Assembly (NCBI GenBank): GCA_945861265.1
Contig: CAMAUC010000008.1
Location: 1 to 64,000, forward strand
Direction: 5' to 3'
DNA from: Rhizobium sp. Q54
GTDB taxonomy: Bacteria; Pseudomonadota; Alphaproteobacteria; Rhizobiales; Xanthobacteraceae
Length of the DNA stretch: 64,000 bases
Both the position numbers and the translations under genes were made by a program. The stretch's first letter is position 1; every line of letters begins with the position of its first letter. The notes under the pieces were generated by a model. The model was not told where the DNA came from, did no database searches, and saw only the letters and a program-made list of their open reading frames with translations. Below are positions 1-64,000 of this stretch, in pieces.

Positions 1-159
1 CTGATCGCTGCGCGCGACAAGCGCCCGCCGCTCGGCCGCCTTGCCGTCGAGCGTCATCCGGTCGAGCACGGCGACGACGGCGAACCCGACGGCAACGAGC
101 GCCACGGCCGGCACCGCCAGCCGCAGCATCATGTCCAGCGCGCCATCGAGTTTCGCCAT
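1..159 (-). CDS. N-terminal fragment of a membrane-anchored protein (partial, runs off window)
   Basis: The minus strand opens with ATG at 159, preceded by AAAGG five bases upstream, and stays in frame to base 1. This gives 53 residues with no stop, and the rest lies outside the window. A hydrophobic stretch at about residues 11-31 (RLAVPAVALVAVGFAVVAVL) predicts one membrane segment, followed by a charged segment. It starts 19 bases after the TctC stop on the same strand, so the two are probably co-transcribed. The position could suit a TctB-like transporter subunit, but nothing in the 53 residues proves it. Function unknown. Confidence 0.6.
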   Translation of the reverse strand, partial: MAKLDGALDMMLRLAVPAVALVAVGFAVVAVLDRMTLDGKAAERRALVARSDQ

Positions 160-178
160 CACAACCTTTTACCGACTT

Positions 179-1168
179 TTATTGCACCTTCGCGCCGGAG
201 ACTTTCACCACCTCGGCCCATTTGTCGATGTCCTTGCGCAGATAGGCATCGAATTCCGGCGGCGTCATGACCAGCGGAATGGCGCCCTGCTTGAGCCAGG
301 CTTCCTTCACCTCGGGCAGATTGATGACCTTGTTGATGGCGCCGTTGAGATAGGCAATCACGTCCTTAGGCGTATCCTTCGGCGCCATGATGCCGAGCCA
401 GATGGTCGCCTCGTAACCGGGCACGGTTTCCGCCACCGTCGGCAGATCCGGCGTCAGCGGGCTGCGCTTGAGGCCGGTGGTGGCGAGCGCCTGGACTTTG
501 CCGGCTTTGGCCAGTTCCGACATCGTCGTCACCGCGTCGAACATCATCTGCACGGTACCGGCGAGCACGCTGTTGCGCGCGTCGCCCGAGGCCTTGTGCG
601 GGATGTGGACGATGTCGGTCTTGCTCATGGCTTTGAACAGTTCGCCGGCCATGTGATACGGCGTGCCGGGACCCGACGAGGCATAGTTCAGCTTGCCCGG
701 GTCCTTCTTGGCCAGCGCGATGAATTCGGCGACATTCTTGGCCGGCACCGACGGGTGCACGACCATCAAGAGGTCGGAGTAGTTGATCGGCGCCACCGGC
801 ACGAAGTCCCGCATCAGCTCATAGGGCTTGTTGGACAGAAGTGACTCGTTGGTGGTGTGCGTATTCGACATTACCAGCAGCGTGTAGCCATCCGCCGTCG
901 ATTTCGCGACCGCGTCGGTGCCGATCAACGCGCCGGCGCCGGGACGGTTTTCGATGACGAAAGCCTGCTTGGTCTCGTCGGTGAGATATTTCGCCAAAAC
1001 GCGCGCATAGACGTCGGCGGGACCGCCGGCGCCGAACGGCACGATCAGTCGGACGGTGCGGTTCGGATAACCTTGCGCCTGCGCCGGCGCGCTCGGCGCG
1101 GCAAAGGTGATCGCCGCGGCCAGCATGACCGGCACGGCCCGAATGAGTTTACGAAAATCGATGTGCAT
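179..1168 (-). CDS. Tripartite tricarboxylate transporter substrate-binding protein (TctC/Bug family)
   Basis: Periplasmic solute-binding protein of about 329 residues, the usual Bug length. It has a Sec signal peptide ending near APAQA, then the family opening YPNRTVRLIVPFGAGGPADV. Bug proteins bind small carboxylates or similar solutes and deliver them to TctAB permeases. The ORF track starts four codons upstream, but the bases spelling that ATG (ATGGGAGGATTCATG) contain the GGGAGGA ribosome site for the second ATG at 1168, so I start there. A GYD-domain gene lies upstream and a partial membrane gene downstream on the same strand. No TctA permease is visible, and the ligand cannot be told from sequence. 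Confidence 0.92.
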   Translation of the reverse strand: MHIDFRKLIRAVPVMLAAAITFAAPSAPAQAQGYPNRTVRLIVPFGAGGPADVYARVLAKYLTDETKQAFVIENRPGAGALIGTDAVAKSTADGYTLLVMSNTHTTNESLLSNKPYELMRDFVPVAPINYSDLLMVVHPSVPAKNVAEFIALAKKDPGKLNYASSGPGTPYHMAGELFKAMSKTDIVHIPHKASGDARNSVLAGTVQMMFDAVTTMSELAKAGKVQALATTGLKRSPLTPDLPTVAETVPGYEATIWLGIMAPKDTPKDVIAYLNGAINKVINLPEVKEAWLKQGAIPLVMTPPEFDAYLRKDIDKWAEVVKVSGAKVQ

Positions 1169-1233
1169 GAATCCTCCCATTGTGTCGTTTTGCTCTGTGT
1201 TGTTAATGCTTCGCCGGCCGCTTTATTCCGGCT

Positions 1234-1569
1234 TTACGAGCCGCCAGCCGAGTGAAAACTCGGCGCCAGATCGCTGGCCGCGGCAAAGGCGCCCTTGGCC
1301 TCGACCGAACTCATCGCCACCGTGGTGCGCAGATCGGTGACGCCGCCGCCGGAGCCCGCCGCCAGCAGCACCGCCGCCATTTGCGTGTTGTCCGGCACTT
1401 CGGCGATCGACAGGAAATCATAATCGCCGAAGGTGACATAGTAGCCGATCAGCCGGCCGCCGACCTTGCCGAGAAGACGCGAGACTTCGTGGGCGCGGTC
1501 CTCGGGCTTGACCAGCATGCCGAGAATGGCGTCGCGGGTATAGCGGCCTTGCGTGATATAAATCGGCAT
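1234..1569 (-). CDS. GYD domain protein
   Basis: Small cytoplasmic protein of 111 residues with a ferredoxin-like GYD fold. The segment VGGRLIGYYVTFGDYDFLSI (about residues 36-55) carries the G-x-Y/G-D-Y-D signature that names the family. The domain fills nearly the whole protein. An AAGGAG site precedes the ATG. It sits 65 bases upstream of the TctC gene on the same strand and probably shares its transcript. The biochemical role of GYD proteins is not established; dimeric alpha/beta barrels of this size often bind small molecules. Confidence 0.85.
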   Translation of the reverse strand: MPIYITQGRYTRDAILGMLVKPEDRAHEVSRLLGKVGGRLIGYYVTFGDYDFLSIAEVPDNTQMAAVLLAAGSGGGVTDLRTTVAMSSVEAKGAFAAASDLAPSFHSAGGS

Positions 1570-1733
1570 GCGCTCCTTCCTCGCGTCGGAAACGGTCCGG
1601 GCTGCCCGGCACTTATAATTTAAAGCGGGACGGAAATCAGGACGCTTTTGCGAATGCGCACGATCTTTGACTGAAAATTATTCGCACACGCACGGAACAC
1701 ATCCGCGCGCGTGCTGTCCGGAGCGCACGCCGT

Positions 1734-2495
1734 TTAGACGCGGTCGAGCTGGCTTTCCTTGGCGACACGCTCGAAGGCCTCGCCGGAACTCTTGATGCGG
1801 TACTGATAGTCGTCGCTTTCCGACGGCAGCAGCTTGATCACCGTATAGGTGCCGGAGGCGGAAGCGCGGCCGAAATTCGGCGAGGTGAAATAGACCGTCT
1901 CGCCGACCTGATATTTGTGCCGCACGACCGGCAGTTCCGGCGCGATGGGCTGCACCGGCGGGCTGTAGGTGCGCATCATTTTCGGCGCCGGCGCTTCCTT
2001 GGCCATGGTCTGAACGGGCGTCTTCGCCGACGCCATCCGCGCGGCAATTTGCGCGGCGATTTTCGAGACGGTGCTGGACACCGGCTTGGACGCAGCCGGC
2101 TTGGAGGCCGGATTGGGCGCCGTGGCGACCGCGACCTTGGCGGCGGTCTTCGCGGCCGGCTTCGACATCAATTTGGCGTCAGGCGAGGACATGGCCCTAG
2201 ATGTGGCCCTGGATGTGGCCTTGCTCGGGGACTTCGCGGACTTGGCGGCCGCCGGCTTGGTCGAAGATTTCGTCACCGCGGCTTTGCCACTGGCGTTGCG
2301 CGCCACGAACGCAGCCGTCGACGGCCGCGCGCCCCGCGTGGTGGCGGCGGCGACACGGCGCGCGGATTTCGACGCCGGCTTTTTGGCCTGCGTGCGAGCG
2401 CTCTTGTGTGCGCTGGCGCCCTTGGTGGCTTTTTTGGCGCTCCGCCGGGATGCCTTGGCGGCCCGCCGGGCGGTCTTGGTCGAATGTGTACCCAT
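1734..2495 (-). CDS. Histone H1-like Lys/Ala-rich protein with C-terminal SH3-like segment
   Basis: 253 residues in two parts. Residues 1 to about 185 are low complexity, dominated by Ala, Lys, Ser, Thr and Pro with many AAK, KPA and SKPA units, like bacterial H1-type nucleoid proteins. The last 65 residues are ordered and beta-rich (KYQVGETVYFTSPNFGRASA, then YTVIKLLPSESDDYQYRIKS) and look like a small SH3/KOW-type barrel. There is no signal peptide or membrane segment, so a DNA- or RNA-binding role in the cytoplasm is inferred. No clear Shine-Dalgarno site precedes the ATG. The repeat tract is GC-rich and likely slippage-prone. Confidence 0.7.
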   Translation of the reverse strand: MGTHSTKTARRAAKASRRSAKKATKGASAHKSARTQAKKPASKSARRVAAATTRGARPSTAAFVARNASGKAAVTKSSTKPAAAKSAKSPSKATSRATSRAMSSPDAKLMSKPAAKTAAKVAVATAPNPASKPAASKPVSSTVSKIAAQIAARMASAKTPVQTMAKEAPAPKMMRTYSPPVQPIAPELPVVRHKYQVGETVYFTSPNFGRASASGTYTVIKLLPSESDDYQYRIKSSGEAFERVAKESQLDRV

Positions 2496-2771
2496 GACTG
2501 TAATATAGCAGTTAATTTCAAAAAGGCGCGAACTTTTTTCCGCAAATAAGTTAATCTTATCAACCGGTTGATATAGTAGATTTGGTTAATGCCAAGGCCG
2601 CCTGCCCGCGCTCCCAAGGCCACCGGCAAATCACCGGACGATGCCTAAACAGGCCCTTTCGGGTCCACATGCGACCAAAGAACCGCCTCTCCGGTCCGGA
2701 GGAAGCCGTCGCGGGCGGAACTCTTGCCCGGCCGGCGCGTTTTTGCAGCGGGATCACGGGAGATTAGACAC

Positions 2772-2972
2772 ATGCGACTTCTGCTTGGCATTATTCTTGG
2801 CGCGCTTTTGACGATCGGCGGCGCCTATCTCGTCGATCAGCACAACACCACTGTTGCGGCGGAAACACCGGCCGCCGTGCAGCGGCCGATGGTCAACTGG
2901 GACGTCGTCGGCGTGAAATGGCAGCACCTGACTGAGCGCGCGCGCTCGGAATGGACGCGCGTCGCGGGCTGA
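2772..2972 (+). CDS. Small single-pass membrane protein
   Basis: 66-residue protein. I start at the ATG at 2772 (MRLLLGIILGALLTIGGAYL) because GGGAGA lies eight bases upstream and the hydrophobic helix then begins at once; the longer ORF adds an unlikely leader. One transmembrane helix or uncleaved signal (residues 2-22) is followed by a polar tail with a Trp-rich amphipathic end (VNWDVVGVKWQHLTERARSE). It is followed by a strong terminator and seems monocistronic. I know of similar short proteins in related genomes but no function for them. Confidence 0.65.
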   Translation: MRLLLGIILGALLTIGGAYLVDQHNTTVAAETPAAVQRPMVNWDVVGVKWQHLTERARSEWTRVAG

Positions 2973-2998
2973 TCGCATTGAAACAAACTAATTCTCCG

Positions 2999-3038
2999 CG
3001 GCCGCGCGTGTGAACGGTCGCGGCCGTCGGGGCTTTTT
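2999..3038 (+). terminator. Rho-independent terminator
   Basis: Perfect 8-bp stem CGGCCGCG / CGCGGCCG with a 12-base loop, followed by TCGGGGC and a T5 run. It lies 27 bases after the stop of the small membrane protein gene and just before the convergent binding-protein-like gene. Confidence 0.8.
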
Positions 3039-3058
3039 ATTGCGCCGACGTCGCTATG

Positions 3059-3808
3059 CTACGGCGCCACGGCGGCATCCGTGAAGCTGGCGGCGTCGAG
3101 CGCTCGGCGCACCAGGCCGGACGCTTTGGCCTCCTCCAGAAGCAGGCTGGCCAAACGTAGCGCGCCGGGGCGGCCCTTCGGCACCGCGACCGATATGCCG
3201 GTCTGCTGAAAATGTCCCGGCAGCACCCGCGCGCCCGGCACCTGCGGCAACATGCCGACGAAGGAATCATGCGACAGCGCAAAAGCATCGCCCTCGCCTT
3301 TCTGCGCCTTCGCCGTCATCAGATCGACACCGGCAACTTCCTCGACCGAGGCCAAAGGCGCGGTGCGCGCCGCGCTGCGCGCGGTCGTGGTGTTGGCGAT
3401 GGCGACGATGCGTATGCCGGCGCGGTTGACTTCGTCGATCGACTGGATAATTGAGCCGGCCGGCACCAGATAGGTCGAGGCGATGAAGTAATAGGCCGGG
3501 CCGAAATCGACCTTGCCCTCGCGCGTCGCGTCGCGCGGCATGACAGCGAGATCGCAAGCGCCGGACGCCACCGCGTCGGTCACCTGCCCCGAATTCGAAT
3601 AGAGCTGCACATCGAGCGGCACATTGAGCCGGTCGGCAAAGGCACGGAAAAGATCGACGGTGACGCCACGCGGCGCGCCTTTATCGTCGGTCACGGCGAA
3701 AAACGCCGACGCCGCCGGGGCCAGCACGACGCCGCAACGTAGCTTGCCCGTGGGCGCGAGGTCTTTGAGGTCGGCGGGATCGATCGGCTGTGTCATGGGC
3801 GCGCGCAT
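3059..3808 (-). CDS. Solute-binding-protein-like (SBP_bac_3) protein without signal peptide
   Basis: 249 residues with the family 3 amino-acid-binding fold: an opening strand GKLRCGVVLAPA, the segment GVTVDLFRAFADRLNVPLDV (about 48-67), and SGACDLAVMPRDATREGKVD matching the usual 'G-x-x-D' hinge region. Family 3 proteins are normally exported, but the N-terminus here (MRAPMTQPIDPADLKDLAPT) is polar with no hydrophobic core or lipobox. It could be a cytoplasmic sensor-like relative, or a precursor whose start was lost. ATG at 3796 is an alternative start; neither has a good ribosome site. The ligand is unknown. Confidence 0.7.
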   Translation of the reverse strand: MRAPMTQPIDPADLKDLAPTGKLRCGVVLAPAASAFFAVTDDKGAPRGVTVDLFRAFADRLNVPLDVQLYSNSGQVTDAVASGACDLAVMPRDATREGKVDFGPAYYFIASTYLVPAGSIIQSIDEVNRAGIRIVAIANTTTARSAARTAPLASVEEVAGVDLMTAKAQKGEGDAFALSHDSFVGMLPQVPGARVLPGHFQQTGISVAVPKGRPGALRLASLLLEEAKASGLVRRALDAASFTDAAVAP

Positions 3809-3843
3809 AGCACGGACCCATCTCGGGCGCCAACTACCCGCCG

Positions 3844-4350
3844 CTATTTCTTCCGCGGCGCGTAGTCCTGATTGGTGAAGGCCGGCGTCGTCGGCCGCTT
3901 GATGACGATGAAACCGTTCTCGGTGCCGACATGGCAGGCATTGCAGGCCTTGTTGAGCGCGTCGTAACCGGCGGCGAATTTCTTGAAATCCTTCGCTGCG
4001 ATGGCCTTTTCCAGATCGACGATTTCCTTGGTGATGACGGCGTCGAGCATCTGCGCCAGCGGCAGGTTCTTGAACACCGGCACATGGTCCTGCACGTCAC
4101 CCATGACTTCCTTGATCTCGCCAAGTTCGTAATCGGCGAGCGGCCAGTTTCCAGCCTGGGCGGCGAACCACAATTTGTTGTGCTCGGTGAGAATGACATT
4201 CATGAACTGCTCGAGGCCGGGGATGTAAACTTTCGGCACGGCAGCGGCGGGCGCGGCGGCCGGCGCCGGCACGGACGGCGTCTGCGCGAGGCCGACAAGC
4301 GGCACCAGCATCGCGGCGACAATGGCGGCGGCGATTGTGCGGAAATTCAT
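3844..4350 (-). CDS. Monohaem c-type cytochrome, exported
   Basis: 168 residues with an N-terminal signal peptide (MNFRTIAAAIVAAMLVPLVG, cleavage near GLAQ), then an Ala/Pro linker. A single haem attachment site CNACH lies near residue 138. The helical arrangement before it (EHNKLWFAAQAGNWPLADYE) resembles small cytochromes of the c' / c-556 type, where haem sits in the last helix. A periplasmic electron-transfer role is inferred. A GAGG sequence precedes the ATG. No redox partner gene adjoins it, so its pathway cannot be assigned. Confidence 0.8.
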   Translation of the reverse strand: MNFRTIAAAIVAAMLVPLVGLAQTPSVPAPAAAPAAAVPKVYIPGLEQFMNVILTEHNKLWFAAQAGNWPLADYELGEIKEVMGDVQDHVPVFKNLPLAQMLDAVITKEIVDLEKAIAAKDFKKFAAGYDALNKACNACHVGTENGFIVIKRPTTPAFTNQDYAPRKK

Positions 4351-4502
4351 CGGAGGACCTCGCTGATAAAGCGCGCCCGAAGTTTCGGAAAGCGCGCATG
4401 CAAATGAGTGTCACCGCGCGCGCGTTAAAGCAAGACGCCGAGCAAACATTGGAATTGGTCTAATTCGAAGCAGGATGGCGTCTGCGGCGATAGACGCGCG
4501 AT

Positions 4503-5195
4503 CTAGAACTTCTCGACCCAGGGCCGCAGCTCGATTTCCTGCGACCACGCATTACGCGGTTGTTGCAGCACCTGCAGGTACGATTGCGCAATCGCGTCCG
4601 GATCGAGCAGCGCGTCGGGTTTGTCGGCCTCGGCCGGGCGGCGCGCGCTGCGGATGCCGCCGTCAATAACAAAATGCGCGACGTGGATGCCTTGCGGGGC
4701 CAGTTCGCGCGCCAGACTTTGCGCGAGGCCGCGCAGCGCGAACTTGCCCATGGCGAAGGCCGCCGACTGCGCATAGCCCTTGACGCTGGCCGAGGCGCCG
4801 GTGAACAGCAGCGCGCCTTCCTTGCGCGGCAACATGCGTTTCACCGCCGCCTGCGCGACCAGAAAGCCGCCGAAGGCGGAGATCGCAATCGTCTTCTCGA
4901 CTTCGGCAGGATCGAGGTCGATCAAAGGACCGCGCACGCGGTAACTAGGATTATAGACGACGACATCGGGCGCGTTGCCTTCGGCATCCAGTTGAGCAAA
5001 CAGAGCCTCGACCTCGTCACGTTTGGCCGCGTCGCAGTTATAGGTGCGCGCAGCCGTGGCAGTGGCGAACTCGGCAAGCTTTTGCGGGGAACGCGCGGCG
5101 AGTGCCACCGTCATGCCAGCCTTGGCGAAGCTATGCGCCAGCGACGCCGACAGTCCGGAGCCGGCGCCGACGATGAGCGCGGATCTATAAGTCAT
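4503..5195 (-). CDS. SDR-family protein with Phe in place of the catalytic Tyr
   Basis: 230 residues with a Rossmann fold: N-terminal GAGSGLSASLAHSFAKAG for the dinucleotide, then VVYNPSY where classical SDRs have NNAG, and the active-site serine in FTGASASVKG. The expected Y-x-x-x-K is FAMGK, so the catalytic tyrosine is Phe while the lysine is kept. From memory, this matches the atypical SDR_c10 group, which carries the same substitution. It may reduce by another mechanism or simply bind nucleotide. The gene stands between a DUF3617 gene and a cytochrome gene on the same strand. Confidence 0.8.
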   Translation of the reverse strand: MTYRSALIVGAGSGLSASLAHSFAKAGMTVALAARSPQKLAEFATATAARTYNCDAAKRDEVEALFAQLDAEGNAPDVVVYNPSYRVRGPLIDLDPAEVEKTIAISAFGGFLVAQAAVKRMLPRKEGALLFTGASASVKGYAQSAAFAMGKFALRGLAQSLARELAPQGIHVAHFVIDGGIRSARRPAEADKPDALLDPDAIAQSYLQVLQQPRNAWSQEIELRPWVEKF

Positions 5196-5258
5196 GATGT
5201 CCGGTCCGGTGTTGCGCGCGCCAAAGTGTGGCGCTTATGACTTGTTCTCTTAGCTGAA

Positions 5259-5714
5259 CTATTTTTTGTTCTCTCTTTTGCAAACCCCGACCCAGACGGA
5301 AGTCACCTGCTTGTTGGCGGTGGTCTTCTTGCCGGCGAGAATGACGGTCGATGTCAGCACGCCAGTATAGTGCTTGGCGTCGATGAATGTATAGGTCGCC
5401 TGCATGTCCATCGCCATCTGCTGCGGATCGCCGCATTGCATGATGAAGGTGACGACGTTGCCGCTTTGCTTGATGTCCAGTTTGCCACACTCGCCGGCCT
5501 GATCCTTCATCGCCGTGAGAATCTTGACCGGGTCCCTGGCCTCTTCCGGGGTCATGCAATCGACAGTGACTTGCGGCGGCACCGGCTTGCCGTTTTCCTC
5601 GCCGGTTTCGGTATCCTGCCAGGCACCGGGGGTGAGCTCGATGGCGGCGCGAGCAGGCTGGGCGGCGAGCAAGGCGCCGGAAATAAAGGCGATAGCGATC
5701 AAACGAATGCGCAT
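5259..5714 (-). CDS. DUF3617 domain exported protein
   Basis: 151 residues with a signal peptide (MRIRLIAIAFISGALLAAQP, cleavage near ARA). The mature part begins IELTPGAWQDTETGEENGKP, typical of DUF3617, and has four cysteines (DCMTPEEA, GECGKL, MQCGD, GVCKRE) that may form disulphides in the periplasm. The family has no established activity. It lies 63 bases upstream of the atypical SDR gene on the same strand and may be co-transcribed with it. Confidence 0.75.
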   Translation of the reverse strand: MRIRLIAIAFISGALLAAQPARAAIELTPGAWQDTETGEENGKPVPPQVTVDCMTPEEARDPVKILTAMKDQAGECGKLDIKQSGNVVTFIMQCGDPQQMAMDMQATYTFIDAKHYTGVLTSTVILAGKKTTANKQVTSVWVGVCKRENKK

Positions 5715-5913
5715 GGGCGCGGCAAGCCTTTCACGATTCCGCCGCGCGGCGAATCGCGGCAGACATTATCCCGGTACCGCTGTCCTTAGCGTCCGGCCGG
5801 CGGGCGGACTGTGATAAATGTCACAATTCGGCTGCAACTAAGGTCGCAGGCATGAGTCGGCCGCGCCGAACCCGGAGCCCCATCATCGCGCATTTCCGGC
5901 GTGGCGGGCGCGG

Positions 5914-6132
5914 CTAAATCGCCGCATCCGAGCGGACGACCGCGACGATCTCGAACTGATCCTTCTCGTCGTCGCTTTTGCAGAAGGCGTTGAGCGCGTC
6001 GCGCGCCTTGGCAATCGCCTCCTCCGGCGTCCAGCAGCCGACGACCTGCATGCTGTCATCCTCGCCATCTTCGAGATAGACGAAGAAGACTTCCCACGAG
6101 TGGCCGGACGGTTTTTTGAGGGCGGAGGGCAT
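5914..6132 (-). CDS. Small hypothetical protein
   Basis: 72-residue acidic cytoplasmic protein (SWEVFFVYLEDGEDDSMQVV, CWTPEEAIAKARDALNAFCK, QFEIVAVVRSDAAI). Its likely beta-alpha-beta pattern and biased coding use suggest a real gene. No clear Shine-Dalgarno sequence precedes the ATG. A palindromic repeat begins 16 bases upstream of its start. I do not recognise a named family and assign no function. Confidence 0.55.
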   Translation of the reverse strand: MPSALKKPSGHSWEVFFVYLEDGEDDSMQVVGCWTPEEAIAKARDALNAFCKSDDEKDQFEIVAVVRSDAAI

Positions 6133-6148
6133 GAGTCAATATCGCAGT

Positions 6149-6268
6149 CTGTAGGGCGCGGTGGCTGACTTGTCCGCCGGAGCTCGCAGAGCGAAGGCGG
6201 AAGGCGTAACGCGCCGCGCGGACGCAGGCAACGGCGGATTGCGCTTCGCTCATCCGCGCTACGGGCTA
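6149..6268. repeat. Dispersed palindromic (REP-like) element
   Basis: About 120 bases with nested inverted repeats. One hairpin has arms GCGGAT and ATCCGC around TGCGCTTCGCTC. Another has CCGCC and GGCGG arms around GGAGCTCGCAGAGCGAA. The ends GTAGGGCGCGG and CCGCGCTAC are partly complementary. From memory, this resembles repeats scattered between genes in Bradyrhizobium and relatives. It abuts the stop codon of the AT-rich membrane gene. Confidence 0.65.
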
Positions 6269-6775
6269 TTATTTGCGGCCAACTACCACATAAATGTGCC
6301 CACCCAGAAACGTACCACCAATTCGATTTGATGGGATATCAATGTCTCTTTGGACAACGCCAATAGCATCAAGCGCCCTACGAATTCTATCGGCCGCTTC
6401 AGACATGCTGGGGTCAATGGTTTTAACTACAATAAAACCGGGATTCTCCATCAACAGGTTTCCTGCCACATTCCCCAAATTCCATCCAGCGAAGCGAAAG
6501 GCATCGGCAATTTGACTCGCGAAGTCGTTTCCTTCGCCGTCCATCAATCGGTGATTGACGATAATCACAGCAGACGGCGGCGCACCCAGCACTTCGATAA
6601 ATTTTGCTCTCTGCGCAGGCGTAAGAACACGGCCCTTCAGGCGAGCGATTTCGGCAGCACTTTCCGCACTCGCAATATTTCGAAAGTAGAGCGCACTGCC
6701 CTGGGCCATCACACCGAATGCGCCAAGAATGATGGCGGCCCACTGAAATATTGTTGCGAGATTTCCACTAGACAT
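6269..6775 (-). CDS. Hypothetical membrane-anchored protein in AT-rich island
   Basis: 168 residues. An N-terminal hydrophobic helix (IFQWAAIILGAFGVMAQGSA) is followed by a short charged helix and a soluble domain with Rossmann-like alternation (SAVIIVNHRLMDGEGNDFAS, GFIVVKTIDPSMSEAADRIR). The soluble part probably faces the cytoplasm and may act as a single-domain sensor or effector. Its base composition is visibly lower in GC than its neighbours, and a palindromic repeat abuts its 3' end, both consistent with acquisition by transfer. AGGA lies 11 bases upstream of the ATG. No family is recognised. Confidence 0.6.
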   Translation of the reverse strand: MSSGNLATIFQWAAIILGAFGVMAQGSALYFRNIASAESAAEIARLKGRVLTPAQRAKFIEVLGAPPSAVIIVNHRLMDGEGNDFASQIADAFRFAGWNLGNVAGNLLMENPGFIVVKTIDPSMSEAADRIRRALDAIGVVQRDIDIPSNRIGGTFLGGHIYVVVGRK

Positions 6776-6867
6776 TCAATGTACCATCCTGACCAACGAG
6801 GGAGGACTTAAAGAATACGCGCTCGCAGACTGTTGTTATAACCTCAGTCGTCGGATTATCGCCTCCC

Positions 6868-8475
<1,608 letters not shown>

Positions 8476-8601
8476 GCTTTTAGCCTCCCGCCGATTCCTC
8501 TTGGCAACCACTATGGCGCGGCGGCGGGGGGAAGGAAACGGCGGCCGGACTAGGCTAACCTCCGGCAATGCCCCTTCCGGCGGCTATCAAGGAGCCCTTG
8601 A

Positions 8602-8949
8602 ATGATCACCCGTTTCCCCGGCCTGACCCCGACCCGCAGCCGCGCCGTCGTCCACGATGGGCTCGTGCTGACCGTCGCGGTGACGCCCGATCCGGCACCG
8701 GCCGGGCTCTACGAGCAGACCGTCAATGCGCTCAGGCGCATCGACGAGAGTCTCAAGATAGCCGGTTCGGACAAAAGCCATATCCTGTCGGCCATCGTTT
8801 ACATCGCCGGCATCAAGCAGAAAGCGGAAATGAACAGAGCCTGGGATGAATGGGTGGACCGCGCCAATCCGCCGATGCGCGCCTGCCTCGGCGTCGATCT
8901 GGAACATCCGCATCTGGTCGAGATTGTCATTACCGCAGCGGCGCGCTGA
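8602..8949 (+). CDS. RidA family protein (YjgF/YER057c/UK114)
   Basis: 115 residues. The fold spans the whole protein: an N-terminal strand (RSRAVVHDGLVLTVAVTPDP), the helix YEQTVNALRRIDESLKIAGS, the strand HILSAIVYIAGI, and NPPMRACLGVDLEHPHLVEI. The arginine in RACLGV is the position used by true RidA enzymes to hydrolyse reactive imines or enamines from PLP enzymes. The N-terminal motif is divergent, so it may belong to an Rid subfamily other than RidA. AAGGAG lies nine bases before the ATG. Two perfect palindromes follow its stop. Confidence 0.8.
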   Translation: MITRFPGLTPTRSRAVVHDGLVLTVAVTPDPAPAGLYEQTVNALRRIDESLKIAGSDKSHILSAIVYIAGIKQKAEMNRAWDEWVDRANPPMRACLGVDLEHPHLVEIVITAAAR

Positions 8950-8962
8950 CGCTGCCGTGACG

Positions 8963-8998
8963 AAATCGTCGCGACGATTTGGTCGCGCGCGCGACCAA
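8963..8998. repeat. Two adjoining perfect palindromes after the RidA gene
   Basis: AAATCGTCGCGACGATTT (18 bp, 8963-8980) is perfectly self-complementary. TTGGTCGCGCGCGCGACCAA (20 bp, 8979-8998) is too, and shares two bases with it. They start 14 bases after the stop codon and precede the DUF1236 gene by about 100 bases. Without a loop or T-run they do not look like ordinary terminators; operators or alternate cruciform/hairpin structures are possible. Confidence 0.6.
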
Positions 8999-9097
8999 TG
9001 GAACTGAGGCACGCCGCCTTTATTCGGAACAGTAGCGGTGCGACGACGTTCTTTCCACTCACCAGGCATTTGTCGCCGGGGTGCACAGGAGAGTGGA

Positions 9098-9784
9098 ATG
9101 AACAAGTCACGCCTATGGTCGACCGCGGCGATCGCGCTGATGCTCGGCGCCGGTGCAACCTTTGCCCAGGCGCCGTCAAAGGACCAGGCGCCGGCGCAAC
9201 CCGCGCCCGCCGCGCAGCAGAACGCGCCGGCCGAAAAGATCGCGCCGGCCTCGCAATCCGTCGAGCGCAAGGCTTCTGAACAGAAGGCATCGGAACAAAA
9301 AGCTTCCGACGAGAAGCCGGCGGCCGGCGCGCACGCCACGGGCGCCGCCGACGCCAGCGGCAAGGCCGATATCAAGACGCCGGCGAATGCCGGTAAGGCC
9401 GAGATCAAGGGCGCGGCCGAGCCGAACAAGACGGCTGAATCCGGCAAGGACAGCAGCAAGGCTTCCGATAGCAGCAAGGCATCGGAGACCAGCAAGTCTT
9501 CCACCACCGGTCAGGGCGCGGCATCGGGTGCGGCGAAGCTCTCGACCGAGCAGCGGAGCAAAATCACCACCGTGATCCGCCAGCAGAAAGTTCAGCCGGT
9601 GCGTCTCGACGTGTCGATCAGCGTCGGTACCCGCGTGCCGTCGAGCGTGCGTTACTATCCGCTGCCGGTCGAGGTCGTGACAATCTATCCCGAATGGCGC
9701 GGCTACGATTACATCCTGGTCGGCGACCAGATCGTGATCATCGATCCACGCTCGCATGAAATCGTCGCCATCATTGAGGCGTAA
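9098..9784 (+). CDS. DUF1236 domain exported protein with Ala/Lys/Ser-rich linker
   Basis: 228 residues from the ATG at 9098, preceded by AGGAGAG; the tracked upstream start adds an unlikely leader. A signal peptide (MNKSRLWSTAAIALMLGAGA, cleavage near TFAQ) precedes about 120 residues of low complexity rich in Ala, Lys, Ser and Glu, including repeated ASEQKASEQKAS and SKASDSSKAS. The C-terminal 80 residues form the DUF1236 domain (LSTEQRSKITTVIRQQKVQP, then EWRGYDYILVGDQIVIIDPR). The domain is probably periplasmic and tethered by the flexible linker. The family has no known activity. Confidence 0.8.
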   Translation: MNKSRLWSTAAIALMLGAGATFAQAPSKDQAPAQPAPAAQQNAPAEKIAPASQSVERKASEQKASEQKASDEKPAAGAHATGAADASGKADIKTPANAGKAEIKGAAEPNKTAESGKDSSKASDSSKASETSKSSTTGQGAASGAAKLSTEQRSKITTVIRQQKVQPVRLDVSISVGTRVPSSVRYYPLPVEVVTIYPEWRGYDYILVGDQIVIIDPRSHEIVAIIEA

Positions 9785-9797
9785 ATCGAGCGACAGC

Positions 9798-9823
9798 GCG
9801 CGGCGTGTTGTTACACACCGCGC
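9798..9823 (+). terminator. Stem-loop after DUF1236 gene
   Basis: GCGCGGCGTGT and ACACACCGCGC pair over 11 positions with one mismatch, around a TGTT loop, 14 bases after the stop codon. No clear T-run follows (CCCCTTAATT), so intrinsic termination is only likely. Confidence 0.5.
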
Positions 9824-9932
9824 CCCTTAATTGCCTAACGCCAGCTGGTTCCCGGAACCGAACTCGGATCGATGCGTTGCTTTCGCAGTGCCCCCTCGCA
9901 CTCAACCCGACAATCCCCAAGGAGACGACACC

Positions 9933-10370
9933 ATGAAGACCCTGACCACCATGACCGCGATCGCGGCGCTAATCACCGGCATCTCTTTTGCGAACGCGCA
10001 GAACTCCGGCAACACGCCGTCGAACAGCGCGACGCCGCCGAGCAGCATCAACTCGAAGGCGACCGATACCCAGAGCTCGAAGAGCGGCACCGAAAGTTCC
10101 GGCGCGGCGCAGATGAAGGCCAAAGGCGCGCAGCAAGGCCAGGCGACTCAGAACAATGTGCCGCCGAGCAACTTGGACGCCAAGATGCCCGACACCCAGT
10201 CGAACAAGAGCGGCAACCAGGCCGCCAATCCGAAAACGGCTCCGTCCACGACGGGCATGAACTCGGACACGAAGGCCAACGCGAACGTGCCGCCGAGCAG
10301 CATCAATGCGAAGGAGCCGGACACAAATTCGAACAAGAGCGGTTCGCAGCCCTCCGGCACCGCGAAGTAA
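9933..10370 (+). CDS. Small exported protein with three PPS-x-DT repeats
   Basis: 145 residues from the ATG at 9933, with AAGGAG eight to nine bases upstream. A signal peptide (MKTLTTMTAIAALITGISFA, cleavage near NAQ) precedes a disordered Ser/Asn/Thr/Lys-rich mature part. It carries three imperfect copies of one unit: PPSSINSKATDTQSSKSG, PPSNLDAKMPDTQSNKSG and PPSSINAKEPDTNSNKSG. The repeats suggest a flexible periplasmic or secreted protein. No family name is known to me. It is followed at once by a strong terminator and lies in a run of small exported or stress genes. Confidence 0.7.
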   Translation: MKTLTTMTAIAALITGISFANAQNSGNTPSNSATPPSSINSKATDTQSSKSGTESSGAAQMKAKGAQQGQATQNNVPPSNLDAKMPDTQSNKSGNQAANPKTAPSTTGMNSDTKANANVPPSSINAKEPDTNSNKSGSQPSGTAK

Positions 10371-10391
10371 TTTCTGCAACGACGTTTGATC

Positions 10392-10426
10392 AGCCCCGCG
10401 ATTTCGGTCGCGGGGCTTTTTCTTTT
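10392..10426 (+). terminator. Rho-independent terminator
   Basis: Perfect 10-bp stem AGCCCCGCGA / TCGCGGGGCT with loop TTTCGG, followed by a T-rich tract (TTTTTCTTTT). It lies 21 bases after the PPS-repeat protein gene. Confidence 0.92.
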
Positions 10427-10497
10427 GGGTCTGCCGGAACCTGCTGTTGCGCCGACCGTTGATTTGACGCAAAAAGCAACCACCGGAGGCAACCGCC

Positions 10498-10731
10498 ATG
10501 AAAACTCTGATGATTTCCGCAATTGTCGCCGCGTCATTCGCCGGCCTTACGTCCGCGAACGCTGCGTCGACGGGTAATGGCCGCTATTGCGTGGAGCAAT
10601 CGCCCGGCTCTTTTGAAAAGTATTGCAACTTCGCCACCCTCAAGGCTTGCCAGAAGCAGGCACAGCCGCAGTTCCTGCGCTGCATGCCAAATCCGAAACA
10701 CGGCACCACCGGCTCGGCGTCGCGCAGATAG
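10498..10731 (+). CDS. DUF3551 small exported cysteine-containing protein
   Basis: 77 residues with a signal peptide (MKTLMISAIVAASFAGLTSA, cleavage near NAA). The mature part has the DUF3551 pattern: GRYCVEQ, KYCNFATLKACQKQA and FLRCMPNPK, giving four cysteines that could form two disulphides in the periplasm. A GGAGG site stands about seven bases before the ATG. These proteins are common in Bradyrhizobium-type genomes, often in many copies, with no known function. Confidence 0.8.
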   Translation: MKTLMISAIVAASFAGLTSANAASTGNGRYCVEQSPGSFEKYCNFATLKACQKQAQPQFLRCMPNPKHGTTGSASRR

Positions 10732-10761
10732 ACGGCCGGACGCGGCGCGATCGCGCATGCG

Positions 10762-10790
10762 TGGCATTCCCGCCGGCGCGGGAACGACGC
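10762..10790. repeat. Short palindromic repeat (REP-like)
   Basis: TTCCCGC and GCGGGAA form a perfect 7-bp stem around CGGC, within ATTCCCGCCGGCGCGGGAAC. From memory, this sequence type recurs between genes in many alphaproteobacteria. It lies between the DUF3551 and CsbD genes. Confidence 0.5.
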
Positions 10791-10848
10791 GCCGGTTTGG
10801 ACGTTGTCGTGACGATTTCCGTGAAACGCAAAACCGAAAGAGGACAGC

Positions 10849-11031
10849 ATGAACAAAGATCGCATCGAAGGCAGCGCCACCCAGGCCAAAGGCAAGGTCA
10901 AGGAAGTCGCCGGCAAAGTGACGGGCGACGCCAAGCTGGAGACCGAAGGCAAGGCCGATCAGGTCAAAGGCAAGGTGCAGAACGCCGTCGGCGGCATGAA
11001 GGACACGATCAAGGAAGCTCTCGACAACTGA
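10849..11031 (+). CDS. CsbD family stress-response protein
   Basis: 60-residue hydrophilic protein with the CsbD signature (MNKDRIEGSATQAKGKVKEV) and a second related unit KADQVKGKVQNAVGGMKDTI. CsbD-like proteins are abundant, soluble, largely disordered or helical, and induced by general stress in several bacteria; the molecular role is unknown. AGAGGA lies upstream of the ATG and a strong terminator follows, so it is likely monocistronic and highly expressed. Confidence 0.9.
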   Translation: MNKDRIEGSATQAKGKVKEVAGKVTGDAKLETEGKADQVKGKVQNAVGGMKDTIKEALDN

Positions 11032-11071
11032 TCGTTCGTTCCCCTTCACCAAAGCCAAACTGTACAAAAGC

Positions 11072-11097
11072 AAAACCCGGCCTTCGCGCCGGGTTTT
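11072..11097 (+). terminator. Rho-independent terminator after CsbD gene
   Basis: Perfect 10-bp stem AAAACCCGGC / GCCGGGTTTT with loop CTTCGC. The flanking A and T tracts let it act on both strands. It starts 41 bases after the CsbD stop. Confidence 0.92.
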
Positions 11098-11147
11098 CGC
11101 TTTTGCTTTGGTGCGCTAGTCTCCGGCCAAAGACGGAGGACGCCAAA

Positions 11148-11573
11148 GTGACAACCAGCCCGGCCATCAAGGTCAGCGACTACAAGGATCTCAAGCTCCA
11201 GCTCGATGGCTTCGTGCCGCCGGGCCAGGGATTTCACCGCAATCTGCTGTTGGAAACGCTGTACGCTTCGCTGCCGCGCGACCCGCAGGTGAAGGTGCAG
11301 ATCTATAACGCCGAGATCGTCGCCGGCGGCTTCACCAACTGGCATTGTCATAACGGCGCGGCGTTCTTCGTCGCCTTGCAGGGCCAGTTCGAGGCCCATT
11401 TTCAGGAAGGCGTTCTGGTCAAGGCCAAGGCCGGCGAGTGCTATTCAGAGCCGATCGCCAAATTCCATCGCGGCCATAACCCGCATCCGGAATTGTCCTA
11501 TCTGTGCGTCGGCCTGTGCTTCACCTCGCCCGACCGCGAGCATGTGACCAATTCAGTGCACTGCCCCTGGTAA
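11148..11573 (+). CDS. Cupin-domain protein
   Basis: 141 residues from a GTG at 11148, chosen because GGAGGA lies seven bases upstream; the tracked ORF runs far upstream through the CsbD region. A single cupin barrel shows IVAGGFTNWHCHNGAAFFVA (metal ligands His and His) with the second motif around CYSEPIAKFHRGHNPHPELS. It is probably a metal-binding small-molecule enzyme or sensor. Its 3' end overlaps the convergent EEP hydrolase gene by 21 bases. No specific substrate can be named. Confidence 0.8.
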   Translation: MTTSPAIKVSDYKDLKLQLDGFVPPGQGFHRNLLLETLYASLPRDPQVKVQIYNAEIVAGGFTNWHCHNGAAFFVALQGQFEAHFQEGVLVKAKAGECYSEPIAKFHRGHNPHPELSYLCVGLCFTSPDREHVTNSVHCPW

Positions 11574-12262
11574 CGTCAGGTCGGCGATAACCGGCAGATG
11601 GTCGGACATGAACCGGGCGTCGCGGTCGACGAAGCTGCGCAGCATCGCGGCCGCCGGCCGGCAATAGATGCGATCCAGCCGCAGCAGCGGAAAGGCCGCC
11701 GGAAAGGTTCGGAAGCGGGTATGGGCGCCGAGATCGCGTCTGAGCAGGTGGCCGACCGAGCCGGGCCAGAACCAGTCGTTGAGATCGCCAATGACGACGG
11801 CGGGCGCCGCGCCGGTCGCCAGGTCGCGCCACAGCGCCGCCTGATGACGGCGTTCATGAAAGCTCAGGCCGAGATGCGTGGCGACGACGATCAGGGGGCC
11901 TTGCGGCGTTTCCACTTCGGCGCGGATAGCGCGGCGCGGCTCGCGTTCGCCGAATGAGATATCGCGCACTGTTTGCGCCATCACCGGAAAGCGGCTGATC
12001 AGCATCTGGCCGTAATCGCCATCGGCGCCGGTAATCGACTTGGCGCCGATGCCATAGGTGCCGACCGCGCCGGCGAGATATTCAAACGGATTGGCGCCGC
12101 CGGCCAAAGCGCGGCGCGAGTCGACTTCCTGCAAGGCGACGATGTCGGGGTCCCAGAGCCGGATCAGTTCGACGACGCGCGCCAGATCGAAGCGCGGGTT
12201 GCGCCCCAGCGTGCCATGAATGTTCCAGGTCATGACGCGGACCGAGCCCGCTTTGTCAGCCC

Positions 12263-12266
<4 letters not shown>
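11553..12266 (-). CDS. Endonuclease/exonuclease/phosphatase family hydrolase
   Basis: 237 residues of the EEP fold. Motifs in order: MTWNIHGTLG (Asn), IVALQEVDSRR (catalytic Glu, metal), VATHLGLSFHERR, VIGDLNDWFW (Asp/Asn) and MSDHLPVIAD (Asp-His). No signal peptide is seen. The tracked TTG start is unlikely. The GTG at 12266 overlaps the stop of the phospholipase D-VTT gene as GTGA, a typical coupled pair. The substrate could be nucleic acid, phospholipid or inositol phosphate. The coupling to a PLD-like gene suggests phospholipid or membrane work. Confidence 0.85.
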
Positions 12267-14365
<2,099 letters not shown>

Positions 14366-14470
14366 TGGCGCGACCGGTTCCCTCAAATGCCGTTCGCCCG
14401 CCAGAGGCGGGCGAAAAGCCACGGTTGGTCAACGCGCCAATGGAACTTTGGTTCTACCGGTTTCGGGGAA

Positions 14471-15169
14471 TCAGGTCGCCGGCGCGACGCCACGGACCAG
14501 CGGCCAATCCGGCTCGTTGCCCTGCATCACCCAGGTCTCTTTCATCGCAGCGGCGTACCATTCCCGCCAGGCTGGCGTCGCCATCACCGCGTCCATATAG
14601 GCGCGGGTCTCGGCGCCAACCGGCAGGCCGTAATTGTGGAAACGCGCCACCACCGGGGCATACATGGCATCGACATTGCCGAAGGCGCCGAACAAGAATG
14701 GCCCGACCTCTTTCGCATTTTTGCCGAAGCGGGCGCGGCACTCCGCCCACAAGGTCTCGATGCGCTTCATGTTGGCGTGTACTTCCGGCGGCATCGGCCG
14801 CGCCTTTACCGGCAGCCACAGATTCATCGTGCAGTGCTGGCGCAAAGGCTGGAAGCCGCCATGCATCTCGGTCGCCGCCGAACGGGCAAAGCTGCGCGCG
14901 CGTGGTTCCGACGGCCACAGCCCGGCGTGCGGAAAGCGGTCGGCGAGATGTTCGAGGATGGCCAGCGATTCCCAGATCGTGTCGTCGCCATCGATCAGGA
15001 TCGGCACCTTGCCGGCCGGCGAGTATTTCCGTATCTCCTCGGCGCTGCCGGGCACATAGAGCGGGATCACGATTTCCTCGAAAGCAATGCCGGCGGCCTT
15101 CATGGCGATCCAGGGCCGCAGCGACCACGAGGAATAGTTCTTGTTGCCGATGACGAGCGTAAGAGACAT
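14471..15169 (-). CDS. Glutathione S-transferase family protein (paralogue 1)
   Basis: 232 residues with an N-terminal thioredoxin-like domain (LVIGNKNYSSWSLRPWIAMK; the serine pair is the usual catalytic position, and GKVPILIDGDDTIWESLAIL holds the cis-proline and glutathione gamma-Glu contact) and an all-helical C-terminal domain. It may conjugate glutathione or act in maleylacetoacetate-type isomerisation, but the substrate cannot be told. The neighbouring gene 18 bases upstream is a clear paralogue, so the pair arose by tandem duplication. Confidence 0.88.
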   Translation of the reverse strand: MSLTLVIGNKNYSSWSLRPWIAMKAAGIAFEEIVIPLYVPGSAEEIRKYSPAGKVPILIDGDDTIWESLAILEHLADRFPHAGLWPSEPRARSFARSAATEMHGGFQPLRQHCTMNLWLPVKARPMPPEVHANMKRIETLWAECRARFGKNAKEVGPFLFGAFGNVDAMYAPVVARFHNYGLPVGAETRAYMDAVMATPAWREWYAAAMKETWVMQGNEPDWPLVRGVAPAT

Positions 15170-15187
15170 GCGCGCGGGTCCGTTTGC

Positions 15188-15865
15188 TTAAGTGAGGTTG
15201 TGGGTCTGCGGCCAATCGACTTCGTCTTCGGCAAACAGCCAGGGCTCCTTGATGCCGGCAGCGACCCATTGCTGCCATGCCGGCAGCGTCATGATGGTCT
15301 TCATATAGGCGCGCGTCTCCTCGCCGACGTCGACATCATACGTATAAAAACGCCCGACCACCGGCGCATACATGGCGTCGGCATTGCTGAAAGCGCCGAG
15401 CAGGAACGGACCACCTTTGCCGAAGCGGGCGCGGCAATCGGCCCACAAGGCCTCGATACGCCTGACATTGGCGATGACCTCCGGCGTCAAATCGCGCTTG
15501 ATGACGCGGCGGGCGAAGTTCATCGACAGGTGATTGCGCATCGCCTGGAAGCCGGCATGCATTTCATTGGCGACGACACGGGCATGCGCCCGCGCCGCCA
15601 CATCCTTCGGCCACAGGCCGGCTTGCGGGAATTTCTCCGCTACATATTCGAGAATGGCGAGCGACTCCCAGACGCGGATGTCGCCGTCGATCAACACCGG
15701 CACTTTGCCGGTGCCGGAGACGCCGCCGACCTCGCGTTTGAATTCCTCGGTCTCGAACGGGATGACCTTTTCCTCAAAAGGGATGCCGGCGACGCAGAGC
15801 GCGAGCCACGGCCGGAACGACCAGCTCGAATATTTCTTGTTGCCGACGATCAGCGTCAACGTCAT
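15188..15865 (-). CDS. Glutathione S-transferase family protein (paralogue 2)
   Basis: 225 residues from the ATG at 15865. The N-terminal domain has LIVGNKKYSSWSFRPWLALC and GKVPVLIDGDIRVWESLAIL, and the C-terminal domain RIEALWADCRARFGKGGPFL, all closely matching paralogue 1. The tracked ORF extends upstream through a (GGGAC)n repeat, but that part has no family similarity and I treat it as leader. The repeat lies just before the start codon and may affect expression. The pair is likely one transcription unit. Confidence 0.87.
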   Translation of the reverse strand: MTLTLIVGNKKYSSWSFRPWLALCVAGIPFEEKVIPFETEEFKREVGGVSGTGKVPVLIDGDIRVWESLAILEYVAEKFPQAGLWPKDVAARAHARVVANEMHAGFQAMRNHLSMNFARRVIKRDLTPEVIANVRRIEALWADCRARFGKGGPFLLGAFSNADAMYAPVVGRFYTYDVDVGEETRAYMKTIMTLPAWQQWVAAGIKEPWLFAEDEVDWPQTHNLT

Positions 15866-15880
15866 GGCCGCCCCTGCCCC

Positions 15881-15923
15881 GTCCCGTCCCGTCCGGTCCC
15901 GTCCCGTCCCGTCCCGTCCCGTC
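15881..15923. repeat. Pentanucleotide tandem repeat upstream of GST paralogue 2
   Basis: Eight GTCCC units plus a partial one, with one unit changed to GTCCG. On the coding strand of the GST gene this reads (GGGAC)n and ends 15 bases before the ATG. Such G-rich 5-mer tracts can gain or lose copies by slippage. The reading frame through it stays open, which is why the ORF track shows an extended protein. Confidence 0.9.
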
Positions 15924-15998
15924 AAAATGCGGGGAAGCCGGCGGCGCCGCAAATGAATTTTGCAAATGTGCGGCAGCAGCCGATGTAATCGATCGGCG

Positions 15999-16424
15999 TC
16001 ACGCTTTCCTAGGCTCGCCTGGTCCGGCTTCCGGCGCCTCGACCGGGCCGCCGGCCGCCTTCCAGGCACCGAAGCCGCCACGGATATGGGCGACCGGCTT
16101 GAGCCCCATGCGCTGCGCCGTCTGCGCCGCCAATGCCGAGCGCATGCCGCCGGCGCAGAAGAACACGAATTTCTTGTCCTCTCCGAACACCGGCTTGAAA
16201 TAGGAGCCGTTCGGATCGATCCAGAATTCGAGCATGCCGCGCGGGCAATGGAACGCGCCGGGCACCCTGCCCTCGCGCTGCAATTCGCGGATGTCGCGGA
16301 TATCGACCAGCACCGTATCGTCGCGGCCGGCCAGTTTGACCGCCTCCGCTACCGGCAGCGTCTCGATCTCGCGCTCTGCGGCCTCGCACAGTTCTTTGTA
16401 GCCGATGGTGATGGTCTGGGGCAT
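15999..16424 (-). CDS. Rhodanese-like single-domain sulfurtransferase
   Basis: 141 residues from the ATG at 16424, with GAGGAAG upstream; the longer tracked ORF lacks support. One rhodanese fold: TVLVDIRDIRELQREGRVPG (CH2A-type motif), AFHCPRGMLEFW, and active-site loop FFCAGGMRSALA with the catalytic Cys. It would accept and transfer sulfane sulfur in the cytoplasm. The 0.1 kb upstream holds the divergent DUF599 gene. Acceptor not known. Confidence 0.85.
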   Translation of the reverse strand: MPQTITIGYKELCEAAEREIETLPVAEAVKLAGRDDTVLVDIRDIRELQREGRVPGAFHCPRGMLEFWIDPNGSYFKPVFGEDKKFVFFCAGGMRSALAAQTAQRMGLKPVAHIRGGFGAWKAAGGPVEAPEAGPGEPRKA

Positions 16425-16546
16425 GACGACTTCCTCTGCGCCAAGTCTGGCGGAACCAAGTCTGGCAGAGCGCCGCCCGCCGCTCAAGCCGTTGTCGGCG
16501 AGCCTTGAAGCGGGCATCCTGCGCGGCGATTCATGAGGTCACCGCG

Positions 16547-17239
16547 ATGTTGTCTTTCACCTTGCCCGACACGCTGACGCTGTCGTGGTTCTGCGCCTGC
16601 TGGATCGGCTATTCGCTGATGATCGAGAAATCGGCCAAGGGCAAGACCAGCCTGAACGCGCTGATGAACGGCTATCGCGACCGCTGGATGGAAGAACTGT
16701 TGAGCCGCGACGTGCGCATCGTCGACTCGCAGGTGACGGCGGCGTTGCAGAACGGCACCGCCTTTTTCGCCTCCACCAGCCTGATCGCCATCGGCGGCAC
16801 GCTGACCCTGATCCGCGCCACCGACCAGATCCTGGTGGTCATCGGCGCGTTGCCGTTCAGCGTTCCGGTGACGGCGGAAATGTGGGAGCTGAAAGTTCTC
16901 GGCCTCGCCGTCATCTTCGTCTATGCGTTCTTCAAATTCGCCTGGTCGTACCGGCTGTTCAATTATCTCGCCATCATGGTGGGCGCGGCGCCGCAGCCGT
17001 CAGAAAAAGATACACCGGCCGCGCGGGCTTTCGCCCATCGCGCATCGCGGCTGTGCGCCGACGCCGGCCTGCATTTCAATCGCGGCCAGCGCGCCTTCTT
17101 CTTCGCGCTCGGTTATCTCGGCTGGTTCTTAGGCCCGCTCGAACTGGCACTAACCACCACCGGCGTCGTTATCGTGATGTGGCGCAGGCAATTCTCCTCG
17201 GCGTCGCGCAAGGCGTTCACCGCGTTTCCCGAGGCATAA
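16547..17239 (+). CDS. DUF599 integral membrane protein
   Basis: 230 residues from the ATG at 16547, behind GAGGT at seven bases. Four hydrophobic helices can be seen near residues 6-26 (LTLSWFCACWIGYSLMI), 77-100 (AFFASTSLIAIGGTLTLI), 117-140 (ELKVLGLAVIFVYAFFKFAW) and 200-222 (ALGYLGWFLGPLELALTTTG). The polar stretch NGYRDRWMEELLSRDVRIVD after helix 1 is typical of DUF599. The family is of unknown function. Confidence 0.82.
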   Translation: MLSFTLPDTLTLSWFCACWIGYSLMIEKSAKGKTSLNALMNGYRDRWMEELLSRDVRIVDSQVTAALQNGTAFFASTSLIAIGGTLTLIRATDQILVVIGALPFSVPVTAEMWELKVLGLAVIFVYAFFKFAWSYRLFNYLAIMVGAAPQPSEKDTPAARAFAHRASRLCADAGLHFNRGQRAFFFALGYLGWFLGPLELALTTTGVVIVMWRRQFSSASRKAFTAFPEA

Positions 17240-17244
17240 CAGCC

Positions 17245-17415
17245 TCAGTTCATTCCCATCAGCACGGCGACCGTGGTGACGAACAGGACCGCCAGCGTCA
17301 CCGCGACAATGGTCACGAGCCGATCGCCCAGACGCACTTCCAACGCAGATTTACGAAAGCCTTCGCCGTCATGGGCGTTTGGCGGGCTATCGCTCGGCAC
17401 AAAATTGAAGGTCAT
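17245..17415 (-). CDS. Small single-pass membrane protein
   Basis: 56 residues from the ATG at 17415, chosen because AGGGAA lies ten bases upstream and the longer ORF has an unlikely Arg-rich leader. A polar N-terminal half (DSPPNAHDGEGFRKSALEVR) precedes one C-terminal helix (VTIVAVTLAVLFVTTVAVLM), so it looks tail-anchored. It converges on the DUF599 gene with five bases between stops. No family recognised; it could be spurious, but the composition and ribosome site favour a gene. Confidence 0.5.
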   Translation of the reverse strand: MTFNFVPSDSPPNAHDGEGFRKSALEVRLGDRLVTIVAVTLAVLFVTTVAVLMGMN

Positions 17416-17588
17416 GGCAGGCAATTCCCTTCGATCAGTCATCCAATGGATCGCCAGATCCACGGATGGTGCGGCGAGAACGCGGACGCGAACTCGGGCG
17501 CACGAATCGCCCATCTGCATGCAAGGATAACCCCGGTGCGGCTATTCCACAAACAGCCGGCGTATTTATCGCCCGCTTGTGCCGGCGT

Positions 17589-18383
17589 TCAGGGCGCCGG
17601 AAAAAACGCGGAGGTTTTTCCGGTCAGCCAATAGGCCAGAAGCCCGGTCCATTCCGCGGCGGCTGAATCCAGACGCGCCAGATTGCCGCCGATATTAAGA
17701 CTGGGCCGGTAGCTGTAATTCAACTCGGTAAGCCAGGCCGCCGGATAGGCCTCGACCGGAAAGCCCGCCTGCCGGAAAATACCCATCGCCCGCGGCATAT
17801 GTTGCGCCGAGGTGACCAGCAGCCAGCGTTCGCCCGGTTTCGGTTTGACTATCTCTTTTGTGAGCAAAGCGTTCTCGACGGTATTGCGCGAGCGCGACTC
17901 GAGGATGACCCGGTCGCGGGCAATGCCGAACAGATCGAGCAAGGGCGGCACGTAGTCCGCCTCGAACCCATCCTTGCCCTGGAGCGTACCGTCGCCGCCG
18001 GTATAGACAATGCGCGCCTGCGGATAGTCCCGCGCCAGCCGCGCCATGGCAAAAATTCGCCCGGCATCGCCGGCGACCACGGTCTCGTCGCGCAGCCGCG
18101 ACATTCTCGGCAAAATGCTGCCGCCAAGCACGACGATGCCATCCGGTGCGCCGCCGCGCGACGGCTGCCACTGCGGGAAGCGGCTTTCCAGTGCATGGGT
18201 GAGAATATAGCCAAGCGGCGATACACCAAGCGCCAAAAGCGCAACCAGGCTGCCGATTGCCAGTGTCCGGCCGCTGCGCCGCCAGCGGATCGCCATCAGC
18301 AGCAGCCCGATCACGCCGATGACGCAGACCAGGACGGACGGCCGCAAAATAATGGCGACGGTTTTCGACAGGATGAAGAACAT
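17589..18383 (-). CDS. YdcF/ElyC-type DUF218 membrane protein
   Basis: 264 residues. Two N-terminal helices (LVCVIGVIGLLLMAI and LAIGSLVALLALGVSPLGYI) anchor a DUF218 domain, seen in DGIVVLGGSILP, ARIVYTGGDGTLQGK, VILESRSRNTVENA and LLVTSAQHMPRAMGIF. The last holds the conserved residues of the family. ElyC-like members act in envelope and peptidoglycan homeostasis in enteric bacteria. The soluble domain probably faces the periplasm. It lies 36 bases downstream of the RraA-like gene on the same strand. Confidence 0.85.
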   Translation of the reverse strand: MFFILSKTVAIILRPSVLVCVIGVIGLLLMAIRWRRSGRTLAIGSLVALLALGVSPLGYILTHALESRFPQWQPSRGGAPDGIVVLGGSILPRMSRLRDETVVAGDAGRIFAMARLARDYPQARIVYTGGDGTLQGKDGFEADYVPPLLDLFGIARDRVILESRSRNTVENALLTKEIVKPKPGERWLLVTSAQHMPRAMGIFRQAGFPVEAYPAAWLTELNYSYRPSLNIGGNLARLDSAAAEWTGLLAYWLTGKTSAFFPAP

Positions 18384-18419
18384 GGCGATCCAAACCCGGT
18401 CCGCGGCAGCGGCGTGAGG

Positions 18420-19115
18420 TTAGCGCGACTTTTTCCAGTCCTCGTAACGCTTCTTGTTCTCGTCATTGGGCGGATAAAGTCCGGGCAGCTTGGCGCCCTT
18501 CTCGACTTCCTGTACCAGCCAGCTTTCCAAGAGTTCATGCTCGCCGCCCTCGTCGGCGACGAAGTCGATGAGGTCCTTCGGGATCACCACCGCGCCGTCG
18601 TCATCGGCGACGATCATGTCGCCGGGGAAAATGGCGCAACCGCCGCAGCCGATCGGCTGTTCCCAGCCGACGAAGGTCAATTGATTGACCGAGGCCGGCG
18701 CCGCCATGCCCTGGCACCACACCGGCAGGCCGGTGGCAATAACGCCGTGCTTGTCGCGCATCACGCCATCGGTAATCAAAGCGGTGACGCCGCGCTTGAC
18801 CATGCGCATGCAGAGAATGTCGCCGAAGATTCCGGCGCCGGTGACGCCCATGGCATCGGCGACGACGACGCAGTTTTCCGGCATCGCCTCGATCGCCGAG
18901 CGCGTCGAGATCGGCGCCGACCAGCTCGCCGGCGTCGCCAGATCCTCGCGCACGGGCACGAAGCGCAAGGTGAAGGCAGGTCCCACCACGCGCTTGCCGG
19001 AGAAACCGAGCGGCATGGCGCCGGCCATCCAGGAACGGCGAATGCCCTTCTTCAAGAGCATCGTCGTGATGGTGCCGGTGGTGATGTTCTGAAGTTTTTC
19101 GATGGCGGTGGGCAT
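18420..19115 (-). CDS. RraA-like / HMG-CHA aldolase-family protein
   Basis: 231 residues from the ATG at 19115. It has the RraA fold: TITTMLLKKGIRRSWMAGAM near the N-terminus, then GDILCMRMVKRGVTALITDG and VMRDKHGVIATGLPVWCQGM, with the GD-x20-R-D pair used for metal binding in the aldolases of this family. Members include RNase E regulators and class II aldolases such as 4-hydroxy-4-methyl-2-oxoglutarate aldolase; the long form here favours an aldolase or decarboxylase role. The reaction is not decided by sequence alone. Confidence 0.82.
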   Translation of the reverse strand: MPTAIEKLQNITTGTITTMLLKKGIRRSWMAGAMPLGFSGKRVVGPAFTLRFVPVREDLATPASWSAPISTRSAIEAMPENCVVVADAMGVTGAGIFGDILCMRMVKRGVTALITDGVMRDKHGVIATGLPVWCQGMAAPASVNQLTFVGWEQPIGCGGCAIFPGDMIVADDDGAVVIPKDLIDFVADEGGEHELLESWLVQEVEKGAKLPGLYPPNDENKKRYEDWKKSR

Positions 19116-19152
19116 TGGGGTGTCCTTGGGGCTGTCCTTGAGATTGCGCGGA

Positions 19153-19716
19153 TCAGGCGGCGTTGAGACCGAGCCGCTCATCGCGGCGACGAAGATAGGC
19201 GACCAGCGGGATCGACAGAAGCACCATCCAGGCCTTGCCGACAATCTGACCGCCGAGGAAATCGAGTGAGCCGAAGGCCAGCCACAGGAAAACAAGCGAA
19301 TCGACGACCAGCCCAACCGTGCTGGAAGCGAGCACCGCCAGCACCAGCCGCCGCCGCGCCAGCGGCGTATAGATGGCGAAATCGGCTAATTCAGACAACA
19401 GGAAGGCCGCCGCCGAGGCGATTACCAGCGAAGGCGGCGCAAGGCCTGCCGAAAGCAAGGCGCCTGCGACGATGGCGGCGATGCCGTATTCGACGCCGAG
19501 CCGGCGCTGCACCAGATCGCGCAGCACCAGAGCCGCGCCGATCATCAAAACGCCGGACGGCGCCAGCAGACCAGGGGCCACCGGCAGGACACAGGGTCCG
19601 TTCGGGATACAGAAGGTACCGACATGGCCGATCATCCAGTTCGCCGCCGGGATGGTGAGGCAGAACAGGACGAGGAAAATATAGCCTTCGATTCTGGTGC
19701 GCAGGTCGTTGCTCAT
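19153..19716 (-). CDS. VUT family queuosine-precursor transporter
   Basis: 187 residues from the ATG at 19716, with about five to six hydrophobic helices, for example YIFLVLFCLTIPAANWMIGH and PSLVIASAAAFLLSELADFA. The last contains the SELxDF motif typical of the YhhQ/VUT family. VUT proteins of this type import queuosine precursors such as preQ0 or preQ1. It lies 31 bases downstream of queC on the same strand, which supports a link to 7-deazaguanine metabolism. Confidence 0.82.
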   Translation of the reverse strand: MSNDLRTRIEGYIFLVLFCLTIPAANWMIGHVGTFCIPNGPCVLPVAPGLLAPSGVLMIGAALVLRDLVQRRLGVEYGIAAIVAGALLSAGLAPPSLVIASAAAFLLSELADFAIYTPLARRRLVLAVLASSTVGLVVDSLVFLWLAFGSLDFLGGQIVGKAWMVLLSIPLVAYLRRRDERLGLNAA

Positions 19717-19747
19717 CGATCGGTCGTTTCTCGTTTTGGATTTGGCG

Positions 19748-20452
19748 TCAGGAGGCGATGAATTGAGCATATCCTTTTGCCCGCAGGTCGCAGGCCGGGC
19801 ACGCGCCGCAGCCATAACCCCAAGGGTGGCGGTGCGCGCGGTCGCCCACGTAACAGGTATGCGTGTCCTCCACAACGATATCGAGGAAGCCCTGCCCGGC
19901 GATATCGCGGGCGAGCGCGAAGGTCGCCGCCTTGTCGATCCACATCAACGGCGTATGGATGGTGACGCGCTTGTCGAGCCCGAGGCTTAAGGCCACCTGC
20001 ATCGCCTTGATGGTGTCGTCGCGGCAATCCGGATAGCCGGAATAATCCGTTTCGCACATGCCGGCGACGATGTGGCGGGCGCCGCGCCGATAGGCCAACG
20101 CACCGGCGAAGGTGAAGAAGATCAGGTTGCGCGCCGGCACGAAGGTGTTCGGCAGACCGCTTTCGGCAAATGCGATCGCAGTCTCGCTGGTGAGCGCGCT
20201 GTCGGAAATGGCGGCGAGCGCGTCGATCGAAATGCGGTGATCGTCCCCAAGGCGCGCTTTCCATTCGGATTTAAGCGCGGCCATGCGCTCGCGCAGCCGC
20301 GGCCGCACATCCAGTTCGACGACATGACGCTGGCCATAGTCGAAGCCGACGGTCTCGACGCGGGCGAAGCGTTCCAGCGCCCAGGCCAGCGCGACGGTGG
20401 AGTCCTGACCGCCGGAAAACAGGACAAGCGCGGAGTCGTTGGATGTGGTCAT
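19748..20452 (-). CDS. queC: 7-cyano-7-deazaguanine synthase
   Basis: 234 residues with an ATP pyrophosphatase N-terminus ([20 protein letters not shown]; the SGGxDS P-loop) and the QueC signature [21 protein letters not shown] zinc site of four cysteines is near the C-terminus ([20 protein letters not shown]). QueC converts 7-carboxy-7-deazaguanine to preQ0 with ATP and ammonia, in the queuosine pathway. It is followed by a queuosine-precursor transporter gene. No queD or queE is in the window. Confidence 0.95.
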
Positions 20453-20486
20453 GACGCGCGGTTTAGACCACCGTGGCGCGGTTGTC

Positions 20487-21302
20487 TCAATCCCATTTCG
20501 GCGACCACGACCAGTCGACGATGCGGCCCTGGCGCTGCGACAAAGCGCGGATCTCCGTCATCTCGGCCTCGGTCAGCGCGAAGTCGAACAGCGCCAGATT
20601 TTCCTCGAGCCGCCCGATCTTGCTGGTGCGCGGGATGACGACGATGTCCTGCTGCACAAGATAACGCAGGCTGATCTGCGCCGCGCTCTTGCCGTGCGCC
20701 TTTGCGATCTTCTCCAGCACCGCGTCGCCGGCAGCACCCCCGCGCGCGATCGGACTATAGGCGACCACCGCCATGCCATGTTTGCGCGTCGCGGCGATCA
20801 CCTTGGACTGGTCGAGGAACGGATGGCACTCGATCTGATTGCAGACCAGGGGCTCGCTCGACACCTTGCTGGCTTCGTCGAGCAACGCCACGGTGAAGTT
20901 CGAGACGCCGAGCTGTTTGACGTAGCCCTCGCTTTTCATATGCGCCATAGCACCGAGCGTCTCGGACAACGGCACGCGCGGGTTCGGCCAGTGGATCAGC
21001 AAGAGATCGATGACGTCGAGCCGCAGTTTGTGCAGGCTTTCCTTGACCGAGCGTTCGAGATCGTGCGGCGCAAGGCGCTCCGGCTGCACCTTGGTGGTGA
21101 CGACCACCTCGGCGCGCTTGCCGGAAGCGCGCACGCCGTCGCCGACTGCCGCCTCGTTGCCGTACATCTGCGCGGTGTCGATGTGGCGATAGCCGAGGCG
21201 GATCGCCTGCTCGACCAGGCGCGCGCAGTCGCGCCCGGTCAATTGCCAGGTGCCGAGACCGACGATCGGAAGCTTGAAGCCTTTGACATCGACGGTCTGC
21301 AT
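20487..21302 (-). CDS. Aldo/keto reductase (paralogue A)
   Basis: 271 residues from the ATG at 21302. A TIM-barrel AKR with the catalytic tetrad Asp and Tyr in [13 protein letters not shown], Lys in VVTTKV, and His in LLLIHWPNP. The NADPH site is near [15 protein letters not shown]. It is of the 2,5-diketo-gluconate reductase type, about 270 residues. The next gene upstream is a related AKR with a ten-base gap, so the pair is a tandem duplication and likely one operon. The substrate is unknown. Confidence 0.88.
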
Positions 21303-21312
21303 CGCGTTCCCG

Positions 21313-22152
21313 TTACGGCGTGTCCCACACCGGTGCGTGCGGCGGATTGACGACGCGCATATTGTTGGCATTGAGCGCCTTCAGCTCGGCCATCTCCGCA
21401 TCGCTGAGCTTGAAATCGAATATGTCGATATTGGCTTTCAGATGCGCCGGCGTCGCGGTGCGCGGAATGGCGCAGACGCCCAATTGCACCAGATAACGCA
21501 GCGACACCTGCGCCGCGCTCTTGCGATGCGCCGTGCCGATGCGCTCGAGCGCATCCGCACCAGACTCTTGGGAGCCTTGCACCTTGCCGCGCGCGATTGG
21601 GCAATAGGCGACCACCGCCATGCCGTGCTTCTTGCTCGCCGCCACCACCTTGTCCTGATTGATGAAGGGATGCATCTCGATCTGGTTGCAGACAAGCGGT
21701 TCGGTGGTCACCGCCCAGGCCTCGTCCAGCATTTTGGTGGTGAAATTGGCGACGCCGACATGTCTGGCGCGGCCATCCTTTTTGGCGGCGCACAAGGCGG
21801 CGACGCTGGTCGAGAACGGGATGTCCTTGTTGTTCCAGTGGATCAGCAGCAGGTCGACAAAGGGCAGCTGCAGGTTCTTCAGGCTCTGGTCGAGCGATTT
21901 GTTGAAGTTTTCCGGCAGCAGGTTGTTCTCGCGCACCTTGGTGCAGATGAATATGCCCTCGCGCTTTTTCCCAGACGCCCGCAAGCCGGCGCCGACTTCC
22001 ACTTCGTTGCCGTAGAAGGCGGCGGTATCGAGATGCGTATAGCCACATTCCAGCGCGGCCTTGACCGCCTGCACGCAGACGTCCTCTTTCAGGGTCATGG
22101 TGCCAAGCCCGATCTGGGGAATATGGGCACCATGGGCGTCAACGTATTGCAT
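21313..22152 (-). CDS. Aldo/keto reductase (paralogue B)
   Basis: 279 residues from the ATG at 22152, preceded by AGGAG. It keeps the AKR tetrad: Asp and Tyr in THLDTAAFYGNE, Lys in IFICTKV, His in LLLIHWNNK. The coenzyme segment AIPRTATPAHLKANIDIFDF is near the end. It is clearly related to paralogue A but differs enough to suggest a separate substrate. It is first in the operon with paralogue A; the candidate Irr site 214 bases upstream points at the divergent iron genes. Confidence 0.88.
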   Translation of the reverse strand: MQYVDAHGAHIPQIGLGTMTLKEDVCVQAVKAALECGYTHLDTAAFYGNEVEVGAGLRASGKKREGIFICTKVRENNLLPENFNKSLDQSLKNLQLPFVDLLLIHWNNKDIPFSTSVAALCAAKKDGRARHVGVANFTTKMLDEAWAVTTEPLVCNQIEMHPFINQDKVVAASKKHGMAVVAYCPIARGKVQGSQESGADALERIGTAHRKSAAQVSLRYLVQLGVCAIPRTATPAHLKANIDIFDFKLSDAEMAELKALNANNMRVVNPPHAPVWDTP

Positions 22153-22365
22153 CGGGGGGCTCCTGAAGGCCTGGATGGAAAGTGCGGGTGACCCGCCGTT
22201 CTGGAGGGCGGAGAATGCCCGCTTGCGGTGGCCCTGCCAACCCGGCCTTCTCCGGCGGCGGCGGTGGCAATCCCCGGCGGCCTGCGCGCAAAAACCGCAC
22301 GACATTTGACCAAGCGCAAGACGGCGCGTCCGTTGTTAGCGCAAGCTTTTGCGAAGCGTTCTCAC

Positions 22366-22382
22366 ATTGGAATAATTCAAGA
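22366..22382. promoter_or_regulatory. Candidate Irr-binding iron control element (ICE-like)
   Basis: ATTGGAA-TAA-TTCAAGA is an inverted repeat of the ICE form, whose consensus in Bradyrhizobium and relatives is TTTAGAA-N3-TTCTAAA. By eye, 10 of 14 arm positions match. It lies 71 bases upstream of the cupredoxin ATG, in front of an iron-permease operon, which supports the assignment. Binding is inferred, not shown. Confidence 0.5.
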
Positions 22383-22452
22383 GTAAAAATAAGGACTTGC
22401 ATCGGCACGCGATAGTGGTTTTGTGAGCTTTGTCGAACCGATGGGAACCGCC

Positions 22453-22791
22453 ATGCGCCGGATGATCGCTCTTTTTGTGCCTTTTGCCATAGCCGCCCTG
22501 GTGACCCTGTCGCCGGCGACGGCGCACGCCCAGGATTTCAAGCTGACCATCAAGGACCACAAGTTCACGCCGGAAGAGCTGAAGGTGCCGGCCAATACCC
22601 GGGTCATCATCACCGTGGTCAACGAAGACGCCACCGCCGAGGAATTCGAAAGCAACATTCTCAAGGTCGAGAAGGTCATTCCCGGCAAGTCCAGCGGCAC
22701 CGTGCGCATCGGGCCGCTCAAGCCCGGCCGCTATCCCTTCGTCGGCGAGTTTCATGAAGCCACCGCCAAGGGCGTGGTCATTGCTGAATAA
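22453..22791 (+). CDS. Cupredoxin-like exported iron-transport accessory protein
   Basis: 112 residues from the ATG at 22453, with GGGA six bases upstream. A signal peptide (MRRMIALFVPFAIAALVTLS, cleavage near AHA) precedes a single cupredoxin beta-sandwich (DFKLTIKDHKFTPEELKVPA, then GPLKPGRYPFVGEFHEATAK). The usual type 1 copper ligands (Cys-His-Met) are not visible: where they belong the sequence reads GEFHEATAKG with no Cys. It precedes the FTR1 permease by 24 bases and probably handles iron in the periplasm for it. Confidence 0.8.
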   Translation: MRRMIALFVPFAIAALVTLSPATAHAQDFKLTIKDHKFTPEELKVPANTRVIITVVNEDATAEEFESNILKVEKVIPGKSSGTVRIGPLKPGRYPFVGEFHEATAKGVVIAE

Positions 22792-22814
22792 AACAGGGTT
22801 GGCGGAATAGCATC

Positions 22815-23636
22815 ATGCTTGGCGCACTGATTATCGTCTTTCGTGAAGTTCTCGAAGCCGGCCTGATCGTCGGCATCGTCATGGCGGCGACGCGCGGCGT
22901 CGAGGGCCGCGGTCGCTGGATCTCGATCGGCATCGGCGCCGGCGTCGTCGGCGCAGCCATTGTCGCGGCATTCGCCGGCGTCATCTCGCAGGCGTTCCAG
23001 GGCTCCGGTCAGGAACTGTTCAACGCCGGCATCCTCGCCGTCGCCGTGGTGATGCTGATGTGGCACAACGCCTGGATGGCGCGGCACGGCCGCGAGATCG
23101 CCGCCGAGATGCGCAATATCGGCACCGCCGTCAGCGAAGGCGCCAAGCCGCTGACCGCGCTGGCCGTCGTCATCGGCGTCGCGGTGCTGCGCGAGGGCTC
23201 CGAAGTCGTGCTGTTCCTCTACGGCATTCTGGCGTCGGGCACGTCCGGCGTGTCGATCGCGCTCGGCGGCCTGCTCGGCATTGTCGCCGGCGCGGCGTTC
23301 ACCGGGCTGACCTATTTCGGTCTTCTGGCTATTCCGCAGCGCTACATCTTTTCGGTCACGAGTTGGCTGATCGCGCTGCTCGCCGCCGGCATGGCCGCGA
23401 GTTCGGTGCAGTTTCTCAACAATGCAGGCTTTGCCGAAGTGCTCGGCAATACGGTCTGGGACACGTCATGGATTTTGTCGGAAGGCAGCATCCTCGGCAA
23501 GCTGATGCATACCTTGATCGGCTATACCGAGCGGCCGACCGAACTGCAGCTCACCGTCTATATCGGCACGTTGTTCGCCATGGGCCTGCTGATGCGCCTC
23601 GCGCGCTACCGGCCGCAGGAACGGGTGGCGGTCTAG
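22815..23636 (+). CDS. FTR1 family high-affinity iron permease
   Basis: 273 residues, polytopic with about seven helices. The two FTR1 iron-binding motifs are present: REVLE in IVFREVLEAGLIVGI (residues 10-14) and REGSE in VLREGSEVVLFLYGI. FTR1-type permeases move ferric iron, usually with a periplasmic partner that supplies or oxidises it. The upstream cupredoxin gene, 24 bases away, fits that role. An Irr-like site lies in front of the pair, so iron limitation probably induces it. Confidence 0.92.
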   Translation: MLGALIIVFREVLEAGLIVGIVMAATRGVEGRGRWISIGIGAGVVGAAIVAAFAGVISQAFQGSGQELFNAGILAVAVVMLMWHNAWMARHGREIAAEMRNIGTAVSEGAKPLTALAVVIGVAVLREGSEVVLFLYGILASGTSGVSIALGGLLGIVAGAAFTGLTYFGLLAIPQRYIFSVTSWLIALLAAGMAASSVQFLNNAGFAEVLGNTVWDTSWILSEGSILGKLMHTLIGYTERPTELQLTVYIGTLFAMGLLMRLARYRPQERVAV

Positions 23637-23675
23637 CGCCTCACGCGCGCTTTCTCGTGCCGCCCAAAAGGCGCG

Positions 23676-23960
23676 TCAGCGCCGTCTTCCGCCTAACGCC
23701 GCGAAGGCGGCTTCCGGCGCGCTGTCGATCAGCTTGAGCAGCGCTCTCGCCGGCCCACGCGGATTGCGCTTGCCCTGCTCCCAGTTGCGCACGGTCTCGA
23801 TCGGCACCTCGATGCGTTCGGCAAAGGCCGCCTGGGTCAGTCCGCAGCGCGCCCGCACATGGCGCACGAAGGCGGCCGGATCCCTGTGCTCGACGGTCTT
23901 TTCGCTGCCGTCGGCCATGATCTCGACGATCCGTCCGTCGGCTTTCAAGCGCACGCGCAT
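23676..23960 (-). CDS. XRE-type helix-turn-helix regulator
   Basis: 94 residues from the ATG at 23960, with GGAGGGG upstream. An N-terminal beta region (MRVRLKADGRIVEIMADGSE) precedes a helix-turn-helix (RARCGLTQAAFAERIEVPIE, then TVRNWEQGKRNPRGPARAL), the layout of HigA/NadS-type antitoxin-like regulators. No toxin gene adjoins it in the same direction, so it may be a solitary regulator. It converges on the FTR1 gene, 39 bases apart. Confidence 0.8.
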   Translation of the reverse strand: MRVRLKADGRIVEIMADGSEKTVEHRDPAAFVRHVRARCGLTQAAFAERIEVPIETVRNWEQGKRNPRGPARALLKLIDSAPEAAFAALGGRRR

Positions 23961-24043
23961 CGCGACCCCTCCGCTTCGAGTGGGCCAATGCACTAGCTGA
24001 TTCGGCAAACCAAAAAGTTAACGCAAAGGCGCAGGCCAGCGGC

Positions 24044-25156
24044 TTACTTGTTCTCGGCCTTTTCAGCCGTCGGGCGCCTGACCGCGAGCAGCAGGTTCGA
24101 CTCGCCCGGCCGCCAGCGATAGCCGAGGCCGAAATTGAGCTTGCCGGCGCCCTTCTCAAACAGCTCGCGGATCTTCGGCTGGCGGCCCTCGGGGAATATA
24201 TTGAGCGGCTCGAGGTAGCGGCCGAACGGCCGCAACTGCCATGCCTTGGCGTCGAAGTAACGGATCGGGACGCCGCTGTCGTCCTGAACCACGGTCGCGC
24301 TCTTGGCGACGATAAAGTCGCGGATGCGCGAGAACTCGTTTTTGAACATCAGGTAGGACGCGCTTTTGTGAAAGCTGTCGGCCGGCCCGAGCTTGTCGAG
24401 AAACTTGAGGAAGCCGCCGCTTTTGGCGCCGTTATTGTCAAGATTGGTGGTGAAGTAATAGAGCGTGCGCTCGGCACCATCGGCGCCGGCAAAGACGATT
24501 CTGACGCCGTGCGCTGCGGATTTGGCGTTCTTCTGTTCGGGATGAACGTCACCCTGCGCATCGACATAGACGAGTTCCGTCGAGCGAACCTGCTTGCCGC
24601 TGCGCGCCAGAAAAACATAAAGGACCGGAATCGTGCCGCGCAGCGAGGATTCGCTGATGTCCTCGCGCATCTCCTTGGTGATGAAGAAACTGATCGACAG
24701 CAACGTACGCATCGCGGTCTGCAGTTGGCCGAGGCCAACCGTTTCGCCATGGCGCTGCTGTTTGAGAATATCGGGAATATCGCCGACAGGCTCGAGCGCG
24801 GCGAGCACATAGGTGGTGGCCTTCGGGAACAAGGTATCGGCAAACAGAAAATCCGGGCCGCTGAACATATAGAACATCGCCGGGCGCGGCGACGTCAGAT
24901 GAGTGGCCGACCATTCGCGCGCCGGCGCCAAAGTCGTCTTCTCAACCTGGGCAAAGGCCCGGTCCATCGTCCTGGCGTGCTGCTGCCAGTGAGCACTTTT
25001 GGTCAACGGCGCCAGCGGCGAATTCGCCGACGGCGGCATGCCGGCGAGATAGCGCGCGGTGTCGTTGACGCTCGCAGCGTCGGCGCAAAGCGCGGGGGAA
25101 ATAGCCAAAGCAAGATAGCCGGCGACCGCGGCCGCAACAGGAGTAAAGCGCATCAT
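24044..25156 (-). CDS. Exported protein of unknown function, coupled to a permease
   Basis: 370 residues with a signal peptide (MMRFTPVAAAVAGYLALAIS, cleavage near LCADA). The mature protein is mixed alpha/beta with conserved-looking segments PAMFYMFSGPDFLFADTLFP, TYVLAALEPVGDIPDI and VRIVFAGADGAERTLYYFTT. I recognise no named family. The start overlaps the stop of the APC permease as ATGA, so it is translationally coupled to transport. A periplasmic role linked to that transporter is inferred. Confidence 0.7.
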   Translation of the reverse strand: MMRFTPVAAAVAGYLALAISPALCADAASVNDTARYLAGMPPSANSPLAPLTKSAHWQQHARTMDRAFAQVEKTTLAPAREWSATHLTSPRPAMFYMFSGPDFLFADTLFPKATTYVLAALEPVGDIPDILKQQRHGETVGLGQLQTAMRTLLSISFFITKEMREDISESSLRGTIPVLYVFLARSGKQVRSTELVYVDAQGDVHPEQKNAKSAAHGVRIVFAGADGAERTLYYFTTNLDNNGAKSGGFLKFLDKLGPADSFHKSASYLMFKNEFSRIRDFIVAKSATVVQDDSGVPIRYFDAKAWQLRPFGRYLEPLNIFPEGRQPKIRELFEKGAGKLNFGLGYRWRPGESNLLLAVRRPTAEKAENK

Positions 25157-26502
25157 TTGACGACCGTCACTTTTTCATTGGCCGCATCGGCCGGATAATT
25201 TTGCGCAATCGCATAGAGAATAAGACCGGCGAGCATCAGCAATACGCCGGCGAGCGATTCCATCGGGCGGCTGACCAGCAGGTAATACAGCATGAATCCG
25301 GTCACCGACAGGAAGATCAGCGGCGTTACCGGATAGCCCCAGGCGCGATACGGGCGCGGCTGCGCCGGTTTGGTGACGCGCAACACGATCACGCCGAGCA
25401 CGGTGAAGAACGAGCACAGCGTCAGGCTGAACTGGATGAAGTCGAGCACCGCCTCGAAACTTTGCGTCAACAACAGCAGGCTGGCGACCAGAAGCTGAAA
25501 CACGATGGCGAAGGACGGCACGCCGTGTTTCGATTTCTGCGCGAAAAGCCGCAGCAGCGAAAAATCCTCGCCCATCACCATGGTGACGCGCGGCCCGATC
25601 CACATCATCGCGCTGACCGACGAGATCAGGCCGAGGCAGATCAAGGCGCCGACCAGGTTGCCGCCGAGCGGGCCGAAGATGTGGCCGCCGACGATGGTCG
25701 CGACCTGGATCTGCCCGGCGATTTTCTCGATCGGCGTGGTGTAGAGAAACACCATGTTCAGGGCGATATACAATAACGAGACGACGGCGACGCCGGTGAA
25801 CAGAGCGCGCGGCAAAGTGCGGTGCGGCTCGTGCAGTTCGTCGATGATGTAGACCGAGGCGTTCCAGCCCGAATAGGCATACATCACGAAAGCCAGATTG
25901 ATGGCGAAGGCGGAACTGACGATCCGGCCGAAGTCGCCGGGCGCCGGCGCGAACGAGATCGGCTGCGGCGAAGCGACGGCGACGCCGGCAACGATGAAGG
26001 CGACGATCAGCACCAGTTTGATGATCGTCGATATGTTCTGGAACGCCGAGCCGTAGCGGATGCCGGACAGATGAAACGCCGTCACCAGCCAGATGAGGCC
26101 GAGGCCGAGCGCCAGCGGCGGCACGCCGGGCAACAAGGGTCTGGCGTATTCGCCGAAGGCCATCGCCGCCAGCGCGACCGGCACGGCAAAGCCGACAGTC
26201 GCCGACAGCCAGCCGGCGAGAAAGCCGAAGATTGGTTGATAGGTTCGCGCCAGAAAATTATATTCGCCGCTCGAGCGCGGGAACATTCCGGCGAGTTCGG
26301 CGTAGGCCTGCGCGCCGCAAAAAGCGACGATGCCGCCGACCACCCATAAAAGGATCAACGAAAACCCCGAACTCAGCGTTTGAACCTGAAAGCCGAGGCT
26401 GGTGAAGACACCGACGCCGACCATGTCGGCAATGACGATGGCGGTCGCCGCGAATGTCTTGACCCCCGGGACCGAAGCCCGGACCGGAATCGAATGTGTC
26501 AC
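25153..26502 (-). CDS. APC-family amino acid permease
   Basis: About 449 residues with twelve or so hydrophobic helices. The first shows TAIVIADMVGVGVFTSLGF (GxGIF-like substrate motif), then AYAELAGMFPRSSGEYNFLA, typical of amino acid-polyamine-cation permeases. The GTG at 26502 has GGGGGA six bases upstream; the tracked ATG at 26526 has no ribosome site. It probably imports or exchanges an amino acid across the inner membrane. It is coupled by a 4-base overlap to an exported protein of unknown function. Confidence 0.85.
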   Translation of the reverse strand: MTHSIPVRASVPGVKTFAATAIVIADMVGVGVFTSLGFQVQTLSSGFSLILLWVVGGIVAFCGAQAYAELAGMFPRSSGEYNFLARTYQPIFGFLAGWLSATVGFAVPVALAAMAFGEYARPLLPGVPPLALGLGLIWLVTAFHLSGIRYGSAFQNISTIIKLVLIVAFIVAGVAVASPQPISFAPAPGDFGRIVSSAFAINLAFVMYAYSGWNASVYIIDELHEPHRTLPRALFTGVAVVSLLYIALNMVFLYTTPIEKIAGQIQVATIVGGHIFGPLGGNLVGALICLGLISSVSAMMWIGPRVTMVMGEDFSLLRLFAQKSKHGVPSFAIVFQLLVASLLLLTQSFEAVLDFIQFSLTLCSFFTVLGVIVLRVTKPAQPRPYRAWGYPVTPLIFLSVTGFMLYYLLVSRPMESLAGVLLMLAGLILYAIAQNYPADAANEKVTVVK

Positions 26503-26726
26503 CCAACGTCCCCCACGACCGATCATTAATACAAAATTGAGCTTCTTGGTATGGATTTATAAACGGGCGGTCGTCTGTGGAATTTGAATCGGCCGGTTAG
26601 GTTAACCTGGCGTTTGGCGCTCCGGCGCATGCCCGCAAAAAAGCCGGAAAAGCCGTTCAGGAATGGCCGAATCTATTAACTTCGCGTTTGCGTATGATGG
26701 ACGTTTTCGCCGGAGATGAACGGACA

Positions 26727-27848
26727 GTGCCGAAGGCGAACTTAACCATTTCAGGCCGATGGCGCCGACACATGTTGCCGGCGCTCGCGCTGGCGGTCGT
26801 GAGCGCGACCGGCGGTGCAGCGCTCGCGCAATCGTCACTGCCAAACCTGAAGCCGCAACTCATCAATGACGTCTTCGCGGCCCGCTGGCCGTCCAACCCG
26901 CCGGCACAGGATGCCGTCGCCGTGCGCACGACGCCGCAAGCCGCGCGCGCGCCGCAACCCCAATTGCCATCGCAAGCGACCAGCCCGGCGCGCGCGCAGC
27001 CGAAGACCGAACTGGTGAAATTCGCCACCGCCCCCTTCCCTTATGACGGCCTGATACCGGAATCCGAGCGGCGGTTTCTCGACGTCGTCAAGGACGGCCA
27101 AAAGGGCCACCGCACCGCGCGCGGCACGGTGCTCTGGCAACACGACACATTCAACGACAGCCGCGTGCTGCTGCATATACCGGGCGGATTCAACATCAAC
27201 AAACCCGCGGTGATGGTCGTGTACTTTCACGGCCATGGCGCCGAACTGACCCGCGATGTGCTGGAGCGGCAGAACGTGCCGGCGCAGATTTCGCTGTCCG
27301 GCAAGAACGCGGTGCTGGTCGCACCGCAGTTCGCCGTCGATGCCGCCGATTCTAGCGCCGGTCGTTTCTGGCAGCCCGGCGGCTTTGCCCGCTTCGTCAG
27401 CGAAGCAGCCAAGAAACTCGCGGCGCTCGGCGGGACGCCGGCCAAGGCGCGGCAATTTGCCAATATGCCGGTTATCATCGTCGCCTATAGCGGCGGCTAT
27501 CTGCCCGCCGCCTGGAGCATCCGCGTCGGCGGCCTCGGCAACCGGCTGCACGGGCTGGTGCTGCTCGACGGCCTCTATGGCGAGATCGAGCACTTCGTCA
27601 ACTGGATCAAAAGTTCAAAGAAGGTCTTCTTTGTCAGCGCCTTTACGCAGTCGACACGCCGGCAGAACCAGGCGCTCGCCGATATCCTGCGTGAGCAGAA
27701 GGTGGCAGTCAGCGGCGAAATCGGCAAGCATCTGTGGCGCGGCCGCGTCGCACTTCTTCCGGCCGCGTCGGACGTCACGCATCAGGATTTCGTGACGCAA
27801 GCGTGGACCGAAAATCCGATCGCCGATATTTTGAGTAATCTCAACTGA
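26727..27848 (+). CDS. Exported alpha/beta-hydrolase-like protein
   Basis: 373 residues from the GTG at 26727, behind GGAGAT at nine bases. A signal peptide (RRHMLPALALAVVSATGGAA, cleavage near LAQ) is followed by a Pro/Gln-rich linker and a hydrolase-like domain. The oxyanion-type strand VMVVYFHGHGAEL and the nucleophile elbow VAYSGGYLPAAW (Ser) suggest the fold; a late HQDF could give the histidine. A secreted esterase or similar is inferred. Convergent with the isovaleryl-CoA dehydrogenase gene. Confidence 0.7.
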   Translation: MPKANLTISGRWRRHMLPALALAVVSATGGAALAQSSLPNLKPQLINDVFAARWPSNPPAQDAVAVRTTPQAARAPQPQLPSQATSPARAQPKTELVKFATAPFPYDGLIPESERRFLDVVKDGQKGHRTARGTVLWQHDTFNDSRVLLHIPGGFNINKPAVMVVYFHGHGAELTRDVLERQNVPAQISLSGKNAVLVAPQFAVDAADSSAGRFWQPGGFARFVSEAAKKLAALGGTPAKARQFANMPVIIVAYSGGYLPAAWSIRVGGLGNRLHGLVLLDGLYGEIEHFVNWIKSSKKVFFVSAFTQSTRRQNQALADILREQKVAVSGEIGKHLWRGRVALLPAASDVTHQDFVTQAWTENPIADILSNLN

Positions 27849-27866
27849 ACGCGCGGCGCGAGCCGG

Positions 27867-29039
27867 TCACGCCGTCTTCTCGAAAATCTCGCGGCCGATC
27901 AGCATGCGCCGGATTTCAGACGTGCCCGCCCCGATCTCGTAGAGCTTGGCGTCGCGCAGCAATCGGCCCGCCGGAAAATCGTTGATATAGCCGTTGCCGC
28001 CGAGGCACTGGATCGCCTCCAGCGCCATCCAGGTGGCCCGCTCGGCGGCATAAAGGATAGCGCCGGCGGCGTCCTCGCGCGTCACACGGCCATCGTCGCA
28101 AGCCCGCGCCACGGCATACACGTAAGCCTTGGAGGCATTGAGCGTCACATACATGTCGGCGAGCTTGGCCTGGATGAGCTGGAAGCGGCCGATCGACTGG
28201 CCGAACTGTTTGCGGTCGTGGACGTAAGGGATCACCACGTCGAGGCAGGCCTGCATAATGCCGAGCGGCCCCGCCGCCAATACGACGCGCTCGTAGTCGA
28301 GCCCCGACATCAGCACGTTGACGCCGTTGCCGACGACGCCGAGGATATTTTCTTCCGGCACGTCGCAATCGGTGAACACAAGTTCCGACGTATCCGATCC
28401 GCGCATGCCGAGCTTGTCGAGTTTTTGCGCCGGCGCAAAACCCTTCATCCCCTTTTCGACCATGAACGCGGTGATGCCGCGCGAACCGGCGGTACGGTCG
28501 GTCTTGGCATAGACGACGAGCGTGTCGGCGACGGGACCGTTGGTGATCCACATCTTCGAGCCGTTGAGCACATAGCGATCGCCGACCTTGTCGGCGCGCG
28601 TCGCCATCGACACCACGTCGGAACCGGCGCCCGGCTCCGACATTGCCAGTGCGCCAACATGTTCGCCGGAAATCAGTTTCGGCAGATACTTGCGCTTCTG
28701 CGCCTCGCTGCCGTTGCGGCTGATCTGATTGACGCAAAGATTGGAATGCGCGCCATAGGACAGACCGACCGAGGCCGACGCCCGCGACACCTCCTCCATC
28801 GCCACGCAATGGGCGAGATAGCCGAGGCCCGAACCGCCATAGGCCTCGTCGACGGTGATGCCGTGCAGGCCGAGCGCGCCCATTTCCGGCCAGAGGTCGC
28901 GCGGGAAGACATTGCTGCGGTCGATCTCGTCGGCGCGCGGCGCGATTCTGTCCTGCGCGAAGTCGCTGACCGACTTGCGCAGCATGTCGGCGTCCTCGCC
29001 CAGACCAAAATCGAAGCCCGCCCAGCTATTGGGGATCAT
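27867..29039 (-). CDS. ivd: Isovaleryl-CoA dehydrogenase
   Basis: 390 residues from the ATG at 29039, behind GGAGG. Acyl-CoA dehydrogenase fold: [20 protein letters not shown] and [20 protein letters not shown] in the beta domain, and [20 protein letters not shown] at the end. The catalytic base is the Glu in [18 protein letters not shown], the position specific to isovaleryl-CoA dehydrogenases. It converts isovaleryl-CoA to 3-methylcrotonyl-CoA in leucine breakdown and passes electrons to ETF. The next enzyme of the path (mccB) is about 20 kb away rather than in an adjoining operon. Confidence 0.88.
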
Positions 29040-29113
29040 TGCGCCGCCTCCGCGTGAATTATTGAACCGCTCGTCGCGGTCGCGTCTCACGACGGCACTC
29101 TATCGCGTCAGTG

Positions 29114-31036
29114 TCAGGCTGTCAGCGTTGCCGGCGGCGGGGCCAAGGTCTTAGCGCCGGTATTCTGCTTCTGCTGGCTCAGCAGACGGTCGATTGTCGC
29201 GGCCGGCGCCGGCCTGGCGAACAGGAAGCCCTGCATCTCGTCGCAGCCGGCCAGCCGCAGCAACACACGCTGCTGCTCGGTTTCAACGCCTTCGACCAAT
29301 ACCGACAGGCCGAGCGCGCGGCCGAGTGCGACGATCGCCTGGATGATGACGCCGCCATTGGCGGAGGTTCCGAGTGCGACGACAAAGCTGCGGTCGATCT
29401 TGAGCTTGTCGAGCGGGAAACGCTGCAGGTAGCTGAGATTGGAATAGCCGGAGCCGAAGTCGTCGAGCGCGACGCGGACGCCGAGGTCGTGCAGATCCTC
29501 GATGCGTTTGACCATCTCTTCCGGATTGTCGATCAGCACGCCTTCGGTGATTTCCAGCATCAAGCGCGACGGCGCGACGCCGCTTTCCTCGAGCGCAGAA
29601 CGCACCAGATCGACGATGGTACGGTCGCGCACCTGCAAAGGCGACAGATTGACGGCGATGTAGAGGTCGGGCCAGCGCTTGGCTTCGTGCAAGGCGCGGC
29701 GCAGCACGAAGGCGCCCAGCGTATCCATCAGGCCCATCTGCTCGGCGACCGGAATGAACACCGCCGGGCCGATCGGCCCGCGCGTCGGATGCGTCCAGCG
29801 CAGCAAGGCCTCGACGCCGACGATGCGGCCGCCATGCGCGGCGATGATCGGCTGATAGTGCAGTTCGAGTTCATTGGCGCTGAGCGCGCGCGGCAGTTCG
29901 CGGTGGATGAATTTCTGGTCGTTCGAGACTGTATCGATCGCCGTGTCGAAGGCAACGATGCTGCCGGTGCCCTTCTTGTCGGCGGCGCGCAGGGCCAGTT
30001 CGGCGCGGCGGGTGAGTTCGCCGCGCGTCGTCGCGTGGCGCGGCGCCTGGGCGAAGCCGGCATGGGCGCTGACGCGCACCACGGTGTCGAACCAGTGCGG
30101 GCGCGCGACACTGTCGAGAACGGCGCGCAGCATCGCCTCGATATCGACGGTGGCGTCGGCGGTCAGCATCACGGCGAATTCGTCGCTGCCGACGCGGCCG
30201 ACCACGGCGTCCGGCGGCACCGCTTCGCGTAAGCGTTCGGCGACCGCGACGATCAGTTCGTCGCTACCGAGCACGCCGAGATGGGCGGTGACGTCTTCCA
30301 TGCCGTCGAGTTCGATGAGCGCGAAGGTGGTGGCCTCATGGCCGGCATGTTCGGCCAGAAACAGATCGAGCAGTTCGAGGGTCTTGGCGTGGTTGGGCAG
30401 ACCGGTCAGCTTGTCTTCGTCGGCGGCGCGGCGGGCCTGTTCCTCGCTTAACGCCAAATCGCGACCGGCGCGGCGCAACTGCGTCAGCGAAAATCCGGCA
30501 AAGCCGATCAGGACAATGGCGAGCCCGACGACGAACGGCATCAGCCGGTCCATCGCCATCGCCATCGGCCGCGTTTTCTCCCAGGTGAAGAAACCGGCAA
30601 TGCGCCCTTGCGCATCCAGCACCGGCTGCATTTCGCGTTCGCTGGCCGACGGCTCGATTTCAAATTTCAGACCCTGCAAGCGAGCGCTCTGCTCGACCAT
30701 GCGCACGAAGCGCGGATCGACTTCGCGGGTCTGGCCAAACAGGTTGCGGAATTCGGCGACCGCATTGCGCAAGGCGCCGCGCTGCTCCGACCACAGCCGC
30801 TCGTCGCTCTGTTGCGCCAGCCCATAGCCGGCGCCGGCGCTGATCAAGGTGGCGCCGGTGGCCAACAGCGCGAGCAGGACGATGACGCGCGAGGCCGAGA
30901 ATGTGCGGCGCGCGCGCGCCCGCGACACGCCGGCGGCGTCGCTCTGGCGCCTCGCGCCGAAGAGCCCGCCGGCCCAGGCCAACAGCTGGCGCCCCGGCAA
31001 GGACCGGGTCTTTGTTGTTTTAGCTTCGCCGCTCAC
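29114..31036 (-). CDS. Membrane GGDEF-EAL protein (c-di-GMP phosphodiesterase likely)
   Basis: 640 residues from a GTG at 31036, with GGGGAG six bases upstream. Two helices (VIVLLALLATGATLISAGAG and MPFVVGLAIVLIGFAGFSLT) flank a sensor region of about 100 residues. The GGDEF-type domain reads GSDEF in GRVGSDEFAVML and has no RxxD I-site before it. The EAL domain is intact (GVEALLRWTHP, then ALDDFGSGYSNLSYLQRF and KIDRSFV). The protein therefore probably degrades c-di-GMP, with the first domain regulatory or weak. It stands alone on its strand after mgtE. Confidence 0.88.
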   Translation of the reverse strand: MSGEAKTTKTRSLPGRQLLAWAGGLFGARRQSDAAGVSRARARRTFSASRVIVLLALLATGATLISAGAGYGLAQQSDERLWSEQRGALRNAVAEFRNLFGQTREVDPRFVRMVEQSARLQGLKFEIEPSASEREMQPVLDAQGRIAGFFTWEKTRPMAMAMDRLMPFVVGLAIVLIGFAGFSLTQLRRAGRDLALSEEQARRAADEDKLTGLPNHAKTLELLDLFLAEHAGHEATTFALIELDGMEDVTAHLGVLGSDELIVAVAERLREAVPPDAVVGRVGSDEFAVMLTADATVDIEAMLRAVLDSVARPHWFDTVVRVSAHAGFAQAPRHATTRGELTRRAELALRAADKKGTGSIVAFDTAIDTVSNDQKFIHRELPRALSANELELHYQPIIAAHGGRIVGVEALLRWTHPTRGPIGPAVFIPVAEQMGLMDTLGAFVLRRALHEAKRWPDLYIAVNLSPLQVRDRTIVDLVRSALEESGVAPSRLMLEITEGVLIDNPEEMVKRIEDLHDLGVRVALDDFGSGYSNLSYLQRFPLDKLKIDRSFVVALGTSANGGVIIQAIVALGRALGLSVLVEGVETEQQRVLLRLAGCDEMQGFLFARPAPAATIDRLLSQQKQNTGAKTLAPPPATLTA

Positions 31037-31150
31037 TCGTTACTCCCCGCGTTACGCTGCGGTCCCCAAGCCTTCAGGGATAGGGAGTCAGCCTTAATAG
31101 CGGGTCAGCAAAGAAGGTGAACGAAGGGTAAGAATTCCACCGGCGCGGAC

Positions 31151-31178
31151 GAATAACACAGGTTTTTTGCTGTTATTC
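31151..31178. promoter_or_regulatory. AT-rich inverted repeat upstream of GGDEF-EAL gene
   Basis: GAATAACA and TGTTATTC form a perfect 8-bp inverted repeat around a 12-base spacer containing T6. It lies 115 bases upstream of the GGDEF-EAL start and eight bases beyond the mgtE stop. It could be an operator for a dimeric regulator, or a weak hairpin after mgtE. The spacer reads A6 on the transcribed strand, so it is not a normal terminator. Confidence 0.35.
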
Positions 31179-31185
31179 TTGGCCA

Positions 31186-32577
31186 TTAGCGCAGCCCGAA
31201 CCAGAGCGTGGCGATGAACAAAAACGAGAAAAATCCGACCACATCGGTGACCGTGGTGACGAACGGGCTGGAGGCCACCGCCGGGTCGATCCCGAGCCGG
31301 TGCAGGCCGAGGGGGATGAGAATTCCGCCGGCCGCCGCCGCGATCAGGTTGCAGATCATCGCCAGGCCGATGACGATGCCGAGACCCGGCACCTGAAACC
31401 AGGCATAGGCGGCGACGCCGGTAATGACGGCGAAGGCCAGACCGTTCAGCAGGCCGACCAGAAGCTCACGGATGATGACGCGCCGGGCGTTAGCGTAACT
31501 CAGTTCCTGCGTTGCCAGCGCGCGCACCGCGATGGTCATGGTCTGGGTGGTGGCGTTGCCGCCCTGACTCGCCACGATCGGCGCCAGCACCGCCAGCGCC
31601 ACCATTTTTTCCATCTGTCCTTCAAAAGCCCCCAACACCGACGACGCCAGAAACGCGGTGGCAAGGTTGACCAGGAGCCAGTTGAAACGGCCGCGCGCGA
31701 TGGTCCAGACCGTGTCGGACAATTCTTCGTCGGCTTTGACGCCGCCGAGCGCCTTGATGTCCTCTTCCGCCTCCTCGACGATGACGTCGGCGACGTCGTC
31801 GAAGGTGATGACGCCGACCAGCCGTTCGTTGGCGTCGACCACGGGCGCGGCCACCAGGTCGTAGCGCTGGAACAGCCGCGCCACGCTTTCCTGGTCTACG
31901 TCGGCCGGCACCCGGCGGCGCTCGGCCTCCATCAGGTCCTTGATCGGCACCGGCCGCTGGCTGCGCAGCAGCCGGTCGAGCGGCACCGCGCCGAGAAAGC
32001 GGCTGTCGGCATCGACGACATAGAGTTCGTAGAACTGCTCCGGCAGCTCGGCGGTCTCGCGCATGTAGTCGATGGCGCAGCCGACATTCCAGTCCGGCGC
32101 AACCGCGATGAATTCGGTCTGCATCCGTCGGCCGGCCGAATCTTCCGGGTAATCGAGGCTGCGCGTCAGCGCGATACGCTCGGCCGGCGGCAGATGATCG
32201 AGGATCTCGGTGCGCTCCTCGCGCGGCATGTCCTCGAGAATGGTGACGGCGTCGTCGGTCTCGATGTCGCGGACGCCATCGGCCACGGTCTGCGGGAGCA
32301 GTTCGTCGAGAATTTCCTCGCGGACCGCGTCGTCGACTTCGGTGAGTGCGGTAAAGTCGAAGTCGATGCCGAGCAATTCGACCAGGCGCGGGCGCTGGTC
32401 GGGATCGAGCGCTTCCAGCAGCGCGCCGAGATCGGATTCGTGCAGGTCGCCGACCAGAACGCGCAGCGCCGGCACGTCGACGGCCTCGATGGCGCGCGCG
32501 GCCTCGGCGACGAAGTCGGCACGGATCGTGCCATCGTCGTCGCGCAGCGGCGGCTTCTCGGTGATTTGGTCGGTCAT
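31186..32577 (-). CDS. mgtE: MgtE magnesium transporter
   Basis: 463 residues from the ATG at 32577. It has the MgtE order: an N-terminal helical superfamily domain, two CBS domains (about residues 140-260: EFIAVAPDWNVGCAIDYMRE, VPADVDQESVARLFQRYDLV), a connecting helix, then five membrane helices with the pore motifs PIVASQGGNATTQTMTIAVR and ASSPFVTTVTDVVGFFSFLF. MgtE channels import Mg2+ and close when the cytosolic domain binds Mg2+. It is divergent from the polysaccharide deacetylase gene, sharing a 191-base intergenic region. Confidence 0.93.
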   Translation of the reverse strand: MTDQITEKPPLRDDDGTIRADFVAEAARAIEAVDVPALRVLVGDLHESDLGALLEALDPDQRPRLVELLGIDFDFTALTEVDDAVREEILDELLPQTVADGVRDIETDDAVTILEDMPREERTEILDHLPPAERIALTRSLDYPEDSAGRRMQTEFIAVAPDWNVGCAIDYMRETAELPEQFYELYVVDADSRFLGAVPLDRLLRSQRPVPIKDLMEAERRRVPADVDQESVARLFQRYDLVAAPVVDANERLVGVITFDDVADVIVEEAEEDIKALGGVKADEELSDTVWTIARGRFNWLLVNLATAFLASSVLGAFEGQMEKMVALAVLAPIVASQGGNATTQTMTIAVRALATQELSYANARRVIIRELLVGLLNGLAFAVITGVAAYAWFQVPGLGIVIGLAMICNLIAAAAGGILIPLGLHRLGIDPAVASSPFVTTVTDVVGFFSFLFIATLWFGLR

Positions 32578-32768
32578 GCCGGGCCTCGGCAACGGGCGTT
32601 GCAACTTGATCGCGCTTGTACGCTCGCCGCCGACGCGGAAGCAAATATTAATCGCAGATATTCGCCGCAAACCGCGTCTTTGATGCACCCCCGATGCGCC
32701 CATGGCACTCTTGCCCGCCGCGGCCATTGCGGTCATATGCCTCTCAGATCGTGACAGGGATGCTCCCT

Positions 32769-33548
32769 ATGATTCGTCTTTTTGCCGCCGCGATGCTGGC
32801 GGCGCTTATGTCCCTCGCGGCGGCGTCCGCGCGCGCTCAGCCCTGTCCGGGCAATAGCGATGCCCTCGGCACCGAAAGGATGATCGCGGTCGATGCGCGG
32901 TCCACCCCGCGCGTCGGGCGCAAGCATTTCCCCGATACCTTGCCGCTGCGCGACAAGGAACTGGTCCTGACCTTCGACGACGGCCCCTGGCCGACGACGA
33001 CGCCGAGGGTACTCGATGCCCTGAAAGCGGAATGTGTCCGCGCCACGTTCTTTCTGCTCGGGCGCAACACCGATGCGCATCCGCAGATCGTGCGCCGGGC
33101 GCTGGCCGAGGGCCACACGATCGGCCACCACACTTATTCGCATCCGCTGCTCGACCATCTGCCGTTCGAGCGAGCCGAGGCTGAGATCGACCGCGGCATC
33201 GCCCGCGATGAATTGGCGTCCTATGGCCGGGCGCGGAGCGAACCGACGACGCCATTTTTCCGGTTTCCCGGCTTTGCCTCGAGCGGGCCGCTGCTCGACC
33301 GTTTGCAGCAGCGCGGCATCGTCGTGTTCGGCGCCGATGTCTGGGCCAGCGATTGGCTGCCGATGGGGCCCGAGGCGGAACTGCAACTGCTGCTGGCCCG
33401 CATCGCCCAGGTCGGCCGCGGCATCGTCCTCCTGCACGACACCAAGGTGCAGACCGCCGCGATGCTGCCCGCTTTGCTGCGGGCGCTGAAAATACGCGGC
33501 TACCGCATCGTCCATGTGGTCGCCGCCGGCTCGGGCGCGGCCAACTAA
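32769..33548 (+). CDS. Polysaccharide deacetylase family protein (paralogue 1)
   Basis: 259 residues from the ATG at 32769, with CAGGGA about eight bases upstream. A signal peptide (MIRLFAAAMLAALMSLAAAS, cleavage near ARAQ) precedes the NodB-type domain: LVLTFDDGPWPTTTPRVLDA (catalytic Asp pair), GHHTYSHP (metal His pair), FFRFPGFASSG (Arg-x-Pro-Gly), and VLLHDTKVQ. An N-terminal CPGNSDALGT motif is shared with the next gene. It probably deacetylates an envelope or extracellular polysaccharide in the periplasm. Tandem with paralogue 2. Confidence 0.87.
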   Translation: MIRLFAAAMLAALMSLAAASARAQPCPGNSDALGTERMIAVDARSTPRVGRKHFPDTLPLRDKELVLTFDDGPWPTTTPRVLDALKAECVRATFFLLGRNTDAHPQIVRRALAEGHTIGHHTYSHPLLDHLPFERAEAEIDRGIARDELASYGRARSEPTTPFFRFPGFASSGPLLDRLQQRGIVVFGADVWASDWLPMGPEAELQLLLARIAQVGRGIVLLHDTKVQTAAMLPALLRALKIRGYRIVHVVAAGSGAAN

Positions 33549-33711
33549 TCCGTCACAATTTTATCACAGCCGGCCGAAATCCCTTGAAAAACAAGCCGGT
33601 TGGATAGGCGGCATGGTTAAAGTTCCGTAAATAACGGCGTCGTTAGGGTTCGGGGTCGCCACGGGGGATTGCACCATTCGGGTGCGGTCTGGCGATGCCG
33701 GGGGGTTGCGT

Positions 33712-34710
33712 ATGTCCAAGTTGCGTACCGGGCTGTTTGTCTTGTCGGGTCTTTCGGCAGGTATCATGATGCAGGCGGTCTCGCCGGCATGGGCTGGTGG
33801 CTGTCCGGGCAATCCGGATGCCCTGGGCACCAGCCGTACCCTCATCGTCGAGACCTCGGCGCTGCCGCGCATCGGCACGATGCAATACAACCGCAGCCTG
33901 CCGCTCAACGACCACGAAGTGGTCATCACCTTCGACGACGGGCCGCTGCCGCCCTACTCCAACCGCATCCTCGAGACTTTGGCCGCCGAGTGCGTCAAGG
34001 CGACCTACTTCATGGTCGGCCAGATGGCCCGCGCCTATCCCGACACCGTGCGCAAGATTTACAACGCCGGGCACACGATCGGCACGCACAGCCAGCGCCA
34101 TCCGTTCGGCCTCGGCGACCTTGGCATGAAGCGAATATCGAGCGAGGTCGACGAAGGCATTGCCTCGGTGCAGAACGCGGTCGGCAACGCCCGCGCGGTG
34201 GCGCCATTTTTCCGCATTCCCGGGCTTGCCCGTTCCTATCAGGCCGAAAGCTATCTCGCCGCGCAGAAACTCTCGGTGTGGAGCGCCGACGAAGTCGCCG
34301 ATGACTGGCATCGCCGCATCTCGCCGGAGCAGATCGTGATCCGCGCCATGCGCCGGATCGAAGCGCGGGGCAATCGCGGCGTGCTGCTGCTGCACGATAT
34401 CCAGCCGGCAACCGCTTTGGCGTTGCCGACACTGCTCAGGGAGCTCAAGGCCAGGGGCTATAAAATCGTCCATGCGGTGCCGGCCGGCCCGCGTCCGGAG
34501 ACGGTGCCTGAGCTCCCCGCCAGCATGGCGGTCGCCGAAGGCGGCTGGCCGCGCGTGCTGCCGACCAAGGTCGCGGAAACGACGACGGCGGCCGAGCCAA
34601 CGACGGGGCACACTGCGCGCCGGCATAAAAGGCTGAGCCACCGGCTCGCTTATGCGCTGAAGCGCAAGAAGCATAAGACACGGACCGCGGCACACGCATT
34701 CAGGTCGTAG
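33712..34710 (+). CDS. Polysaccharide deacetylase family protein (paralogue 2)
   Basis: 332 residues from the ATG at 33712, behind a GGGGGG run. A signal peptide (MSKLRTGLFVLSGLSAGIMM, cleavage near AWAG) precedes the NodB-type domain: VVITFDDGPLPPYSNRILET, GTHSQRHP, FFRIPGLAR and VLLLHDIQP. The CPGNPDALGT N-terminal motif matches paralogue 1. A distinct C-terminal extension of about 60 residues is rich in Lys, Arg and His (ARRHKRLSHRLAYALKRKKH). The basic tail could bind anionic polymer. Tandem duplication with the upstream gene. Confidence 0.87.
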   Translation: MSKLRTGLFVLSGLSAGIMMQAVSPAWAGGCPGNPDALGTSRTLIVETSALPRIGTMQYNRSLPLNDHEVVITFDDGPLPPYSNRILETLAAECVKATYFMVGQMARAYPDTVRKIYNAGHTIGTHSQRHPFGLGDLGMKRISSEVDEGIASVQNAVGNARAVAPFFRIPGLARSYQAESYLAAQKLSVWSADEVADDWHRRISPEQIVIRAMRRIEARGNRGVLLLHDIQPATALALPTLLRELKARGYKIVHAVPAGPRPETVPELPASMAVAEGGWPRVLPTKVAETTTAAEPTTGHTARRHKRLSHRLAYALKRKKHKTRTAAHAFRS

Positions 34711-34837
34711 GCCGGCTCGCGCCGGACGCTCGGCATTCCTGCTGTGCGTAAATTCCGCTCATTGTCAGAACGCCTCGTCCGGTGCAGCATCACCGCGCCG
34801 GTCGCAATTCCTCAAGGAAAAGGGTTCAGGAGCCAGG

Positions 34838-35251
34838 ATGGACAACCTTCGCATCACCGCCGGATCTTTTGTGTTCGGCGCCAAGTTCGAGACCGCGCTG
34901 GCGCCGAAGACCGTCGCCATTTTCAAGAAGCTCCTGCCCTATGAGCAGAAGGTCATCCATGTGCGTTGGAGCGGCGAAGGCGTCTGGGTGCCGCTCGGCG
35001 AACTCGATCTCGGCCTGACCTACGAGAACCACACCAGCTATCCGCATCCGGGTCAGATGATCGTCTATCCGGGCGGCATCAGCGAAACCGAAATCCTGCT
35101 CGCTTACGGCGCGGTGCATTTCTCGAGCAAGCTCGGCCAGCTTGCCGGCAACCACTTCATCACGCTGACGTCGGGGCTGGATCGTCTGTACGAATTCGGC
35201 CGCGCGGTGCTGTACGAAGGCGCCAAGCCGATCCGCATCGAGGCGGTGTGA
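34838..35251 (+). CDS. DUF3830 cyclophilin-like protein
   Basis: 137 residues, cytoplasmic. The sequence shows the family pattern: KFETALAPKTVAIFKKLLPY, VIHVRWSGEGVWVPLGELDL, GQMIVYPGGISETEILLAYG and HFITLTSGLDRLYEFGRAVL. It has a cyclophilin-like barrel relative in other families, but no catalytic role is known. AGGAG is eight to nine bases before the ATG. No partner is visible on the same strand; tRNA-Leu lies just downstream on the opposite strand. Confidence 0.72.
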   Translation: MDNLRITAGSFVFGAKFETALAPKTVAIFKKLLPYEQKVIHVRWSGEGVWVPLGELDLGLTYENHTSYPHPGQMIVYPGGISETEILLAYGAVHFSSKLGQLAGNHFITLTSGLDRLYEFGRAVLYEGAKPIRIEAV

Positions 35252-35304
35252 GCGCAGTTCAGGCGCTTCCCGCGATACCTTCTCGAATTTTGGAAATTCC
35301 GTAC

Positions 35305-35389
35305 TGGTGCGGCCGAGAAGACTCGAACTTCCACGGATTGCTCCGCTGCCACCTCAAGGCAGTGCGTCTACCAATTCCGCCACGGCCGC
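35305..35389 (-). tRNA. tRNA-Leu (anticodon GAG), CCA encoded
   Basis: 85 bases with a 7-bp acceptor stem GCGGCCG / CGGCCGC, discriminator A and encoded CCA. The anticodon arm is CTGCC-TTGAGGT-GGCAG (anticodon GAG, plus-strand 35353-35355), with a long variable arm and the T-arm GTTCGAGTC, as expected for leucine tRNA. It would read CUC and CUU codons. Confidence 0.95.
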
Positions 35390-35597
35390 ACAGTACGAAG
35401 AAGGAGCGCGTCGGTAGTCGCGCCCCTGTAACGGCGGATCGTGTAACAAATAGGACCCACAGGGACAAGGGCCGCGGGCCGTTCTCCCGGCCCGGATAGG
35501 CCGAAAAATGCCCGTGGCTTCAATCCGTTAGGCCGCAGGCCCGGAGGGGCCCCGCGCCGGTCGCAAATATAGGGCGATCGGGGGCCGAAAACGCCTT

Positions 35598-35894
35598 CTA
35601 GCGCATGTCCAGCGGGCGGCCGAGCAGTTCGCCGACCTCGACCGCGATGCGGTTGCCGTTGACCACGACGGTGCCCTTGGCCACCGGCAGGTTGTTGGCC
35701 AGGATGCTGACGGCGTCGTCTTCGCCGGCATCGAGCTCGATGATGGCGCCGCGGCCTAGGCGCAGAACCTGATGGATCGGCATCGTTGTGGTACCCAGCA
35801 CCACAGTGATGTCGATTGAAACCTTGTCGAATGTGCCCAAGTAAGAACTTCCTGTCGTGCCCTGCGTCATTGGGGGCAGACGCCATGGCATCAT
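35598..35894 (-). CDS. FliN/SpoA-domain flagellar switch-like protein, orphan
   Basis: 98 residues. The single SpoA domain reads ITVVLGTTTMPIHQVLRLGR, then GAIIELDAGEDDAVSILANN and LPVAKGTVVVNGNRIAVEVG, the classic FliN pattern. FliN sits in the cytoplasmic C-ring of the flagellar switch and also in type III secretion. No other flagellar gene lies in the window, so its role is uncertain; it may belong to a dispersed flagellar set. No clear Shine-Dalgarno site precedes the ATG. It is divergent from lipB by 23 bases. Confidence 0.85.
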   Translation of the reverse strand: MMPWRLPPMTQGTTGSSYLGTFDKVSIDITVVLGTTTMPIHQVLRLGRGAIIELDAGEDDAVSILANNLPVAKGTVVVNGNRIAVEVGELLGRPLDMR

Positions 35895-35917
35895 GGTATG
35901 GTTAATGCGGGATTAAT

Positions 35918-36679
35918 ATGCGCGACGATTTGAATTTGGGGATGCCCGCGCCCGCCGGTCTGGTGGCTGTGGAATGGCGCGTGAGCGACAGACCGGTCTC
36001 TTATGAGAACGCGCTGGCGGTCATGGAGGCGCGCGCCGAAGCAATCGCCAATGGCGAGGCGCCAGAGTTGGTCTGGCTCATCGAGCACCCGCCGCTCTAC
36101 ACCGCCGGCACCAGCGCCAACTCCGCCGACGTGCTGGACGCCCGTTTTCCCGTTTACGAAAGCGGCCGTGGCGGCCAGATGACCTATCACGGCCCCGGCC
36201 AGCGCGTCGGCTATGTGATGATCGACCTGCGGCGGCGCGGCCCCGATTTGCGCCGCTTCGTCGCCACGCTGGAAGAATGGATCATCCGCACCTTGGCGGC
36301 TTTCAACGTGCGTGGAGAGAGGCGCGAGGACCGCATCGGCGTCTGGGTGAAGCGGCCCGATAAAGGCGAAGGCTTCGAGGACAAGATCGCCGCGCTCGGC
36401 ATCCGCGTGAAGAAGTGGGTGACGCTGCATGGCATCGCCATCAATGTCGAACCCGACCTCGCCCATTTCGACGGCATCGTGCCCTGCGGCGTCAGCGTCA
36501 AGCGCTACGGCGTCACAAGTCTGGTCGATCTCGGCATTCCTGTCGCGATGACCGATGTCGATGTCGCGCTGCGCGCCGCCTTCGAGGAATTGTTCGGGGC
36601 TACTCAAAATGTCGGCAGCACGGAAAATTCTTCGCCCGGCACGCGCGCCCTTAAATCGGCTTCGGAGCCGGCACGCTGA
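35918..36679 (+). CDS. lipB: Octanoyl-[ACP]:protein N-octanoyltransferase
   Basis: 253 residues. LipB motifs: [20 protein letters not shown] (substrate pocket), [20 protein letters not shown] (catalytic Lys) and [20 protein letters not shown] (catalytic Cys). LipB moves octanoyl groups from ACP to lipoyl domains of 2-oxoacid dehydrogenases and the glycine cleavage system. It is divergent from the FliN-like gene. The last 25 or so residues ([22 protein letters not shown]) look unlike the family, and their DNA is antisense to the acylphosphatase gene over 76 bases. Confidence 0.95.
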
Positions 36680-36912
36680 TTGATCAGGTCGACGCGCGCG
36701 CCGGAGGGCCCGCGCTTGCAGGCCGCGATCATGTCGTCGATCACCGTGGGCTCGCCTTTGAACAAGGCCTCGACGGTGCCGTCGCGGCAATTGCACACCC
36801 AGCCTTCGAGACAATGCCGGCCCGCTTCACGCGCGACGAAGGCGCGGTAACCGACGCCCTGCACGCGGCCAAAAACGACAATATGCACGACGATGGGCGC
36901 TTGATCGTTCAT
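36604..36912 (-). CDS. acyP: Acylphosphatase
   Basis: 102 residues from the ATG at 36912. The phosphate loop [16 protein letters not shown] (Arg) and the catalytic Asn region [18 protein letters not shown] are present, the latter usually VRNRxDGTVEA, so the Asn is kept. The family hydrolyses acyl phosphates. It overlaps the convergent lipB end by 76 bases and is coupled upstream to a gamma-glutamylcyclotransferase-like gene by an ATGA overlap. The longer tracked ORF is not needed. Confidence 0.87.
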
Positions 36913-37403
36913 CGGGCGACACCACGGGCCAAATCTTCGCAGCCCAATTCTTCGCAAACAATGACGCGGCTGCCGGTCCAGCGCGAGGTGGACCAGCGGG
37001 CAATCGCGCGCGCATGGCGCTCCGGCAAATTCCAGTGGCGGGCGGCGGCGGCGCACATTTCCGCGTAGCCAGGCTTCGGCCGGCCGGCACTGCGCCGCCG
37101 CAGCAGATAGATCATCGCCAGCACCATGCGCTTACCGTGGCGCACCGGCAGGTAGCGCACATCATAGAGACCTTTGTGCAGCAATTCGTAATTATGCAAC
37201 GCGGCGAGATCGCGCGGCGTCAGCCGCCACAGCACCCCATGCACGCTCCCGCCCGGCGCCGGCTTGACCGAACCCCAGCCGTCGATGCCGATAAAGAACC
37301 TGTAGCCATCGAGCTTCGCCGCACCCAGCGCCCGCGCGTTCGGACAGCGCGCCAGCATCGCGGCGCGGTGCATGTTGGAGCCATAGGCGAAGTACAAGGT
37401 CAT
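36909..37403 (-). CDS. Gamma-glutamylcyclotransferase-like (AIG2/GGCT fold) protein
   Basis: 164 residues. The GGCT signature YFAYGSNM (residues 4-11) is followed by YRFFIGIDGWGSVKPAPGGS, and the catalytic Glu lies in NYELLHKGLYD. Enzymes of this fold cyclise gamma-glutamyl amides to 5-oxoproline, often in glutathione turnover, but bacterial members vary in substrate. The gene is coupled to the acylphosphatase by an ATGA overlap, so the two are co-translated. The start ATG stands near the window's composition step around 37.4 kb. Confidence 0.82.
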   Translation of the reverse strand: MTLYFAYGSNMHRAAMLARCPNARALGAAKLDGYRFFIGIDGWGSVKPAPGGSVHGVLWRLTPRDLAALHNYELLHKGLYDVRYLPVRHGKRMVLAMIYLLRRRSAGRPKPGYAEMCAAAARHWNLPERHARAIARWSTSRWTGSRVIVCEELGCEDLARGVAR

Positions 37404-37594
37404 TGTCTTTGGAAATAGCAGAATAACGCCAGAAGGCTAGCGGATGTACGCCTCGACCGCGCATCCAATCGGTCGATTTCGCGCTCACAACCGAACGGCC
37501 GCGCGACTTGCCGGGCGGAATTTTGAATAGTTAAATGGCAAGCCAAGGTTGCAGCAGCTCGGTGGGGACTTGGCAAGTCTTTGGGGGGACACAA

Positions 37595-38133
37595 ATGATT
37601 GTCTTTGAGCCCGTACAATTGACCGACCTGCTCGGCTATGTCGGCGTGCTGACGGCAGTGGGCTCAGGCATTTGGCAGTACCGAAGCTCCTCAAGGCGAG
37701 ACTTCATCAAACCGCTGCGCGAGGCGCAGCTCAGACTTTATGAAGACGCGACCTCCACGGCATCGATGCTCGCCACGCTGCCGCGTAATTCGAAACAATG
37801 GAAGGAACGCCACAGCCATTTTCTCCATCTTTATTTCGGGCCATTGGCAATATTTGAAGATTTCGAACGCCGCCCTGCCATCGAAGCTCGGCAATCCGGT
37901 ACACAACCAGCCGAGCGAAAATTAACGGTCGAACAAGCGATGATCGACTTTAAGCGGTGCCTCCATCGCGGCACGGACGATAAGATGCTGACAGGCCTTT
38001 CGCTCGCCCTCGCCCATGCATGCCGCGAGTCGCTTGGACGGTCCTGGAATGTCCGCGTTGAGCACCTAACCGGAAAATATAACGAAATACACGGGCCCGC
38101 TGCGCCAAATGTCGCGCTTCCTAGCAATAAAGG

Positions 38134-38137
<4 letters not shown>
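37595..38137 (+). CDS. Hypothetical membrane-anchored protein, lower GC
   Basis: 180 residues from the ATG at 37595, behind GGGGGGA. A short hydrophobic segment (TDLLGYVGVLTAVGSGIWQY) near the N-terminus precedes a charged helical region (FIKPLREAQLRLYEDATSTA, ATLPRNSKQWKERHSHFLHL) without a known motif. The coding GC looks lower than its neighbours, consistent with recent acquisition. It converges on pccA with the two stop codons overlapping. No function assigned. Confidence 0.6.
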
Positions 38138-40137
<2,000 letters not shown>

Positions 40138-40384
40138 GGCCGCTGAATTCCCCGCCCGTACCGGCGTTTCAACTTTGCGGCACTGCAGCGAAATGTCAAT
40201 GTGCCGGGCGGCGCTTCCCGGAATTCTATTTCGCCAGCCCGGCCCCTGTCGCCAACTTTGATCTCCGTCAAACCGGATTGCCGGAGCATTCTTACTCTTT
40301 ATGCTGGGCCCTATTCCCCTTGCCGCCCGATGCTTATATTCAACGTTCTCACTATTTCACCGGCTTTCGAATTGGAGACTTTTC

Positions 40385-41044
40385 ATGACATTGGCAATTG
40401 GCGACACCGCACCGGACTTCGAAGCGGAAACCACCGAGGGCAAAATCACCTTTCACGAATGGCTGGGCAATTCCTGGGGCCTTTTGTTCTCGCACCCGAA
40501 AGACTTCACCCCGGTCTGCACCACCGAACTCGGCGCCGTGGCGCGCCTGAAGCCGGAATTCGACAAGCGTAACGTCAAGGTCATCGGCCTGTCGGTCGAC
40601 CCGGTCGATAACCACGCCAAATGGGCGGTCGATATCAAGGACGTCGGCGGCTTTGCGCCGAACTATCCGATGATAGGCGACACCGAACTGAAGATCTCCA
40701 AGGCCTATGGCATGCTGCCGGCCTCGACCTCGGGCACGTCGGAAGGCCGCACGCCGGCCGACAACCAGACGGTGCGCAACGTGTTCGTCATCGGTCCCGA
40801 CAAGAAGATCAAATTGATCCTGGTCTATCCGATGGCGGTCGGCCGCAACTTCCAGGAAATCCTGCGCGTCATCGACTCGTTACAACTCAACGCCAAGCAC
40901 CGCGTCGCCACGCCGGCCGACTGGAAACAGGGCGAGGACGTGATCCTGACCAGCGCGATCAGCAATGACGAAGCCAAGACCTTGTATCCGGAAGGCTACA
41001 AGACCGTGAAGCCTTATCTGCGCGTCGTGCCGCAGCCGAAGTAG
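40385..41044 (+). CDS. 1-Cys peroxiredoxin (Prx6 type)
   Basis: 219 residues from the ATG at 40385, behind GGAGA. The peroxidatic Cys lies in SHPKDFTPVCTTELGAVARL, and the Arg/Pro/Thr environment follows the Prx6 pattern. The C-terminal half carries the typical extra domain (TPADNQTVRNVFVIGPDKKI, PEGYKTVKPYLRVVPQPK). No resolving Cys is seen. It reduces peroxides in the cytoplasm with an external thiol. It is alone between pccA (divergent) and a thioesterase, with a terminator after it. Confidence 0.92.
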   Translation: MTLAIGDTAPDFEAETTEGKITFHEWLGNSWGLLFSHPKDFTPVCTTELGAVARLKPEFDKRNVKVIGLSVDPVDNHAKWAVDIKDVGGFAPNYPMIGDTELKISKAYGMLPASTSGTSEGRTPADNQTVRNVFVIGPDKKIKLILVYPMAVGRNFQEILRVIDSLQLNAKHRVATPADWKQGEDVILTSAISNDEAKTLYPEGYKTVKPYLRVVPQPK

Positions 41045-41071
41045 ACATCCGGCATAAACTGCTAAAGATCG

Positions 41072-41103
41072 AGGGCGCGGATTGCCAAATCCGCGCTCTT
41101 TCT
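41072..41103 (+). terminator. Rho-independent terminator after the peroxiredoxin gene
   Basis: Twelve-bp stem with one wobble pair: arms AGGGCGCGGATT and AATCCGCGCTCT around GCCA, followed by TTTCT. It starts 28 bases after the stop codon. Confidence 0.82.
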
Positions 41104-41144
41104 CTATGTGCCGCGGTGCCGCCTTGCTTTCCGGAGTAGCTCCC

Positions 41145-41552
41145 ATGACCGACGTCAACGAAACCGCCTTCACCCAGCCGGCCTTCGCGCAATTCCTCGG
41201 CATCAAGATGACGCATATATCGCTCGAGCGCGTCACCGCCGAACTGTTCGTCAAGGACGAGCTGAACAACCGCTTCGGCATCATGCATGGCGGCGCGATC
41301 ATGGCGCTCGCCGACAATGTCGGCGGCACCGCCACCACCGCCAATCTTAAAGACGGTCAGACCACCACGACGATCGAAAGCAAGACAAATTTCTTCGCCG
41401 CGATCCCGATCGGCGACACGGCACGCGCCGAGTGCATTCCCCTGCACCGTGGCCGCACGACCATGGTCTGGCAGACCCGCATCACCCGCAATGACGGCCG
41501 GCTGTGCGCGATGGTGACGCAGACGCAGATGGTGCTGGAGCGAAAAAAGTAA
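41145..41552 (+). CDS. PaaI/YbgC-like hotdog thioesterase
   Basis: 135 residues from the ATG at 41145, with GGAG eight bases upstream. The hotdog signature NRFGIMHGGAIMALADNVGG holds the central helix with HGG, followed by strands TTTTIESKTNFFAAIPIGDT and MVWQTRITRNDGRLCAMVTQ. Members hydrolyse acyl-CoA thioesters, often aromatic or hydroxybenzoyl-CoA. Its stop adjoins the stop of the convergent DMT exporter gene without a gap. The substrate is unknown. Confidence 0.83.
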   Translation: MTDVNETAFTQPAFAQFLGIKMTHISLERVTAELFVKDELNNRFGIMHGGAIMALADNVGGTATTANLKDGQTTTTIESKTNFFAAIPIGDTARAECIPLHRGRTTMVWQTRITRNDGRLCAMVTQTQMVLERKK

Positions 41553-42473
41553 TTACTTGTCTGGCGTCGACGACGCCGCCGCGTTGCCCGCCACCGGCGT
41601 CACCTGCGCGCCGCGATTGACCAGCACGACTCCTACCGCGCAGACCACCATGCCGGCGATCGACAGCGCGTCGAGCTTTTCGCCGAACAGGCCGTAGGCC
41701 ATCAGCGCGGTCACCGCCGGCACCAGATAGAACAGGCTGGCAAAGCCGGTCGCCGCCGAACGGCGGATCAGCCAGTACATCAGGCCGACCGCGGCGATCG
41801 ACAGCACCAGCACCAGCCAGGCGATGGCGAAGATCAATTCGCCGTTCCAGTGGATCACCCGCGTCTCGAAGGCGAAAGCCGCGCACCAATAGAGGACCAC
41901 CACGCCGGCATATTGGAACACATTGCCGGTTCGCCAGTCGATATTGCCGCTGTATCGCTTCTGATACAGCGCGCCGCCGGTGACGCCGAGCAGCGAGACG
42001 ACGCTGGCCGCCCAGCCGATCACCGATGCTTCGGCGACCATCTCCCGGTCGTGCAGGACGAATGCGACGCCGACCAGGCCGAGCGCCAGCCCGAACCATT
42101 GCTGCCGCGACACCGTCTCGCCCAAGAAGTGGTTGGCGATGACCGAGGTCAAAATCGGCTGCAAGCCCGGGATCAGCGCCGAGATGCCGGCGGGCACGCC
42201 CTGGCTGATGGCGAAAAAGACCCCGCCCAGATAAAGCCCGTGCATGAGAATGCCGATGACGATGCTGTGCCCGATTTCGGCGCGGCCCGGCCATTTCGCG
42301 CCGCTGACGACGGCGATGATCGTCATGATGACGACGACAAACACCATGCGGACGCCGAGAAACGTCATTGGCTCTATGTACGGCAGACCGAAACGGGCGC
42401 CGATGAAACCGGTACTCCACAAAAGCACGAACAGCGCGGGCGCTGCCGCGATCGCAAATTTGGTCAGGCGCAT
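41553..42473 (-). CDS. EamA/DMT superfamily exporter
   Basis: 306 residues from the ATG at 42473, with about ten hydrophobic helices in two EamA repeats (FAIAAAPALFVLLWSTGFIG at the start, and LFYLVPAVTALMAYGLFGEK in the second repeat). The first helix has the family's LWSTGFIGARFGL pattern. DMT proteins of this kind export metabolites or amino acids. Substrate unknown. The longer tracked ORF lacks membrane character at its N-terminus. The gene ends exactly where the thioesterase gene ends. Confidence 0.87.
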   Translation of the reverse strand: MRLTKFAIAAAPALFVLLWSTGFIGARFGLPYIEPMTFLGVRMVFVVVIMTIIAVVSGAKWPGRAEIGHSIVIGILMHGLYLGGVFFAISQGVPAGISALIPGLQPILTSVIANHFLGETVSRQQWFGLALGLVGVAFVLHDREMVAEASVIGWAASVVSLLGVTGGALYQKRYSGNIDWRTGNVFQYAGVVVLYWCAAFAFETRVIHWNGELIFAIAWLVLVLSIAAVGLMYWLIRRSAATGFASLFYLVPAVTALMAYGLFGEKLDALSIAGMVVCAVGVVLVNRGAQVTPVAGNAAASSTPDK

Positions 42474-42650
42474 GCGTATCTCTGTTGCCGGGCCGGATGG
42501 TCCAATGCTTTCCGCCGGAAGGACGTGAATCGGCGGCCCCCGCGCTATAGCATTTCCGGCAGGCGTCGTGGCTCCTGTGGACGGCCTGCGTAGCCGAGCG
42601 CCCCGGCCTGTGCTAGGCATTTAAAAAAGGGCAAGGGGCAAGGCAACGAC

Positions 42651-42836
42651 ATGCAGATCATGGCATTTTATATCGTGTTCGTTTTGATCGGCGATCTCGG
42701 CGCCTATTTCGTCGGCCGCACCGTGGAACAATGGTCGCCGACGAGCAGCCTGCCGGTGTTCCTCGGCTGCTTTTTCCTGGTGTTCTGGCTGGCTTGGCGC
42801 CTCGCGGTTCGGGTCACGGCACCCAAGGCTGCTTAG
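42651..42836 (+). CDS. Small two-helix membrane protein
   Basis: 61 residues. Two hydrophobic helices (MAFYIVFVLIGDLGAYFVGR and LPVFLGCFFLVFWLAWRLAV) are separated by a polar loop, and the C-terminus is basic. This looks like a real integral membrane miniprotein rather than a shadow. AAGG stands near nine bases before the ATG. I do not recognise a family. Confidence 0.6.
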   Translation: MQIMAFYIVFVLIGDLGAYFVGRTVEQWSPTSSLPVFLGCFFLVFWLAWRLAVRVTAPKAA

Positions 42837-42942
42837 GACATTGCAGGTCTGTTAATTCAAGAGAATCAGGAACTCAGCGCGAATTCGCGGGTTTCCTCCT
42901 TTCGAGACGCGGCAACGTGTTTCGTGACCCAAGGAGGAGATT

Positions 42943-43296
42943 ATGACCGACCCCCGCTTTACCGATCCGCGCTATAGCGACGCGCAAAACAGCGATCCTC
43001 GTTACGTCCCACCTGCCCCGTTGCGCAGCGAAAATGCCGGTGGCGTTTGGGGCTGGATTGCCGGGCTAGCCGTCGTTGCCTTGATCGCATTCGTCGTCGT
43101 CGCCGGCTGGAACAGCGCCACGACCAACACCGCGTCCAACCCGCCGGCAGCCACGCCGGCGCCAATGACGACCGGCAGCGGTGCCCCGATCCGCAACGTG
43201 ACGCCGCCAAGCACCACCGGTTCAGGCTCGACCTCGCCGCTGACCAATCCGGCACCGCAGGCGTCGCCGCCGGCTTCAGGCGGTTCGCAGCAGTAG
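42943..43296 (+). CDS. Single-pass membrane protein with Pro/Ser/Thr-rich tail
   Basis: 117 residues with a good ribosome site (AAGGAGGAG, five to six bases before the ATG). The N-terminus has a repeat of D-P-R-F/Y-x-D (MTDPRFTDPRYSDAQNSDPR). One helix (GWIAGLAVVALIAFVVVAGW) is followed by about 60 residues rich in Pro, Ser, Thr and Ala. The tail probably faces the periplasm and is disordered. Function unknown. Confidence 0.65.
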   Translation: MTDPRFTDPRYSDAQNSDPRYVPPAPLRSENAGGVWGWIAGLAVVALIAFVVVAGWNSATTNTASNPPAATPAPMTTGSGAPIRNVTPPSTTGSGSTSPLTNPAPQASPPASGGSQQ

Positions 43297-43309
43297 TTTG
43301 ACGCAATCG

Positions 43310-43336
43310 GTCCCGGCGCTGCGTTTGCGCCGGGAC
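43310..43336. terminator. Stem-loop between convergent genes
   Basis: Perfect 10-bp stem GTCCCGGCGC / GCGCCGGGAC with a 7-base loop TGCGTTT. No T-run follows, so it may slow or end transcription from either side between the tail-anchored gene and the AhpD-like gene. Confidence 0.6.
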
Positions 43337-43341
43337 TTGCG

Positions 43342-43731
43342 TCACGTCTGAAACGCCGGGTCGATCGGCACGCGATAGCCGTTGGCCAGCCGGTTGGTTT
43401 CATTGGCCATGCCGGTCACCGCCATCAGTTCGCCGAACATCGCCTCGCTCATACCGGCCTTGCGCGCGGCGGCGCTGTGACTGGCGATGCAATAAGCGCA
43501 ACCATTGGTGACCGAGACGGCGAGATAAATCATTTCCTTGGTTAGCGGATCGAGCGCGCCCGGCGCCATGATCTCCTTGATGCTTTCCCAGGTGCGCTTG
43601 AGCGTCGCCGGATCGTGCGCCAGAAATTTCCAGAAGTTGTTGACGTCCGGCACATTGCGCGACGTCTTGATGTCGTCATAGACCGCGCGCACGGCGGCTG
43701 AGGCATCGGCATATTCAATCGGCGTCGGCAT
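43342..43731 (-). CDS. Carboxymuconolactone decarboxylase / AhpD-like protein
   Basis: 129 residues, all-helical. The CxxC redox pair with His, SVTNGCAYCIASHSAAARKA, is near residue 83 and is the mark of AhpD-type peroxidase-related members. Related proteins reduce peroxides with a partner or decarboxylate muconolactones. The CxxC favours the first. GAGG is ten bases upstream of the ATG. It converges with the tail-anchored protein gene. Confidence 0.82.
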   Translation of the reverse strand: MPTPIEYADASAAVRAVYDDIKTSRNVPDVNNFWKFLAHDPATLKRTWESIKEIMAPGALDPLTKEMIYLAVSVTNGCAYCIASHSAAARKAGMSEAMFGELMAVTGMANETNRLANGYRVPIDPAFQT

Positions 43732-43817
43732 GGAGCGTCATCCTCGCGGCTGTTTGATGCGGCCGATTATGATGACATCGGCGGTCGCTGCAAGGCTGCG
43801 GCCTGTGCGCCGCCGCG

Positions 43818-44900
43818 TCAGGCCGGCGACACCATCAGCATCGGCGCACCCTTGCACGCGCGCGCGCGCAGCACGTCGTTGACCCGGCGCGGATTGGCGA
43901 CCTTGCCTTTGGTGGCATCGATCAAATTCTGGGTGAGTTTTTCGATGCTGTGCTGAGAGATGCCAAAGCCTGTCAACAAATTGAAGCGCACCGTCCGAAT
44001 ACGCGGATGGCAAGCCGCCGGCGGGATAAAGTTCTCCACGATCATGCGCGGCAAAGCGAGAATTTCCCCCGCTTCATAGGTGCGGTCGATGCCAAGTCCA
44101 TCGACGGATTTGTCGCGGATCAACGCGCTGACGTCGAAAAATCCGGTGACCGGCGACGGATCGAAGGCATAGACGTAGCGAATTGGCTTGTCGCCGCTGG
44201 CATACGCCGCCTGTTGCGCCAGGCCGCCGCCGAGCGAGTGACCGACCGAAACGAATTCGGTGACAGCGCCGCGGCAGTCGCCTTTGCGGATACCTTCGAG
44301 GATGTCGGCAATGTGAGTCTGCACCTGCGCGTACTGGTCGAATTTCGGCGCCAGCCGGTAAAGCCAGCGGAAGTTCGAAATCCAGTCGCCGAACTCGTTC
44401 CCGTCGGTGCCTCGGAAAGCAATCGCGACATGGCATCGACCTTTCTCGCGCCGGCGCCACACGTGATATTCAAGCCCGCTCACCGGCTTACATTTCGAGC
44501 CAAGTTTTTCCGGACAGGGCAGACTGCCAGCCCGTCCGGCAATACATTCCCAATGGTGGCGATCTTTCAGGGTGCGAACCCAGTCCAAAACTGTCTTGTT
44601 AAACTTATACTGGCCGTCGCTGTCCCGGGGGAGATGGTTGATGAGCTTCTTGGGATCGGGACAACGCGTGTCGTCGTTGAGCGCGTTTTCATTGGTATAG
44701 GCGATGGTCGCCATCATGGCGTAGGGCTTATACAGCGCCGCATAATCGGCGGCTGCCTGGTCCGTCATTTCGCCGGTGCCGATACCGACATAAACCTTTT
44801 CGCGCGGCTGGGTCGCGCAGCCACCGAGGACGGCACTAAACGCAAGCAGGACCGCGAAGGCGGCCGGCCGCGCCGAGCAACGCTTACCCCACCCCACCAT
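43818..44900 (-). CDS. Lipase-like (class 3 fold) lipoprotein
   Basis: 360 residues from the ATG at 44900, chosen because GGGG stands six bases before it; the tracked start is far upstream and unlikely. A signal peptide with a lipobox (AFSAVLGGCATQP) predicts a lipid-anchored protein. The lipase domain shows a nucleophile elbow FVSVGHSLGGGLAQQAAYAS and an oxyanion-type FRGTDGNEFGDWIS. Cysteines are several (CPDPKK, CIAGRAGSLPC) and may form disulphides. It probably hydrolyses esters at the outer membrane. Confidence 0.82.
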   Translation of the reverse strand: MVGWGKRCSARPAAFAVLLAFSAVLGGCATQPREKVYVGIGTGEMTDQAAADYAALYKPYAMMATIAYTNENALNDDTRCPDPKKLINHLPRDSDGQYKFNKTVLDWVRTLKDRHHWECIAGRAGSLPCPEKLGSKCKPVSGLEYHVWRRREKGRCHVAIAFRGTDGNEFGDWISNFRWLYRLAPKFDQYAQVQTHIADILEGIRKGDCRGAVTEFVSVGHSLGGGLAQQAAYASGDKPIRYVYAFDPSPVTGFFDVSALIRDKSVDGLGIDRTYEAGEILALPRMIVENFIPPAACHPRIRTVRFNLLTGFGISQHSIEKLTQNLIDATKGKVANPRRVNDVLRARACKGAPMLMVSPA

Positions 44901-45046
44901 GACGCACCCCATACCCGCGTAACGTGTATCGAAGCAGGAACCATACTCCGCGACAAGGGGTGACGCGCGCCGGTCCGCGGTTTCGACGCGGCGGCCGGAT
45001 GCGCTAGCGTTACAACCGGACAACCTGAAAAGCACGGGGAAGACGC

Positions 45047-45847
45047 ATGTCGAAGACGCCGGATTATTTCCACGGCAAGACCATCGTCATCACCGGCGCC
45101 GGCAGCGGCATCGGCCGCGCCACCGCGCTGATCTTCGCCCGCGAAGGCGCCAATGTCGTCTGCGCCGATATTAATGAGAACGCGGCGGCCGAGACCGCCG
45201 CGATGGTCGATGCGCACAACCGCGCCGCCCAGACATCCGGCAGCAATGCCGGCCGGACCCTGGCGCTGACCATCGACGTGACCAAACGCGACGCGGTCAA
45301 CGACATGATCGATCTGGCGATCGGCGAATTCGGCAGCGTGCAGTTTCTGTTCAATTCGGCCGGCTCGGCCATCCGCCGTTCCAAATTCCTCGACATCGAC
45401 GACGATCTGTTCGAGCGCACCTACGATCTCAACGTCAAGGGCACGTTCTACGGCATGCAGGCGGTGCTTCCGCATATGCTCACGAACAAGTTCGGCGTCA
45501 TCGTCAATATGGGCTCGCAATCGCACAAGCGCGGCGGACCGGGATCGGGCGTGCATTATGCCTCAGCCAAGGGCGCGGTGGTGACAATGACAATGGGCGT
45601 GGCGCGCGAATTCGCCACGCAGGGCATCCGCGCTTTGTCGATATCGCCGGGGCCGATCGACACTGCGTTCCAAGCGGCGGCGGCGACGTCGCCCGAGATG
45701 GCAGCGCAAATGCTCAACGACGTGCCGATGAAGCGTTTCGGCAAAGCGGAGGAAATCGGCGAACTCGTGCTGTTCATGTGTTCCGACGCCTGCGGCTTCA
45801 TGACCGCCGACACCGTCTATGTGAACGGAGGCGGCGGCTTTCGCTGA
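45047..45847 (+). CDS. SDR-family oxidoreductase
   Basis: 266 residues, cytoplasmic classical SDR: TGAGSGIGRA (NAD(P) loop), LFNSAG where NNAG is usual, NMGSQSHKRG (Ser) and the catalytic YASAK. It has a conserved C-terminal substrate loop (PMKRFGKAEEIGELVLFMCS). The substrate is not clear. It faces the TctC gene downstream, ending three bases before it, and is divergent from the lipase-like gene. Confidence 0.88.
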   Translation: MSKTPDYFHGKTIVITGAGSGIGRATALIFAREGANVVCADINENAAAETAAMVDAHNRAAQTSGSNAGRTLALTIDVTKRDAVNDMIDLAIGEFGSVQFLFNSAGSAIRRSKFLDIDDDLFERTYDLNVKGTFYGMQAVLPHMLTNKFGVIVNMGSQSHKRGGPGSGVHYASAKGAVVTMTMGVAREFATQGIRALSISPGPIDTAFQAAAATSPEMAAQMLNDVPMKRFGKAEEIGELVLFMCSDACGFMTADTVYVNGGGGFR

Positions 45848-45850
45848 AAG

Positions 45851-46825
45851 CTATTTGCGCAAGCCGGCCGCCTCCACCGCGGTTTTCCATTTTTCCAGTT
45901 CGGCCGCCTGCGCTTTGGCGAAATCCTCAGCCGAACCGCCAATGGCGTCGAAGCCCTGCGCCTTGAACATGGTCTGTGCCTCGGGACCTTTGATGCCGAT
46001 ATTGCCGGCGCGTGACAATTTATCGATTACCGCGCGCGGCGTGCCGGCCGGGGCCCAGATCGAGAACCACAGGCTGGCATCGAGATCGACGCCGGACTCG
46101 CGCAAGGTCACCAGATCGGGCGCGGCCGACGAGCGCGTCGCCGTCGATGTCGCCAGCGCCTTCAACGCGCCGGAGGCAATGTGCGGCAGCACCGCCGCCG
46201 CCGGCGAGAACATCAGCTGGATGCGGCCGGCGATAAGATCGGTGGTCGCCTGCGGCGAGCCCTGATACGGCACATGCACCATCTTGATGCCGGTGCGCAG
46301 CGCGAACAATTCGGTCAGCAGATGCGGAATGGCGCCGACGCCGGTCGAGCCGTAGGACAATTCGCCGGGCTTGGCCTTGGCCAGCGCGATCAGTTCGGCA
46401 ACGTTTTTGACGTTGAGCGAAGGATGCACCGCCAGGATCATCGGCTGGCCGGCGACCATGATGACCGGCAAAAAGTCGCGCTCCATGTCAAAGCTCTGCT
46501 TGGCGTTGAGCAGGCCGGTGCTGATATTGACGCCGCCGCCGGCGAGCAGCGTGTAGCCATCCTTCGGCGCGCGGGCGACCGCGTCGGCGGCGATGGCGGA
46601 AGCCGCGCCGGGCCGGTTCTCGACCACGAATTGCTGGCCGAACTGGCGGCTCCATTCATTGGCCATCAGCCGCGCGATCAGGTCGGTCGACGAGCCCGGC
46701 ACGAAGCCGACGACGATGTGAACCGCCCTGTTGGGATAATCCCCCGCCGCAGGCGCCTGAGCTTGCGCCTGCGCGCCGGAAACAAACGCCGTCAACACGG
46801 CCGCCACTTTAAGCCAGCGCATCAT
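45851..46825 (-). CDS. Tripartite tricarboxylate transporter substrate-binding protein (TctC/Bug family)
   Basis: 324 residues. A signal peptide (LKVAAVLTAFVSGAQAQAQA) is followed by YPNRAVHIVVGFVPGSSTDL and VENRPGAASAIAADAVARAP, both typical of Bug proteins. GGGAGG stands seven bases before the ATG. It is the second of three Bug genes in the window, with no TctA/TctB permease near. The ligand is likely a small carboxylate but cannot be named. Confidence 0.9.
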   Translation of the reverse strand: MMRWLKVAAVLTAFVSGAQAQAQAPAAGDYPNRAVHIVVGFVPGSSTDLIARLMANEWSRQFGQQFVVENRPGAASAIAADAVARAPKDGYTLLAGGGVNISTGLLNAKQSFDMERDFLPVIMVAGQPMILAVHPSLNVKNVAELIALAKAKPGELSYGSTGVGAIPHLLTELFALRTGIKMVHVPYQGSPQATTDLIAGRIQLMFSPAAAVLPHIASGALKALATSTATRSSAAPDLVTLRESGVDLDASLWFSIWAPAGTPRAVIDKLSRAGNIGIKGPEAQTMFKAQGFDAIGGSAEDFAKAQAAELEKWKTAVEAAGLRK

Positions 46826-47035
46826 CCGTCAACCTCCCTGCCCGTCGCGTCAAATGCGCGAAGCTGATTCCGGTTGCCGGACGCTAGCAGACTGGCTGGA
46901 AATAACCCGGTATCGGGCGGGAATATTCACCACGCTGCGTCGTTTAATCAGATGGACCGGAAGACCCGGCCCGGCAATATCAAGCGGCGGCAACGTGCGC
47001 AAAGCTCAGATCAAGCCGCCATCAGGGAGGATGCC

Positions 47036-47953
47036 ATGATCAGATTCGCATTGGCGACAGCGACGGCACTGTTGTTTTCCGGCGCCGCGTTCGCCCAGCA
47101 GCCCGCCGGTCCGCCGGTCGGACCCGACTGGTCGAAGATCGAGGTGAAGACCACCGATCTCGGCAACCGCACCTATATGCTCGAAGGCCAGGGCGGCAAT
47201 GTCACGGTCGCCGCCGGCAATGACGGCGTCATCATGGTCGACGGCCAGTTCGCGCCGATGCACGACAAGCTGAAAGCCGCGATCGCCGCGGTGTCGCCGC
47301 AGCCGATCAAGTTTCTCGTCAACACGCATCATCACGGCGACCATGTCGGCGGCAACGCCGCCTTCACCGCCGACGGCGCGGTTGTCGTCGCGCACGCCAA
47401 TCTGCGCGACATCATGGCCAAGGGCGGCACCAATAATGTTTCGATGCAGCCTGTTGCGCCGGCAAGCGGCGCCGCGCTGCCGGCCAAGACCTATACCGAC
47501 GCAATGACGGTCGACGTTAAGGGCCGCGCCGCGCAACTCAAGCACACCGCCAATGCGCATACCGGCGGCGACACTTACATCTATTTCGCCGACGCCAATG
47601 TGCTGTCGACCGGCGACGTCGTCACGCTCGGCCGCTATCCCAACATCGACTATCTCAATGGCGGCAGCGTCAAGGGCATGATCGCGGCGGTCGACGCCTA
47701 TATCGCGCTCAGCAACGACAACACCAAAGTGGTGCCCGGACACGGCCCGGTTTCCAGCAAGGCGCAGCTGATCGAATACCGGACGATGCTGGTGACGGCG
47801 CGCGACCGCATGGCCAAGCTGATCGCCGAGGGCAAGAGCCTCGACGATGTTTACGCCGCCAAGCCCTATGCCGACTTCGACGCCAAGCTCTCGGCCAACG
47901 AACAAATGGCGAAGAACTTCATGCGCGTGGTCTATTCGAGCCTGAAGGGGTAA
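47036..47953 (+). CDS. Exported metallo-beta-lactamase-fold hydrolase
   Basis: 305 residues from the ATG at 47036, with GGGAGG six bases upstream. A signal peptide (MIRFALATATALLFSGAAFA) precedes the MBL fold: FLVNTHHHGDHVGGNAAFTA (HxHxDH metal site), NAHTGGDTYIYFADANVLST and KVVPGHGPVSSKAQLIEY. The mature protein is in the periplasm and probably hydrolyses an ester or lactone, or acts like quinoprotein relay hydrolases. It converges on a small hypothetical gene. Confidence 0.87.
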   Translation: MIRFALATATALLFSGAAFAQQPAGPPVGPDWSKIEVKTTDLGNRTYMLEGQGGNVTVAAGNDGVIMVDGQFAPMHDKLKAAIAAVSPQPIKFLVNTHHHGDHVGGNAAFTADGAVVVAHANLRDIMAKGGTNNVSMQPVAPASGAALPAKTYTDAMTVDVKGRAAQLKHTANAHTGGDTYIYFADANVLSTGDVVTLGRYPNIDYLNGGSVKGMIAAVDAYIALSNDNTKVVPGHGPVSSKAQLIEYRTMLVTARDRMAKLIAEGKSLDDVYAAKPYADFDAKLSANEQMAKNFMRVVYSSLKG

Positions 47954-47963
47954 GCGCGCGCGA

Positions 47964-48287
47964 TCATGCGGGCGCCGAGAGCCCGACGAAACCGCGCAGC
48001 TCCTTCACCGTCGCTTCGGCTTCCTTTGCTTCTCCGGTCGTGAGCACCATCGTCTCGCCGGTGCGCCGGTGCAGCACGCTGTGATAGATCATCGCGCCGG
48101 AGAGGCCATCCTTGTCCGACTTCACCGCGATGTCGTCGATGTCGGTGAGTGCGAACTCGACCGGTTTCTTGCTCCAGAACAACAGCTTCTGTTGCAGCGC
48201 CGCCTTGCCGGAATCCTTGTCGAGCGTCAGCGTCGTCGCGCCTTCGGTGAGCACGAGCTTGCGCGATGTATTCTCGATTTTTGCCAT
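47964..48287 (-). CDS. Small cytoplasmic hypothetical protein
   Basis: 107 residues of beta-rich sequence (RKLVLTEGATTLTLDKDSGK, LFWSKKPVEFALTDIDDIAV, GAMIYHSVLHRRTGETMVLT), suggesting a PH-like or similar small barrel. GGGGAC precedes the ATG. I do not recognise a family. It ends 10 bases from the convergent MBL gene. Confidence 0.6.
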   Translation of the reverse strand: MAKIENTSRKLVLTEGATTLTLDKDSGKAALQQKLLFWSKKPVEFALTDIDDIAVKSDKDGLSGAMIYHSVLHRRTGETMVLTTGEAKEAEATVKELRGFVGLSAPA

Positions 48288-48369
48288 GACCAGGTCCCCT
48301 TGGTGGTTTCCCGTTCGCCATCATAGCAAAAATACGCGGGCGAGGTTGCGGCGTGCTGACGCGGCGATG

Positions 48370-48900
48370 AAATTTTCAAACAGCCCGCCTTCGCTAAAGC
48401 TTCGGCGGGCAAGCTCAAGACAAAAGCCAACGCTTCGCCGCCCGTATTATTTGTGAGGCGCCGGGTGCGCCTGTCTTTCGTTAGTTCCCTCAAAGATGAG
48501 GGAATGGCGCGCCGAAGGGCGCTTCCATTATCCTTATGTCCGCGCTTCATTCGCAAACAAGTCTACGCAGTTTGCGTGAGACCCAATGCGCGGAGCGCGG
48601 GCGCCTCTCGGCGCGCCAATGCGGCGTCTTACAGCAGCCGGGCCGCGCTTCCGACGGCTATTGGCCTTCCAGGACGGCCGAGCCTCGGCCCTTTTGGGCA
48701 CCGAGCCTCTTTAGTCCGGGCAAAGCCAAAGGCTTCGCATCGTCAGCGAGCTCCTCGCGGGAGGTCCTTGTGCCTCCGGGCGGAACCCCGGCACCGCCCG
48801 GGCGCGATGAGTGCGTAAACTCACCGCCCGCGGGCGCCGCATCCCACCCCGCTTTCACGACGCCTCATGACAGCGCCCCTCGTCGGGTGGAACGGCAATA
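48370..48900. repeat. Structured non-coding region with nested inverted repeats
   Basis: The 48288-49034 gap has no credible gene; the ORFs in it are Arg/Ala-rich shadows. Hairpins seen include GCCCGCC/GGCGGGC (48383-48410), a perfect TTCCCTCA-AAGA-TGAGGGAA (48485-48504), a long-range pair TGGCGCGCCGAAGGGCGC (48505-48522) with GCGCCTCTCGGCGCGCCA (48601-48618; 16 of 18 match), and nested GGGCG/CGCCC and TGAGT/ACTCA stems near 48800-48830. From memory, related sequences are scattered in Bradyrhizobium-type genomes. It may be a mobile repeat or a structured RNA. Confidence 0.55.
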
Positions 48901-48996
48901 GGATTATATAGGTTGGGAATAAGGTCAATATGAAGCGCGGGATCTTTTCTTGGGAAACTGCGCGCGGCAGCGGCCTTGAAAATCCGGCGCGACCGA

Positions 48997-49015
48997 TGAT
49001 ATCATATTGATATCA
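48997..49015. promoter_or_regulatory. Palindromic operator upstream of the toxin-antitoxin pair
   Basis: TGATATCA occurs twice (48997-49004 and 49008-49015), 11 bases apart centre to centre, each copy itself a palindrome, with TAT between. It ends 19 bases before the antitoxin ATG. FitA/VapB-type ribbon-helix-helix dimers commonly bind such sites to repress their own operon. The spacing of about one helical turn suits two dimers. Confidence 0.65.
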
Positions 49016-49034
49016 TTTTGAACGGAGGCCCCTC

Positions 49035-49277
49035 ATGGCCGACATTCTGATCCGCAATCTCGACGACGATATCGCCCGCCGCCTGAAGGAAAAGGCCAAG
49101 GCCGCTGGCGCGTCAGTGAACGAGACAGCGCGCCAATTAATTACTCAGGGCCTGAAGCCGAGCAAGGAAGAAGCCTGGGCGGCGGCTGATGCGCTGCGCG
49201 AGAAGATCGGCAAGGTCACCGGCGACTCGACGGATATCATTCGCGAGTGGCGCGACAACAAAGAACCCTACCGGTGA
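49035..49277 (+). CDS. FitA/VapB-type ribbon-helix-helix antitoxin
   Basis: 80 residues. The ribbon-helix-helix region ADILIRNLDDDIARRLKEKA and AAGASVNETARQLITQGLKP (residues 2-43) is typical of the FitA group. The C-terminal acidic tail (DSTDIIREWRDNKEPYR) would bind and block the partner toxin. GGAGG lies about six bases upstream of the ATG. Its stop overlaps the toxin ATG by one base (TGATG). The palindromic operator upstream supports self-repression. Confidence 0.85.
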   Translation: MADILIRNLDDDIARRLKEKAKAAGASVNETARQLITQGLKPSKEEAWAAADALREKIGKVTGDSTDIIREWRDNKEPYR

Positions 49278-49678
49278 TGCTGGTCGTCGATGCCAGCATC
49301 GCCGTCAAATGGGTATTGCCGGAAGAGAATTCCGACCGCGCCGCTGCGTTGCGCCGCCCCGAAGAAAGGTTCGTTGCGCCTAATCTGGTCGCCGCCGAAA
49401 TCGGCAATGCCGTCTGGAAGCGCGTGATGTGGCAGGACTTCCCGCTTGCCGACGGGCTTAGCGCGATCGACCTAGCCCTCACCCATTTCACGCAATTGAT
49501 AGCGACGGAAGAATTGGCTGCCCGCGCCACTGAAATCGCCGTCGAACTCAAGCATCCGGTCTACGATTGCTTCTATCTCGCGTTGGCCGAGCGCGAACGC
49601 TGCCCGTTGGTGACGGCGGACAAGCGGCTGTTGGCGGCGGCGAAGAAATTCAAGAGCGTTGAGGTGAGAGCGTTGTAG
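49277..49678 (+). CDS. vapC: PIN-domain (VapC-type) ribonuclease toxin
   Basis: 133 residues from the ATG at 49277, overlapping the antitoxin stop. PIN motifs: VVDASIAVKWVLPEENSDRA (first Asp), NLVAAEIGNAVWKRV (Glu), and HPVYDCFYLALAERERCPLV with TADKRLL (further Asp residues) build the metal site. VapC toxins cleave tRNA or rRNA and are silenced by the cognate antitoxin. Its target cannot be predicted from sequence. Confidence 0.87.
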   Translation: MLVVDASIAVKWVLPEENSDRAAALRRPEERFVAPNLVAAEIGNAVWKRVMWQDFPLADGLSAIDLALTHFTQLIATEELAARATEIAVELKHPVYDCFYLALAERERCPLVTADKRLLAAAKKFKSVEVRAL

Positions 49679-49711
49679 GCCTCCTTGCGACTGCGAGCCG
49701 CGCCCACCTCA

Positions 49712-50113
49712 CTACCCCACCCGCTCCGCCAGCGCCTTGTCCAGCTCCGGCAACATGACGATGCCTTCCTGATCGCTGCCGGACGAATGCACCACGATCC
49801 AGGTGCAGGGCGCGTGCGGCAGATCGGCCTGCACAAAGGATTGTTCGCCGGCGCGCACCAGCACCCGATGTTCGAGAGCGTCGCCGTAATAGACGTAGCA
49901 TTCGCCGGTCAGCATATAGGCGATGGTCTCGATGCCCTTGTGATAATGCGCCTTGGCGCGCGCGCCGGGCGGCATCGGCATGATGTTCATGCAGATCTTG
50001 TTGGCGCCGACCGTCTCGGCCGAGGCGCCGGCGCCGTAGGTGATGCCCTGCTTGCCGACATAGGTCTGGCCCGGCTTGACGATTGTCACACGCGATGTGT
50101 CGAGAACGACCAT
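49712..50113 (-). CDS. Cupin-domain protein
   Basis: 133 residues from the ATG at 50113, behind GGAGGG at about four bases; the tracked start lies in a palindromic repeat. One cupin barrel carries ARAKAHYHKGIETIAYMLTG (metal His pair and Glu) and ADLPHAPCTWIVVHSSGSDQ. The substrate is unknown. A TctC gene lies upstream on the same strand, with the repeat between. Confidence 0.8.
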   Translation of the reverse strand: MVVLDTSRVTIVKPGQTYVGKQGITYGAGASAETVGANKICMNIMPMPPGARAKAHYHKGIETIAYMLTGECYVYYGDALEHRVLVRAGEQSFVQADLPHAPCTWIVVHSSGSDQEGIVMLPELDKALAERVG

Positions 50114-50153
50114 CGTACCCTCCCTCTCGTTCGCGCCGAGCTGATCGTAAAGA

Positions 50154-50185
50154 CGTGGATGGCCGGGACAAGCCCGGCCATGACG
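50154..50185. repeat. Short palindromic repeat (REP-like)
   Basis: TGGCCGGG and CCCGGCCA form a perfect 8-bp stem around ACAAG, within GTGGATGGCCGGGACAAGCC. From memory, this sequence is one of the most common intergenic repeats of Rhizobiales. In translation it gives the well-known spurious peptide HGRACPGHPRL. It lies between the cupin and TctC genes. Confidence 0.75.
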
Positions 50186-50238
50186 CGATATGTTGGTTAC
50201 CCCCACCCCACCCGCAAAAGGGGGAGGGTTAAGAAGCG

Positions 50239-51192
50239 CTACCACCCCATCAACGTCTTGGTCGAAGCCTCGTTGTCCTTCAGGAACTTCACATAGTCCG
50301 CGCCCTTGATGACGCGCGGCTCGAGGCTGAGGGAAGCCGCCTTGTCCTGGTGCTCCTTCGAGTTCAGCGTCTTCTCAAGCGCCGCGACGAGCTTGGCCTC
50401 GACATCTTTCGGCAAACCCGCCGGAGCTGCGATGCCGCGCGACACCGACCAGTTCTGATTGAAGCCCTGCTCCTTGAAAGTCGGCGCGCTCGGCAAAAAG
50501 CGCGAGCGCTCCGGCGACATGACGCCGAGAATGCGGATGGTGCCGGCCTTGGCCTCCTCGGCCACTTCGCTGATATTGGCGCCGAGAATGTGGATGTGGC
50601 CGCCGAGCGCCGCGGTCTTGGCCTCGGCCGTACTCTTGTGATGCACGGTGATCATCTTGATCTTGTTCTCGACTTCCATCGAGAGAATGGCGAGATGATC
50701 GTCGGAGCCGGCGCCGAAGGCCGAGACGGTGAGCGTGTCCGGCGTTTTCTTCGCCGCCTCGACCACGTCCTTGACGCTCTTGAATGGTGAGTCCGCCTTC
50801 ACCGCCCAGACATTGTAATCGAGCACGTGGTTCATCAGCGGCGTGAAGCTGTCGAGCGTCTCGGTGCGCTTGTACTGCTTGTCGAGATAGCCGGCATACA
50901 TGCTCGGCACGTTGAGATAGCCGACCGTGTAGCCGTCCGGCTTGGCCTGCGCCAGCGCGCCCCAGCCAACCCAGCCGCCGCCGCCGGCGCGGTTTTCCAC
51001 CGTCACCGGCTTGCCCAGCGCGGCTTCGAGGTCGCGAGCCAGCATGCGCGCGGTGATGTCGGTGCCGCCGCCGGCGCCATAAGGCACGATCAAGGTGATG
51101 TTGCGTTCCGGGTATTGCGCCTGCGCGGGTGCTGAGAATATCAGCGCGGCGGTGGCCGCGGCCGCGACGATACGAATTCCTGCTGTGAGCAT
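50239..51192 (-). CDS. Tripartite tricarboxylate transporter substrate-binding protein (TctC/Bug family)
   Basis: 317 residues. A signal peptide (IVAAAATAALIFSAPAQAQ) precedes YPERNITLIVPYGAGGGTDI and VENRAGGGGWVGWGALAQAK, the Bug pattern, and MTVHHKSTAEAKTAALGG-type pocket segments. GGGGGAG stands eight bases before the ATG. It is the third Bug gene of the window; a cupin gene follows on the same strand after a palindromic repeat. No permease genes are near. The ligand is unknown. Confidence 0.9.
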   Translation of the reverse strand: MLTAGIRIVAAAATAALIFSAPAQAQYPERNITLIVPYGAGGGTDITARMLARDLEAALGKPVTVENRAGGGGWVGWGALAQAKPDGYTVGYLNVPSMYAGYLDKQYKRTETLDSFTPLMNHVLDYNVWAVKADSPFKSVKDVVEAAKKTPDTLTVSAFGAGSDDHLAILSMEVENKIKMITVHHKSTAEAKTAALGGHIHILGANISEVAEEAKAGTIRILGVMSPERSRFLPSAPTFKEQGFNQNWSVSRGIAAPAGLPKDVEAKLVAALEKTLNSKEHQDKAASLSLEPRVIKGADYVKFLKDNEASTKTLMGW

Positions 51193-51305
51193 GGTTGTGT
51201 CTCCCCCTGGTGCCGTCTTGGTTGCGGTTCAGGGGCTAAGACTGCGCGCGAATGCGCAAACCGGCAAGGGGGCGCGCTGCCCGGTGCGGCAATTAGACTT
51301 TGCCC

Positions 51306-52838
51306 TCACACCGGCAGATTATCGTGCTTCCGCTTCGGCACCTCGACGTGCTTGTTCCTCAGCATCGCCAGCGCGCGGGCGATGCGCTTGCGCGTCGCGT
51401 GCGGCATGATGACGTCGTCGATATAGCCGCGCTCGGCGGCGACGAAGGGCGACAGGAAGCGGTCCTCGTATTCCTTGGTGCGCGCGGCGATCTTGTCCTT
51501 GTCGCCGATGTCGGCGCGGAAGATGATCTCGACCGCGCCCTTGGCGCCCATCACCGCGATCTGCGCGGTCGGCCAGGCATAATTGACGTCGCCGCCGATG
51601 TGCTTGGACGCCATAACATCATACGCGCCGCCGAAGGCCTTGCGTGTGATGACAGTGACGAGCGGCACGGTGCACTGGCTGTAGGCGAACAGTAGTTTTG
51701 CGCCGTGCTTGATTAGGCCGCCATATTCCTGGTCGGTGCCGGGCAGAAAGCCGGGCACGTCGACGAAGGTGACGATCGGAATGTTGAAGGCGTCGCAGAA
51801 GCGCACGAAGCGCGCCGCCTTGCGCGAGGCGTCGGAATCTAGCACGCCCGCGAGCACCATCGGCTGGTTGGCGACGAAGCCGACGGTGGAGCCTGCGATG
51901 CGGCCGAAGCCGGTGACGATGTTCTTGGCGTAGGCGGTGGAGATTTCGAAGAAGTCGCCCTCGTCCACGACCTTCGTGATCAGTTCCTTGATGTCGTAAG
52001 GCTTGTTCGGATTGTCCGGAATAAGCGTGTCGAGGGACTCGTCGATGCGGTCGACTTCATCAAGCGTCGGCCATGACGGCGGACCGGCCTCGAAATTCGA
52101 CGGCAGGAAGTCGATCAGCCGGCGCATCTGCAACAGGCACTCGACGTCGTTGTCGAACGAACCGTCGGCGACGCCGGACTTGGTGGTGTGAATGCTCGCG
52201 CCGCCGAGTTCTTCCGCCGTCACCACTTCGTTGGTCACGGTCTTCACCACGTCGGGCCCGGTGACGAACATATAAGACGTGTCGCGCACCATGAAGATGA
52301 AGTCGGTCATGGCCGGCGAATAGACGTCGCCGCCAGCGCAGGGGCCCATGATGATACTGATTTGCGGGATGACGCCCGAGGCCAAGACGTTGCGCTTGAA
52401 CACTTCGCCGTAGCCGCCGAGCGCGGCGACGCCTTCCTGGATGCGCGCGCCGCCGGCGTCGAACAGGCCGATGACCGGGCAACGCGCCTTCATCGCCATG
52501 TCCTGCACCTTGACGATTTTCTGCGCGTGCGCTTCCGACAGCGAGCCGCCGAACACGGTGAAGTCCTTGGAGAACAGATAGACGGTGCGGCCGTTGACGG
52601 TGCCCCAGCCGGTGACGACGCCGTCGCCGGGGATCTTCTGGTTTTCCATGCCGAAGTCGGAGGAGCGGTGCTCGACGAACATGTCGAACTCCTCGAACGA
52701 GCCCTTGTCGAGCAGCAGTTCGATGCGCTCGCGGGCGGTGAGTTTGCCGCGCCGGTGCTGGGCGTCGATGCGCTTGCCGCCACCGCCGAGGCGGGCCTCG
52801 CCGCGCCGCGTCTCCAGCCTGTCGAGAATGTCCTTCAT
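51306..52838 (-). CDS. pccB: Propionyl-CoA carboxylase, carboxyltransferase (beta) subunit
   Basis: 510 residues. Two carboxyltransferase halves: [20 protein letters not shown] with [20 protein letters not shown] in the first (CoA side), and [20 protein letters not shown] with [20 protein letters not shown] in the second (biotin side). The last motifs ([20 protein letters not shown]) are the PccB type. With the alpha subunit (38134-40137) it would make methylmalonyl-CoA from propionyl-CoA, for odd-chain and branched-chain breakdown. The two subunit genes are 11 kb apart. Confidence 0.92.
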
Positions 52839-52968
52839 GGTCGCCTTTTAGCCCCCTCAAAATCCGTGGACCGGAGTTTGGCCCACTTTGGTGCGCTGCA
52901 AAAGGCATATCTTGCCAAGGCCCCCACGAGGCTTGGCATTCCCGCCAATCCCTGTTTACAAGCCCCCC

Positions 52969-54609
52969 ATGAACGAACAAAAGCCCGACCAGAGCGCAGG
53001 CCACCAGACCATCGCCCAGTTGCTGCAACAGGGGCTTTACCACCATCGCAGGGGCGAGATTCAGCTGGCCATGGACCGCTATGCCGACGTCCTGGCTCGG
53101 GACCCGAAATCCGCCGACGCGCTGTATTACGTCGCGGTCATCGCCTGCCAGGAAGGCCAGTTCCAGCAGGGCGTCGATCTGGTCCGGCGCGCCATGACCT
53201 TCGCGAAGCCCGAGGCGCGCATGCTCAACGTGCTCGGCCAGGCGCTCGACCGTCTCGGCCAGCCGCTCGAGGCGATGAAGGCGCTCGACCAGGCGATCGC
53301 GCTCGACCCCAAGCTCGCCGCCGCGCACGGCAACCGCGCCAATATCCTGGTCGACGCCGGCATGCCGCTCGAAGCACTCAAGAGCTTCGACAAGGCGCTG
53401 GCGCTGGCCCCGGATTCGATCCCCGACTTGATCAACCGCGGCGCGCTGCTCGCCCCGCTCGGCCGCTACCAGGACGCGCTGCGCGACTATGACAAGGCGC
53501 TCGCCCTCGATCCGTCCGTTCCGGAAGTGCACACCAACCGCGCCAATGTCCTCAAGGACCTGGCGATGATGGAGATCGGCGCCGGCAGCACCGACAGCGC
53601 GCATCTCGACGCGGCGCTCGCCGGCTACGATCGCGCCATCAAGATCGAGCCGCGCCTGCACGATGCCTATCTCGCGCGCGCCATGCTCAAGCTGATGCGC
53701 GGCGACTGGGTCGCCGGCTTTGAGGATTACGAGCACCGCTCGGACGTCGGCCGGCCCGGCTTCACGCCGCTGGACGAGCCGCGCTGGGACGGTGCGCCGC
53801 TTGCCGCCGGCGAGCGACTGGTGCTGCTGGCTGAACAAGGCCTCGGCGACACCATCCAGTTCTGCCGCTTCGCACCCGTGCTGGCGGCGCAAGGGGTCGA
53901 TGTGACCTTGCTGGTCAAGCCGGCGATGGCGCCGCTGATGGCAACGCTGCCGAACGTCACTATCGCGACCGACGCCGACGCCATCCGCAAGGAAGGCCGC
54001 GCGTTTGTCTGGCTGCCGCTGATGAGCGCGCCGCATATTCTCGGCACGACAATCGACACGCTGCCGCGCGCGACGCCTTATCTCAAGGCCGATCCGGCGC
54101 GGGTCGCGACATGGGCCGGCAAACTGGGGGACGCCACGTTCAAGATCGGCATCAACTGGTCGCCGGGCCATGCCGATCATACGGTGACGTCGCAGCGCGA
54201 TATTCCGCTGGCCGCTTTCGCTGAACTAGCCGCCCTGCCCGGCGTCGAACTCATCGCTTTGCAAAAAGGCGCGGCCGTCGACGATATCGCCAAGGTGGCG
54301 TTCCGCGACAAGATCCGCGTTATCGACGCCGACACGAAGGCGGACGCCGACTTCTTCCTCGACACCGCGGCGGTGATGGAAAGCCTCGATCTGGTAATCG
54401 GCTGCGACACCTCGGTCGTGCATCTGGCAGGAAGCCTGGCGCGGCCGGTGTTCACCGCCGTGCCGGTGATCTCCGACTGGCGCTGGATGCTCGGGCGTAA
54501 CGACACGCCGTGGTACCCGACCATGCGCGTGTTCCGGCAGGCCGCGCCGGGACAATGGGGACCGGTCTTCCAACACATCGCCGCTGCGGTGCGAGAAAAG
54601 CTGGCCTGA
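52969..54609 (+). CDS. TPR-repeat protein with glycosyltransferase-9-like domain
   Basis: 546 residues from the ATG at 52969. The N-terminal 220 residues are about six tetratricopeptide repeats (ALYYVAVIACQEGQFQQGVD, MLNVLGQALDRLGQPLEAMK). The C-terminal half resembles ADP-heptose-type transferases: LLAEQGLGDTIQFCRFAPVL (donor loop) and LVIGCDTSVVHLAGSLARPV. Such fusions occur in surface-polysaccharide or flagellin glycosylation, but no partner cluster is here. It is cytoplasmic. The tracked start adds an unlikely leader. Confidence 0.82.
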   Translation: MNEQKPDQSAGHQTIAQLLQQGLYHHRRGEIQLAMDRYADVLARDPKSADALYYVAVIACQEGQFQQGVDLVRRAMTFAKPEARMLNVLGQALDRLGQPLEAMKALDQAIALDPKLAAAHGNRANILVDAGMPLEALKSFDKALALAPDSIPDLINRGALLAPLGRYQDALRDYDKALALDPSVPEVHTNRANVLKDLAMMEIGAGSTDSAHLDAALAGYDRAIKIEPRLHDAYLARAMLKLMRGDWVAGFEDYEHRSDVGRPGFTPLDEPRWDGAPLAAGERLVLLAEQGLGDTIQFCRFAPVLAAQGVDVTLLVKPAMAPLMATLPNVTIATDADAIRKEGRAFVWLPLMSAPHILGTTIDTLPRATPYLKADPARVATWAGKLGDATFKIGINWSPGHADHTVTSQRDIPLAAFAELAALPGVELIALQKGAAVDDIAKVAFRDKIRVIDADTKADADFFLDTAAVMESLDLVIGCDTSVVHLAGSLARPVFTAVPVISDWRWMLGRNDTPWYPTMRVFRQAAPGQWGPVFQHIAAAVREKLA

Positions 54610-54617
54610 ACGGCGCG

Positions 54618-54642
54618 GCCGGCAAAAGGGAACTTTTCCGGC
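54618..54642 (+). terminator. Hairpin after the TPR gene
   Basis: GCCGG-C-AAAAG pairs with CTTTT-CCGGC around GGAA with one bulged base, nine bases after the stop codon of the TPR glycosyltransferase-like gene. The second arm begins with T4. The T-run lies inside the stem rather than after it, so termination is possible but weak. Confidence 0.4.
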
Positions 54643-54651
54643 GGCCAGCCA

Positions 54652-54678
54652 TTATCGGGGCGAAACCTTCCCCGATAA
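54652..54678 (+). promoter_or_regulatory. Hairpin adjoining the ribosome site of the Dps gene
   Basis: TTATCGGGG and CCCCGATAA form a perfect 9-bp stem around CGAAACCTT. The second arm overlaps the AAAGGA ribosome site by two bases, nine bases upstream of the ATG. It could tune translation of dps or serve as a protein site. No ligand is suggested by the sequence. Confidence 0.45.
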
Positions 54679-54691
54679 AGGACCCGCCCCC

Positions 54692-55207
54692 ATGACCGCC
54701 AAGACCGTCACCCGGCTGAAGACCCCGACCGATCTGGAAAACAAGGCGACGACAGCGGTGGCCGGCGCGCTCAATGCGATCCTGGCCGACACTTTCGCGC
54801 TTTATATGAAGACCAAGAACTTCCACTGGCATGTCAGCGGTCCGCATTTCCGCGACTATCATCTGATGTTCGACGAACAGGCGGCGGAATTGTTCGCCTC
54901 GACCGACGAACTGGCCGAGCGCGTGCGCAAGATCGGCGGCAATACTTTGCGTTCCATCGGCGACGTCGCCAAGCACCAGACGATTGCCGACAATGACGCC
55001 AATTATGTATCGCCGGAAGACATGCTGGCCGAGCTGCGCGCCGACACCCAGCACACGATCGAGGCGATGCGCAAGGCGCACAAGCTGTGCGACGACCACG
55101 AGGATGTCGCGACCGCGAGCCTTTTGGAAAACTTCATCGATGCCGCGGAAAAGCGCGCCTGGTTCCTGTTCGAGGCCGGCCGCAACAGCGACGGCGGCGG
55201 GCATTAA
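54692..55207 (+). CDS. dps: Dps family DNA-binding ferritin-like protein
   Basis: 171 residues. The ferroxidase segment KNFHWHVSGPHFRDYHLMFD (His, Asp, Glu ligands shared between subunits) and the later helix DEQAAELFASTDELAERVRK are the Dps pattern. A Lys/Thr-rich N-terminus could bind DNA. Dps cages store iron and shield DNA in starvation and oxidative stress. A perfect hairpin lies over its ribosome site. Convergent with a membrane protein gene, 17 bases between stops. Confidence 0.93.
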   Translation: MTAKTVTRLKTPTDLENKATTAVAGALNAILADTFALYMKTKNFHWHVSGPHFRDYHLMFDEQAAELFASTDELAERVRKIGGNTLRSIGDVAKHQTIADNDANYVSPEDMLAELRADTQHTIEAMRKAHKLCDDHEDVATASLLENFIDAAEKRAWFLFEAGRNSDGGGH

Positions 55208-55224
55208 GGCTCCGGCTTTAAGCT

Positions 55225-56175
55225 TCAGGTTTGCTCCGGCGCCGGCTTGCGATTGAGCCGGCGCAGAACGAGTGCCGCCAGCAACAGCAGCACGCCGGCG
55301 ATCAATACCGACACAGGCGTGGCGCCCAGCCGCTCGAACCACTGCGTATAGAAGTGGATGGCGCCGAACACGGCAACGGTATTGACCAGCCAGGGACGCC
55401 CGGCGCGCATGGCCCAGACCATCGCCGCGACCAGCAGCACCGCCCAGGCTATACCGAAGGCGTAGTCGGGGATGACGACCTTTATATTCGCCACCGAACG
55501 CGGCGGCACACGCTCGCCGTTGAACATGAAAAAGGGATCGCCCCACAGTGAACCGATCCAGAAGCCGCAATTGACCAGCACGATCGACATGCGCGCGGCG
55601 GCGAGCGCGATGCGCTCGTAGCCGGCGTTCAAGCGATTCGATGCCTGATAGGCCAGAAGCGCCAGCGCCGAAAATAATGCAATGGTCAATGTCGGCTCAA
55701 AGATCGCCAGCGAATAGGCCGCGTGGCTGTAGCCGGTACGCGCGCCGAGGCAGGCGGACGCCGCCAGCACGGCAAAGCACATCAGCAGGCTGGAGCGCGC
55801 GGCGATCGCCGCCAGCGTCAAAGCGCCAGTGACAACAAGCGTCGAAGCGAGCGAGCCCTCGCCCAGCGCCAGCACGCCGCCGCAGAACATCAACGCGCCG
55901 ACGATCAGGCAGATCTCGCCGAGCACGAACCACGGCGGCTGCCGCACGATGACAAGGCCGCCGGCGAAGATCGCGACGCCCATGGCGACCGCGGTCGCCG
56001 GCGTCGGCACCAAAGCCACCGCGCCGGCGGCGACTCCGACCACGCCAAAGCCGATCAGGATATTGAAGGCCAAAGTGCCGACATCCGATGAGGCGAGGCC
56101 CTTGAGGCGCACGGCCTCCTCCGGCGTCAGCTTGCCCTCTTCGACCAGCCTGGAAATGTCGAGCGTGATTTTCAT
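55225..56175 (-). CDS. Polytopic membrane protein of unknown function
   Basis: 316 residues. A soluble N-terminus (DISRLVEEGKLTPEEAVRLK, about 30 residues) is like the start of DUF2157-type proteins. About nine hydrophobic helices follow, for example LAFNILIGFGVVGVAAGAVA and TPVSVLIAGVLLLLAALVLR. No catalytic motif is seen. Its gene lies 28 bases downstream of the ATP12 chaperone gene on the same strand. Function unknown. Confidence 0.7.
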   Translation of the reverse strand: MKITLDISRLVEEGKLTPEEAVRLKGLASSDVGTLAFNILIGFGVVGVAAGAVALVPTPATAVAMGVAIFAGGLVIVRQPPWFVLGEICLIVGALMFCGGVLALGEGSLASTLVVTGALTLAAIAARSSLLMCFAVLAASACLGARTGYSHAAYSLAIFEPTLTIALFSALALLAYQASNRLNAGYERIALAAARMSIVLVNCGFWIGSLWGDPFFMFNGERVPPRSVANIKVVIPDYAFGIAWAVLLVAAMVWAMRAGRPWLVNTVAVFGAIHFYTQWFERLGATPVSVLIAGVLLLLAALVLRRLNRKPAPEQT

Positions 56176-56203
56176 ATCGCCTGCCCCGCCGCAAGCATCC
56201 CTA

Positions 56204-56983
56204 TCACGAAACCACCAGCTTCAGCACCGTCGCCGCCGCCATGAATTCGGCGAAGCGGCCTTCGCGACGCTTGAGCGCCATGTCATCGAGACCCCATTGC
56301 GCCATTTGATAGTCCTCGTCGGCATGCGCCGCTTTCCACGCCGCCGCCGGATCGAGCGCGCCGGCGTTGAGCGCCAGCCCGATCAAGGCCGAGCCGGTCA
56401 AGGTCATGATCGAGGCGACTGCGCCGAGGCGCCATAGGTCTTTCGGTATGCTCGCCGACGCGGCCGCGATCGCTTCCTGCGGCTGCGGCGCATAAACGAT
56501 GCCCTCGATCAGGATGAAGCGCGCGCCGAGCGCGTCGCGCGCCCAGGCGATCACCGGGTCCCATTCGGCCTTCTGCAATTCGACCAGACCCGGCGGCGTA
56601 TCGGCGCGATAGCAAATGAGATCGGAGCCGAGATACTGGACGATCTCCTCGACCACCGGACCCGGAGTCGCGGCGACGCCGTCGATGACGACGTTAGCAA
56701 GGCGCGTCAGCGACATGGCGAAAGGATCGATGACCTCGACCTGCGCTTCCCATTCCGCCGCGATGGCGGTCGCCAGTTCGCGCACCGGCGCGACCAGCGC
56801 CTTGCGCGCCGGCGTCATCACCTGCTTGCCGTCGAGCAAGAGAGGAAAACCCTCGCCGTTATTCTCGCCAACCTGCGCCTGCTTGTAGAAGCGCTTGCGC
56901 AAGGACGCGCGCGCGCCCTGCCGCGCCGACACCATCGGATCGAGCGGCTGGTTGATGAAGATTTCCTCGATGAACTCACGCAT
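56204..56983 (-). CDS. ATP12-type F1-ATPase assembly chaperone
   Basis: 259 residues from the ATG at 56983; the tracked TTG start is unlikely. The sequence carries the ATP12 pattern: RKRFYKQAQVGENNGEGFPL, LLDGKQVMTPARKALVAPVR, LATAIAAEWEAQ, and DLICYRADTPPGLVELQKAE. In mitochondria ATP12 binds the F1 alpha subunit during assembly; alphaproteobacteria carry the same family. It overlaps the HAD phosphatase gene by eight bases, so the two are coupled. Cytoplasmic. Confidence 0.87.
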   Translation of the reverse strand: MREFIEEIFINQPLDPMVSARQGARASLRKRFYKQAQVGENNGEGFPLLLDGKQVMTPARKALVAPVRELATAIAAEWEAQVEVIDPFAMSLTRLANVVIDGVAATPGPVVEEIVQYLGSDLICYRADTPPGLVELQKAEWDPVIAWARDALGARFILIEGIVYAPQPQEAIAAASASIPKDLWRLGAVASIMTLTGSALIGLALNAGALDPAAAWKAAHADEDYQMAQWGLDDMALKRREGRFAEFMAAATVLKLVVS

Positions 56984-57680
56984 GACGGACAACCTTCTCG
57001 CTCATGTCGCTCTTGTCGCTCGCGGGCCACAGCCCAGCCAGCGCCGCATCGAGCGCGGCGAAGTCGTCGATGACCGACACGGCGCCGGCCTCGTGCAGAT
57101 CGGCGACCGGATGGTAGCCCCACGATACGCCGATGGCCGACGCTTGGGCATTTCGCGCCATCGCCATATCGAACACGGTGTCGCCGATGACGACCGTATT
57201 CTCCGGCCCGATGCCGGTCTCGCGCATCGCCTCCAGCACCATGCCCGGATGAGGCTTGGACGGCGCGGTGTCGGCGGTTTGTATCGTCGCGAAAACGCCG
57301 TCGAGCGCATGGGTTTCGATCATGGCGGCGACGCCGCGCCGCGATTTGCCGGTGGCGACGCCGATCACACAATCGTCACGCCGTTGCAAACTTTCCAGCG
57401 CGTCACGCGCGCCGGGATAAAGCGGCGCTTTCCAGGTGCCAGCCGCGCGCATCGCCGTGAAGGCCTGCTTGTAGCCGATTACCAGCTCGTCGATCGGATG
57501 ATCCTCGCCGGCTGACAAGCGCTCCATCGCATTCGCCAGCGACAGGCCGATGATCGCGCGCACCGCGGCGGGCTCCGGACTGGGCAAGCCCTGCCCGCGC
57601 CAGGCCATGTCCATCGCCGCACAGATCATGTGCTGACTATCCATCAGCGTACCGTCGACATCGAAAAGGATGAGCTTCAT
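56976..57680 (-). CDS. HAD-superfamily hydrolase, phosphoglycolate-phosphatase type
   Basis: 234 residues with the four HAD motifs: FDVDGTLMDS (nucleophile and acid Asp), GVATGKSRRG, SKPHPGMVLEAM (Lys) and VIGDTVFDMAMA (Asp pair). A helical cap lies between motifs 1 and 2 (IGLSLANAMERLSAGEDHPI), as in Gph-like phosphatases. It is cytoplasmic and removes phosphate from a small substrate. No clear ribosome site precedes the ATG. It is coupled to the ATP12 gene by an eight-base overlap. Confidence 0.87.
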   Translation of the reverse strand: MKLILFDVDGTLMDSQHMICAAMDMAWRGQGLPSPEPAAVRAIIGLSLANAMERLSAGEDHPIDELVIGYKQAFTAMRAAGTWKAPLYPGARDALESLQRRDDCVIGVATGKSRRGVAAMIETHALDGVFATIQTADTAPSKPHPGMVLEAMRETGIGPENTVVIGDTVFDMAMARNAQASAIGVSWGYHPVADLHEAGAVSVIDDFAALDAALAGLWPASDKSDMSEKVVRHA

Positions 57681-58082
57681 GTGATTTTTTTACGGATGGT
57701 TTATTGCCGCGCCGGGGATGCATAGCGCCTCCCCTGCCCCAAGGGAACCTGATTGTGCGCCGCAATACATGGAGGCGATCAGCCGCAAAAAGGCCCCGCC
57801 ATGGTCAGCAAAGCGACATGCCGCGCTGCGAAAGACCGGGCATCGACATTGCGCTATATCATGGCGCACGTTGTTTCGGAGCGCGAAAAGACGCCCTGCG
57901 CATGTCGTTGAAAGATCAGCGCTATGACGGAAGGATAAGTAGCCTTGGGCGAATTCTGCTCATAATATCACCTTCGGAGTCGTGCCGGATAACAAGGCCG
58001 ACCCGGGGGAAACCGGCCCGGTGCTGGCTATAACGCGAACCGCTCGTACAGAGATCACTTGCGGCCGCGTTTTGAGAAAGCA
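57681..58082. other. 402-base intergenic region
   Basis: This gap lies between the divergent HAD-phosphatase and kor operons and so must hold promoters for both. I see a T7 run just beyond the HAD start and only short imperfect inverted repeats (CCGGG/CCCGG near 58006). No open frame, tRNA or clear riboswitch could be supported. The small ORFs here have Arg/Ser-rich, shadow-like composition. Confidence 0.5.
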
Positions 58083-59897
58083 ATGAAGAATACCGACATT
58101 TCCGACCCGCAATATTTCCACAAGGTCGTGGACTGCCAATACGCCTGTCCGGCGCACACGCCCGTTCCCGAATATATCCGCATGATCGCCGCCGGGCGTT
58201 ACGGCGACGCTTATATGGTGAACTGGAAGTCGAATGTGTTTCCGGGAATTCTCGGCCGCACCTGCGACCGCCCGTGCGAACCGGCCTGCCGGCGCGTGCG
58301 CGTCGAGGAAGAGCCTGTCGCGATCTGCCGGTTGAAGCGCGTCGCCGCCGATTTCAAGGAAGACATCACCGGGCGCATGCCCAAGCCGGCCGCGCGCCAC
58401 AACGGCAAGCGCGTCGCATTGGTTGGTGGCGGCCCCGCGTCGCTGACCGTCGCGCGCGATCTTGCGCCGCTCGGCTATAGCGTCACCGTGTTCGACGCCG
58501 ACGCCAAGGCGGGCGGCATGATCCGCACACAGATCCCGAAATTCCGCCTGCCCGATTCAGTGATCGACGAAGAGACCGATTACGTTCTCAATCTCGGCGT
58601 CGACTTCCGCGGCGGTCAGCGCATCGAATCGATGAAGGCGCTGTTGGCGCAGGACTGGGACGCGATCTTCGTCGGCACCGGCGCGCCGCGCGGCCGCGAC
58701 CTCGATATCCCCGGCCGCAAGGAAGCCGCCGCGAATATTCATATCGGCATCGACTGGCTGTCTTCCGTATCGTTCGGCCACATCAGCAAGATCGGCCGGC
58801 GCGTCATCGTGCTCGGCGGCGGCAACACGGCGATGGACTGCTGCCGTTCCTCGCGCCGGCTCGGCGGCGAGGAAGTGCAGGTCGTGGTGCGCTCCGGCTT
58901 CGACGAGATGAAGGCGTCGCCCTGGGAAAAGGAAGACGCTCAGCACGAAGGCATCCCGATTCATAATTTCCTGGTGCCGAAGGAATTCACTCACGAGAAC
59001 GGCAAGCTCACCGGCGTCATCTTTGAAAAGGTGAAGGCGGAGTTTGACGCCAAGGGCCGCCGCAAGCTGGTGAACGCCGGCGAGCCGGATCAGCATTTTC
59101 CCTGCGACGACGTGCTGGTCGCCGTCGGCCAGGAAAACGCCTTCCCCTGGATCGAGCGCGACGCCGGCATCGCCTTCGACGAATGGAACATGCCGAAGGT
59201 CGATGAGAAGACCTTCCAGTCGAGCAACCCGAAAGTGTTCTTCGGCGGCGACGCCGCCTTCGGCCCCAAGAACATCATCTGGGCGGTGGCGCATGGCCAC
59301 GAAGCCGCGGTGTCGATCGACAAGATGCTCAATGGCGAGGACATCGCCGAGCGCCCGCTGCCGGCGGTCGAGGTGATCAGCCAGAAGATGGGCATTCACG
59401 AATGGTCCTATGACAACCAGATCGATCTCGACAAGCGCTACAAGGTGCCGCATCGCGATCTCGGCATCGCGCTCAAGGATATCAAGTCCGAGGTCGAACT
59501 GGGGTTCGACGTCAATCTGGCGCTGAAAGAGGCCGGGCGTTGCCTGAATTGCGACGTGCAGACCGTGTTCAATGCGCCTTTGTGCATCGAGTGCGACGCC
59601 TGCGTCGACATCTGTCCGATGGATTGCATTACTTTCACGCCGAATGGCGAGGAAGCCGAATTGCGCACCCGCCTGACCGCTCCGGCCAAGAACCTCACTC
59701 AGGCGCTTTATGTGCAGGACGGCCTGAAGACCGGCCGCGCCATGATCAAGGATGAAGACGTCTGCCTGCATTGCGGCCTGTGCGCCGAACGCTGTCCGAC
59801 CGGCGCCTGGGACATGCAGAAATATCTGCTCGAAGTAACACACGCAGGAAGCTCATGCCGACCGCCAAATCCAGCGCAGCGCCGATCAGCCGCGTAA
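58083..59897 (+). CDS. korC: GltD-like FAD/NAD(P) oxidoreductase with C-terminal ferredoxin (KorC-like)
   Basis: 604 residues from the ATG at 58083; the tracked TTG start is unlikely. The N-terminus has the cysteine cluster DCQYACPAHT and GRTCDRPCEPACRR, as in glutamate synthase small subunits. An FAD motif VALVGGGPASLTVARDLA and an NAD(P) motif VIVLGGGNTAMDCCRSSRRL follow. The C-terminus adds two 4Fe-4S ferredoxin motifs, CIECDACVDICPMDC and CLHCGLCAERCP. It would pass electrons between ferredoxin clusters and NAD(P). From memory, it matches KorC of Thauera aromatica. Its 3' end overlaps korA by 43 bases. Confidence 0.85.
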   Translation: MKNTDISDPQYFHKVVDCQYACPAHTPVPEYIRMIAAGRYGDAYMVNWKSNVFPGILGRTCDRPCEPACRRVRVEEEPVAICRLKRVAADFKEDITGRMPKPAARHNGKRVALVGGGPASLTVARDLAPLGYSVTVFDADAKAGGMIRTQIPKFRLPDSVIDEETDYVLNLGVDFRGGQRIESMKALLAQDWDAIFVGTGAPRGRDLDIPGRKEAAANIHIGIDWLSSVSFGHISKIGRRVIVLGGGNTAMDCCRSSRRLGGEEVQVVVRSGFDEMKASPWEKEDAQHEGIPIHNFLVPKEFTHENGKLTGVIFEKVKAEFDAKGRRKLVNAGEPDQHFPCDDVLVAVGQENAFPWIERDAGIAFDEWNMPKVDEKTFQSSNPKVFFGGDAAFGPKNIIWAVAHGHEAAVSIDKMLNGEDIAERPLPAVEVISQKMGIHEWSYDNQIDLDKRYKVPHRDLGIALKDIKSEVELGFDVNLALKEAGRCLNCDVQTVFNAPLCIECDACVDICPMDCITFTPNGEEAELRTRLTAPAKNLTQALYVQDGLKTGRAMIKDEDVCLHCGLCAERCPTGAWDMQKYLLEVTHAGSSCRPPNPAQRRSAA

Positions 59898-61711
59898 ACG
59901 ACTTCGTCGTTCGCTTTGCCAACGTCAACGGCTCCGGCTCCGCCAGCGCCAATGAAATGTTCGCCCGCGCCATCATGCGCATGGGTGTGCCGGTGGCGCC
60001 GCGCAACATCTTTCCGTCGAACATTCAAGGGTTGCCGACCTGGTACGAGGTGCGCGTCACCGAGGCCAACCATCTCGGCGCGCGCGGCGGCGTCGACCTG
60101 ATGGTGGCGATGAACCCGCAGACTTTCGATAAGGACATCGCCGGCATCGAGGCCGGCGGCTATCTGTTCTACGATTCGACCAAGGAGCTGCCGGCCTCGA
60201 AATTCCGGCCCGACATCACCGTCATCGGCGTGCCGCTGACGGCGATCTGCAACCGCGAATACACCGATCCGCGCCAGCGCCAGCTGTTCAAGAACATCAT
60301 CTATATCGGCGCGCTGACCGCGCTTCTGGACATGGATGTGAAGGCGGTCGAACAACTGATCGGCGAACAATACAAGAGCAAGCCGCAGCTGATCGAACCG
60401 AACCTGAAAGCGCTCAATATCGGCCGCGACTTCGCCATCCTCAATCTGTCATGCCCGATCGGCTTGACCGTCAGGAAGGCCGACAAGGTCGGCGACCGCA
60501 TTTTCATCGAGGGCAATGCCTCGGCGGCGCTCGGCGCGGTCTATGGCGGCGCCACCGTCTGCGCCTGGTATCCGATCACTCCGTCTTCCGGCCTCGCCGA
60601 CGCTTTCACCAAGCATTGCGAAAAACTGCGCGTCGATCCGGAAACCAAGAAGGCGAAATACGCCATCGTCCAGGCCGAGGATGAACTGGCCTCGATCGGC
60701 ATGGTGATTGGAGCTGCCTGGAACGGCGCGCGCGCTTTCACGGCGACGTCCGGCCCCGGCATTTCGCTGATGCAAGAATTTATTGGGCTCGCCTATTTCG
60801 CGGAAATTCCGGCGGTGATCTTCGACGTGCAGCGCGCCGGCCCCTCGACCGGCATGCCGACGCGCACGCAGCAATGCGACATCATTTCGTGCGCTTATGC
60901 CTCGCACGGCGACACCAAGCATATCCTGTTGTTCCCGGAGAACCCGGCCGAAGCCTTCGAATTCGGCGCCATCGCCTTCGATCTCGCCGACCGCCTGCAG
61001 ACGCCGGTTTTCGTCATGCTCGATCTCGACATCGGCATGAACCATCATCTGTCGCGCCCGCTCACTTGGGACGACAGCAAGAAGTTCGACCGCGGCAAGG
61101 TGATAACGGCCGAGGAACTCGAGGCCGGCAAGGATTTCGGCCGCTATCTCGACGTCGATGGCGACGGCATTCCGTTCCGCACCTATCCCGGCACGCATCC
61201 GACCAAGGGCTCGTTCTTCACCCGTGGTACCTCGCGCGACCGCTACGCCAAATACACCGAAGAAGGCGCACCTTACGTCGACAACATGCAGCGCCTGGTG
61301 CGCAAGTTCGACACCGCCAAGGATATGGTGCCGCGCCCGCTGCAGGCCACCTCGGTCAACCAGACCAAATACGGCGTTCTGTATTTCGGCTCGACCGCGC
61401 CGGCGATGGACGAAGCCATCCACATGATCGAGGCGCGCGGCCATGCGCTCGACCGCATGCGCATCCGCGCCTTCCCGTTCCATTCGTCGGTCAACTCGTT
61501 CGTCGCCGACCACGATTTCGTTTTCGTCGTCGAGCAGAACCGCGACGCTCAACTGCGCTCGCTGATCGTCAACGAATGCGGCATCGACCCGGTGCGGCTG
61601 GTGCCGATCCTGCATTATGACGGCACGCCGATTACCGCGCGCTTTATCGCCAAAGCCATCGGCGATCATCTCGACCAGCTCAAGCTGACGCCGATGAAGG
61701 TGACCTCATGA
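59855..61711 (+). CDS. korA: 2-oxoacid:ferredoxin oxidoreductase, fused gamma-alpha subunit
   Basis: 618 residues from the ATG at 59855, which lies inside the end of korC with AGGAAG upstream. Residues 15 to about 200 form the gamma domain (NVNGSGSASANEMFARAIMR, NHLGARGGVDLMVAMNPQTF). The rest is the alpha domain, with GATVCAWYPITPSSGLADAF and GPGISLMQEFIGLAYFAEIP, then VQRAGPSTGMPTRTQQCDI. The alpha domain helps bind TPP and CoA with the beta subunit. With KorB it would oxidise a 2-oxoacid, most likely 2-oxoglutarate, to its acyl-CoA. It overlaps korB by four bases (ATGA). Confidence 0.87.
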   Translation: MPTAKSSAAPISRVNDFVVRFANVNGSGSASANEMFARAIMRMGVPVAPRNIFPSNIQGLPTWYEVRVTEANHLGARGGVDLMVAMNPQTFDKDIAGIEAGGYLFYDSTKELPASKFRPDITVIGVPLTAICNREYTDPRQRQLFKNIIYIGALTALLDMDVKAVEQLIGEQYKSKPQLIEPNLKALNIGRDFAILNLSCPIGLTVRKADKVGDRIFIEGNASAALGAVYGGATVCAWYPITPSSGLADAFTKHCEKLRVDPETKKAKYAIVQAEDELASIGMVIGAAWNGARAFTATSGPGISLMQEFIGLAYFAEIPAVIFDVQRAGPSTGMPTRTQQCDIISCAYASHGDTKHILLFPENPAEAFEFGAIAFDLADRLQTPVFVMLDLDIGMNHHLSRPLTWDDSKKFDRGKVITAEELEAGKDFGRYLDVDGDGIPFRTYPGTHPTKGSFFTRGTSRDRYAKYTEEGAPYVDNMQRLVRKFDTAKDMVPRPLQATSVNQTKYGVLYFGSTAPAMDEAIHMIEARGHALDRMRIRAFPFHSSVNSFVADHDFVFVVEQNRDAQLRSLIVNECGIDPVRLVPILHYDGTPITARFIAKAIGDHLDQLKLTPMKVTS

Positions 61712-62763
61712 CCTATCTCGCCAAGCCGAAATTCCATCATCCCGGTCTGCCGAAAAACGATCTCGGCTACACTCACCGCGATTACGAAGGCACGGTGTCG
61801 ACTTTGTGCGCCGGCTGCGGCCATGACTCGATCACCGCCGCGATCATCCAGGCCTGCTTCGAGCTGTCGATAGAGCCGCATCGCGTTGCCAAGATTTCCG
61901 GAATCGGCTGTTCGTCGAAGACGCCGACCTATTTCCTCGGCAATTCGCACGGGTTTAATTCGGTGCACGGCCGCATGCCGTCGGTGCTGACCGGAGCGAA
62001 CCTCGCCAATCGCGACCTGATCTATCTCGGTGTCTCCGGCGACGGCGATTCAGCCTCCATCGGCTTCGGCCAGTTCGCGCATGCGCTGCGGCGCGGCGTC
62101 AACATGGCCTATATCGTCGAAAACAACGGCGTCTACGGCCTGACCAAGGGCCAGTTCTCGGCCACCGCCGACCGCGGCTCGAAGTCGAAGCGCGGCGTCA
62201 CCAATACCGACAATTCCATCGATCTGGCGGCCATTGCGCTACAGCTCGGCGCCTCGTTTGTCGCCCGCTCGTTCTCCGGCGACAAGCAGCAGCTTGTGCC
62301 GATCATCAAGGCGGCGATCGCGCACAAGGGCGCCGCCTTCATCGATGTCATCTCGCCATGCGTGGCCTTCAACAACCACGCCGGCTCGACCAAGAGCTTC
62401 GATTTCGTGCGCGAGCACAACGAGGCGGTCAACCGCCTCGACGTCATTTCCGGCCGCATGCCGATCGAAGTGCAATACGCGCCCGGCCAGATCGAGATCG
62501 TCGAGCAGCATGACGGCTCGACTATCGCATTGCGCAAACTGGATGCCGATTATCAGGTGCACGACCGCGCCGCCGCGCAGGCGTTCCTCCAGCATCACGC
62601 GGCCAAGGGCCAGATCGTCACCGGCCTGTTGTATGTCGAAAAAGACGCCGACGATCTGCACGCGCATCTGCACACGGTCGACACGCCGCTCAATGCGCTG
62701 AACGAGAAGGAACTGTGCCCCGGCCAGTCCGCGCTCGACAAGTTCAACGCCAGCATGCGGTAA
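61708..62763 (+). CDS. korB: 2-oxoacid:ferredoxin oxidoreductase, beta subunit (TPP and FeS)
   Basis: 351 residues. The 4Fe-4S ligands are in LCAGCGHDS (two Cys), GIGCSSKTP and ISPCVAFNNH. The TPP site is GVSGDGDSASIGFGQFAHAL with VENNGVYGLTKGQFSATADR, as in 2-oxoglutarate oxidoreductases. The subunit carries TPP and one cluster, so with KorA and KorC it completes an electron chain from 2-oxoacid to NAD(P) or ferredoxin. The start overlaps the korA stop by ATGA. Confidence 0.9.
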   Translation: MTYLAKPKFHHPGLPKNDLGYTHRDYEGTVSTLCAGCGHDSITAAIIQACFELSIEPHRVAKISGIGCSSKTPTYFLGNSHGFNSVHGRMPSVLTGANLANRDLIYLGVSGDGDSASIGFGQFAHALRRGVNMAYIVENNGVYGLTKGQFSATADRGSKSKRGVTNTDNSIDLAAIALQLGASFVARSFSGDKQQLVPIIKAAIAHKGAAFIDVISPCVAFNNHAGSTKSFDFVREHNEAVNRLDVISGRMPIEVQYAPGQIEIVEQHDGSTIALRKLDADYQVHDRAAAQAFLQHHAAKGQIVTGLLYVEKDADDLHAHLHTVDTPLNALNEKELCPGQSALDKFNASMR

Positions 62764-62797
62764 CCCGCCGGCGCTTTAAGGGCGGGATGCGGATCGC

Positions 62798-63961
62798 TCA
62801 GGCGGCGCGCAAGTCGCCGGCGGCCGGCAACTGGCCGACCGATACCTGATTGCGGCCGGCGGCCTTGGCAGCGTAAAGCAGCCGGTCGGCGAATTCGACC
62901 AGGGCGGCCGGCTCACCTCTGAGGTTTCTGGCGGTCGCGGCGCCGATGCTGATGGTCATGCGCGGACCGGCCGGCGAACGCGGATGCGTGATGTCGGCGT
63001 GGCGCAGCGCGGCCGCGAGTTTGTTGGCCACCGCCAAGGCGCCGGCGGTGCCGATGTCGGGCATCAGCACGACGAATTCCTCGCCGCCGTAGCGCGCAAC
63101 GATATCGCCCGGCCGCTTGATCGTATCGACCAGCAATTGCGCGAGTTGGCGCAGGCAGGCATCGCCCTGCGGATGGCCGCAATGATCGTTATAGGCCTTG
63201 AAGTGGTCGACATCGATCATCAGCAGCGATAGCGGCGCGCCGGCGCGGCGGCAGCGGCGCCATTCGCGCTCCAGCGCGGCGTCGAAGCGGCGGCGGTTGG
63301 GGATGCCGGTCATCGCGTCGGTCGACAGCAAGTGGGTCATCACCAGGCCTTGCGCATATTGCATCCGCTGGCTGCGCTGCAGAGAATTGGCCGCTGTAAA
63401 GCCGAGCGCATTGGCGAGGAATACCCAGACCAGCGCGCGATAAAAAACATCGGGCGCCAACGCATCGCCGAGCACCTGCGACCACCATATCGGCGCGATA
63501 CAGGAAAAGGTGATGGCGAGCACGGTCGATCCGGTCAGCCGAAGCGGCAGATAGAGATAGATGACGAACACGATGCCGACCATCAATGTTGGCCACATTC
63601 CAATCATATCCGGGCGGAGCGTCAGCATGCCTAAGCGACCGACGATGCCGATAGCGAGGCTTGCCAGCGTCATGGCTTCGAGGAGTTGCGGCGAACGAAT
63701 GCGCGCGCCGATCGCCAAACCGACGAGCGGCAGCCAGATCAGGGTAAAGGCCTGCGCCAACGCCGCCGTATTACTGACGCCACGGCCGCAGGCGTCGAGT
63801 TCGACAAAAAAATTCAGGCCGCTGGCGACGGCGACCAGCACCAGCAGCAGGAGAACACGGCCCCGATCCTCAGGAAAACGGTGCTGCTGATAATCGCGCT
63901 CGCATTTTGGGTCCGCAAGGCGCGCGGTCCAGCGCGTCACCGCGACCGGCGTGATCGCCAC
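62798..63961 (-). CDS. Membrane-bound diguanylate cyclase (GGEEF)
   Basis: 387 residues if started at the GTG at 63961, but the frame stays open to the window edge, so the true start may lie outside. Six hydrophobic helices span about residues 35-205 (RVLLLLVLVAVASGLNFFVE first). The GGDEF domain is intact: DVDHFKAYNDHCGHPQGDAC, then RPGDIVARYGGEEFVVLMPD with the RPGD I-site five residues before GGEEF. It would make c-di-GMP and be inhibited by its product. It converges on korB with 34 bases between stops. Confidence 0.87.
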   Translation of the reverse strand: MAITPVAVTRWTARLADPKCERDYQQHRFPEDRGRVLLLLVLVAVASGLNFFVELDACGRGVSNTAALAQAFTLIWLPLVGLAIGARIRSPQLLEAMTLASLAIGIVGRLGMLTLRPDMIGMWPTLMVGIVFVIYLYLPLRLTGSTVLAITFSCIAPIWWSQVLGDALAPDVFYRALVWVFLANALGFTAANSLQRSQRMQYAQGLVMTHLLSTDAMTGIPNRRRFDAALEREWRRCRRAGAPLSLLMIDVDHFKAYNDHCGHPQGDACLRQLAQLLVDTIKRPGDIVARYGGEEFVVLMPDIGTAGALAVANKLAAALRHADITHPRSPAGPRMTISIGAATARNLRGEPAALVEFADRLLYAAKAAGRNQVSVGQLPAAGDLRAA

Positions 63962-64000
63962 GCCGACGTCATCGCGTTTAAGCCGTCCGTTTGCTGGAGA

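Follow-up and report, generated by a model that had tools for sequence, protein, structure and literature searches.

The 17-bp box at positions 22366-22382 of the window, the whole 64,000-nucleotide stretch of DNA that was analysed, is very probably an Irr iron control element (ICE) that controls a cupredoxin-FTR1 operon and switches it on at low iron. The box lies on the + strand and reads ATTGGAA-TAA-TTCAAGA, ATTGGAATAATTCAAGA being its exact letters. It was assigned as a putative Irr operator by comparison, on the basis of its matrix score, its conservation among orthologues and the presence of the same variant before efeO-like genes, and on these likenesses it is predicted to be bound by Irr. 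The sequence-only reading had placed it 71 bases 5' of an iron-uptake pair, a distance that is valid when counted to the ATG at 22453.

The first gene of the operon (22453-22791, + strand) codes for a cupredoxin-like periplasmic protein (Cupredoxin_1, Pfam PF13473, 101.9 bits) and the second (22815-23636, + strand) for an FTR1-family iron permease (Pfam PF03239, 120.8 bits). The mechanical GTG start of the cupredoxin gene at 22423 is probably wrong and the true start is probably the ATG at 22453, since the GTG lies inside the inferred -10 while the ATG is conserved in the orthologues. As in the FtrABCD systems of Brucella and Bordetella, an FtrB-like cupredoxin is combined with an FTR1 permease, and judged by sequence the gene pair resembles FtrB-FtrC. 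The difference is that no FtrA (P19) or FtrD gene is adjacent, the operon being bordered by an aldo/keto reductase gene and by a helix-turn-helix-like ORF, each of which runs on the opposite strand, and that one of the two copper ligands predicted for FtrB, H121 and D118 (PMC11966278), is lost: in the alignment of the cupredoxin with the Brucella FtrB structure 8vuk (E 1.4e-15) the histidine is retained and the aspartate is not. The operon is also like EfeUOB in carrying an EfeU-type permease, but the permease scored 133.7 bits on the EfeU model, below the cut-off of 255, the cupredoxin stands in the place of EfeO, and the efeO-like protein of the genus had no match in the window's own genome.

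Comparison of the box with the ICE consensus TTTAGAA-N3-TTCTAAA revealed four mismatches in the 14 arm positions, in agreement with the 10/14 match claimed earlier. By itself this count is weak evidence, with no convincing margin over chance, because the 64-kb window contains four sites with four or fewer mismatches (none had three or fewer); first-order random versions of the upstream region of the box carried such a site in 5-9% of trials. An adjacent four-mismatch site at 22349-22365 was rejected as a tandem ICE, scoring -0.6 bits and not being conserved.

No other 17-mer upstream of the operon was as well conserved as the box across 28 orthologues, and identity to the window sequence over the 28 promoters, a count that omits five divergent aligned promoters (L011, L012, L081, L093 and L094), was 91% for the box, 95% for the hexamer TTGCAT and 88% for the -10, against 45% for the upstream sequence and 43% for the leader. 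Conservation and spacing mark TTGCAT (22397-22402, + strand) as the inferred -35, and the promoter alignment marks TTTTGTG (22419-22425, + strand) as the inferred -10, which reads TCATAT in the relatives L015 and L016; transcription is expected to start near 22431. The box ends 14 bases 5' of the conserved -35 and its centre lies at about -57 from the inferred start. In L015, L016, L065 and L067 the gap between box and -35 is 9 rather than 14, so that the box sits closer to the -35 by half a helical turn.

It is extremely unlikely that the box merely belongs to the core promoter TTGCGA-16-AATAAT at 22349-22376, or that an AT-rich stretch matches the ICE by chance. Such a reading draws on the promoter scan, which reports that pair, and on the frequency of 10/14 matches in random regions of like make-up given above, but both arms of the box are conserved and TTGCGA is not, the -35/-10 pair found further 3' is better conserved, and the relatives carrying ATTAGAACGATTCAATA have no AATAAT. 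The predicted TTGCGA-16-AATAAT promoter was rejected as not conserved.

The letters of the box that depart from the ICE consensus are themselves conserved, and where orthologous boxes vary they drift toward other ICE forms, those of L009 and L076 (two mismatches) and of L011 and L014-L016 (three mismatches) being nearer to the consensus. Cupredoxin identity falls to about 35-47% in other genera of the family; there, sites of 17-25 bits stand in many of the orthologous promoters and are missing from others, and several family genera have the operon without an ICE (L018, L021, L022, L024 and L027-L029). The efeO-like iron genes of the genus (L157, L158, L162, L184 and others) are preceded by a pair of ICE-like boxes separated by about 30-40 bp. 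Of each pair, one box is the variant found at the FTR1 operon, a likeness to EfeUOB that extends in L184 to the exact 17-mer.

An ICE matrix was built from 39 sites of the genus in mbfA, suf, bfr and irr promoters, the FTR1 sites being excluded. On this independent matrix the box at 22366-22382 scored 18.5 bits, while the best of 599,520 unselected positions of its own genome scored 14.1 bits and no position in 2 Mb of random sequence reached 18.5 bits; the own genome was covered by these sampled stretches plus pattern searches. The matrix also gives 14-16 bits to the Fur-like boxes of L093 and L100. ICE-like sites were found in the own genome at suf (C3), between a TonB receptor and PepSY gene pair (C46, three sites), and at bfr (C110), mbfA (C64) and irr (C12), with scores of 33.2 bits for suf, 29.3 for mbfA, 28.9 for TonB/PepSY, 21.7 for bfr and 15.0 for irr, of which those for suf, mbfA, bfr and irr are partly circular, their own sites having built the matrix, and that for FTR1 is not. 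The FTR1-operon box is thus 3-15 bits under the suf, mbfA, TonB/PepSY and bfr sites, yet above irr. The mbfA ICE of the own genome reads ATTGGAATAATTCTAAT on the opposite strand and has 14 of its 17 letters in common with the FTR1-operon box.

The whole genome was scanned with the pattern TTRGAANNNTTCNAR, which was widened to cover the FTR1-operon box. Six places were found, four of them at iron genes (suf, mbfA, TonB/PepSY and the cupredoxin-FTR1 operon); the others lay upstream of a homogentisate dioxygenase-like gene and at a place without an ICE-like score. The reversed control gave one place, so that similar sites are enriched at iron genes. A loose scan with TTTAGAANNNTTCTAAA at three mismatches was uninformative, with 25 places genome-wide against 32 in the reversed control and hence no excess.

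Other ICE-like sites were noted in the same genome. Three are clustered at G000:C46:16550-16695 (L170), between the divergent genes for the TonB receptor and the PepSY membrane protein. Another, of 16.0 bits, at G000:C1:39494-39510 (L245), precedes the gene for the homogentisate 1,2-dioxygenase-like protein, an iron enzyme, and is possibly a further Irr target. The window itself carries a second ICE at 4448-4464, ATTGGAATTGGTCTAAT, which scores 21.4 bits and lies about 98 bp before a gene on the minus strand (3844-4350) for a secreted protein that has a single c-heme motif, CNACH. This site is kept at 14.7-25 bits before ten orthologues in the genus, the window's own included, and is missing in five others; the gene is likely to be another Irr target.

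The host belongs to the Pseudolabrys clade of the Xanthobacteraceae, and the nearest named relatives of the FTR1 gene are from Pseudolabrys and the Hyphomicrobiales. Its genome encodes three Fur-family proteins, namely Irr, a Fur-type protein (C14) and a Zur-like protein. Irr scored over both curated cut-offs (NF045678, 214.3 bits, cut-off 150; NF045677, 210.9 bits, cut-off 170), carries an HHH motif and GCPWHDV, which includes the GCPW heme-regulatory motif, and its gene adjoins a fabA-like gene. The proposal of an Irr-bearing Rhizobiales host was thereby borne out. Control by Irr or RirA rather than by Fur had also been predicted; the choice of Irr over Fur stood, and neither refuting outcome named beforehand occurred, Irr being present and iron-gene sites enriched, while the RirA part was not supported. 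The only Rrf2 protein of the genome to pass the family cut-off lacks cysteine and reached 26.5 bits where the RirA cut-off is 193, and the other Rrf2 match was one sub-threshold fragment; RirA is likely to be absent from this assembly, which is 95.7% complete.

The presence of three Fur-family proteins might suggest that the box serves another of them, such as the Fur-type C14 protein, or a regulator not yet known whose motif is similar. At the operon in Pseudomonas, in Acetobacteraceae and at some further loci, Fur-like boxes take the place of the ICE, and no Irr scored over the cut-off in the genomes concerned; L094 has a Fur-like box at the operon, yet its genome bears Irr. We regard another regulator as very unlikely here, since the box is not of Fur type: the closest 7-1-7 match in the promoter to the one consensus tried, of enterobacterial type, has five mismatches, lies outside the ICE box and is not conserved. 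The box resembles instead the mbfA, suf and bfr sites, which are Irr targets in Bradyrhizobium.

With Irr as the regulator, the operon would respond to iron as follows. When iron is short, heme-free Irr would build up and bind the box just 5' of a weak promoter, where it would aid initiation by RNA polymerase and so bring about production of the cupredoxin-FTR1 uptake pair. With ample iron, heme arising at ferrochelatase would inactivate or destroy Irr and expression would drop. The heme-dependent switch is inferred by analogy with Bradyrhizobium because of the GCPW motif. Irr activates or represses depending on the location of the ICE (PMC7762939), and the placing of the box 14 bases 5' of the conserved -35, together with the iron-uptake function of the genes, suggests activation at low iron. 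That Irr, once bound to the box, acts as a repressor of the operon at low iron appears unlikely. Repression by Irr is known for mbfA and bfr (PMC4902296), but in R. sphaeroides the transcript of the Irr-repressed mbfA begins within the ICE (PMC3413700), whereas the present box lies 5' of the inferred -35, and shutting iron uptake during iron shortage makes little sense. In Brucella, Irr binds the ftrA promoter of FtrABCD, and reports on the sign of control conflict: one study found ftrA up in an irr mutant and also cites earlier Irr-dependent ftrA expression (PMC10374146). Brucella also has RirA, which the host of the window apparently lacks.

Among the closest known systems is the regulon that Irr controls through ICEs in Bradyrhizobium japonicum (mbfA, bfr, suf and fhuE), which is similar in having an Irr with GCPW, apparently no RirA, ICEs at mbfA, bfr and suf, and an Irr that acts as activator or repressor by the place of the ICE. 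Here, in contrast, the target is a two-gene cupredoxin-FTR1 operon whose box is conserved off-consensus (G4, A14 and G16). In B. japonicum the affinity of Irr for the mbfA and bfr promoters exceeds that for its other targets more than 200-fold (PMC4902296), and the lower score of the FTR1 uptake promoter fits this order. A tentative and somewhat doubtful extension is that a distinct, weak ICE form, ATTGGAATAATTCAAG, serves the uptake promoters of the clade and is held off-consensus by selection; uptake would then be activated only by high Irr levels, while lower levels would suffice to repress mbfA, bfr and suf, whose ICEs are strong.

On sequence grounds the cupredoxin-FTR1 operon is a well-supported new predicted target of an already known regulator, with Brucella ftrA as precedent. 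A well-footprinted iron-uptake operon, probably activated by Irr, is added for a lineage that has Irr and apparently lacks RirA; that Fur-like boxes precede this operon where Irr is missing exemplifies the replacement of one regulator by another. With its conserved departure from the consensus, the box bears on whether repressed and activated genes have ICEs of differently tuned strength.
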